Positions 1 to 64,000 of a stretch of DNA of 64,000 bases are shown one piece after another (position 1 is the stretch's first letter; each line of letters begins with the position of its first letter). The stretch is from contig OZ036000.1 in NCBI GenBank assembly GCA_964035015.1, positions 6,635,709 to 6,699,708 on the forward strand, written 5' to 3'. A program made the translations under genes and the position numbers. The stretch is from Corallium rubrum. Taxonomy: Eukaryota; Cnidaria; Anthozoa; Scleralcyonacea; Coralliidae. Under the pieces are notes generated by a model. That model searched no databases and was not told the origin of the DNA. It was given only the letters and a program-made list of their open reading frames with translations.

Positions 1-14015
<14,015 letters not shown>

Positions 14016-14145
14016 GTAAGTTACTTGATCTAGTGCAACATTTCAGATCTCAATGCAATTTTCTATTTTGAAAACCTATGGTACATCTCATATGGTACAT
14101 GATCCCCCCAAAATGCACCCTAAGAATACTGTTTTCGTTTCTTAG

Positions 14146-14165
14146 GGTTGTGCTGTATACAATAA
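14146..14165 (+). other. Candidate last ULK3 exon with a short tail
   Basis: The exon ending at 14015 leaves a phase-1 base and a donor (GTAAGT). The next plausible acceptor is a pyrimidine-rich stretch ending in AG at 14144-14145. Joining it reads R-L-C-C-I-Q followed by TAA at 14163-14165. The last four residues, CCIQ, would fit a CaaX box for farnesylation. The join is in phase but rests on one splice prediction; the true last exon may lie elsewhere. Confidence 0.35.
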
Positions 14166-15140
14166 CCACAGAGCATGCGTGTCCTTGTGTACCACACTTC
14201 GACTGCAAGTAGTATATGGCTCGACATAGACACCGCTGGCCGTGGAAGAACGTAGTCATGACAAAGATGGATGACGTAATTCATGAAACGGCAAGCATTT
14301 TGTACACCGAGTAAGGTAACAACGGATAATGTAGATGTTGATTATAGAAACGCGCGCTGAGATAAACTCAGTTTTGAAGATTCCTTGAATTATAATCACA
14401 CAACGAACACCGTCAATCCGTTTGCACCTAGCGGTTGTCGGCTAGATTGCGAGCCGTCTCTATTTTCGTTGACCATGTAGCATTTCACGAACTTAATGAC
14501 CATTGCATTTTGATGAATTTATTGACCATTGCATTTTGATGAACTTAATGACCATTGCATTTCACGAACTTAATGACCATTGCATTTTGATGAAATTGTT
14601 GACCATTGCATTTTGATGAACTTAATGACCATTGCATTTTGGTAAACTTAATGACCATTGCATTTGACGAACTTAATGACCATTGCATTTTGGTGAACTT
14701 AATGACCATTACATTTTGGTGAACTTAATGACCATTGCATTTTGACGAGATCCGATTGCATTTCGGCGAATTTAATAACCATTGCATTTCCCCCCAAAAC
14801 GATAAGCACCTTAATAGATTTTTTTTTAAAAAAATATAATGTAAATGGTTATCTCAGGAATTTGAAAATAGTCTTAACATAATATTCTGAATTCCGGTGA
14901 ACATTAAGAACATTGATGATACTCTAAGTCAGTGAATGAAGTATATACAATCTCCGGACAAGTCGGGAAAAATTTACTTGACTGTATTATTGCGACGTTG
15001 ACTCGGCTGGTGGTCAAGAGCTTGTCAAGTCGTGTTTACTTTTCTTTTTGTTTTCATTGATATCATCGGGCTATGCATCAAAATATTGCGCGGTGTAAGA
15101 TTCTCTGACGGATTAAGTTTCACAAGGAGGAGAAAACAGA
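14166..15140. other. Intergenic stretch with a ~27-bp minisatellite
   Basis: From about 14474 to 14790 units of GAACTTAATGACCATTGCATTTTGAT repeat about eleven times with variants (shown in pieces: GAACTTAATGACC then ATTGCATTT). The remainder has no gene I can support; the last 100 bp before 15214 would hold the 5' leader of the GAS1-like gene. Confidence 0.8.
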
Positions 15141-15213
15141 GCGTTTTGTGACTTTGGCAAGAGTTAAGGGCAATATCCCGAAGCGTGTTTCGACCGAAGG
15201 CCGCGCGTGTTTG

Positions 15214-15981
15214 ATGGCTGCCGCTTGGAGTTTGAATACGGTGCTTCTGGTGTTTTTATGCGTGTTGAAAGAACACGCTATTGAAAGCGACACTAAAGAC
15301 TGCTATCAGGCTGTTAGCGACTGCAGGAACGATTCCAAGTGCGCTCGTATGCTACAAATTTACGAAAAGGAGTGCAAATCGATTGTGAACATTTTCGACA
15401 TTTTTTCCAACACCTCGATGTTTCCGTGTTCGAGTAAATGCGTGAATTCTATCAAATCAATGATGCAGACCACGAAAGGGGCAATGTTGTGGAAGTGCGA
15501 ATGCAACCAGGATGGGGAATGTCTTACGCTAAAGACCCGCAGTCAGAAATGTCTCACCATAGCCAATGGCACTTATCGGAAACGAACGGGCTGCAGCGTT
15601 GTTCAGGCAAAATGCTTGAAGAACTCCAAGTGTAAACAAGCGCAAAAGGAGTTCCTACGGAAGTGTTCAAAGTTGTTCTCGTCAACGAATTGTACCGCTA
15701 ACTGTTTGTCGAGCCAGAAAAAGCTGTTTAGTTTGGCTATCGGCCGGTCATTGATGGACTGCGAATGCGACGGACTCGAAGAGCTCTACTGCCTCGTGCT
15801 ACGAGCTCACGCCGAAAGACTGAAATGTTACTGGAAGAACTGGAAGAACTGGAAGAACCGACGAGATCGGAAACGAAAACGATGTAAAAGACAGAGACAA
15901 AACCGAAAACATGCGAAACAGCGTACACAACGCAAAGTAGATAACAAGTGCGGAAGACGTGGTCAGCGAAAGAAAGACTAA
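15214..15981 (+). CDS. GAS1/GDNF-receptor-alpha-like secreted cysteine-rich protein
   Basis: A 255-residue single-exon ORF. The chosen ATG gives a good signal peptide (MAAAWSLNTVLLVFLCVL); the frame is open upstream but only by non-ATG codons. Two GDNF/GAS1 domains follow. The first runs from about residue 30 (DCYQAVSDCRNDSKC) to KCECNQDGECL; the second runs from GCSVVQAKCLKNSKC to DCECDGLEELYC. Each has the CxxxxxxC, CxxxC and CxC pattern of this family. GAS1 of vertebrates is also intronless and binds Hedgehog and GDNF-family ligands or RET at the cell surface. Here the C-terminus is about 50 residues of Lys/Arg-rich sequence with three WKN repeats and no hydrophobic GPI signal, so the protein may be secreted and bind heparan sulphate or nucleic acid. 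Hedgehog-related ULK3 upstream is probably coincidence. Confidence 0.82.
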   Translation: MAAAWSLNTVLLVFLCVLKEHAIESDTKDCYQAVSDCRNDSKCARMLQIYEKECKSIVNIFDIFSNTSMFPCSSKCVNSIKSMMQTTKGAMLWKCECNQDGECLTLKTRSQKCLTIANGTYRKRTGCSVVQAKCLKNSKCKQAQKEFLRKCSKLFSSTNCTANCLSSQKKLFSLAIGRSLMDCECDGLEELYCLVLRAHAERLKCYWKNWKNWKNRRDRKRKRCKRQRQNRKHAKQRTQRKVDNKCGRRGQRKKD

Positions 15982-17365
15982 ATGCCCGGAGGGGGAGTTG
16001 AATTTGAACAAAGCGTTGGAAGCTGGTTCCTTCTATGTTATAATATAAATATAAAATATACAGTGCTGGCTTGCAGTCTTTGACTCTCGAGTTTTCGATT
16101 GATGACTGTATATATCAATGGTTGTGTGTAAATGTACGTTGAGTACCCCAACGACCAACGTCGCCATAGGAAAAAAACTGTAGCCAACCACTGTTTCTCT
16201 TCAGCCCAATTCGCGATTCCAACGAACAACGTACAACTAGACGGGATGTACTTATGTGATAATTCAGCTCAGTTCTACGTCAATAACAATATTAAAACTC
16301 CTAAAACTTTCAATTTACACGGGACAAACTAGCTACGGAACCGGGATCATACAGGTCACATCCGAAGAAAAACAAAACTTGAGCTATAACATTTCTTGCT
16401 CGTGTATACTTAGCCAACATTTTTAGATTTTAACAGAGCAAGAAGAAGTCGGGTTTTTTAAAAAAATCCCGATTATTATATACTTGTTGTAATATACGTT
16501 TATTTTTAGTAAAACGGTTTGATGAAAGACCTTTCACACGAGAGATAAGGCGTGAGTTAATAGTTTTTCCGACAGGAAAAAGAGCGGGTATGATGTTACA
16601 CAATGACGATATGTCAGCGTCCAACGAGAGTAAGCAATAGGGTTGTGTTTTCAGTGCAAATATCCTACAACTTGTCTACGTATTTCATGACAGCATGCGC
16701 GCGTTTATCCCTCGCTCAGATCCCCTTGACTGTGGGGATTTATAGCGCTTTAGTATTTCATGACAGCATGCGCGCGTTTATCTCTCACTCAAATCCCCTT
16801 GGCTGTGGGGATTTATGGGGATTTATGTGGGGGTGGGTGTAAGTAGATAATGGGAAACAATTAGTTGTGGCTTTTGACATGTCTGTGTCAGTGTGTCATC
16901 ATCGGGCCAAAAAAACGCTCGATTCTTTGTAAAGACAAAAAGTGTCAAGGTTTTGTTTAGAAAACTAAGATACGGTCGACGAAATTGTATATTTAATTGC
17001 AAATGAACACTCTTATCGTCGAAAATGATTAACACAAATGAAAGATGTTTGGGCTAAATTAATGGTTTACGGAGCGGAAATATTAAAGGGCAATCAATAA
17101 CCTAAGGGGCCAGACACGTTGAACGCAAATGGGCGACGCGATTATACTGATCACTGATATCGGATTATTTTAAAAAAATAATTCAACGTCATTACCCCTT
17201 GGGATATTTGGGCTACAAAACGGCCATTTGGTTTCAAGGAGGTTCTTAACCCATGCATTCCTGCCTTAATCGGCTAAGAAAGGTCCCGTAACACCAGACG
17301 ATTTTACTCGTCAAAAAGAGAGAACCCTTAGACATCCTAAGGAGCAATGGGTTTATAAGCTGCAT
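15982..17365. other. Intergenic, with a 63-bp direct duplication
   Basis: No gene is supported. The segment 16680-16742 is repeated at 16753-16815; both copies carry TTTCATGACAGCATGCGCGC and a CCCC...GGGGATTTAT end. Short ORFs here have no recognised domain. Confidence 0.6.
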
Positions 17366-17465
17366 TTCCACTAGGCGTAAAATGTCGCGCCTTCGATTTT
17401 ATTTCTTAGAAAGGAGAAAACTGTTCAATTTTGTACAATATTTTACGCCTAGCGAAAATCCAGCC
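17366..17465. repeat. Short hairpin element (TTCCACTAGGCGTAAAAT)
   Basis: CATTTCCACTAGGCGTAAAA and its imperfect complement TTTTACGCCTAGCGAAAATC enclose a small loop. The same TTTCCACTAGGCG end recurs in the hairpins at 41855-42140, so it is an interspersed family. Confidence 0.6.
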
Positions 17466-17481
17466 GTATAGCTTACACTAA

Positions 17482-17849
17482 TAGGGACCTTAAGATGCAA
17501 GGACGACGGCGGCGGTTAAAAAGCAATTCAAATTTTAACATTAAAAAGAAGTCACAGTTAACTGACTACTGTATTCAATACTTGAAGCTTGTTTTATAAT
17601 TTTCAAAGTGTTAAAACGGTCGCAGTGTCTGTGTTAAGGCAATCTCAGACAGCAGTTCTCATCACCCCACGAGTCAACGTCGTCCTGAAGACGTGAAAAT
17701 GGTCTGAGTGGCGTTGTATACAGAGCGAGGACGGTGTTCAGATTACTCTTGGGACTAGAAATTATTCATTATCTTTGTTTTGCAAGAAGAATTATTTTGT
17801 TTGAAGGACGTCGTCCTCGAAGTTGCCGTCGTAGATCTTAAGGTCCCTA
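17482..17849. mobile_element. Non-autonomous TIR element with TA duplication
   Basis: TA, then GGGACCTTAAGAT at 17484 and, inverted, ATCTTAAGGTCCC ending at 17847, then TA. Sub-terminal GACGACGG and CCGTCGT also pair. A TA duplication suggests a Tc1/mariner-like or related origin. About 364 bp, no coding capacity. Confidence 0.7.
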
Positions 17850-18030
17850 TCTACTGCATGCGGCCCGTATATAAATAAATTTATGGTGGAGATAAATGAA
17901 AAAGGAAAGGAAAAAGAGAACGACAAATGACCGTATTTCGAAAGCTGTTAAGTACAGCAGCGAAGGGCACCAAGTAAACTCCGGACGGACTTATCGCCAA
18001 GACAGGTTTATCTGTATCGTATCACAGTCT

Positions 18031-18247
18031 AAAGCCTGCCGCACACGAGAGCAACTAGCTGAGCTAACCGCCTCGCGAGGCCATTTGCTCAGCAAGATTC
18101 TTTCGTGTGCGCGTTGTTTTTCCTGAGAATTTGACCTCGCGAGTCAAATTCTCAGGAAAAACGACGCGCACACGAGAGAATCTTGCTGAGCAAATGGCCT
18201 CGCGAGGCGGTTAGCTCAGCTGGTTGCTCTCGTGTGCGGCTGGCTTT
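18031..18247. repeat. 217-bp near-perfect palindrome
   Basis: Arms of about 100 bp (outer AAAGCCTGCCGCACACGAGA, inner GAGAATTTGACCTCGCGAG) are reverse complements with few mismatches. Inner CCTCGCGAGG motifs are themselves palindromic. A diverged relative with TAGTGTGCAGTGGGCTTT ends lies at 35130-35215. Confidence 0.8.
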
Positions 18248-18540
18248 ACGGGTGTAACATGCTGTGCAATGGTCAAAATCGTGCGAAACAAGATGCACGA
18301 ACCATTGTACAAACGTCTACTCTCTGTGCAATGATTGCGATTCTGACTGACTTATCTTGTAAGACAAGTTGCATGAAATGTTGCACCGTGTATAATATGC
18401 AGGGCCTTTAGGCGATTACACGACAGACACATAATGACCACTGCCACAGGGATTATTTTTCTATCATGTCACCTTGACAAACCCCATTGATCCAGAAGAT
18501 AACTGCGAAGTTTTTGAAGTGCCTATGAAGCGAAAATTAT

Positions 18541-18963
18541 AATTCTCTTAAATGAAAGAACTCTCAAAACGACAAAGTAACATCTTTTGCAGATCTTCGT
18601 TTCCGTGCCTCGTTGAGATATTTCAATTTTTTTTTGATATGCGAATTAACACTTTGACGTCACACCTGTCTAATGAGTTATCAGAGAAGGTTCGGTATCT
18701 TTGCTATTATCAAGCGAAATCAATTAAAAATCTGTATGTCTAATGCTTTATGCGAAATAAACGCACAGGATCGGCTTCGAAGTGATTTCGTTTGATAATA
18801 GCAAAGATATAGAACTTTCTCCGATAACTCATTATACACGTGTGATGTCAAAGTGTTTAATTTGCATATCAAAGAAACTGAAATATCTCAACAACGAAGC
18901 ACGGAAACGAAGATCTGCAAAAGATGTTACGTTGTAGTTTTAAGAGTTCTTTCATTTAAGACA
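18541..18963. repeat. Foldback MITE, family F copy 1
   Basis: Ends read AAATGAAAGAACTCTCAAAA and the complement; the arms include GTAACATCTTTTGCAG and GAGATATTTCAATTT. Arms of ~180 bp pair around a ~55-bp loop. Related copies: 19968-20394, 46275-46648, 47481-47906, with half-copies at 36918-37088 and 41145-41282. Confidence 0.8.
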
Positions 18964-19084
18964 ATATAGAAGCTTTATAGAAGAATTATATAAAAGAATT
19001 TGATATAATATATTATATTATTAGGAAAATCAGTGAATTTGAGTATGTTACATAAAAATTAAGTAAATGTAAAGTTTTCTCAGA

Positions 19085-19165
19085 TGTTATATTGTACTGA
19101 AGAAAAACTGTGCTCTAGACGGGGGTTCGAACCCGCAACCTATAGTTCGGAATGCCAGCCAGACT
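19085..19165 (-). repeat. tRNA-derived SINE fragment
   Basis: On the - strand GGTTGCGGGTTCGAACCCCC is a good pol III B box, and the context CTGGCATTCC matches the SINE head at 7695-7800. The rest of the element is degraded. Confidence 0.5.
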
Positions 19166-19355
19166 TGCTTGTTTTTCAAGCCTTATATTACAATGCAATA
19201 CAATACAACAACTTTATTTAAAGAGGGTAAACACATAACAGCTTTCGCTGACAAACCAGTGGCCCTCATGTAAAAAATGTCGAAAAGTTACAAATATATA
19301 ACGTAATATATAGATAAGAAATATGTATTAACTATTTACAAGGAATTAATAAATT

Positions 19356-19360
<5 letters not shown>

Positions 19361-19391
<31 letters not shown>

Positions 19392-19596
19392 TATATAATA
19401 TATATATATATATATAATATATTATATTATATTATATTATATTATATTATATTATATTATATTATATTATATTATATTATATTATATTATATTATATTAT
19501 ATTATATTATATTATATTATATTATATTATATTATATTATATTATATTATATTATATTATATTATATTATATTATATTATATTATATTATATTATA
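19361..19596. repeat. (TA)n followed by (ATATT)n
   Basis: TA dinucleotides with breaks to about 19420 pass into about 35 copies of the pentamer ATATT up to 19596. Confidence 0.95.
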
Positions 19597-19967
19597 GAAA
19601 GGGGAGAAAAGCTAGCTGTATATACAAGCATATGCAGAAGATATGACGACTGGAAGATTATAATAATACTTCAAAAAAGTCAATGTTTTTATAACACTAT
19701 TCACTATTCATTTATACTTATGCATGAGTCTATTCCAAACTTGACCATCCCCCCCCCCCGGGAAAGGACCCGGGCATTTGTTGTTGTTTTTTAATTATAG
19801 TGCTAATTCCCCACCATAGGCATAGGGCAAAAACTGATGGGCAAATTACCCACCCCTGGGCTGTGAAAAGGTGACAAATTTCCCACCCCCAGGAGCACAC
19901 GTCATTGATCGAGTCAATATAAAGCCTATTTATACCAATGAATCAATCTCATGAAACTAAAATTAAG

Positions 19968-20394
19968 TTTGTCTTATTTGAAAGAACTCTTAAAATAATG
20001 GGGAATATCAATTTACAGCTTTTTCATATTTTACTTAGTTCTTGAGATATTTAGACTTCAGTGATATTCAAATGAGATAACTTATGGTTCGTTTTTTCAC
20101 TAATTAACATATTCGAAAATCGCGAATATTATTAAGATTATTGAACAAAATCACTTGAAACTTTGCATATTGCTACAGTTCATGCAACTAAACATGAAAG
20201 ACAATTTACAAGTGATTTTGATCAATAATCTCAAAAATATTCACGATTTCCGAATATGTTAATTAGAAAAAACCGAACCATAAGTTATCTCATTTGAATA
20301 TCACATAAGTCTAAATATCTCGAGAACTAAGTAAAATATGAAAAAGCTGTAGATTGATATTCCCCATTATTTTAAGAGTTCTTTCAAATAAGAC
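19968..20394. repeat. Foldback MITE, family F copy 2
   Basis: Outer ends GTTTGTCTTATTTGAAAGAA and TTCTTTCAAATAAGACAAAC are exact complements. Arms hold AATGGGGAATATC and a CGAATATT zone instead of the GTAACATC zone of copy 1, so it is a subfamily. Confidence 0.85.
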
Positions 20395-20787
20395 AAACGT
20401 TTCATATACACTTTAAAATATATCAAAAATATATAAGTGCAAGGCAAATGTCTCGGAGTCTCCCGGGGGGGATGGTCAAGTCTGGAATTGACTCATGCAT
20501 TGGCTCTTTATGCAATATGATACGTTTTGCCTATACGGCAGGGGTTTTTCTATTATTGACGAGTGAAAATCGTCTGGCGTTAGGCAGAGTGAGTAAAACA
20601 TTAGAGTATAGGTGCTTGGTGCTGAAAGGATTAAATATAGGCAGTAGGAATTGCAAATTTTGCCTTATATGTAATATGTCTTTACCACGCTATGATTGGC
20701 TGGGCTCCGTGCGCTTATAAAATATAGAGGTCATGTATGACGTCATCATGTACCGCGTTTGTACATAAACATGTGCTAGTCTTATAA

Positions 20788-20897
20788 AGGTACATTTGAT
20801 GCCATTTGAACACGAAAGAAGTGTATGAAAACACTAGGCTATATCGTCTCGTGTTTCTACTCAACTTCTTTCGTGTTCAAATGACGTCAAACGTACC

Positions 20898-20898
<1 letters not shown>
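20788..20898. repeat. Short inverted repeat
   Basis: GGTACATTTGATGCCATTTG and GAACACGAAAGAAGT at the left pair with complements at the right around a ~30-bp loop. The preceding 80 bp (TGATTGGCTGGGCTCCGTGC...TATGACGTCAT) is shared with 48440-48500. Confidence 0.7.
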
Positions 20899-20902
<4 letters not shown>

Positions 20903-20933
<31 letters not shown>

Positions 20934-21410
20934 TCTTTATTCATCATCCATTAAGGAAAATCTTCCCCAAAACTAAATTAAATAAATATTGTCTTCGAAG
21001 AACCAGCAGTGCACGCCCTAAACTTAACACTGAGCGCTATAAGAATTCCTACATAAATAGATTAATTTTCAAATATAATTTAGCTCTTTAGACTTTTTAT
21101 ATTATGTAAATTTAAAAAAAAATAATCTTTGTAACAAACGAAATGTATCTTTTTCCTAACAATTTAACCTTTTCAAAAATAGAGTTATCCATGAAATATA
21201 GCGTCGTTTATAGCATCTGTCTAAAAAACATTGAATTACGGTAAGATCAGAATCAGATGCCCCCAAAACTGCTAAGCCATATGTAATATTCGGAAGTACT
21301 ATACTATTGAACAGATAGTCTATCTCTGCTTGATTGTAGCCTTCTTTACGTAATGTTCTCAGAATAAACAAGCCCCTGTTAGCCTTTATAAGACTAGTAT
21401 GTATGTACAA
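20903..21410 (-). pseudogene. LINE 3' fragment (reverse transcriptase C-terminal tail)
   Basis: The - strand ORF 21410-21156 reads RGLFILRTLRKEGYNQAEID, then YLFNSIVLPNITYGLAVLG and a final CYKRRYIS. This is the thumb-side tail seen in CR1/L2/RTE-type LINE reverse transcriptases. It ends, in the same orientation, in a (TTGA)n microsatellite at 20903-20932, a usual tail of such elements. The catalytic core is missing, so it is a 5'-truncated dead copy. Confidence 0.65.
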
Positions 21411-21660
21411 ACCTCAAACCTTACCATGACCTTTTTGTATCTGCGCAACGCGCAGATATATTGCTATCGTGTTGTGTGTTTGTGCGTATGTTAACTTTTT
21501 GGTGTAACCGCTGACCTGTAATGTGTGCAGTAGTGTGACTGTTTATATTTCCTCGCCATGTTGTATGAACTACGGAGCGAGACGAAGAACAACATTATTT
21601 TCGAAGAAAGTCAATTGCAATGCTGTATGATTGGAGTAGTATGATTCAGGGATACTTTAA

Positions 21661-21850
21661 AATGATTGCGTTTGACCGTACGCCAAGTGATAGCATAATA
21701 ATGCAATTTGATATTTGCGCTCATCTCAGTTCAAATAGATTTTTCTCCGTTGCTATTCTATACGATTTGTTCTAATTCACATATGTTGTACAGAATTTAA
21801 CGCTCTATCTAATCGTACAAGTTTCTCAAATGGCACAAACCTACAGACGA
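21661..21850. repeat. ~206-bp repeat unit flanking the Rep/helicase element (left)
   Basis: GCGTTTGACCGTACGCCAAG, CACATATGTTGTACAGAATT and GGCACAAACCTACAGACGA mark this unit. It stops exactly where the inverted repeat of the Helitron-like element starts. At least two more units, period about 206 bp, lie at 28416-28860. Confidence 0.75.
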
Positions 21851-22406
21851 TTAATTACATTCAAATACTACAGACTTAAATTACAAATAACTATCACTTA
21901 TCTGAATATATTTGGCACTATCACTTATCTGAATATATTTGGCAAGGCTTAAACTACATACATTACGACTATGTAGTTGATGTTTAGTAAACTAATTTAT
22001 GATAAATGACTGCCACTATAAATCATGCTTCTTGATGTGGCAAAGCTGTCAGTGGAATTCTGAGTGTTAATTCCGATATGTTTATTATAACAAAGCAAGT
22101 ACCAAGCAAGTATGCACTGACTAAATAAACAGCAGAAATGGTATGTAACATGTTATATGTAGTATAGTTGCTCCATTGTTAATATTGTCTAACTTTTATT
22201 GGAGTTGTTGTTGAGAATGCAATACTTTCAAGGAGATCTTTGGACATATGCACAACTCCATACTGTTATTGTCATGAAAGAATACACCACTGCAACCACA
22301 GTATTTGATTTTCCCAAAGAACTTGTAATATTGTATTTACTCCAGACCAAATATGATGGTTATCCATGGCGCAGAAATAATTTCTACTGTTCGCTGAATT
22401 TTCACA
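21851..22406 (+). repeat. Left terminal inverted repeat of the Rep/helicase element
   Basis: Nearly identical to the complement of 27699-28260, including a copy of the N-terminal coding start (QYFQGDLWTYAQLHTVIVMK) on the + strand. The match ends at TTTTCACA. A small number of substitutions (such as WTYA versus WTYP and PWRR versus PWHR) separate the arms. Confidence 0.85.
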
Positions 22407-23066
22407 AAGTGCACAATTTCCCACTGAATTTTCACAAAGTACTGTAATAGTAAAGAATTTCTTGAAGACAGTTCCATGTACATTTCATTACATATACAGT
22501 GTATCGACCGTAGTGCTTTGTGCACGAACCATTGTAGAAACTACTGTAGATTGCGTAAATATAGGTGTAGGGGCAAAGGTTGAGGAGATAGTGTATCCAT
22601 ATGCTTCAATTGACAGTAAACAAAGAACATGTGTTTTTCAGTTTCTATGTTGAAGGAAGTGATAATCCATTTCTGAGACAAATTGTTCAATATTTTGTTG
22701 TTACCAGACATTGTGTTAAGTACAGTATACTGTCCTTCATCAGAATTATAAAAATCTATAAAGACAAAAAAAATGGATTTATTAGCATTGACAGTTCAAA
22801 GAACAGTCAGGGAATTAAAATAAATGGGTATGAAAATGGAAGAAATGAAAAATTTATGCTGTACAAGAGACATGTAGACTTACCATTTTTGAGCTTGCCA
22901 ACCATCAAATTTTGATACATACAGAATGGTGATAATGATATAAATTAATTAAAGTATTAGCCTAATTTCATATTAAAAAAAAAAAGTGTAATAAAAAAAA
23001 ATATATGTACATCACAGTAAATATTACAGTATAACTGGGATTCATAATTGTAATCCTTTATAATTA

Positions 23067-26000
23067 TTATTCAACCTGTCCTGAATGGTTTGATGAGGTA
23101 AATGCACTGCATGTAATCTGTGCCAAACGATCGAGCCTGTTTTCTTCATCAAGCCTGAACTGCAAATTTGCTGATGATTTTAAGCTTGTCAATCTTTCAT
23201 AAGTCATGGGTTCAATGACAAAAGACGATAGGGTTTTCGTTCTACTGATTGCAACATAAGAGACTCCAGCCGTTCTCTCAGATTTACCAATATCAATCCA
23301 AGCCTTTGGCAGTGTGAGACCTTGACTCTTGTGAATTGTTAGAGCCCAAGCAAGTCTAAGAGGTAATTGTTGCCTCTCATGAAAACCATTTTCTGACTGT
23401 GAGGAGACAGTGATTGGACATATTGGGACACATGATGGTCGAGTGTCATCAAATGAAGGACCTCTGTAGTTCTCAAACTGAACAATTACAGCAACAGGCA
23501 AAGTTGGTGGCTGATGGTTGCTTTCAAAGATAAAATCAATGACTGTTCCAGTAGCCCCATTGCAGAGACCAACACTTGACCATAAATTCATGGTTAGCAT
23601 AACTCTAGCACCCTTTGCTAAAAACACCACAGGTTCTAATCCAGACATGTCTTCTGAAGAAATTTTCTTGGCAATCACAGATGAATGCCGAGCATTAATA
23701 TGAGCAACTGGATACTGAAGTTTAGTCAGTTGTTCATGGTTGTAATTTGCAACTTGTTCATTGCTATAGAAGAGCCTTGTAGCATCTTCAAATTATGACA
23801 AGTTTGGGATACTTGATGGTTGGCGAGTTAAAAGTAATTTCCAGTCTTCAACTGTCGACTCAGCTATACGAAGTCGCAACAACAGATCTCTGAAGTTGGT
23901 TTGTTCAACGTTCATGCCTTGTACTCGCTGATTTACAGTGAGTTTAACAACTTTGTCAAACATGTGATAAGTTTGATACCCTTGTTCACCAACAGCACTT
24001 GATGGTTTGGCATGATAAAGAGGCTTATCTGCTACAGGTGGTAACTGTCCTGGATCACCAGTTAAAATCAGAGATTTCCCTCCAAGAACTTTGTTGTTAT
24101 ATCCGGTTGCTTGTTTACAACGTTTGTCAATCCAGCCAAAAGCAACTTGGCCAAGCATTGAGTATTCATCAATAATAATATAGTCAACTTCATTTAAATT
24201 TTCTTGCAGTCTACACAAGCTTTGACCGGCAAGATCTTTTTTACCCCGTGATCCAATGAGTAATTTCAACAAAGAGTGTACAGTAACACCTCTTATATTA
24301 TAAGCAGCTTTACCAGTTGTTGCGGTAACTGCACATTTACCTTGTAGAAGGTTCCAAATAGCATTGATAAGGTAACTCTTACCAGTACCAGCTACACCAA
24401 TAATTACGAGGCACAATGGTTCTTTTTCAGATGAATCATCATCGAAATGAGACTTGACAATATTATAAGCTAGTGCTTGCATTTCACTGAAACTGTTTGT
24501 ATCTACAACTTCATATTGTTCATTTATAGTGACAGGATTATCGTTCTTGGTTTTAATCCATGTTGGCATTGCATAGATTTGTTGATCAGAATAGTTAGCT
24601 CTGTCTTGGTGCCAGTCATGTATTGACTCTGGTGTTTGCTCAGAGTTATCAAATGGGGTGTTAAGTTCGGATAAAATCATCCATTCTTCACGAGTAATAT
24701 CTTGCTCTTCACAAGGTTCATCTTCTGGTTCTTGTTGACTCTCCACAACAGATTGTAGTTTATCAAACCAGTCTGGGACATTAGTTTGTCCATAAGGTGT
24801 CTGCAAGAATTCTTGCCAACAATTAATTAAAATTTCATCAGTTGGGTCTTGGTCATCCCATGCATTGTTTTGGGTTATTTGCCAAGGTTTATACCTCAGA
24901 ACTTGATATTTAGAATAAAGACCAAAATTTGGCCCTTTCGGATTAGGAGAATAAGTTGGAAATATTCTTGGCACAACATTATCTGGTAGTTTTGTTAGCT
25001 CATTGTTAACAACTTTGTATTTTGAAGCAAACTGAACAAAGTTCATGCTCACAATATCATGTGAACTATCATATTGTTGACGGTTAGCATAAACGTCGAG
25101 AAGAGAATTATCAGTACAAGAATCACCAACCTCAATAGATTCATTGTCACGTACTCTGCGTGAACCATTGAGACTCACTGGCATCACTTTAAATGATGAA
25201 CTATGAAGTTTTAGTGACAACAAATGGTGCATTGTCTCTTGAGCTGCATAATCTCTTTCATCAAGAGTTTTCATAACTACCTTTTTAATAGCCCTGTGAG
25301 GGTCGCTATTGTTGTCAACATTCTGGACAATGGAATTAAATGCTTGTTTTAGCATAGGTGACCTTGGTTCACCTTTAGCAGCATATTTAGTTAAATATTC
25401 CACACAAGCATAGTGATCAATAACAACTTGAATATCACAGTTAGCTCTCCATCCTTGTAATTGGAGTTGTTGTTGGTTATTTAACCTAGAATCATTTCTT
25501 TTAGTGACAATCTTTGCCCTATACTGTACATTATCAACTGTGAATTTCTTCAAATTCTAATTTTGTCTGAGGACAGTGATCAAATGGGAAATGAAATCTA
25601 CATTTCAACTCTGATTCATTAGATTTCTTTCTAAGACAATAGTTTGTACTGCAACGAGTGTGTCGTTGAACCATATTTAAAAGATCTATATAATCAGATT
25701 GTATTTCATTGTCAGGAATGTCATTGTGGCATTTTTGACATGGATGAACTTGTGGTCTTATCCAGATTTCCTCATCTGGTGGGTTTGGGTTTATAGTTGA
25801 CAATAAAAAATCAACATACTGACATACTGTGTCAGCAGCTTTCTGACCAGCTTCAATATCCTGGTCTAATTCTGTAGTATCAGGACAATCATTGTCATCC
25901 TTAAATTTCTGCGCTAAGAACCCTTTCAGAGCAGTCTGAGTAAGTTGACACAGTCCTGGGTCATTATTCAGTTTAGCAGTACCATGACAGTGAATACTAC

Positions 26001-27888
26001 CTCTGCCTTGATATTCGTATCTGAACCAGTGCCACTTTGCACTGAGAGTATCATAAAGCCAGTGTTTAACAAAGCTTTCTAGTCGTTGGGTAAAAAACCA
26101 ATCCACAATATGTGGACTGTTAATGACATTTTGCCGTCTTAACGCACTGGTAGTATCAGTGTGAGTGTCAGTATTTGCTCCAAACAGAGCATGTAACTCA
26201 GGCCAATGCATATCTGCAGATGAAAAAGTAAAGAATAATGTTGGTGCCCCAACATTAGTTATAATAGCTGAGTTCCTCCCTCACTTTATTCCAGTAGGCA
26301 TTTGTACCAGCAATATTGCCAACATATCGTGACACTTTAGACATAAATACAGTTGAGTTGTTACTCACTGCCATTTCACGCAGCTCATCAATAGTGAGAT
26401 GTGCTTCACCTGGATTTTGTTTTAGGAATATTCCACTTTGTTGTAAAATGCGCTTCCTTTGGATCATGTTAAAAGCCCAGTATGAAAACCTGGGATGGTT
26501 AGCAAAACGGTACACCCATTTACCATCAATAATTTCAGCATATTTTAATAAATGCTTTATTCGTTCGGTAAGAGGAACATCTCTCAAGAGAGCTTGATTA
26601 GTGGGATCACCTTTCCCATCAGGGAATAATGTTGGAAAAGCCATAGTGGCTAGATGTGATATTTGATATTCATTTAATGGCTCATTTTCAACAGTGGGCC
26701 AGGTCATTGGTTCATTTGCACTAAGCTGATTTCTAACAGCTTCAAGTTCTTGTTGTTCTTGTTTACCAACAGGTAAGAAACTACTCATTTCAGTTGAGTC
26801 ATTATATACAATATCTTCAGAAGGGTTATCAGTAGGTGGGCCTAAATCAGGCATAACATTTTCATCTGATACTATATCATCTTCAGTCTCAACAGTCATG
26901 AGATCTGCTGGAATACCATTTTCAGGCAAAGAATTTAATGCATGTTCATTAACGTTTAACTCAGAATAATGAGGGTTATTATGTATAAGCCACAATAAGG
27001 CATTTTGAACTTTTTGCTTTCTTACAGTCACATCTTTAAATGTGTTATCTTTGCCTTTGACCTTGACAATAATTACAGACAAGTCTTTGGCATATCTTGG
27101 CAATGATGTTGCAAGCTCTTTCACATTTTGTGGCAAGTTAATACAATGCCCTGAGTAACCCCGTTGACCACCAGGTTTAATATAAACTCTCATGATAGGG
27201 AGAGCACGAGCAATTAACATTTCCTCAATTTGAGTCATGTTTTGTAACTCATATGGAACACATGATGGTATCATTGAATTTTCACTTGAAAATTTTTTAG
27301 GAGATTTTTTATCTCTAGAACATCTTGAACACACATAATCATTAGGTGACCTTGGTTTAGATTTCAATGGCCATGCCTCTTGACAAATGGTACATTGACT
27401 GATTGAAAATTGAACAGATTTATGGAATTTATTAATGTTAGATTTTGCCCAACATTGTTGTTCAATACCACCACTTTTGGTGATGTCAAATTGTTTTAAA
27501 TAATCCTGCTGATTAACTATTTTTTGACCCTGTGATAGTTTCTGTTTATGAATAGAACTTATAGAAGCTTTCTCTTGTCGCTTTTTTTTTTATAGATTCT
27601 AGCTTTTTCAAGTCTAGCTTCTTTCTCATTGTCAGTTTCCTCTGACCGTTTTTTTTGTTGCGACTCTCTAGCATTTACAAGTCTAGCTTGTTTCTCATTG
27701 TGAAAATTCAGCGAACAGTAGAAATTATTTCTGTGCCATGGATAACCATCATATTTGGTCTGGAGTAAATACAATATTACAAGTTCTTTGGGAAAATCAA
27801 ATACTGTGGTTGCAGTGGTGTATTCTTTCATGACAATAACAGTATGGAGTTGTGGATATGTCCAAAGATCTCCTTGAAAGTATTGCAT
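23067..27888 (-). pseudogene. Helitron-like replication initiator / PIF1 helicase, inactivated
   Basis: From the ATG at 27888 the frame reads an N-terminal charged repeat (NEKQARL...NEKEARLEKAR), then CTICQEAWP...CSRCSRDKK, and the Helitron-like N-terminal domain (26255-27367). The HUH nuclease motif is GRGSIHCHG (about 26000) and the tyrosine motif YLTKYAAKGE (about 25385). The helicase shows Walker A GVAGTGKS, Walker B IIIDEYSM, GDPGQLPPV, then HKSQGLTL near the end. Rep nicks and joins DNA and the helicase unwinds it in rolling-circle transposition. The frame is broken at a T run (27581-27591), near 26262, near 25555 (all single-base shifts) and by an in-frame TAA at 23791. Aside from these breaks the sequence is well kept, suggesting recent loss or assembly error in the homopolymer. 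Confidence 0.88.
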
Positions 27889-28260
27889 TCTCAACAACAA
27901 CTCCAATAAAAGTTAGACAATATTAACAATGGAGCAACTATATATACTATATATAACATGTTACATACCATTTCTGCTGTTTATTTAGTCAGTGCATACT
28001 TGCTTGGTACTTGCTTTGTTATAATAAACATATCAGAATTAACACTCAGAATTCCACTGACAGCTTTGCCACATCAAGAAGCATGATTTATAGTGGCAGT
28101 CATTTATCATAAATTAGTTTACTAAACATCAACTAGTACATAGTCGTAATGTATGTAGTTTAAGCCTTGCCAAATATATTCAGATAAGTGATAGTGCCAA
28201 ATATATTCAGATAAGTGATAGTTATTTGTAATTTAAGTCTGTAGTATTTGAATGTAATTA

Positions 28261-29342
28261 AAAGAATTGAAAAAAATGTGTACATGCTACAGTATGTCTG
28301 TTACAATGTATATAACCATCCCCAGGATTTATTTGGGAAATTTTATCAAAAATTAGGCTACCCATGTCCCATGCCTTCTGAGGCAGCACTTCGCTTGCGA
28401 TAGTAATTCCTAGTTCTCCGTTGCTATTCTAATACGATTTGTTTTAATTCACATATGTTGTACAGAATTTAACGCTCTATCTATCCGTGCAAGTTTCCCA
28501 AATGGCACAAACCTACAGACGACTGATTTACTTTAAATATGACCGCGTTTGACCGTACGCCAAGTAAATAGCGTAATAATGCAATTTGTTATTTGCGTTC
28601 ATGTCAGTTCAAATAGCCTTTTATCCGTTGTTATTTTATACCATGTTCTCTAATTCACATATGTTGTACAGAATTTAACGCTCTATCTAACCGTGCAAGT
28701 TTCCCAAATGGCACAAACCTACGGACGATTGATTTACTTTAAATATGACCGCGTTTGACCGTACGCCAAGTAAATAGCGTAAATAATGCAATTTGATATT
28801 TGCGCTCATGTCAGTTCAAATAGCCTTTTCTCCGCATACATGGCACAAACCTACAGACGATTCAGGGGTATTTAGACCTGCGGTAGCCGTATTATTGGTC
28901 ATTGGGATATAAATCTATATTTCAGACAAGGTTTTGCACAAAAACATTTCGGGTAATACATAAACTTGTGAGTGTGATCTACCACAGTTTTCAGTTGTGA
29001 GTCATGATGAGTCATGATGAGTCATGATAAAAAGTTATTAAGGTCAGAGAACGTGTACTTTCTCTTTAATTATCTTATAAGATCTCGCTAAAATCTTATA
29101 AGATCTACGTGTAAAAATCTTAAGATTTTTCTGAAGATCTTACAAGATTTTCCAAGATCACACAAGATCTTGACGTGATTCTCACAGTGGTGGGTTTGCG
29201 CAGATACATGTACGCATAGCGGACCTTTTGTTTAGAGTACATATGCACGGAGCTTTATGTTTCCTTTGTTAAATATATATGTTGAATTTTCTTACAAGGT
29301 CGGAGTTAACCAGGAACTATAATTTTTAAAAGGTGTCTGTAC
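28261..29342. other. Repeat-rich gap between two transposons
   Basis: 28416-28860 contains at least two ~206-bp units of the repeat also found at 21661-21850. 28997-29030 is a triple GAGTCATGAT. 29080-29175 repeats variants of ATCTTATAAGATCT and AAGATCTT. No gene is supported. Confidence 0.6.
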
Positions 29343-29680
29343 AAAGGCTTTCGGAGTAATGCGACCTTTTTCAGAACACATGCTATTCTCAATGTCACTG
29401 AAAGGCTTTCGGAGTAATGCGACCTTTTTCAGAACACATGCTATTCTCAATGTCACTGAAAGGCTTTCGGAGTAATGCGACCTTTTTCAGAACACATGCT
29501 ATTCTCAATGTCACTGAAAGGCTTTCGGAGTAATGCGACCTTTTTCAGAACACATGCTATTCTCAATGTCACTGAAAGGCTTTCGGAGTAATGCGACCTT
29601 TTTCAGAACACATGCTATTCTCAATGTCACTGAAAGGCTTTCGGAGTAATGCGACCTTTTTCAGAACGCGTGCTATTCTC
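29343..29680. repeat. 58-bp tandem array interrupted by the RAG1-like transposon
   Basis: Five full units and one partial unit of exactly 58 bp, starting AAAGGCTTTCGGAGTAATGC and ending GCTATTCTCAATGTCACTG. The sixth unit breaks after CTATTCTC at 29680; its missing end, GTCACTG, resumes at 36777 on the far side of the transposon. Units 1-5 are almost identical. Confidence 0.95.
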
Positions 29681-29723
29681 ATTAGAGAGCTTAAGCATAC
29701 AGGCGTTTTAGAGCCACGGACGG
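29681..29723 (+). repeat. Left terminal inverted repeat of the two-gene transposon
   Basis: 43 bp; first 19 bases ATTAGAGAGCTTAAGCATA match the right end exactly, and the final CACGGACGG is also exact. Differences cluster in the middle (CAGGCGTTTTAGAGC against TTAGGCGTTTTTGAGA). Confidence 0.9.
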
Positions 29724-29773
29724 CAATTGAATTCAATAGCCTTTTGCATTCAAAACAATGATAATGAGCAATT

Positions 29774-29795
29774 CATGGCCAACTATTGCGGTCAT
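29774..29795. promoter_or_regulatory. Internal 22-bp inverted motif, left copy
   Basis: The core GGCCAACTATTGCGGTCA lies 50 bp inside the left terminal repeat. Its exact complement lies at 36358-36379, about 50 bp upstream of the chromodomain ATG. Conservation at both sides beyond the termini suggests a transposase-binding or promoter site. Confidence 0.6.
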
Positions 29796-30526
29796 TGAGC
29801 CTGCGAGGCGCAAGCGGATGCCCCCATGGGGTCAACAAAATATAAACCAAAATCTCTATAAAATACATAGGAGTCGAGATAAAAACATCAAATTTATAAA
29901 AAGACTACTTCTAATTTCGCATTTGCCAACATGGATTAGTATTCTTAAAGTATATACGAGCATTCCGGTTAAATAAAACAATGTTAAAAACATCATCTTA
30001 TGTTTCCTTTCAAAATTCCAATTTTGAAAGCGCAGACATAAGACTTTATATACAAACTTAATCAAAATCCACTGATTTATCGAACTTCGCTTCATCATAT
30101 CTAAAATTGTATAAATTCGTCGCGGTTTGCCAACATGAAGTGCACAAATTAAATATGGTCGCTAGCTACTCACGAAATTTGGTTGCCATGACTAGTGGGG
30201 GCATGTTTCCTTTCGGCCAGCAAAGTCAGGTCTTTCCAGGGAGTGCTCCAAGTAATTGTACGCCATGAGTGCTAGATCGCTTGCCTACTACCAGTTTACC
30301 GTACTACCTGATTCAAACCCTTATTTTTGATCAAAAATACACTCTAACAACATATTATATGGTATCAAAATGATCGCCATAGCCTTTAGTTTTGAATGCC
30401 GCAAACGTTTGTGGGGTATGTGTAACACAGTCATTGCTATCAGCGGTTAAAGCAATGGACAATTTACTTCCGGTTATTTTCCCGCGAATTAATACCGCGA
30501 ATATTATAATTGTTTGAATCACAACA

Positions 30527-33500
30527 ATGTCAGATGAACTTCATAAATATTGTAATTTTGAAAAATTTAAAAGAGATATTGTTGTCGATACGAATCATAG
30601 CCTTCGATACGTGAGAAAGCAGTGCGTCAATTCTGAAGAAGTTGTTTTTACAGTACATATAACGAATGATGTCCTGAAACGTTGGCATGACTTTAAAAAT
30701 ACCCAAAGCTTGAATGGCATTAAGACCTTTAGTTTCGTCGAACTATTAAATCTTTTCCTCGCTCAAAACCATGCTATTGTGATCAAGAAAAATTGCAGCA
30801 GAATCGAGGAACGGTTAAGAAGATATACTTCAGCAACTAAAGCCAAATCGTGCGGGAAAAGAGGCGGTGCTTTTGTTAAATTTTGTAAACAAAGCAAAAG
30901 TATTGCAATCCACAATAATGAAGTTTTGACGGCAGCTGAATTGGAGAAAGCATTATGTGATCTGAAGGCCACTAAAGATGCACTAGAAGCGGAAAATGAT
31001 ATACTCCAGCAACGGTGTAGTGACTTGTACCAGAGTTTGTTGCAGGCACAAGAGGAAAGAAGCAAAAGCTGTGAGGAATTGACCAAAGTACAGGCCGACC
31101 TAGACAGAGTTAAACGAGAGAATGTACATTTGTGGCAATACATGGACAATCTTTCGGAACAAGAAGGTTTCAAAAACTGTGGGAAGCCAATTTCAGAAGT
31201 GAAAGGAAGGCAGCAACGGCGGAAAGTACGAGAGCTAAAGACATATGTCGAAAAAGCACTTTGGTTTGCAGAAACATTTGGTCTGAAGCTAAGCTCAGTG
31301 GAATTTGCATGCAAGGATGGCAAATCACATACGATTGATTACCAGGTAGATTTAGATAGGAAGAAATCTTACACAGAACTTTCTGAGGAGGAGCAAATTA
31401 AAGTCCAACAGGTCCTTTTTATAACAGACAAATTCTGCATTGGGGAGGCTGCCTATCACGAGTTAACGATGACGGATGGAGGAACAGGGTTACCTCGCTC
31501 CTACCTATTGAAGCAATGTAAGACACAACTGAATAGTCTTTGCCACATTAGAAGAACACCGGGAGAAGATGAAGGAGCTCAACTGGATCTTCTGCCTGAA
31601 TTAAAAAATACAATTGCAAAACAGGTAATCTCTATGTATTTTTTGGACACAAGTTGATCTGTGATGTTTGATTGAGGAGGGGGCTGGGGGGGGTGTTCAA
31701 ATGACTCGTGTATTAGTCTGGTATGGTTTGTCAAATGATAATTATGTTTATCAGTGTGGAAAGTGTTGGAACAAGGTTATTACTGAAATCATTTCTATAT
31801 ATTCAACTTTTTATTGTAGATTGATCTGACAAAATTTCAAGAAAATCCCAATTGCAAATTAAGAATTAAGATCAGTGGAGATGGGGCTAAGATGACCAGA
31901 ATTACAAGCTTTGTGATTATGTCCTTCTCTTTGCTTGACTCGGATGATGTAATGTCGTCTAAAGGTAATTATCATTTACAAGAGATCTAAGTTAGAATGT
32001 AAGGTGTTGTTTAGCTATACATGTAGGTAATGCCATATTGGCTGATCAATAAAATTAGGAATATTATATACATTATTATCCATTTTATAACTATTAGTAG
32101 AATTATTAGATGTAACATTGGGGTTGTCTTACTCTGTCCTCAGAGGCTCAGTGATAAATTTGAATAGAAACATCAACCAATAGTTTTTAAATTAATATGT
32201 ACATCTCCTCATATTTAACAGGTAGTCACACAGTTGCTGTGGTTAAAGGGCATGAGAGTTATGATCTTTTGAAGAGTTCATTTGCTGATTTATTTAAAGC
32301 AATCAATGGCATAGCTAAAGATGGTAAAATCTCTGTGAATGGACTTGATATCCCCATTGATGTTTTGCTTGGTGGTGACTATAAGGTATACACTATACAT
32401 GTTAACTTTACATCATGATGATTTTCAACATGGGTTGATAAATCTCTGGCAATTACACTTGAAGTTTGATCCCTGCATGAAATCAGGTCTACATGTTAAC
32501 CACACCACTGATAAATCTTACACAATTTTTATGTGGAATGGTTATCCGGGTAGCTCAAGTGATCAAGTGAGCCTGAAGTGCACCCAGATATAAACATTTG
32601 TTATGTAATTTACAAATACATACTCTTTTTGTAATAGGCTTACATTTGCCCATTGACTAGGCTAAAACACAACTAGCAGCAATTATGAATTGAATGATGT
32701 ATATACTGTACTTATCTTATAAATTTATAGTTCCTTTTGTTACTTCTTGGCATGAAGGGTGCAACATCAGATCATGCCTGTATTTGGTGTACTATTCACA
32801 AGGGAAACAGGTAAGCTTAATAGGTTTACAATTAACAATCTGATTAGTGTGTGTAATGCACATGAACTAGCTGCATACTACTTTGATTAATAATCAACAA
32901 TGTGATAGGTATGTGGCTCATAATTATCATGCCACAGAACCTGAGTGTTTACTTTCTGGCATTTTAGATTTGATATGTCAAAACCAGAAGACTTTTATAG
33001 TACTGGTGACATGAGCAGAACTTTAGAACAGATCAAGAAGAGTGCCTTGCAAATGAAATTATCTTGTGTTCACCAACCATTGCTGAATATCCCATTACAA
33101 AATATTGTTCTTGATGAGCTTCATCTGATGCTAAGAGTTACAGGTTTGTATTACTTCACTTTATTAATACATTCATCAATAATTAAGGGTTTCAGTTGAT
33201 AAGTGTCATCAATTTTAAACTATTAGCATGCCTTTACACACCAAGAGAAGCAATAACTGTAACTAGCAAACTTCTGGATATGTCACAGGTTTACCTAAAG
33301 GTTCAGGAAATTAATAAAATATAAAATAATACCCTTGATATTTCTCTTGTGATCAAGTGAAAATAATTAAAATATAAATTGTTTAACATCTGTATATAGC
33401 ATACAGTACATGTACCACATTTTCCCTCTTTGCCTTACCTATAGATATCTTGACCAGGAACCTAATGAATGAAGCATTAACTTGGGACAAGGCAGACAAT

Positions 33501-34851
33501 TACAAAAAACGTCCATGTGAAAGAACAAGCTTGCATGTTGATTCACTAGTATCTGCTATCAATAGCTGTGGAGTAAGCTTTGCAATATGGGAGAAAAAAG
33601 ATGCCAATGGCCAAGGTAGTGGGACACATGACTTTACCAGTCTGATGGGTGGTGATAAGAAGAAGCTTCTGAAGGATCTCCCTGACAAGTTACTGGGTGT
33701 GATTAAGGCAGACACGAGTGCAACAGTGATAAAAATTTGGAAGGTTTGTTGTCGTACATAAATTCCTAGAATAATTTAGGGAAAACAAATGTTTCTTACA
33801 ATAGGATTAATAATGAACTAATACAGTATTTTCCCTTGGAAATAAGATACTATATATTATTTATATATATATATATGTATACATAACTACAGGTACATAA
33901 TATACAGTACATCAAGGAGTTTAATAATAATAATTAAAATAATTAAAGGAATCTGGACAGGACAATGACTCATAATTTTTCAAAGCCACAGCTGTATATA
34001 TATTCCTGAAATGGGACTATTTTATGAACATTTCAGGATTTCAATGAGCTATACCAAATGCTGGCAAAACAAAATCCCTCTGATGACTATGTTACAAGCT
34101 ACTTTGAAAAGGTTTGTGTTTTAGACAGAGAAAGTTTGACCATGTCAACAACTTCACTCTGACTACTGTACCCCTTAAACATTATTATTGCAGGCAACAT
34201 CTTGGGTGAACCTCTTTACTTCACTTGGGGGAGCTTGTGAAGGTTATTGCAAAGAAAATGTCACTCCATACATGCATGCAATGGTCTACCATGTCCCCTA
34301 CTTTATGAGGATGCACAGAGGTATAAAGAGATTTACAGGACAAGGTAACATTATTTACATATATTTACTGTACATAACATAGAGTCTTTCATCAAATTAA
34401 TTCAGAGATTATAATTACAGAATACAATTACACAAATAAAATAACTCTACAATGTACTTAAGGTACTGAAAAGAATAATGATGACTGTCGCCGGATTCAC
34501 TTGACTAAGTCCAACAAGTGGGATGCCACTGGAGATGTTCTCCTGGTGATAAAAAGAGTCGAAGCCACTTCAGAGCATCAGCGAATAACAAGATCATATA
34601 TAAAGAAAAAAGCTCAATACTGGGATCATGAAATACTGGAGAAGAAAGCCAAGCACAAAGAAACGAGAATGGGAAACTCTCCACAAAGGGAAACAAGTAT
34701 TGATGAAATCCATACAGATCAAATCAATACAGAGCAAATGTCCCCAGCCGAGCTTAGGGAGGAGTTAAAATCTTTAGGCATTGTTACTCGAGTAAGAAAG
34801 TTAAGTCGCCTTCAAGAAATGTATCAAGATGCCCTAAAACAAGTGGAGTAA
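30527..34851 (+). CDS. RAG1/Transib-core-like DDE transposase, nine exons, 858 aa
   Basis: Exons 30527-31624, 31820-31964, 32222-32385, 32731-32810, 32968-33143, 33445-33743, 34037-34111, 34194-34344 and 34463-34851 all have GT-AG borders and sum to 2577 nt. Residues ~136-210 form a heptad-rich coiled coil (AELEKALCDLKATKDALEAE). The catalytic region has D387 (ISGDGAK), D467 (LLGGDYKF), zinc ligands C485/C488 (ACIWC) and H707/H712 (HAMVYH), and E732 (GQGTEKNND). In mouse RAG1 the set is D600, D708, C727/C730, H937/H942, E962: second D to first C is 19 there and 18 here, H to H is 5 in both, last H to E is 20 in both. LDELH (545-548) parallels the RAG1 IDALH motif. It should cut and join transposon ends in the nucleus. 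The N-terminus (KRGGAFVKFCKQ) may bind DNA. I recall similar unnamed proteins in invertebrates but cannot assign a named superfamily. Confidence 0.85.
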
Positions 34852-35262
34852 AACAACTGGTAGATTATCCCTATAGATATGGCCATAGGCTACTATACTG
34901 TAAATAGCAACAATATTTATTCGTCTTCAAACGAAGAAGTGTATTCTTCCAAATAAACACCATGTTTGTTGTTTTGAACGTCAACACGCATGCGTATTAC
35001 AGGAAAGTTGTAAGCTATCTGCTTTCACTTTCCTGCACACTGGGGGAAATTGTCATTCGTGACGAAAATTATCCAACATGTTGAATATTTGAGAAAAACA
35101 GCATGAGTGACCAAATTCTTACAAAACAGCCCCGCACACTGGAGCTAACGGCCTACGCCATCGGTCACAAATGAAGTTTTGCTAAGCTGATAGCTCTAGT
35201 GTGCAGTGGGCTTTAGGCTTAATATTGATGAGTGCATGTGCAAATACATATTAATTAATTAT

Positions 35263-36306
35263 TTACAAGTTATACATATTGCATGGCCGTTTAAGTAAGT
35301 CAACACACAATTTCTCAATTGGTAATCGAGGTGCTTTGCACAATTTGTTGTCTTCCATAATTTGTTTCTTTGGGGACCAACTTAAAATTGGTTTTATTTT
35401 TATGGGAGGTTGTATAGCATGCCCCTCCCCATGTTCATTGAGCTGATACCACCAATGTTCTGGTAAGGCCAAGCGAGTTAGGTCGTGGATAGAGTAGAGC
35501 CTAAATCCTTTATGGTCGCACTCTTCCCCTCTACCTCTTGAGCAGTATCGCCAGATGTCTAGATCCATAGGCAGGTATATCACTGATAATGATCTTGATT
35601 TCAAACCAGATGAGATGCTGTTGTAAAATTCTCGACTGGCGTGATGTAATCTTTGATCACTTGGTTTTGGTGGGTTTTCATATCCTCTAAAAAATATTTA
35701 AAATTATATTTTCAATGAGATCAGACTGAGCACAAGTATACTGATTCCATCACTTACTGTACACCATATATTTAGTGATGTATTCAAGTGCAATGATGTA
35801 AGTGGTTTGCCTTAGCTTAAGAGGGTTTTCATGTTATGTATATATAAAACATATTACTTTTATACTATTTATACTACTGTATATAATAATAAATGACAAT
35901 TACAATACCTTATCAGCTGTTCACTCAGATGGTTTGCAGGTTCCCATGTACAATTATCAATTGTCCAACCGTCCCATTTGATTAGATATTCATTATCCTA
36001 CAAAAATACGGAGCAGACATTGCTTTAACAACATGCATATTTCAAATACAAACAGAATCAATATATTGCCAACAATCTATAGTACAGTACTGAGTACATC
36101 AATCATCAAATATCATGCGTAATTTCCAATTATTGAGTTGATTTGACACTTACATTGTTCATTCTTCGTCGATAAATAATTCTCTCAACAGTATAAATAT
36201 CAGGAAGAGTCTTCCTTGGTCTTTTAGGCGCCGTATTGTATAAAACAACAGACGAAAAATTGTTTAACTGTGCGTAGTCCACGCTGTGAAGATTTCTTGT
36301 CGCCAT
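35263..36306 (-). CDS. Chromodomain protein encoded by the transposon, three exons, 221 aa
   Basis: Exons 36306-36154, 35997-35909 and 35686-35263 (- strand) join in phase with GT-AG borders to 666 nt. Residues 36-75 are a chromodomain: DIYTVERIIYRRR, then EYLIKWDGWTIDNCTWEP. The aromatic cage positions Y38, W59 and W62 match those that hold methyl-lysine in HP1/Polycomb chromodomains; a basic stretch (KRPRK) precedes it. The C-terminal 140 residues (WRYCSRGRGEECDHKGFRLY, then LPEHWWYQLNEHGEG) show no domain I know. It faces the transposase tail to tail inside the same inverted ends. Inference: it directs integration or tethers the element to H3K9 or H3K27 methylated chromatin, as chromodomains do in chromoviral integrases. 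Host capture rather than an original element gene is possible. Confidence 0.82.
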
Positions 36307-36357
36307 GTTGACTTGTGTAAATTATCTGGAAACGCCGCTGTACAAAATGTTCTACAC

Positions 36358-36379
36358 ATGACCGCAATAGTTGGCCATG
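36358..36379. promoter_or_regulatory. Internal 22-bp inverted motif, right copy
   Basis: Exact reverse complement of 29774-29795 (core TGACCGCAATAGTTGGCC). It lies in the presumed 5' region of the chromodomain gene and ~350 bp from the right terminus, so the spacing to the terminus differs from the left side. Confidence 0.6.
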
Positions 36380-36732
36380 TAAAATTCCAAGAGCAAAGAG
36401 AACGCCGTCGTCGTTCTACACAAGACGTCATTGAGAGCATTTTCACGTTCTTCAGACGACGGGAACTTCTAGAACGTTGAGGCCTGTCATCGTTGTTTTA
36501 CTACAATAGACATGCTTTTAAAGTAGACTGAAACTTGTATTTTGAGGGGGATAAATTTTTTACATTACAATATAAAATAAAGGATCTGTATTTTTATATA
36601 AAGATGAAATTTAAGCTTATGAGCTAACAGCCTGGATATGTGATTATTCATAGCCTTTGTTATGGGTAAAAAAGTCTTTTCAAAGAATACGCGGTTCAGT
36701 AGTTCTGTATTGTATTCCTGTTCTTCCGGTCA

Positions 36733-36776
36733 CCGTCCGTGTCTCAAAAACGCCTAATATGCTTAAGCTCTCTAAT
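36733..36776 (-). repeat. Right terminal inverted repeat of the two-gene transposon
   Basis: 44 bp, complement of the left end with a one-base length difference. It is followed at once by GTCACTG, the remainder of the interrupted 58-bp array unit. Confidence 0.9.
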
Positions 36777-37090
36777 GTCACTGACGGCGTTACGCCTTGC
36801 TTCTGTTAATCTGATCCGAACGGGACCAATGCATATCTACAAGTACTTAAGCCATATTTTGACATAGAACTTCTCTAGAAAAGAGGCAGAGGTTTTTTAA
36901 ACTGCTTATGAAGCGAAGATTATTAAGTCTGTTCTATTTGGAAGAACACTTAAAATGACAACGTAACATTTTTTTGCAGTTTTTCGTTTCCTTGCTTCGT
37001 TGTTGAGATATTTCATTTTGTTTGAATTTTGATATACAAATTATACGTCTTGACGTCACATGTGCATAATGAGTTATCAGAGAAGGTCAT
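36777..37090. other. Host flank and half-copy of foldback family F
   Basis: 36777-36900 is unique flank continuing from the 58-bp array. 36918-37088 is a single arm of the family F foldback (AACATTTTTTTGCAGTTTTT, GAGATATTTCA, ATAATGAGTTATCAGAGAAG), truncated by a TA tract. Confidence 0.65.
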
Positions 37091-37091
37091 A

Positions 37092-37092
<1 letters not shown>

Positions 37093-37165
<73 letters not shown>
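37093..37165. repeat. (TA)n tract
   Basis: TA dinucleotide run adjoining the Penelope-like terminal hairpin. Another run lies at 37361-37433. Confidence 0.95.
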
Positions 37166-37169
<4 letters not shown>

Positions 37170-37188
37170 GTTAAAATGGTTTCGTCAC

Positions 37189-37258
37189 TACCGAGTTTCA
37201 CGCGTATTGCGATCTTCAGGTAACTGAAGATCGCAATACGCGTGAAACTCGGAGTAGT
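37189..37258. ncRNA. Head-to-head hammerhead-like motifs at a Penelope-like end
   Basis: Minus-strand 37195-37219 and plus-strand 37224-37248 each read CTGAAGA, a CGC/GCG stem closed by AATAC, and GAAAC, the conserved skeleton of a hammerhead ribozyme (CUGANGA...GAAA). The two form a palindrome centred on TAA. Penelope-like elements are known to carry hammerheads in their terminal repeats. The 3-bp stem II is short, so activity is uncertain. Confidence 0.5.
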
Positions 37259-37362
37259 GACGAAACCATTTTAACTATTTTATTACGCTCTACCTTTCAT
37301 GGTATCGAGCACTCTTGAACCATCCGCCAGCTTTGTAACATCCATGTTACAAACTTGCTTTA

Positions 37363-37436
<74 letters not shown>

Positions 37437-37519
37437 GCTTACCTCAAAAGTCTGCTACAGGCTGTTTCATCTAAAAAAGAATCCTCAGGCAGATGACAAT
37501 TTTCGAAAACAGGGGGTGC

Positions 37520-39656
37520 TTATATCCTTACTGTCGGGACGTGGGAGTGTGGAGGCGAAACAATGCATGCATTCATGGCTTCTGTTGCGCTGTTTGCGCG
37601 GAATTTATTTCGATGACGACATTGACTGATAATTTCTGCTCTTTTGTTGAGTAAACAATTCTTGTTTTTATCTTTCAAAATATAAAATTTTTCTTCTAAA
37701 CATAAATTACATCGTTTTGAACCTCCCGTGTACGAAATAGAATGTTTTAAAATTTGCCAATTAATACTAAAATCCTTATTGTTTTCTTTCAATGCCCAAA
37801 TATATTTCGAAAGTTCGGTGTCGTTTGCATGCTTTTTATGCTGAAAAGATTTAGTGTGGTTGGCCAATCGCTCTTTGAATGTGGTTGAAGTCATGCCAAT
37901 GTAATTCTTGATCGTGTTTGTGTTGTTTACTGTGACTGTTGCTTTGTATACTATGTCCCTAGTCATGCATTGTTTTCTAAGTGGACAATTCGTATTTTTC
38001 CTACAATTGCATCTGCTAGTGTCCTTATCCTGTGGCGTGTTATTCCTAGATATGTGTGCATTGTGTTTAGTGATTATTGACTTAACATTGTTCATGCAGC
38101 TGTAACTTACTTTGACTGTGTTTCTGTTAAAAATCTTATGGAGCTTGTGGTGTGGTGGGAAGTGCTTGTCAATTAGGTTTAGGAAATTACGTCCTATGTT
38201 TGTGCTTACACTCTTGCTAAAAGGTGGGTTGAACCAAGTGATGTTGCGTTGCCTATTCCTGCGTGGTTGCTGTGCTGTGTGTTGAGTGTAGCTAATTTCT
38301 GATATATGGGTGCAGATTCCTGAAAAACTTGTTCATCTGATGAGAGAAGTGCAATGCGCTTGTTGATTGATGCAGGTAACTGTCTTGTGATGCTTGGTGG
38401 GTGGTTAGAGTGCTTATTTATGTAAAGTGGATCGTCATTGGGCTTCCTATAGGGCCTGTAATTTCCATTGTTAAGGTCGAAAGTTACATCTAAAAAGTTT
38501 ACTATGCGTAAATTTGATTCGGCGGTAATTTTTAGGTCAAACTGCTCGAAAATTTTGTGGAGTTCTTTCCTTGTTTTGTCTGCTAAACGTGCTGATTTAC
38601 TTTTTATAATAGCCAAACCGTCATCTCTATATAGGCCAATGCTTTCTTTGCCAAATTTCTTACTTAGGTGATTTAAAATGAAAAGGCCTACTAACTCACA
38701 AACTTCCGCGCCGTCGAAACAACCCATGGTAACGTCAAACAAACTATTGCTATCTTTTTTTATCCATGAAATTCCGGTATTGAAAAGGAGAGATTTTCTA
38801 GCGTGTTTTATTATTGAAATATTGTTTTCAGTTATAGTAGCCAAATTCGAAGCCCAAGCTAATGCTTGGTCCAATAGTTTTTCAGAAATAGACGGGTAGA
38901 AATCGACAATGTCAAACGAAATAAAACTATGTCTGTCCTTATCTTTTATATTGCCAAACCACTCAATTACTTGTTTTGTATTTCTCCATTGATTTAAATT
39001 CAGTTTTTGTCTCAAATTCGAATTAATTTTGTCCAAAATCACCTTACTTAGTTTTCCGGATTCGCTTTTAGCGGGGTTAATTAATCGGCATTTTGGATTG
39101 TTTTCGAAATTTTCTTTGTGGTCTTTTAAAGATATAAATGCTTCGCGTTTTTTCATTTTTTCAATTTTGTCGCCGATTCCTAAACTGTTCGAAATTTCTT
39201 TTAGTTCCGAATCAATTTCATCTCGGATCCATGCTTATATGTTTTTGTGATGTTGTCATGTAGGAGCTTGTTGTATGTGTCGAGCGGGGTTTCATAAATG
39301 TTCCTAGTTTTGTCTGCAAAAATGAAAATGTTGGGAGATGAATTAATTTTCTTTAAATCGGTAGCCAAACATTTCTGAAACTGGTTCGTATATGGCCGAA
39401 ATTGTATATTTTCGATGAGTTTTATAAGGTCGTCTTCGAAAGGTTTCATTTCCGGAATAGAAGGAGGTGTTTTGTTGGACGCAAGGCCGAAAGGGTTGTT
39501 TTGATTTTCTCTCTGTTTGTTTTTAAGAAAGAAATTGGCTTTCCATCTCATACGTTTTATTACACTTTCCACGTTTTCAATCAAATTCTTCAAATAAGCG
39601 TCCTCTGATGGTATTGGGATATTCTTTAGTGAATAGTCAAATCGAAATTGCCGCAT
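37520..39656 (-). pseudogene. Penelope-like retroelement (RT plus GIY-YIG), decayed copy 1
   Basis: The frame starts MRQFRFDYSLKN at 39656. The reverse transcriptase (38206-39156) shows INPAKSESGK, FDIVDFYPSIS, MGCFDGAEVCELVGLF and the catalytic YRDDGLAI. The C-terminal part (37520-38095) has a CxC...C zinc knuckle (CNCRKNTNCPLRKQC) and the GIY-YIG endonuclease motif NYIGMTSTTFKERLANH. Such elements copy RNA into DNA at nicks made by GIY-YIG. Single-base shifts near 39224 and near 38280 break the frame. It lies between TA tracts, a usual setting for this family. Confidence 0.88.
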
Positions 39657-39715
39657 TTTGAAGTTAAATAGAAATGAATAACGTAAACAAGAGTGCACAA
39701 CCGATATGCGGGTGC

Positions 39716-39718
<3 letters not shown>

Positions 39719-39795
<77 letters not shown>
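39719..39795. repeat. (TA)n tract
   Basis: TA run directly upstream of the Penelope-like copy; a 40-bp sequence (ATGAATAACGTAAACAAGAG) is duplicated on both sides of it. Confidence 0.95.
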
Positions 39796-39797
<2 letters not shown>

Positions 39798-39849
39798 GAA
39801 TAACGTAAACAAGAGTGCACAACCCATGGCGAGAAATGGTGGACATAGA

Positions 39850-40440
39850 GAGGCGGAGCTAAAGCCCTATTAAACTAGTACCTATGTCGTGCGGTCGTCA
39901 CAGTTCCGCGGTTCAGAAGAAAAGAGAACAACTAATTTATGCAATGTTGGATGAAATCTTCATTCGATGATCAGAAAATACTGAAGCTTTGAGATTGAAA
40001 ACCGCAACAACGACAAATACAGGCTAGAAATGAAGAATATCATCGAAAAGACGGATCTTTATAGTAGCCGAATCAGATCGAAACTTGTACGGAAATAGTA
40101 TACCTCTGTTTGATTTTCGATAACGTGAGCAGCAAGGTTGGTGCAATTTGCGTATTCGCCATATTGGCTTATGTCAGACTTGTGCTCAAAATAGTATATC
40201 AAAAACCGCAACGGATTTAATATCTGTGGCATATCGCTCATGATATTTATATCGCAGATGTGTTGCACTATACGATTCAGATTGAAACATTTGAAATAAT
40301 TTAAAAATTGACACTGCTACGACGATTGTTTCACTCATCCTCTATGTAAGTCCTATTAATCTTGCAGAACTTTTCTAGTCAAAATTTTTGTAAGTGGGCA
40401 TGCATTACGCGCATGCGTGACCATTATTTCTCGCCATGCG
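39850..40440. other. Intergenic, no gene seen
   Basis: Low-complexity-free sequence with only short open frames. GATATGCGGGTGCGAATA at 40439 repeats the edge of the TA tract at 39704, so the two TA tracts share a flanking duplication. Confidence 0.6.
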
Positions 40441-40452
40441 ATATGCGGGTGC

Positions 40453-40454
<2 letters not shown>

Positions 40455-40511
<57 letters not shown>
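40455..40511. repeat. (TA)n tract
   Basis: TA run after GATATGCGGGTGCGAA, the same junction as at 39719 in reverse orientation. Confidence 0.95.
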
Positions 40512-40512
<1 letters not shown>

Positions 40513-40569
40513 TCTCCTGGCATTACCACCTTAATATATATACAGAACTCACGATCAGGCTCTCGGCAA

Positions 40570-40735
40570 CGGCCTCCGTGGCTCAGTGGTCAGAGCATTG
40601 CCCTAGAATCGCAAGGTCGTGGGTTCAATTCCTGCCGGAAGGCCCGTGTAGTTGCATTTTTCGCAACTGGTCCCGGTTTGGTCTTAAAATGTATGTATAC
40701 TGCACTCGAATTTTCCTTCACCAAAAATCCCTAGA
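40570..40735 (+). mobile_element. tRNA-derived SINE
   Basis: An A box (TGGCTCAGTGGTCAGAGC) and a B box (GGGTTCAATTCC) at tRNA-like spacing are followed by a body ending in TTTTCCTTCACCAA. A sister copy with the same body lies at 61980-62150. It is not a tRNA gene, as the ends do not pair as an acceptor stem. Confidence 0.75.
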
Positions 40736-40768
40736 ATATATATATATACAAACTTAATTCGAATGAGG

Positions 40769-41110
40769 ACAGGGGCGTAGCCAGGATTTTGAAAGGGGGG
40801 AGCCGAAATCAAAATAAATTTTTAGGGGGGGTCCGGGGGCATGCTCCCCCCGGGAAATTTTTGAAATCGGGAGTCGCTGAAATGCCATTTCCTGGCTTTT
40901 GGAGGAAGATTTTACAGACTCTAAAGGTTAAAAAACGTCATATAAAATACTCAAAACACGCAAACGTCACATAGATACTCAAAATGCATACACTCAGTAG
41001 ATCGAATACACTGTTTACAGTTTATTTTCTGACACAATTGATACTGCATCAGTTTTGTAGTTACATGTCTGTCGTTTTATATCAAAAAGGGGGGGGGGGG
41101 GAACCGCGGC
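40769..41110. mobile_element. Truncated hAT-like element
   Basis: The start CAGGGGCGTAGCCAGGATTT is the same terminus type as 2610 and 9198, followed by poly-G and GGGGGCATGCTCCCCC. No matching far end is clear; the G-rich run at 41087-41100 may be its remnant edge. Confidence 0.5.
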
Positions 41111-41144
41111 CGAATGAGGATGTATTTCACAACACCAAACATGT

Positions 41145-41282
41145 GGATTTTCAAATGATTGTGTTTGATAATAGCAAAGATATATAACGTCAAAATGTTT
41201 AATTTGTATATCAAACAAACTGAAATACCTCGACAACGAAGCAAGAAAACCAAAAACTGAAAAATGTGTTACTTTATCGCCC
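41145..41282. repeat. Family F foldback, single arm
   Basis: TATCAAACAAACTGAAATAC and CGAAGCAAGAAAACCAAAAA match the right arm of 47481-47906. The left arm is absent. Confidence 0.65.
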
Positions 41283-41854
41283 AACGATGTCTTTAGTATT
41301 TTACTCTGGCTAACGCCAGACGATTTTACTCGTCAATGGAGTGGCTACTGGGCGATAAAGGGTTAACACATGTTGCTTTCACCTTTACGACCTTGAGTCG
41401 ATTCCGCTTCGGATATAGTTGTCCGATTAAACTTCACCTTGGCGGCAAGTGAGAAGAGTGATTCCAGATTGACTATATACCAATCATTTTCTCCAGGCAC
41501 TCGGTTTTCTGACTTGTCCATTAAGTAGGACTACTCTCTCAGTCGCAAATCGTCGCCGATTTATGATTTAGATGCATGTTAAGTAGATAAGACCCTTCCC
41601 TCAGACTCTCTATTAAAACCCTCCCCTCTATTAAGGCCCTTCAAAGCTTCTGGTAAGCTCTTCTTGACGACCACCTAACATTAAGTCACACCCTTGAGGC
41701 TTAATTAATAGGGGGAAATAAATACGCGATATATATTCGGAAAGTGCACTTTGGAATATTTCTATTCTCTAGCCTTTGGAAACACTATTCTACTGTTTGC
41801 TCGACAAAAGAACAGCTAACTCCACGTAACTTTGAGTTAAAGACGGTTTTCCAC

Positions 41855-42140
41855 TAGGCGACATTTGTCGACCGACTCGACATTTTTCTTTTGTCTTGGC
41901 TAATTAAGCCGGTTTTCCACTAGGCGATTTTTTTCGCGCGAAGCGACTTTCTTTTGTTCGAATTCAATAGATTTCTGATTAGTTCCAGCTCAGAGCTCAT
42001 GAGACAAAAGAAAAAGTCGCTTCGCGCGAAGAAAGTCGCCTAGTGGAAAACCGGCTTTAATTCCACTCGAGAGCTTGCGAGACAAAAGAAAATGTCGCTT
42101 CGCGCGACATTTTTCGCCTAGTGGAAAACCGCCTTAAGAA
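41855..42140. repeat. Cluster of nested hairpins (TTTTCCACTAGGCG family)
   Basis: Three copies of GGTTTTCCACTAGGCG or its complement mark two overlapping foldbacks. Inner parts repeat GTCGCTTCGCGCGA. Nested insertion of one copy into another explains the order. Confidence 0.7.
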
Positions 42141-43450
42141 CCTTTTTTGTTCTAGCTTTTACTGATAACGATTAATGGAATCATTATTTGTTAAGATATA
42201 TACTTGAACTTGGTTACTGCTATTACTGATGTACAGTGGTTGCCAAAATTCACGAGCCGCTCCAATATGTAATATATGAACAACGAGAGCGAGTGTTTCA
42301 CCGGGATATCCAAACACGAGAAAACAATGTATCTTCGCTTGGCTGTTTTACCGATTCGTTTTGTCGCTCAACCGTTGTTCTTTGAAAGAAAATTACTATA
42401 ACCAAAGCGAAATGTCATGAAATTTAGCTGGCGATGTGTCATGATGTTTGTCTTCTCTTCTCTTCTCATTCTGATATGTCTGTTAGCTTGTGTTGAATGC
42501 GTAATTAAAGCCCTGTTTACACGGCCAAAATTTAAGCGGGATCTGAGCCACGTCTGACTTTGAGTAGGCTTAAAATGTCCGTGTAAACAGATCGATGTAA
42601 ATTAATCGCGATTAGTTTGCACCCCTCAAGGAGGTGGATTAAACTGAGCACGATCAGTTATAAATCGCGCTTAACTTGGCCGTGTAAACGCAACGGGATT
42701 GAAAAATGCTTGCTACTATACTACGGTGTTATTAATACGATAAAATGCTTTTTTTTTCCCTGCTGCAGAAGCTTCCATCTCGCTATTCCTTGTTCCTTTG
42801 TTTCTTTCTTTCTTTCTTTTAGCTATTACTCTTTCTCGTGTACCGATCCCGTAAATCCGTTTGCTCTGGGTAGCGTGCGTTAAAGAACAATGGAAGACCT
42901 CATACGAAGCTTCCAAAACCAAAAATATAGCTCGTCCGCCATGTTGAATAATGGTGTACGTGTTTTAGTAAGGGATTATTAAATGACCGTGTAAACGCAC
43001 CAAGGTGCCGCATTTTAAGCACATTTAACCGTTACAGAACGGACACTCATTCTGTAAATAGTACTTCTAAAACCCGATTACTGATTATGGGTAGACTGAA
43101 ACGGTGATTTTGTAGTTAGACAGTAAACATAAGTTAATCTGAAAATCGTCATCTTCTGACTTGATATTCGAGGTAAAAACAAGATAAGACAAAATGAGAG
43201 GTAATATTTCGACTCTAGTTTTTTTTATATTACCTGTTATACTGTCTGATCTTGTTTTTAACATGAATATCAAGTCACAAGATAACGATTTTCGGATTAT
43301 GTTTTATTCTTTATTCTCTTAAATTGTCGGCCGGATAATTTTTTTTAAGGATTAGACAGTGGTTAGCTAAACAAGATTTAACCCTTTATAGCCTAAGACC
43401 TTCCCATATGCTGAATAAATCGTCTGGCGTTCGCCAGAATAAAATTCTTA
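42141..43450. other. Repeat-rich intergenic stretch
   Basis: 42512-42980 has several GTTTACACGG/CCGTGTAAAC motifs in both orientations, probably a diverged TIR element. 43138-43318 is a foldback with arms around ATCTGAAAATCGTCATCTTC; the same arm sequence occurs at 48315-48400. A repeated hairpin motif CTGGCGTTCGCCAG lies at 43420. No gene is supported. Confidence 0.55.
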
Positions 43451-44239
43451 AAGTGTCACTGAGACGAAAACTCGACCACAAAGTTTTGCGAAGATTTAAC
43501 TTCGACGAACTTTATTGAGATATAAATACCCCGTGTACAAAATTTAAACCGATATAAACAAATAGGTTTAAAGTTATAAACGTTTGAAATGCTGAAAATT
43601 GTGTTCGCTTTTCCTCTGCCTCCAAAGTTTTGTTAGTCTTTCAAATAATAGGCATATTACCACGCTGAAAAACTCTTGTTTGTAGTAAGGTCGCTCTAAA
43701 AATCTTCATGGAAAATTGATTGAAACAAACTATGAATCATCTGCATGGTTTAAATTGCGTATCGGCGCGTTATGTTCCGAACAAACGGACCTAACCCAGT
43801 TTGCTCGTATGATTTCTCAATTGGGCTTATATGCTGCGCAGTGTTATCCTGCAGAATAATCTCATTCATTACTAGAATCCTTGGACTCTTATGCAAGGAT
43901 ATTCGTGCTTTAATATCATATTGATTGCTGCAATCTTGTACAACAAAGCGTGATGATGGCGTGACGGAATAATTTCATTTTAATGAGCGATTCTTCCAAG
44001 CTACGCTTGTTTACTATTTTGTTGGGTTGAGACTATGACGTCACAGACATCCTAGACCCAGTCTCAAATAAACACGTCCATTTTAATGGCGGCGCGAATT
44101 TGCGTATTTCTTTCGTCAATATCTGCTTTACTTTTCCGAATATCAGCATGAAACTTCGTTTGGTAAGTCTTCGATACATGCACTTTAGGCTCATAGAGAA
44201 AAAAGTAGGGGTAAAAATTTCGTCTCAGTGACACTTTAA
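43448..44239. mobile_element. TIR element with TTAA duplication (AGTGTCACTGAGACGAAA ends)
   Basis: TTAA at 43448-43451 and 44236-44239 flank a 784-bp body that begins AGTGTCACTGAGACGAAA and ends with the complement. No transposase is seen. This is the second of three TTAA-flanked non-autonomous families in the window. Confidence 0.75.
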
Positions 44240-44342
44240 AGTGGCCAATGGACTCTACAAAGGGTTAACTGTCGTCGACCAATACATAAAAGCACCAGAG
44301 GCGTTGAAATGGAGGCGAGTTACTCGGTCAGCAGAGTTACCC

Positions 44343-45356
44343 GGTTTGTCGGGGTAAACTTTACGTTCTGTTTATATGAAAGCGAGTTACCTGGCAGGTT
44401 GTAATACAGCCATTTGCGTTCAAGCACAAACCGCAAACATTTTCTCGCGTTTTTTTACGTTTAGAACCAGCCGTTTCCCGTTAAAAGCGGGCATGTTTTA
44501 ACCGCCAAATGAACACAATGCCAGCGCCAGAAGTATCGGTTATGTGGGCGTAACTGTCATGTTTTGATAATCCTGAAGATACGTTTCAACGTTTGCGAGT
44601 GTACGTCTGCACGTTGTGTTGATAATGAATCTAAACAAATTTGGTCGTTTACATTATTCTGGAAACCCCTGGCTACAAGAAGATTTCAAGAGAAGAATTA
44701 AAAGAATTCTTACGGAAGGCAGCGATAGAGATACTGGCTATATTCATTCAAAATTATCTCGCTTATCGGCAAGCCTTAGCATTTCTGTGTTTTTATTTGT
44801 ATGGAAGGTACTGCGAAGAATATACTGAAGCGGCGTATCGAATGGGTGGGGTAAACTGACAAATGGATCTAGAACTTATAGAAGTTCGCCAAATTGAGCA
44901 ACCATCGATTTCGGAAATCGAAAATAACAAATAACGAATGTATTGCTTGAAATCGGAAATTCGACTCAAATTCCACGTCGATATCTGACAGAAATTAATT
45001 CACTGCGGTTCTCTAGTGACAAAGATACTTTTAATTCCCCGAAACTCGAATTAAACTAGCATTTCCAGCCATAGTCTTTACGGAAACCCACAATTCGAAC
45101 GTGCATTCACCTATCTTGAAACGTTGAAACGTATCTTCAGGCTTATCAAAACATGACAGTTACGCCCACATAACCGATACTTTTGGCGCTGGCGTTGTGT
45201 TAATTTGGCGGTTAAAACATGCCCGTTTTTAACGGTAAACGGCTGGTTCTGGTTTGTGCTTGAACGCAAATGGCTGTATTTGAGATGATTCTCATCAACG
45301 AAAGTGACATGAAGTAACGAATATAGAAAATTCATCCCGCTGTGCCGAGTTACCCG
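44343..45356. mobile_element. Long-TIR element with a small internal ORF
   Basis: Arms 44395-44600 and 45115-45290 are reverse complements (AAGATACGTTTCAACG, AACATGACAGTTACGCCCAC, GGTTAAAACATGCCCG). The outermost sequences are GAGTTACCCGG-like. The ~510-bp centre holds an ORF at 44616-44828 and an overlapping one at 44641-44859 with no recognised domain. Confidence 0.7.
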
Positions 45357-45447
45357 GGTAAAAGTGTTTATATGGGGAAATATTTATCCCGCTTTGCCGC
45401 TATTTTAACATATAGTCCGCATTTTCGCAAGGCGCCTATAGCTATTT

Positions 45448-46244
45448 TAAACAACCAAGGCCGGCGAGAGTGGGGGGGGGGTGGCAGATGGGGCAAAATA
45501 CCCAGGGCCTGGGACCTTGCAAGGGGCCGGACCGCGTCGCCCGTCGCGACGTCAATCACTAGTGACTTAGTGACTGGTGTAATGCAGACCAAAGAAATGT
45601 TGAAACCATTCTGTACCCAGGACTTGAAATTTGCCGTATACCGATATCCATGGGATACTAGATTTTAGTTTTGGATACTAGAAGTCTTAACTTCAGTATC
45701 CCAACTGCATACAAAAAAATTTCGATAGCGCACAGCCACAGAATGTGACGTAACGTCTTACAATCAATACAATGTAACGTCTTACAATGTAATGTCTTAT
45801 AACGTAACGTCTTATAATGTAGCATACCGTCTTATAGTGTAACGTAACGTCTTATAATGTAGCGTAACGTCTTATAATGTAGCGTAACGTCTTATAATGT
45901 AGCGTACCGTCTTGTAATGTAGCGTAACGTCTTATAATGTAGCGTACCGTCTTATAATGTAGCGTAACGTCTTATAATGTAGCGTAACGTCTTATAATGT
46001 AGCGTAACGTCTTATAATATAAGCGTACCGTCATATAATGTAACGTAACGTCTTATATAGAGCACGACGTCTTAGAATGCAGCGTGACGTCTTAGAACAT
46101 AGCGTAACGTCTTACAGTGTAGAGTGTACGGCCGTATACAAAATTGCAAATGTGCTATTATACCTGCATTAGCCATCATGCATTCATACATTTCACGTAA
46201 ATTTAGGGGAGGCGGGTTTTGCTCTCGCCGGCCCTGTAAATAAC
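45448..46244. mobile_element. hAT-like element that carries a 20-bp minisatellite
   Basis: Ends CAAGGCCGGCGAGAG (45456) and CTCTCGCCGGCCCTG (ending 46236) are inverted; flanking octamers TAAACAAC and TAAATAAC make an 8-bp duplication with one change. The centre (45750-46120) is about eighteen units of CGTAACGTCTTATAATGTAG. Confidence 0.8.
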
Positions 46245-46274
46245 GGTAAAAGGGCAATAACAGTGAAAATTAAG

Positions 46275-46648
46275 TTTGGCTAATTTGAAAGAACTCGTGA
46301 AATTGTAATAGAAGATCCTTTACAATGTTTTTGTATCTTTCTGCGTTTTCAAGATATTTCAATTTGTTTGATATGTAAATGAATGGTCTCTGACGTCCCG
46401 TGTGGGGTAAAATATTTTCACATGTAGCAAAACCAATTATATCTCTAAGTTTGTTCAGCGAAATCATTTGAAACTGTGCACATAAAAACTCCTTGCGACG
46501 CTGAACATTTCATGTTAGATATGTAAGTGATTTTGAGACCATCTCATTTACATATCAAACAAATTGAAATATCTTGAAAACGAAGAAAGATACGAAAAAG
46601 TTGTAAAGGATCTTCTATTACAATTTTATGAGTTCTTTCAAATTAGAC
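46275..46648. repeat. Foldback MITE, family F copy 3
   Basis: TTTGGCTAATTTGAAAGAAC at the left pairs with GTTCTTTCAAATTAGACAAA at the right. Arms include AGAAGATCCTTTACAA and TTTCAAGATATTTCAATTTG. Confidence 0.85.
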
Positions 46649-46759
46649 AAACTTAATTTTTAATGCCAATCCCGTTTCTACAATTGTCCCTTGGGGCTTT
46701 TGTTTGGGTTAGGTGACCAAGTTAATCATAATCACACTTTGAAGAGAAACCTCAATCAT

Positions 46760-47255
46760 AGATAATGGAAGGGGAACTGGATAGGAAACGTAAAACGATC
46801 TTACGAAACCGGTGTAAACTATTAGTGAAAATGAATACCGTAGAAAACTTACGAACTTTTGCCTGTGTTCACAAGAAGAAAGCTACATGCACAGCGATAG
46901 AGCGAGGGAAATTTGGAATGTTGCTGAGCACCGACCGTGATAAGGTACATTGTACTTTCACATTTTCTGGACATAATATAGCTCTTAAATAATTTTGCCC
47001 GCTATATTATTAACACATAATCGCATGAGTTCTCGTAAAATTAAGGTTTAATTTCACTCGTGTTTTCAAAATCTTACAAATTACCCTCGTCGCTTCGCGA
47101 CTCGGGCAATTTTGTAAAATTTTGAAAACACTCGTGAAATTAAACCTTAATTTTCCTCGGCCCCATGCGATTACCTATACAAGTTGTGCAAACATCGTTT
47201 CTGGTTTTGTAAGTTTTCTATCCAGTTTCCCTTCCATTATCTATGTCTCAATTAG
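46760..47255. repeat. Nested foldback element
   Basis: Outer arms: AGATAATGGAAGGGGAACTG and its complement near 47230. Inside, 47010-47180 is a second, nearly perfect palindrome (AAAATTAAGGTTTAATTTCA; centre TCGCTTCGCGA). The ORF at 46765-46992 (NRCKLLVKMNTVENLRTF) is unrecognised. Confidence 0.7.
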
Positions 47256-47480
47256 TGGGTGGGGTTAAATGGGACGTTGTATTCTGCATTGTCTAGAATT
47301 CAGGGTGATCCTGATGCCTAGGGGAATTCTCTCAGAGTCTGAGAGGTGGAACTTTCTCCCGGGGGTATTGTGTTCATGAACAATTAAACAATATGTAAGA
47401 AGTATGCCCTGCACCTCTAGTGCTTTTATGCATTGGTCGATGACAGTTAAAGTGCAAATGAAACGAAAATTAAGCTTGTC

Positions 47481-47906
47481 TTATTTGAAAGAACACTTAA
47501 AATGATAGAGTAACATCTTTTGCAGTTTTTCGTTTCCTTGCTTCGTTCTTGAGATATTTCAGTTTGTTTGATATGCAAATTAAACATTTTGAAGTCATGA
47601 CGTGCGTAATGAGTTATCGAAAAAAGTTATATAGCTTTGCTGTTATCAAACCAAATTAATCCAAAGGAAGCATGTAGGTGTGTTTCGCCCAGAACACTAA
47701 ACATGTAGATTTTCAGGTAATTATATTTGACAATATCAAAGATATATGACCTTTTTCGATAACTCATTATGCACGTCATGGCGTCAAAATGTTTAATTTG
47801 CACATCAAACAAACTGAAATATATCAAGAACGAAGCGAGGAAACGAAAAACTGCAAAAGATGTTACTCTATCATTTTAAGTGTTCTTTCAAATAAGATAA
47901 ACTTAA
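47481..47906. repeat. Foldback MITE, family F copy 4
   Basis: CTTATTTGAAAGAACACTTA and its complement at the far end; arms hold AGTAACATCTTTTGCAG and GAGATATTTCAGTTTG. The arms are about 85-90% complementary by eye. Confidence 0.85.
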
Positions 47907-48005
47907 TTTTCGTTTCATTTGCACTTTAAATCGTGTTTAGCTAACTACTGTCTAATTCTTAACACTGTCTAATCCTTAACACTGTCTAATCCTTCGCACT
48001 GTCTA

Positions 48006-48286
48006 ATCCTTACATCGGATTCAGGTTGACCGTTTAACGGCAACATTTGTAGCGTTAGTTGCAACTGATTAATTATACGACGTTTCCAGGCAAAATGCAG
48101 ACGTTGCTGAGCGGGGCTTACAAGTTCTTAGTAAATTCCCACGCAACGCAGATATTTTTTCACAGAACGTAAGTCCCGCCCAGCAACGTCTGACATTTTG
48201 CCTGGAAACATCTTGATTAACTGTTGCAACGAACGCGACAAATGTTGCCGTTAAACGGTCATCTGAATCCGCTGTAACACTGTCTA
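48006..48286. repeat. Foldback repeat (GGATTCAGGTTGACCGTTTA)
   Basis: CCGTTTAACGGCAACATTTG and CAGGCAAAATG at the left pair with complements at the right; a loop lies near 48140. It is preceded by four copies of TAACACTGTCTAATCCT. Confidence 0.75.
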
Positions 48287-48738
48287 ACGAAAAACACTTA
48301 TCCAGCCGACAATTTAAGAAAATAAAGAATAAAATATAATCCGAAAATCGTCATCTTAATGTGATTTGATGTTCAATGTAAATACAAGATAACACAGCAT
48401 GAGAGATATTATAAAATAAGGTGCCCCCTATGCACGCTCTGATTGGCTGGGCTCCGTGCACTTATAAGAATATGAAGATCATGAATGACGTATAACGTGG
48501 TGTGAAATGGCGTAGAATGGCGTCAGCTGGCCGGAAAAGCAGCCAAATTTCAAAACTGTCCAACTATTAGCTTGTTTCCCCCCTTCTTATTTTTTAAAAC
48601 AGATAAACTTTTTTTGTTAGGCTTAAGATAATGCTTGTGGGATTATTAGAATGAGAGGGGTTTTTATTGAAATAAGTGTTAGTTAAATTAAGCAGATACT
48701 ACAAATACATCAGTGCAACAACCCCTCGCCCGCTTTAA

Positions 48739-49340
<602 letters not shown>

Positions 49341-51372
49341 AGATCCCAGACATGTTTTGATAGTTCTGTGTCGTTGGCGTACTTCGCGTCCTTAAAAGAT
49401 TTCGTATGGTTTCGGTAGCGTTCTTTGAATGTGTTTGATGTCATACCAATGTAATGTTTTGTGTTGTTGTTGTCAGTTGTCGTTATGTTGGCTTGGTATA
49501 CGATGTTGCCCGTTTGGCATTTTCCTTGGAGTGGACATGTGTCTTTTCTTCGGCAGTTGCAGGGGTTGCTATCGAGAGGTTTTCTCTTAGACAGGACCCG
49601 GAAATTGTGCTTGGAGATGGTACTTCGGATGTTGTCCATGCAGCTGTAACTGATCTTCACAGTGTTGCGGTTAAAAATCTTGTGTAGTTTGTGCGTTGCG
49701 GGGAAATGTTTGTCGATTAATTTAAGGAACTCGCGGCCGACGTTTGTTGTTACGTTTTTACTGTATGGAGGGTTGTACCAGGTTACGTTTCGTTGTCTCT
49801 TGCGTCGTTGTGATGTGGGCGATAGGGTTTGTGTTTCGGGAATGTAGTTTAGTTTGGCATTAAAATGGCTTCGTTTCAAGGCGTCTTCGTACAACGGTGA
49901 TGCGTTTTCAAAGGATTCTTGGTCGGATGATAGCAGTGATATTCGTTTGTTGATTGCTTGTGGAAGTTGCTTTAAGATGGATGGAGGGTGGTTAGAGTGG
50001 CTGCTGATAAATTGTGGGTGGTCGTTTGGTTTACGGTATGGTCGGTGGCTTCCGTCGTGCAGGTTTAGTGTTATGTCTAGAAAATTGACGATTTGTTGGT
50101 TGGTCGCGGTGGTAATTTTTAGGCCGAACTGCTCAAAAATTTCATTCACATCTTTTCTTGCTTTATCGGCTAATCTTGCACTGAGATTCTTTAACGATAT
50201 CAGCCCGTCGTCTCGGTATAACCCTGCGTTTTCCTTTCCAAACCTCTCACCTAGTTTGCTCAAGATAAATAAGCCTATCAGTTCGCAAACTTCAGCGCCG
50301 TCGAAGCTTCCCATAGTGACATCGAAATTGCTATGTGTAGAATTCTTGATCCATGTTTTCCCTCTGTTGAATAGGGCTGACTTGCGTGCGTGCTTTATTA
50401 CGGTTATGTGTTGGTCTGAGATTGTTGTGAATTTTTTCGCCCACGCGATGGCTTCATTTAGCAGGTTTTCTGAAATTGACGGATAAAAATCGACGATATC
50501 GAAGGACAGGAACGTGTGTCTGCTTTTCTCGTTTATGTTCTTGAACCAGTTGATGACTTCGTGTGAACTTCTCCATTGGTTTACATTGATAGCTGATCTG
50601 ATGGAGGTATTGATCCCATCTAGTATTTTGCTGATTTTCCCACTTTCACTTTTTGCAGGGTTGATTAGTCGACACGTTGGGTTATTGTGGAAATTGTCCT
50701 TGTGATCTTTCAGGGAGATGAATGACTCGCGTTTTGCTATTGGCTCTATTCTGTCGCTGATGGATAGGTCGGTGGCAATGGTTTTCAGTTCATTGTTGAT
50801 TTCGTCAATGGTTGCTTCACTTCCTATCTTGTATGATTTAGTCACGTTGTCGGTAAGCAGTTTGTTGTACGTTTCTGCGGTAGATGTTTCTGGTCTTGTC
50901 GGCAAATATAAACATGTTGGGCGATGAAGTTATTTTCTTCAGGTCGTTGGCTAAGGAGGTCTGGAATTGGTCGTGGACGGTTCTGAACTTTATGTTTTCG
51001 ATTAAGTTCGAAAGGTCGTTCTCGAATGGTTTCAGTTCGTTGGTTGTTGGTGGTGTTTTTCTAGATTTCAATCCAAAGGTGTTGTTGATTTTTTCGCTTG
51101 TGTTACCAGATAGAAAAAAGTGGGCTCTCCATCTCATTCGGTTGACTACATCTTCTGTCTTCTCAGTAATCCTTCTTCTGTATGCGTCCCGTGATGTTAA
51201 AGCAATGTTTTTCAACGAGTGATCGAATCGGAATTTCTTCATTTCTCAAGGCGAAGTGTGGCTTACAAATTAGAGTGCACAACTGAAAGTCAGGTGCGAA
51301 ATATACATATATATATATGGGTGTTTGTAAGGTTTTCCAAGAGTGCTCAATACTTACACGTAGAGCAGATAG

Positions 51373-51745
51373 TTAGTTAACTTTGAGAATAGTTGATACT
51401 CAGAGTTTCACGCCTCTTGCGATCTTCAGGCAACAATGAATTTTCGGATCCAGTTTCGCTTCTATTTATGCTGTGCACGGCGTCATCTCAATGCGTGGGT
51501 TGCCTGGTGAGTCATCACTTTTTTCTGGTGCGGTGGAGGTTTGAAATGGTGAATTTGTTTTTGTGTCGGCATTTCGAAAGAAGTTCTGATTTTTTGTTTA
51601 GTAGAGTTTTTTTGTTGACTTTCATAATGGCAAGCTTTTCTTCGAGACATAAGTTACAGCGTTTTGCTCCTTCCGTGTATGACACTGTTCTTTTGAGAAT
51701 TGACCAATTGATTGTGAAAGTTTTCCGTTTAGATTTCAGATCCCA
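51373..51745 (-). repeat. Penelope-like terminal repeat, copy B, with an inverted tail
   Basis: Direct copy of 48975-49340, with the C-terminal coding end (LCLEEKLAIMK) in frame. The hammerhead-like core is at 51405-51429 (-). At 51747-51868 about 120 bp of the same coding end follow in the opposite orientation, making a foldback. Confidence 0.75.
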
Positions 51746-51869
51746 ATTGGTCAATTCTCGAAAGAACAGTGTCATACACGGAAGGAGCAGAACGCTGTAA
51801 CTTATGTCTCGAAGAAAAGCTTGCCATTATGAGAGCCAACAAAAAAACTCTACTAAACAAAAAATAGGT

Positions 51870-52810
51870 ACGCAATGCGTACATGTGACTACCGCTGTTA
51901 AGTACAGAACGAGATATAGACTTGAAATGCATGAAAATGTGTGAAAAGCACAGACACACACACAAAAATGGTGGATAAATCCTAGCTAGAGAACCACTCT
52001 AGTGGTGCTTTGAACAACCCAATTTAACTTTTATCCACTGTGGATAAAATTTTATATTAGGTTGTTCAAAGCATGATTAGTGCTGTTCTTTAGCTAGAAC
52101 TTATCAACTAGATAAGCTATCTTGGCTTTGTACAACTCACCCCAGATCATACACATGTAGATTACTTTTGTGGAAACACCGTAAAATATTTAGTTGCTAA
52201 GCTTTCAGCCTGTTGACTCAGGCCGAAACTGTTAGCAAATAAATAATTTTCATGGTGTTTCCACAAAAATAATCTATATACATTATCGCCTTGAAAACTT
52301 TCAAAGAATTAATCACTCCAGATAATCAACATTGTGTTCCAAAACAACATTTTACCTGCCATAAATATGCTGTCAGTGGCATTCAAGTGTAATGCACATC
52401 ACTAATATTTTGTGATTCTGCTAGTACTTTAAATAACACAGTACAACAATACTCAGTATTGTAGTTTCAACAGATATATTTCTTCATTTCAAGGCTTTCA
52501 ACATATTCAAGGCTTTAAGTTTCCCAACACTTCACAATAGCTTTACAATAATTTATCAAAATATACAATTGGTGGCATGTAGATTATAGAATATTTCAGT
52601 ACTTTCACAAGAGTTAGACTTCTGGTGTATCTACTATTCTGTGGACAGATCACTGTAGCAGCTCTGGTGTCCACAAACGTTGGTTTCTTAATTTCATTAT
52701 ACAAGATATTGAACAACACCTAAAACAAGTAAACAAAGCACCAAGTCAAGGTTTTGTAATGTCTATGTAACAGCCAACATATTTTGCTTAAACTAAATTA
52801 AACTAACCTT
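51870..52810. other. Intergenic, one short TIR element
   Basis: 52158-52282 is a 125-bp foldback with TTTTGTGGAAACACCGTAAA ends, a relative of 4364-4768, and keeps CTTTCAGCCTGTTGACTCAG. 51985-52090 has an imperfect inverted pair around TTGTACAAC/GGTTGTTCAAAGC. No gene is supported. Confidence 0.55.
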
Positions 52811-53082
52811 ATTTATACTGGATAACTCTATCAGTTATATCTAAACAGTTATCCTCAGAGGTCCAGTACAGGCCTATCCTCACTGGTCCAGTGTTACTAC
52901 AGGAGGAAACCTGAGTACCCGGAGGAAACCTGTGGTGTTTGGTAGAGTCAAACTGGAAGCACTCTTCTCGCATGTGGCCAAGGTGAATTATTTTAATCAG
53001 ATAAGTGCACCGTGCAGGTATTGAACCCAGTTCACAGAGGTGAAAGGCACGTGCACTAACCACTATGCCACCAACACCACCT
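52810..53082 (-). mobile_element. tRNA-derived SINE, - strand
   Basis: On the - strand GGCATAGTGGTTAGTGCACG (A box) and GGGTTCAATACCTGC (B box) precede a body with GGTTTCCTCCGGGTACTC and an end AGAGTTATCCAGTATAAAT. This is a full-length SINE; the ORF reading through it is not a gene. Confidence 0.75.
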
Positions 53083-53309
53083 AGCATAAATTTCTTATAT
53101 ACAATGTATATAGTGTAAATATAGGGCACTGTGATATTTACTTCTCGAACTCATTAATAATTCACAACCAAACAGATAGGAAAATCATAAGCGAGACAAA
53201 GGTTTGGTATGTGATCAAACAATTCATTTCCTGATTTGTTTGATCACGAAACAATGAAAGTTGTGTTTGATCTAATATCAAAACACCTAGCTTGAAGTTG
53301 GTTAAAACA

Positions 53310-54690
53310 CACTTCTCTATGGTGGCCCACAATGGCAACTTCAAATGTGTGTGTTGGTGATACAAATGTGTGTGTGTGAACACGAGTTGCTGCAAATACG
53401 TATGTGAAACGAGTTGCTGCAAATATGTGTGTGATACGAGTTGCTGCAAATATGTGTGTCATACGAGTTGCTGCAAATATGTGTGTCATACGAGTTGCTG
53501 CAAATATGTGTGTCAAAGAGTTGCTGCAAATATGTGTGTCAAGAGTTGCGAAGTTATCTGCATATTCATCAGGTGGTCGCTATTACAAAAAATACAATTT
53601 ACTCGCACGCTATTCTATAGAAGTTTTTTTTTAATTTAGATATATCGTACAGCATTTAATGCTCTTTCATGTAGTATAAGTTCTACTATTCCACAGTCGC
53701 ATAAACCCATGAACGACTCAAGCAAGCCTTAAACAAGTTGATTTTGTCTAAATTCTATATGTTGAGAGTGCGGATGGTAAATGGTAATCTGTCGACAGTC
53801 GATCTTGACTGAAGAGTCTTCTTTAAAATTGGTTGTGAATGTTGCTCCGTCACGTTGGATGCAACACTAGTAGCTTACGTAAGGAGAGAGCAATTTTTAA
53901 GCAGCGAAATGTTGCAAGGTTTGTTGACCATTTGATTAAACGCGAAGAGTTTGCCATATTTATTAACTCTCCACAAAACGCCTTTCACCTTTGAAATAAA
54001 TTAATTTGATAACATAACATTGAAGTGTTATTGTATTTAGTATGCCAATTTATACCAAAGAACTACTCACCGGGAAAGTAAAATAACTGTGCACCCTCTC
54101 GACATATAGAATTTAGGCAAAATCAACTTGTTTAAGGCTTGCCTGAGTCGGTCATGGGTTTGTGTGACTGTGGAATAGTGGAACTTATACTACATGAAAG
54201 AGCATTAAATGCTGTATGATATCTAAATTTAAAAAAACTTCTATAGAATAGCGCGCGAGTAAATTGTATTTTTTGTAATAGCGACCACCTGATGAATATG
54301 TAAATAACTTCGCAACTCTTGACACACATATTTGCAGCAACTCTTTGACACACATATTTGCAGCAACTCGTATGACACACATATTTGCAGTAACTCGTAT
54401 GACACACATATTTGCAGCAACTCATATCACACACATATTTGCAGCAACTCGTATGACACACATATTTGCAGCAACTAGTATCACACACATATTTGCAGCA
54501 ACTCATATCACACACATATTTGCAGCAACTCGTATGACACACATATTTGTAGCAACTAGTGTTCACACACATATATTTGCAGCAACTAGTGTTCACACAC
54601 ATATATTTGCAGCAACTCGTGTTCACACACACATATTTGTATCACCAACACACACATTTGAAGTTGCCGTTGTGGGCCACCGTACTTCTC
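53310..54690. mobile_element. Foldback element with 24-27-bp minisatellite arms
   Basis: Arms 53310-53770 and 54080-54690 are reverse complements. Each has an outer part (GCCCACAATGGCAACTTCAA), a tandem array and an inner part (GGTGGTCGCTATTACAAAAA, AAGCCTTAAACAAGTTGATT). The array unit is GAGTTGCTGCAAATATGTGT plus a few bases: about six units in the left arm, about twelve in the right. The ~310-bp centre is non-coding. Unequal array lengths in the arms show independent expansion. Confidence 0.85.
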
Positions 54691-54699
54691 ACTCTTAGT

Positions 54700-55715
54700 G
54701 TATGCATTGGTGTATAATATATACATGTACTGTATTGTACATGCAGTATAAACATGAGTCACTGACCAGTGAGCACAACACACAATTCAACCAAAATTAA
54801 ACTTAAACTTATAAAGCAATTTTATCATTATAAATAATTTAGGTATATATCAGTTTCTTCGATAAAAGAAGGTTGAAGGCCCAACTTCTAGCAAACTTTA
54901 TAAGCTGAATATTTCTAGTACTGCTATCAGTACAGTACCCTGTTTCCGATCAAGTACTTATAGATTTTGTATATAGTATATAAGATAAACAACGTCACAG
55001 TTTTGAAACTATTTCTTACCTTGTATAAACTGATCAATATGGACAGAAACCGTTCCAAGAAGAAAAGATTTGCAAAGTAACAAGACACCTGGGTCAGGTG
55101 TGCACTCGGGCTACTGGAAAGTGCAGAGGTCTCTATAACACCTGTAACGCATGAGCAAAGAGGTGGGAGTGGGCTGAGGAAAATCAGATCGAACGCTGAA
55201 TGTGGTGAAGGACTATCCTGAATTGTCAATTTAAAGTGTCTAGAAATCAGGATGATCCTGATGTCTTGGGGACTTCTCTGTCCCAAACTAAAAGCGTATA
55301 ATAAAAAAAATTGGGGTGTTGTGGTCAGGGTCTGAGTGATGGAACTTTCTCCCTGGGGGTGGGGGTTGGGGGGGGGGGGGGGGGGGGGGTGGTTGTGGTT
55401 ACATTTAGGGTTACTGTGAGGTGGGGGTCAGGGGGTTGGGTTTCATTTTCTTTAATATTCAGGATTATCCAGAAATCTAGACCACTTCACAATTCAGGAT
55501 AATCATGCAAACAAATACAATAGATTAAGTGATTAAGGTCAGTAGCAGTAAGGTTTAGAAGATAGTATGTTACAGGTCGGGATGAAGAACATTTTAAACA
55601 TTGATTTCCAAAAAAGTTATTGACGTCGTAAGCATTGACTAATAATTACAGCATTAATTAGTGATTAGAAAGTTGTTGAAATTGTTTTTGCTGAGCTATT
55701 TGTATGTGTAGACCA
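54700..55715. other. Intergenic, no gene seen
   Basis: Contains a G-rich run at about 55358-55389, and a motif TCAGGATGATCCTGATGTCT at 55246 that is also present near 47300. Short ORFs have no recognised domain. Confidence 0.55.
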
Positions 55716-56052
55716 ACAGTCCACAAACTTTTAGGCTGATGACCCACTGCACAATTTCAAGCATTGTGCCATGACTGATTTCATGATAAATTTAGTATAT
55801 ACATTATTTGTTGTACATATGTAACCATTTACTATAATTACATGAACTTGTGAAAGTAGCGAACAAAAAATACTTTTGCATTTGGGGATTTCATGTCTAC
55901 TAACATTGGGTAACAGACAACTGGGTTAACTTGACCAATGTTTGTCGGCAAATGCTGAAAAACTTAGTCGTTCGACTCCTGACAAAATCCTGTGAAAATG
56001 TTTTGTACCCTGCTTTTGGGTTGTGACCATAGTTTGCAGACCATCAGTGTAG
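55716..56052. mobile_element. hAT-like (Charlie-type ends) non-autonomous element
   Basis: Left ACAGTCCACAAACTTTTAGG and, on the reverse strand, right TGGTCTGCAAACTATGGTCA are inverted. CAGxGGTCxxCAAACT is the familiar terminus of hAT-Charlie-type elements. No coding region. Confidence 0.6.
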
Positions 56053-56789
56053 ACAATGTTCAATGAAAGGACAGCATGATTGTTCTATAGTATTGATATA
56101 CAGTACATGCATGATAACAATGTGACTCCATCAACATTCTGTGTACATGCTGACAGCTGTGACAATAAAAATTAATTTAACTTCCAGGTTTTTAGATTTA
56201 TCTTCCAGAAATATATCAGAAACATCAGATTGTACCAGCACTGATCATGACAGGTAGTGACTGCCCAAACCTGGCTCTGGGCCTGGATCTACAGATTATA
56301 AAACAAAAATTAGCAAAAAAAGTACTGTATAAGAGAAAATAGAGCCATGGTCCAACATTTTCATGAGTATCAGCCAAAGTTGATGATGGTGGCAGATAAA
56401 AAGGGATTGACCCACTAATTCTACATGTTAGGTACATAAAAGGCAAGTAATAAAGACCCTGGGTATGGGTTTGTGACAGTTACAGTGTACAGTAATTTAG
56501 CCCGGGGTATAAAAGTGGAATTTCAATCAATATCAGGTGGATGAACTAAAGAGAACACGTGTTTTAAACCTTGCTGAAATACTGTAGCATCACTATCTAT
56601 TATGCTCCATTATGATTCACATAAAGAGTAAAGACAGGTAAAATGAATTAGTAGATGACAGTAAACACAGGAGGCAGCTGACACTGAAGCATTAAAACTT
56701 GTACCAGTAGTCATCTAGAACTGGATATATACTGGAAGCGATGTATGTCTGGAAGTCATTGTAACCAGGAATGGTCTTAAAATGAGGTG

Positions 56790-56885
56790 CCTAGGGCTCT
56801 TTCTCGATACAGTACATGCACAACCAAAATGGTTATGGGTTACGGTTTGCATTGTGCATGTTATGTATCGAGAAAGTGCTGTGCC
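56790..56885. repeat. Short inverted repeat
   Basis: GGCTCTTTCTCGATACAGTA and its imperfect complement near 56870 enclose a loop with a second small hairpin (AACCAAAATGGTTATGGGTT). Confidence 0.55.
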
Positions 56886-57219
56886 TTGGGTCCTTGGTCT
56901 CTAGACTGGTGTCTTGTGTGGGAACCCATCTTTAATATAGTTTTGTCAAAAGTTTTTTCAAGAACACAAAGAGTGGAACTATACTTTTGCCTCACTATTA
57001 TGCTCAAAACCATGTTGACATAACGTGGACAACCCTAAGGGTCCAAGGCTCAAAATCTTGAGTCATTACATGAGTCATTACATGAACAAACCCATGAAGC
57101 TATACCAGTATAGTAATCACAATGTCAATTTTTAAGAGATTTGTTTACATGTATCCATGTCTATGTGACTATGGTTATCCAAATGAGCTTAAGTTAATTG
57201 TGTTCAACAACTTTTCAAA

Positions 57220-57564
57220 ATGTTTAATTCATACACGGATAAGCGATTTCAAACTGCTCAAACAAAATCGTTTAAACATGGTATAAAAACTTTGTTCTAT
57301 AAACTAAATTTAGACAACGGCTATCTAAATAATCTTACGTACTGTACCAATGGAAATAACGAAACAGCTTACCTTTACTTCGACAGATCCTGGCGAGTTT
57401 TGGTAAAAGGCCATCATTACAATGTCTGGTATCGCCGAGAAATTGATTCCAAGGTTCGCCGTAGTCACATGCCTCAGTTTCGCAAAGCTTATTGGTCAAT
57501 ATCGCCAGTGGCCGCCAGAGGACTAATAACGCGTCGCAAAAAAATAAAAATAATAATAATATGA
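57220..57564 (+). CDS. Unrecognised 114-codon ORF, probably repeat-derived
   Basis: Begins MFNSYTDKRFQTAQTKSFKH and has a well-composed middle (TAYLYFDRSWRVLVKGHHYN) and a basic end, then stops in a short AATAAT tract. It is followed by CTCGGCTACCACAGGTAGCC, a hairpin. I recognise no domain. The globular composition is better than chance ORFs around it, but there is no splice or promoter evidence; it could be the tail of a transposon gene. Confidence 0.3.
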   Translation: MFNSYTDKRFQTAQTKSFKHGIKTLFYKLNLDNGYLNNLTYCTNGNNETAYLYFDRSWRVLVKGHHYNVWYRREIDSKVRRSHMPQFRKAYWSISPVAARGLITRRKKIKIIII

Positions 57565-57872
57565 AGGAGAATCGCCAAACCTAGACTCGGCTACCACAGG
57601 TAGCCCGAGTAATAATTAACACTTTCAAAAATCAAAACTGTCATCGAGAAAGCAACCAAAATGCAAAGACGAGATTCACTTTAGTTTATTCCCCGCGAGG
57701 CCACGAAAACAACTCGAGTACTTCCCGAATACTTGGCGATCAATGGCGATCTTCTTGACTATATAGCGATCGCGTCGAATATCTGGCGATGGCTGCACGA
57801 GTATGACGTAAGTGCGGTCCAAGACAATCGCGCAAGCAAGCAAGCAAGCAACACGCCGACATTATGGCTACA

Positions 57873-58135
57873 AAAATCAGAACTTCTTTCGAAATGCCGA
57901 CACAAAAACAATTTCACCATTTCAAACCTCCACAGCACCAGAAAAAAGTGATGACTCGCCAGGCAACCCACGCATTGAGATGACGCCGTGCACAGCATAA
58001 ATAGAAGCGAAACCGGATCGGTCCGAAAATTCATTGTTGCCTGAAGATCGCAAGAGGCGTGAAACTCTGAATAGCAACTATTCTCAAAGTTAACTATCTG
58101 CTCTACGTATAAGTATTGAGCACTCTTGGAAAACC
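57873..58135 (+). repeat. Penelope-like terminal fragment, copy 3
   Basis: The + strand carries the last codons of the GIY-YIG ORF (KCRHKN...[12 protein letters not shown]) and the terminal repeat with a hammerhead-like core at 58041-58065, identical in type to 49008-49032. A (TA)n tract (58148-58272) adjoins it, as at the other copies. Confidence 0.8.
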
Positions 58136-58147
58136 TTACAAACACCC

Positions 58148-58277
<130 letters not shown>

Positions 58278-58933
58278 TGAAACACACGTCCCCCTGATTA
58301 AAATAAGTACCTCTGATATACAGCAAAAACACACAATAATCCTGAGGATAATTACAAAACACTCAACTTATGCATATTAGGGCATAGTTAGAACATACAT
58401 GGTTTAGAAGCTCTATTGTCTTTCAACATGAAGCATGGTCATGTTGAACTGACAATGGAGTTCCTTATGTGGAAGAAATTCTATGGACACGTGACGATGT
58501 AGCACCACAACACGTAACGATGAAGCAACTCACTAATTCAAGCCGAGCGTTGCTATTGGATGACTGCTTCATTATACAGAAAATACAATACCCTGAAATT
58601 GCACAAATTTCCATAAACTTGAACAAAAACATAGAACAATCACTTTGGACGAGTTTCCAAACCATGTATATGTTCTATTAACTATGATTAGATTAACTGT
58701 TTACTTTCAGATTTCTGATTTGAAAGTTGAACATATGAAAGCAAAACTTAGATTTCATATTAAATTCTGGTTGTGAAACATATATATTGTTTATAGGAGG
58801 TTTCCAAATGAATTATTTTTAGCAAGTCTTTAAATGGCTTCCCTCTGCATACATGTTTTGCAGAGGCAAAATTAAAAGTTAACAGCTCAAAAACTAAATT
58901 ATTTTGTAATATAAAGTCTGAGTAAAAACAATT

Positions 58934-61211
58934 CAGGGATTATTTTAACGTGCAGTGATAACCAATTTGTGCAGTGATAAATGAGATTTGTGCAGTGATA
59001 AGCGCAATTTTGTGTAGTGATAAATTTTTCTTTGATATATATTTAAGAATGGGTGTTATTCGTGAAAGGATTGCATCAGAAATTATGTTCAAAGGCATAG
59101 TACATACTACATTCCAACATATACTATTTAATATCAATATTTAAATTAACAAATACACAAATAAGACGATAAGTTAAAGGGCCCTGGTCCACTATCTTCT
59201 GATAACGTTAAGTGTACCGTAAACTAACAGCCTTATGCCCTTAAGGGGAGGGTCAACCCAAAACTAAGGCTCACAGAACTAAGGCTGCACACTGGACACT
59301 TTACAATAAACCTCTGACAAACTATATATCAGCAGATAGCTAATGAACTCAAGATTCTAAAAAAAATATTTTTGGACACCAAAACTGCGTTGCTATTGGC
59401 AACCTGGCAGTTAAAGTGGCAACATGCTGTTTCGCGATAGACTGAGCTTGAGAAAAGATATCTCTGGAATGATTTAACCAATTGACATGAAATTTTCAGG
59501 ATATATGTACCTTACCAATTTCTTGGAGATGAACAGAGGATTTTTGGAAATTTTGAAAACTAAGCGGATTACGAGGTTTTAAATATAGCATACAAATTTG
59601 CTTGGCATGTCTATGCAATAATTCATGTTAGAAAATATATATTACAAAATCCTCTGTTCATCCCCAAGAAAATGGTGAGATACATAAATTCTGAAAATTT
59701 CATGTCAATTGGTTAAATCGTTCCAGAGATATCCTTTCTCAAAGGGTAAAATGTGCGGTTTTGAGAAAACGGCTTTAAAGTTTAGCATTATTTACAGTGC
59801 CTAAATTTAACGCCTAGATACCTAAATTCAAGACCAAAGTCTTACTGGAGATACTTAGAGATGCTTGTGTTTGTTGTGTTGTTCCAAGTACACACCTTCT
59901 AAACAGTTTACTGTCACTCAAAGTCATAAATACAGGCTTTAAGACTTCTAAAAAAACTGGAGGCAAGCATCTGCAATCTGCTCAACAGATATTTAAGCAA
60001 ATTGACGTCTCCTTAAATCTATCTTAAAGCTCCTTTTTCGTCCTGTATACTTGGCACCAATATTGAAATGAGCAACAGCATCATACACACCAAATTTCAA
60101 GACGGACGCTCCTACAAAAACTCCTTTTGGTAGCCTGTTCCAGATCATACCAATCCAAGCATTTTTTTAGATTGCCAGGGGGGCGCAACCTACTGTTCAA
60201 TTGCCACGACGACCGTAGTGTATTATGGGATATATTTTGAAAATAGGACAGCACCCAACATAGTCCTTCGCCACAAAAGAAATTTTATATCAAGGTCGAC
60301 AAGCAAGTCGCAATTCAAACATTTCGAAATACTAGAGCCATACTTCAATACATCTATTTCACATATACGAAGTTAAATTTTAACATTTTTACTTGCTTCG
60401 AGACGGACTTAAAACCAGCCTCCCATACTGTCACGACAGTGTCTCCAGCGAACTGGAAAAATACGAGGACACGAATCGCAAAGTACTTCTATCACACAGT
60501 TCTTCGTGTGAAAAGGATCGGGATCACCAGACTTTATGATGTCTTTACCCAACTGGTAACATGGTTAAGCCCTTTTCAGGTTTTCACACAACAGAAACGT
60601 AGAAAATACGTCCTGCCGCGAGAACCGTTATGCTCTAGTAACAAAACAACAACCTCGTCCCCAGTACTTTTCCCACGCGGTTCATTTAAAATTAACGAAA
60701 AAACCGTCTAAAATTTCAAAAACATACCAAATACACCGAAAACAGCCTGCAATGGCTAAACAAAGGTCCCAACCTTTGTTTTAGCAAAAAAGAAAAAATT
60801 TCATTTTTCCATCTATGCTTAGGTAGACCCTCACCTTAATTTCAACTTTCAAGGTACATGAGTATAGCTACTATAGCCGGCCCTATCGCCCTAATAAACA
60901 AAACGCTAGTGTTCTTACTATTTAGCCAGACTATCCTGTGGTGCTAGCCCCACATAACATGCTTGAGGCTTCTCTCAGGTCACCATTGCTATTTTGAAAA
61001 TGCGAATGTATGCTGTGCGAAAGGGATTAAATCATTAAAAATTGGGAAAAGGAGAGCCGCTTATGTATACTATGACAGTACGACTAGTTTATTACTGACG
61101 AACTACCGAGCTACTCAGTGCTCCATCGCTGTTTAACGTGCTACTGAAGTTAGATTTTATGCCTTTTTCAGCTCTTTGTGCAGTGATAAAAATTCCTTAA
61201 AATAATCCCTG
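58934..61211. mobile_element. hAT-like element (CAGGGATTAT ends) with a nested insertion
   Basis: Ends CAGGGATTATTTTAA and TTAAAATAATCCCTG are inverted. The outer 300 bp on the left and 370 bp on the right match 3434-4122 in the opposite orientation. The rest is an insert at 59245-60835. The two copies define the same family. Confidence 0.82.
59241..60839. mobile_element. Nested 1.6-kb TTAA element
   Basis: TTAA at 59241-59244 and 60836-60839 flank a 1591-bp body with ends GGGGAGGGTCAACC and, inverted, GGTGAGGGTCTACC. The paralogue at 3434-4122 has a single TTAA at this site, proving insertion and duplication. Within, 59450-59720 is a foldback (AACCAATTGACATGAAATTT and complement). The ORF at 60439-60711 is basic and unrecognised. 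Kolobok or piggyBac origin is likely. Confidence 0.85.
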
Positions 61212-61979
61212 TCTCTTTCTGTATTTTATATACTCGTAGTGGTAGTCACGTGTACGCATTGTGTACCTATTTTTAGTACACCAATCTCGTACTTAGAGCC
61301 TGCGATCTTTTTGTCTAGCGAGCAATTGTAACCATAGAGATCATAAATAAAACTAGAGTGGGCATTGGGGGGAAACTCCAGTCAAATACGCGTAACCAAT
61401 TGAAGGCTATCGTCTTTGATCAATTGAGGGGCAAAATTGCAAATCCGGATCAAAAGATCCTGGGTGCAAGGCTGAAGATCTAATTGCATTTGTAACTAAC
61501 ACCGCTGCCAAACCTTTGCGCATAAGTGAATTTGCAAGAAGAAACATTGCAAGAGTGAAGACTAAGTAAGACTCGACTATTCATTTGTGTTTAAGAAAAG
61601 GGGGCATGAAAATTACGAAGGGACATTTCAGAATATGTTACAATATTGACAAAGAAGCCATGCACAAATTACCTCCCTTAACGTTTTGATGGTATGCTTG
61701 TAATTTTAACTTTTGTGTGGGACTCTCTGACCAGTCCAAATATTGCGATTAGAGGAACGCTATACTAGACTATGGCTATACTAGCAAAAAAACAGGATGT
61801 AACTCAGATTGTGATTGGTTCATTTATGGTCACGTGGCATCAGACAAAGCAAATGTTTTCCTCGCGGGCAATAAGTGCAACAAAATGCCTGTTATGCAGG
61901 CTATGTATACTGTCGATATATTACAAGTAATGTTGGCAGTTCACTCGGTTAAACCACATTAAACTGGATACACTAGCTC
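61212..61979. other. Intergenic, no gene seen
   Basis: Mixed sequence with short ORFs only; no repeats recognised apart from a CACGTGGCA-type motif. Nothing to annotate. Confidence 0.5.
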
Positions 61980-62150
61980 TTGGCAACGGCTTCTGTAGCT
62001 CATTGGTTGGAGCAATGCGCTGGCGTCGCAGAGTCGCGGGTTCAATTCCTAACCGGAAGGCCTTGATGCTGCATTTTTCGCAGCTGGTCCTGGTTTGGTC
62101 TTATAATGTATATATTATACCCTCGAAATTTTCCTTCACCAAGATTACCT
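61980..62150 (+). mobile_element. tRNA-derived SINE
   Basis: A box TAGCTCATTGGTTGGAGCAA and B box GGGTTCAATTCC, followed by the same body (GCAGCTGGTCCTGGTTTGG...TTTTCCTTCACCAA) as the copy at 40570-40735. Confidence 0.75.
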
Positions 62151-62224
62151 TAGTGTATACTGTCGGTTTCATTCTCTGACACCCCACACCATATGTTGGG
62201 GATCGCACAATACTCTTGAAGTGT

Positions 62225-63066
62225 AATAAAAGTAGTGTGCTGCGTAGGCAGTGTTGAAACAACAATCGAAATATGGTATAGTAGGTTAATACTGCCGAAA
62301 CAGAGAACGTGAGTGGTCTAACGTTTCGAGCGAAGGCCCTTCGTCAGAGAGAAAGTTTCTAAGGGCCTTCGCTTGAAACGTTAGACCACTCACGTTCTCT
62401 GTTTCGGCAGTATTAACCTACTATACAATACTCTTGAAGACTTTGTAATATCGTATTTCACTCCGGAAATACTTGAAGGAAGGAGAACAATGGAGTATAA
62501 ATAACTCACAGTTTTATGTGCTGATGTCACGCGATTGATTATACAAACGAAGATTTGAAGTAACGTTTAGATTTGTTTACATATATATCTAAACTAAACC
62601 AACTCTTCTTTGTAAATTTAGTTTATGCGAGATTTAAAACCACAGTACGATCCAAATCAATCGCGTGAGCCAATCTGTCTCATGTAATCAGCACTTAAAT
62701 AGCGAAGAGGATAATTATTGCTCAATTGAAATAAATTACTAAATAGGTTTGAGGAGCAGGAAAGAGAGCGATAACTATTAAAATAGTGTAATAAAAGTAG
62801 TGTGCTGCGTAGTCAGTGTTGAAACAACAATCGAAATATGGTATAGTAGGTTAATACTGCCGAAACAGAGAACGCGAGTGGTCTAACGTTTCGAGCGAAG
62901 GCCCTTCGTCAGAGAGAAAACCTGAGTGGTCTAACGTTTTGAGCGAAGGCCCTTCGTCAGAGAGAAAACGTTCTCTCTCTGACGAAGGGCCTTCGCTCGA
63001 AACGTTAGACCACTCACGTTCTCTGTTTCGGCAGTATTAACCTACTATACCATATTTCGATTGTTG
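62225..63066. repeat. Cluster of hammerhead-like units in both orientations
   Basis: Hammerhead-like cores (CTGACGA, GGGC/GCTC stem, GAAAC) occur at 62322-62347 (-), 62887-62912 (-), 62935-62960 (-, AAAAC variant) and 62979-63003 (+). Units are bounded by GTTCTCTGTTTCGGCAGTAT and GTGTGCTGCGTAGGCAGTGT. Two palindromic groups are separated by ~350 bp that include a weak foldback (62500-62700). The same unit lies at 5433-5606. Confidence 0.65.
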
Positions 63067-64000
63067 ATAACTATTAAAGCTTGGTTTCCATATAGTTGTA
63101 ATTGTTGTAATTCAGTCGGTGATTGATCGGCTATTGCTTGCGATATTTCACAACAGTTGTGTTTCCATATAGTTGTAATTGTTGTAATTCAAATTGACGA
63201 TTCGCTCGAACTCAGGACTTAAAATGCTTAAATGAGTTAAATATGGTATTCAGAAACAAATTGGAAGACTAAAAGTTTGTTTGTAATCACTCTTACAGGA
63301 TATATAACAATAAGCATGCATTTACAAGTGCAGTAATTTTGCCGCTTTGAGTCTCATGTTTCGTGAACGTTTAATGCACTAAAGTTTGAGTACCTTTCTG
63401 CATGAAGTGCTTGGATATTGGATAACACGTTGAGAGATTCACTTGGCTCTCACAAAACTTCGGACATCCAAAATTTCGGACAAACATTGGATATCAGCCA
63501 ATCAGATTTGTCAAAAAGAAAGATCACGTGATCCATTCACTTCATGCGGAATTTAAAAGTCTTCGTCAGAGAGAAAACTCAGAATGCACGGAATGGCATT
63601 TCAGAGACCAAAAATTTCAAAACGTTTTTGTGAGCATGCCCCTGGACCCTCCTACAAATGTGCACGCACTTAGTCTCATTGCTGGCAACGCCACAGTTCA
63701 AACCGAGTGGCAAATCACTGATTTAAATCACGTACACCTTCAGAAAAACCACAATAAAAATTAAAAGATCACAAAAAAATTAAAAAAATCACAAAAAAAA
63801 AAATCATGGAAAAATCAAAAAATCATGAACGAAATCCCGGGAAAAAATCACAATGAATATCAAAAAATCAGTAGAAAAAAAAAAATCATGAAAAAAATCA
63901 CATGATTTTTTTATCATGTACACTTTTTTAGGAGTGGTTTGCCCTGTTCAAGCTGCATGCTCACTACATTTGACTCTAAACAATAGAATAGAATAGAATA
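63067..64000. other. Intergenic end of window
   Basis: TTTCCATATAGTTGTAATTG is directly repeated at 63087 and 63160. 63770-63910 is A-rich with repeated AAATCA units and 63985-64000 ends in GAATA pentamers. No gene is supported; the ORF at 63528-63764 has no recognised domain. Confidence 0.55.

Follow-up and report, generated by a model that had tools for sequence, protein, structure and literature searches.

A transposon nested in a MITE pairs a RAG1-like transposase gene with a chromodomain gene in Corallium rubrum

Background

Two genes lying tail to tail in the genome of Corallium rubrum, one for a RAG1-like transposase and one for a chromodomain protein, raise the question of whether they form one mobile element, and bear on the question of why a histone-reading partner accompanied the RAG1 recombinase. 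The window (the whole stretch of DNA analysed, 64,000 nucleotides, to which all positions refer) had previously been interpreted from its letters alone, and this sequence-only reading placed a single transposon at 29681-36776. The interest of the element is that most of the related copies found in the genome keep both genes.

Borders and nesting of the element

A tandem array of a 58-bp unit (29343-29681, 5.8 copies, Tandem Repeats Finder) was the target of a MITE insertion. From the array unit and the MITE ends, 3-bp MITE target duplications were placed at 29681-29683 (ATT, where the intact array has AAT) and at 36774-36776 (AAT). The MITE itself belongs to a non-autonomous family of ~490 bp with 43-44-bp inverted ends (TAGAGAGCTTAAG). 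Its left part, which starts AGAGAGCTTAAG, lies on the forward strand at 29684-29773, outside the two-gene element, and its right part, placed by the short genome copies, on the same strand at 36380-36773. Scoring of 40 of the 769 candidates gave 38 short genomic copies (37 of them at 96-99%, the other at 91% over the right part), and the site GAGCAATT/TAAAATTCC was uninterrupted in all 20 copies that were fetched. In the window, 6606 bp (29774-36379) separate the halves GAGCAATT and TAAAATTCC.

This interval carries inverted repeats of its own, 22 bp long and perfect, at 29774-29795 on the forward strand (CATGGCCAACTATTGCGGTCAT) and at 36358-36379 on the reverse strand, with the end sequence CATNNCCAGAAATTGCGGACAT and the termini CATGGCC...GGCCATG. 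The ends of relatives read CATNNCC (TATCGCC in one relative), and similarity among them begins abruptly at the base homologous to the inner border, with unrelated DNA outside. Because the relatives become alike at the homologous base, the inner border is fixed independently. The end pattern CATNNCCAGAAATTGCGGACA had 13 genome matches and its reversed control none; eight of these matches pair up in inverted orientation, and the resulting four pairs enclose transposase loci. The two-gene transposon was accordingly delimited at 29774-36379 by the MITE halves, its own inverted ends and the homologous borders in relatives, and the nesting order is two-gene transposon within MITE within array unit.

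The borders 29681-36776 were rejected on the uninterrupted site in the 20 fetched MITE copies. The 43-44-bp inverted ends that had been taken for the limits of the element are present, but are the ends of the separate ~490-bp family; the split of a 58-bp array unit is likewise seen, but was caused by the MITE and not by the two-gene element. The claim that the ends are not Transib-like held. Transib and RAGL elements have the heptamer consensus CACWRTG, and the element starts CAT, not CAC.

Mobility and target duplication

On comparison of sequences, the element is a DNA transposon that inserted precisely into the MITE. Copies of another subfamily, 99.7-99.9% identical, were found at different sites; near-identical copies with different flanks imply that the lineage, in its sister subfamilies, moved recently. 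The target duplication was 0 bp at two empty sites, and at a third a 1-bp duplication fits better than 0. Junction repeats in 10 insertions measured 0-2 bp, with equal bases on both sides in eight, and no AAA/TTT junction was found among these 10. A near-absent target duplication is unusual for the RAG1 fold and bears on the spacing of strand transfer.

The transposase

The transposase gene (30527-34851, forward strand; exons 30527-31624, 31820-31964, 32222-32385, 32731-32810, 32968-33143, 33445-33743, 34037-34111, 34194-34344 and 34463-34851) encodes a predicted protein of 858 aa in 9 exons and faces, tail to tail, the 3-exon gene of the partner (221 aa). Both frames are fully open, as the sequence-only reading had it, and the introns are GT-AG. 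Residues D387 (31880-31882), D467 (32377-32379) and E732 (34468-34470) were assigned, and the window protein has a C2C/H4H motif (C486-x2-C489 and H707-x4-H712) lying with D467 and E732.

The window protein was aligned with RAG1 by profile. When the family profile was searched against the PDB, RAG1 ranked first (E 6.7e-5), a modest match with a best single stretch of i-E 0.038; no EnSpm or Chapaev structure appeared, so RAG1/Transib is not separable from either by this result. In Pfam no family was above cut-off for the transposase, RAG1 reaching only 0.0046, in 2 of 19 family members. The fold comparison rests on a model of the relative L066, not of the window protein: in Foldseek, RAG1/RAG1L took ranks 1-31 and HzTransib rank 32, rank 33 having an E of 0.077, and TM-scores of the model against RAG1 were 0.37-0.42 by query and 0.49-0.62 by target. 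The transposase is, by its profile matches, RAG1-like and of DDE type, with the fold predicted from the L066 model; this agrees with the earlier description of a RAG1-core-like transposase.

The chromodomain partner

The partner gene (35263-36306, reverse strand; exons 36306-36154, 35997-35909 and 35686-35263) encodes a chromodomain at residues 38-84, which was above the Pfam cut-off (E 6.6e-13, 48.8 bits vs 25.1) and bears out the earlier identification. Among aligned relatives the C-terminal domain is conserved as well; the L066 partner was represented by its last exon only. The predicted structure of the partner (pLDDT 52) was set aside as evidence.

Against the PDB, the partner family profile matched chromodomains (best 60 of 84 matches listed), and the profile from clade B, a ~25%-identical clade, matched MBT/Tudor-type readers (45 matches listed). 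RAG2 (kelch plus PHD) was absent from these matches (best 60 of 84; all 45), in keeping with the earlier statement that no RAG2-like gene is present, and a RAG2-like partner was rejected since the profiles match chromodomains or MBT/Tudor types. Chromodomain-type and MBT/Tudor-type partners were aligned to each other by hhalign with E 2.2e-4 and a probability of 45% (control 0.75), which only suggests common descent of the two.

Genome-wide association of the two genes

A convergent partner gene was found at 44 of the 49 scored transposase loci of this genome: of the chromodomain type at 35 of the 38 loci outside clade B, and of the MBT/Tudor type at 9 of the 11 within it. At the remaining five of the 49, no partner was found. 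By chance, 0.1 loci would be expected to have a chromodomain-type gene in convergent orientation no more than 35 kb away, vs 35 of 49 observed. The pair count used all 62 transposase rows and, among the matches listed, 66 of 158 chromodomain matches, omitting extra exons of included loci and weak rows of generic chromodomain type. Visual inspection showed three of the omitted weak rows (C1:75736158, C1:75739853 and C151:88230) to be no more than 35 kb from a transposase locus, and both loci concerned already have a counted convergent partner.

Recurrence of the pair was borne out, with matching inverted ends wherever both ends were read. The sequence-only reading had named copies without the chromodomain gene as evidence against its proposal; with a convergent partner at 44 of the 49 loci, the count fell in favour of the pairing. 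In clade B, dN/dS was 0.10 for the transposase and for the partner, computable for 2 of 7 pairs, with dS saturated in the other five. A scan of viral contigs showed no conserved stretch.

Discussion

We consider it likely that 29774-36379 is a cut-and-paste transposon of a lineage in the CMCT (CACTA-Mirage-Chapaev-Transib/RAG1) fold class, whose partner may couple insertion or activity to chromatin. In such a mechanism the transposase would use RAG-like chemistry to pair and cut the CAT...ATG ends, and would join them to the target at a stagger no larger than 1 bp and possibly 0. The partner would bind a methylated histone tail through its chromodomain and touch the transposase or DNA through its conserved C-terminal domain, and insertion or activity would thereby depend on chromatin state, as in the chromatin-guided module put forward by the sequence-only reading. 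In function, the role proposed for the partner would resemble that of the RAG2 PHD finger, though built from a different reader.

Two readings that deny such an element are highly improbable. Were the whole of 29681-36776 a single autonomous element of 7.1 kb and the ~490-bp copies its internal deletion products, the ends shared with the short copies would be explained; yet each of the 20 short copies lacks every base of 29774-36379, the exact span of the inner repeats, and the borders of relatives lie at the inner repeat with unrelated DNA outside. Two domesticated host genes, neighbours by descent and not mobile, would agree with both frames being open, but this view is contradicted by near-identical copies with different flanks and by precise empty sites, and was rejected at similarly negligible probability.

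Of greater weight, though we think it unlikely, is that the partner is an anti-silencing factor, which keeps the copies of its own transposon expressed by binding their marked chromatin and does not direct insertion. It predicts the same linkage and conservation, and has precedents in transposons described as encoding epigenetic factors, namely the VANDAL anti-silencing protein, SET methyltransferases and TET/JBP (PMC12730594, in excerpt); against it, the tail-to-tail layout parallels that of RAG1L-RAG2L, whose reader serves the recombinase complex, an argument by analogy only (PMC7204232, PMC8355894, both in excerpt). Equally doubtful is membership of a CMCT lineage that already has a name (Transib, Chapaev, EnSpm or a Repbase-only family), with an extra gene carried here: in its favour are the CA...TG termini and the C(2)C and H(3-4)H motifs, which characterise the class, but the ends are CAT and not CAC, the duplication is 0-1 bp vs 2-5, and no Pfam family was above cut-off. 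Within the CMCT/RAG1-fold class, the transposon probably represents a new lineage.

With more caution, we lean towards a CMCT lineage not described before, whose RAG1-fold transposase has a Royal-family reader (chromodomain in one clade, MBT/Tudor type in another, possibly one diverged partner family) as its stable tail-to-tail partner and joins the ends with little or no stagger, as an independent counterpart of the V(D)J design of RAG1 plus a chromatin-reading partner. If true, a second RAG1-fold group would keep another kind of reader at the equivalent tail-to-tail place, which would point to chromatin coupling of this enzyme class as repeatedly useful; the recently mobile copies make such coupling testable. 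No chromodomain-encoding cut-and-paste transposon appeared in titles or abstract openings among the matches listed from the open-licence PMC literature.

Comparison with known systems

Spy (PHIS) shares the absence of a target duplication, but has another transposase and an AAATTT insertion preference that was not found in the 10 insertions here (PMC4482050, in excerpt). Fungal TET/JBP-carrying and oomycete SET-carrying DNA transposons also have an epigenetic accessory gene, which encodes an enzyme there and a predicted reader here (PMC12730594, excerpted text). For the CMCT clade the same excerpt gives 5'-CA...TG-3' termini in most cases and target duplications of 2-5 bp; the element shares these termini, and the stretch from the second D to E likewise holds C(2)C and H(3-4)H, but it differs in its duplication of 0-1 bp (PMC12730594).

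Transib resembles the element in predicted fold (HzTransib at rank 32 for the L066 model), the C2C/H motif and CA...TG termini, and differs in the second gene present here and in the ends (CAT, not CAC). RAG-like elements (RAGL, ProtoRAG, TransibSU) have ends of the CAC heptamer type, vs CATNNCC here, and their duplication, like that of Transib, is 5 bp, vs 0-1 bp here. The partner here is of the chromodomain or MBT/Tudor type, RAG2 being absent among the partner PDB matches listed. What they have in common with the element is a RAG1-fold transposase with a convergent second gene and, in that partner, a chromatin-reader domain, which in RAG2 is the PHD (PMC7204232, PMC8355894, as excerpted).

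Borders of the two-gene element

The genome (474 Mb) was searched with the transposon as proposed by the sequence-only reading (29681-36776), and the best 40 of 769 candidates were scored. At least 38 of these were short copies consisting of approximately the first 93 and last 403 bases of the query, 37 at 96-99% identity and a single one at 91% across the right part, and the join GAGCAATT|TAAAATTCC was uninterrupted in 20/20 fetched short copies. The 43-44 bp inverted ends assigned to the two-gene element are therefore those of a ~490-bp MITE, which also made the split in the 58-bp array unit. The MITE halves are parted in the window by 6606 bp (29774-36379), and this inner stretch has its own perfect 22-bp inverted ends, CATGGCCAACTATTGCGGTCAT, and border matches in relatives, so it replaces the wider borders.

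In a related subfamily of five copies, the upstream DNA is unrelated and likeness begins at one point, CATCGCCAGAAAACTCGGACATTGAGCC (TATCGCC in the copy L022), and the right ends read CATCGCCAGAAATTATGGACA; other subfamilies start on the left with CATGGCCAGAAATTGCGGACA or CATTACCAGAAATTGCGGACA. Genome-wide there are 13 occurrences of the pattern CATNNCCAGAAATTGCGGACA (reversed control: 0), eight of them forming four inverted pairs, 4.8-7.4 kb apart, each around a transposase locus. Judged from these alignments, the inner border is fixed by the relatives.

The MITE (29681-29773 and 36380-36776) has ends AGAGAGCTTAAG and a 3-bp target duplication of type ANT, ATT/AAT in the window versus AAT in the intact array. 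Since an excerpt of PMC4482050 reports ANT duplications for Pangu elements, it may be a Pangu-type MITE, with the duplication identical on both sides in only 15 of 30 copies (20 + 10, compared by eye).

Target joining

For ten insertions both ends are known, and their junctions carry an exact repeat of 0-2 bp. The flanks at the MITE site sum exactly to the empty site, and those at C243:216120, within a Gypsy-like integrase, join to PQANGQVES in frame, with a paralogue identical across the junction; at both sites the duplication is 0 bp. At C13:9804265, joining the flanks gives one base more than any of six empty copies contains, a better fit to a 1-bp duplication than to none, and the same base stood on both sides in 8/10 insertions (P 0.0006). 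Empty sites and equal flanking bases therefore give 0 bp twice and, likely, 1 bp at some sites. That the three testable sites all lie in repeats does not speak for targeting, since an empty site for comparison is available in repeats alone. The window holds a copy (47463-47574) of the dispersed repeat hosting the C13:9804265 insertion, at 94% over 112 bp.

Genes and their linkage

Two multi-exon open genes were confirmed inside the transposon. The transposase gene (+) has nine exons, GT-AG introns and an open 858-aa product, in which a Pfam scan found no family above cut-off; the partner gene (-) has three exons and a 221-aa product with a chromodomain (Pfam E 6.6e-13).

In the genome search for the transposase, 53 of 506 candidates were scored, and 62 matches were reduced to 49 loci. 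For the chromodomain side 66 rows were used, omitting repeat exons of counted loci and weak generic rows. As only the best candidates were scored, the pair counts are samples and no census. A convergent chromodomain-type gene lay downstream within 6 kb at 25/49 loci, within 12 kb at 32 and within 35 kb at 35, where random placement would pair 0.02 to 0.11 loci; no locus had a non-convergent chromodomain partner alone among the 66 rows. Eleven of the 14 remaining loci belong to a second transposase clade, clade B (~25% identity to the first), assigned by match pattern in the transposase search at 28-33% identity, for C231:74295 from that pattern alone. A different convergent partner was found within 6 kb in 9/11 of these when two match lists were compared by eye. 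In all, the transposase has a convergent partner gene at 44/49 loci, 35 with the chromodomain-type and nine with the clade-B partner. No partner was found at five loci (C1:73147267, C1:78960712, C23:14563336, C1:73764420 and C231:74295), the closest match to C1:78960712 being 40 kb off.

Two near-identical related two-gene elements, C1:78763543 and C1:78792090, share their orientation and are separated by only ~28 kb, a spacing that could reflect local movement.

Age and selection

Within the five-copy subfamily, identity over the leftmost 3.3 kb is 99.7-99.9% among four copies, and L022 reaches 99.4-99.5% over 1.9 kb. On the right side, identity over 2.6 kb is 99.9% among four copies and 98.5% for L039. 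Three of those four can be read as a complete partner protein at constant exon offsets; L035 shows a shift in the offsets past exon 2, in our reading a 1-base gap in the intron. In clade B, dN/dS was 0.10 for transposase and partner alike (dS ~2). Besides the window copy, its subfamily includes one long copy, on C1, interrupted by insertions and lacking either end (93-98% identity, query positions 640-5776); recent movement is therefore demonstrated for the sister subfamilies rather than for the window copy.

Partner proteins

The chromodomain-partner profile matched CBX, HP1 and CHD1 chromodomains in the PDB (best E 1.9e-11; best 60 of 84 matches). The clade-B partner profile (45 matches) was led by the L3MBTL3 MBT repeats (4.1e-6), followed by MRG/EAF3, PHF20, ARID4A and MYST domains, matched over its first ~50 positions; a single clade-B partner protein gave PHF20 at 0.0042 and Pfam MBT at only 0.12. 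RAG2 was absent among the matches listed for both profiles (best 60 of 84; 45), in agreement with the earlier statement that no RAG2-like gene is present. The two partner types aligned over 157 columns (E 2.2e-4, probability 45%; control 0.75), which suggests common descent.

Transposase homology and fold

The reading as RAG1-core-like was upheld by profile and fold. In the PDB the family profile found RAG1 first (whole-sequence E 6.7e-5; best single stretch i-E 0.038), followed from 0.0025 by coiled-coil proteins matched over the coiled-coil region; Pfam RAG1 reached 0.0046 in 2/19 family members. The profile alignment placed GGDxKF...CxxC on its RAG1 counterpart and VTPYMHA..HVPE...FTxQGxEKxND on the part of RAG1 that contains H-H-E; the RAG1 residues concerned are D708, the zinc ligands and E962. 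Their counterparts in the window transposase are D467, C486, C489, H707, H712 and E732; from its place in a strand of the model, D387 is, in our reading, the first catalytic residue.

The single-exon relative L066 (841 aa) was modelled with 19 sequences (mean pLDDT 74.7, pTM 0.55). Foldseek ranks 1-31 were RAG1 or amphioxus RAG1L (1.3e-12 to 5.5e-10; TM-scores 0.37-0.42 by query, 0.49-0.62 by target) and rank 32 was HzTransib (2.0e-7), with no other match below 0.077. No EnSpm or Chapaev structure appeared in this output, and for that reason the fold cannot separate the EnSpm, Chapaev and RAG1 lineages.

Clade-B transposases, e.g. L096:519-1223, have a zinc-knuckle-like C terminus of the form CxxC...H...C (Pfam zf-CCHC at E 0.057, below cut-off); the L066 end differs, with a weak resemblance to Rho_N/SAP (0.0013 and 0.17).

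Other features in the window

A Helitron-like element (23067-27589, -) has ORFs matching PIF1 helicase (Pfam E 1.7e-24) and DUF6570 (3.3e-29), and Helitron_like_N below its cut-off. ORFs at 37520-39866 and 49118-50929 (-) resemble, by eye, Penelope-like reverse transcriptases with a GIY-YIG-type end; the two ORFs scanned matched no Pfam family at E 0.001. A cysteine-rich ORF (15109-15981, +) has a GDNF/GAS1 domain (Pfam E 2.3e-5), which together with the introns indicates animal DNA.

Mechanism and comparison with known systems

On genomic evidence, the analysis demonstrates that the unit is mobile, with its own ends and a precise insertion, and that its two genes are linked. RAG1-fold enzymes act by nicking and hairpin formation. 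The reader would link the transposase with methylated chromatin, either to target insertion, which we favour, or to counteract silencing. No chromodomain-encoding cut-and-paste transposon was among the papers listed by the literature searches; a name may exist in Repbase/Dfam.

The likeness to a RAG-like transposon is one of layout. The element differs from Transib/RAGL in its ends, as had been claimed, in its partner and in its target duplication, which is 5 bp for RAG-like and Transib elements in excerpts of PMC7204232 and PMC9435367. Of the features of the CMCT class (C(2)C and H(3-4)H motif, 5'-CA...TG-3' termini, 2-5 bp target duplication), as defined in an excerpt of PMC12730594, it has two and misses the third.
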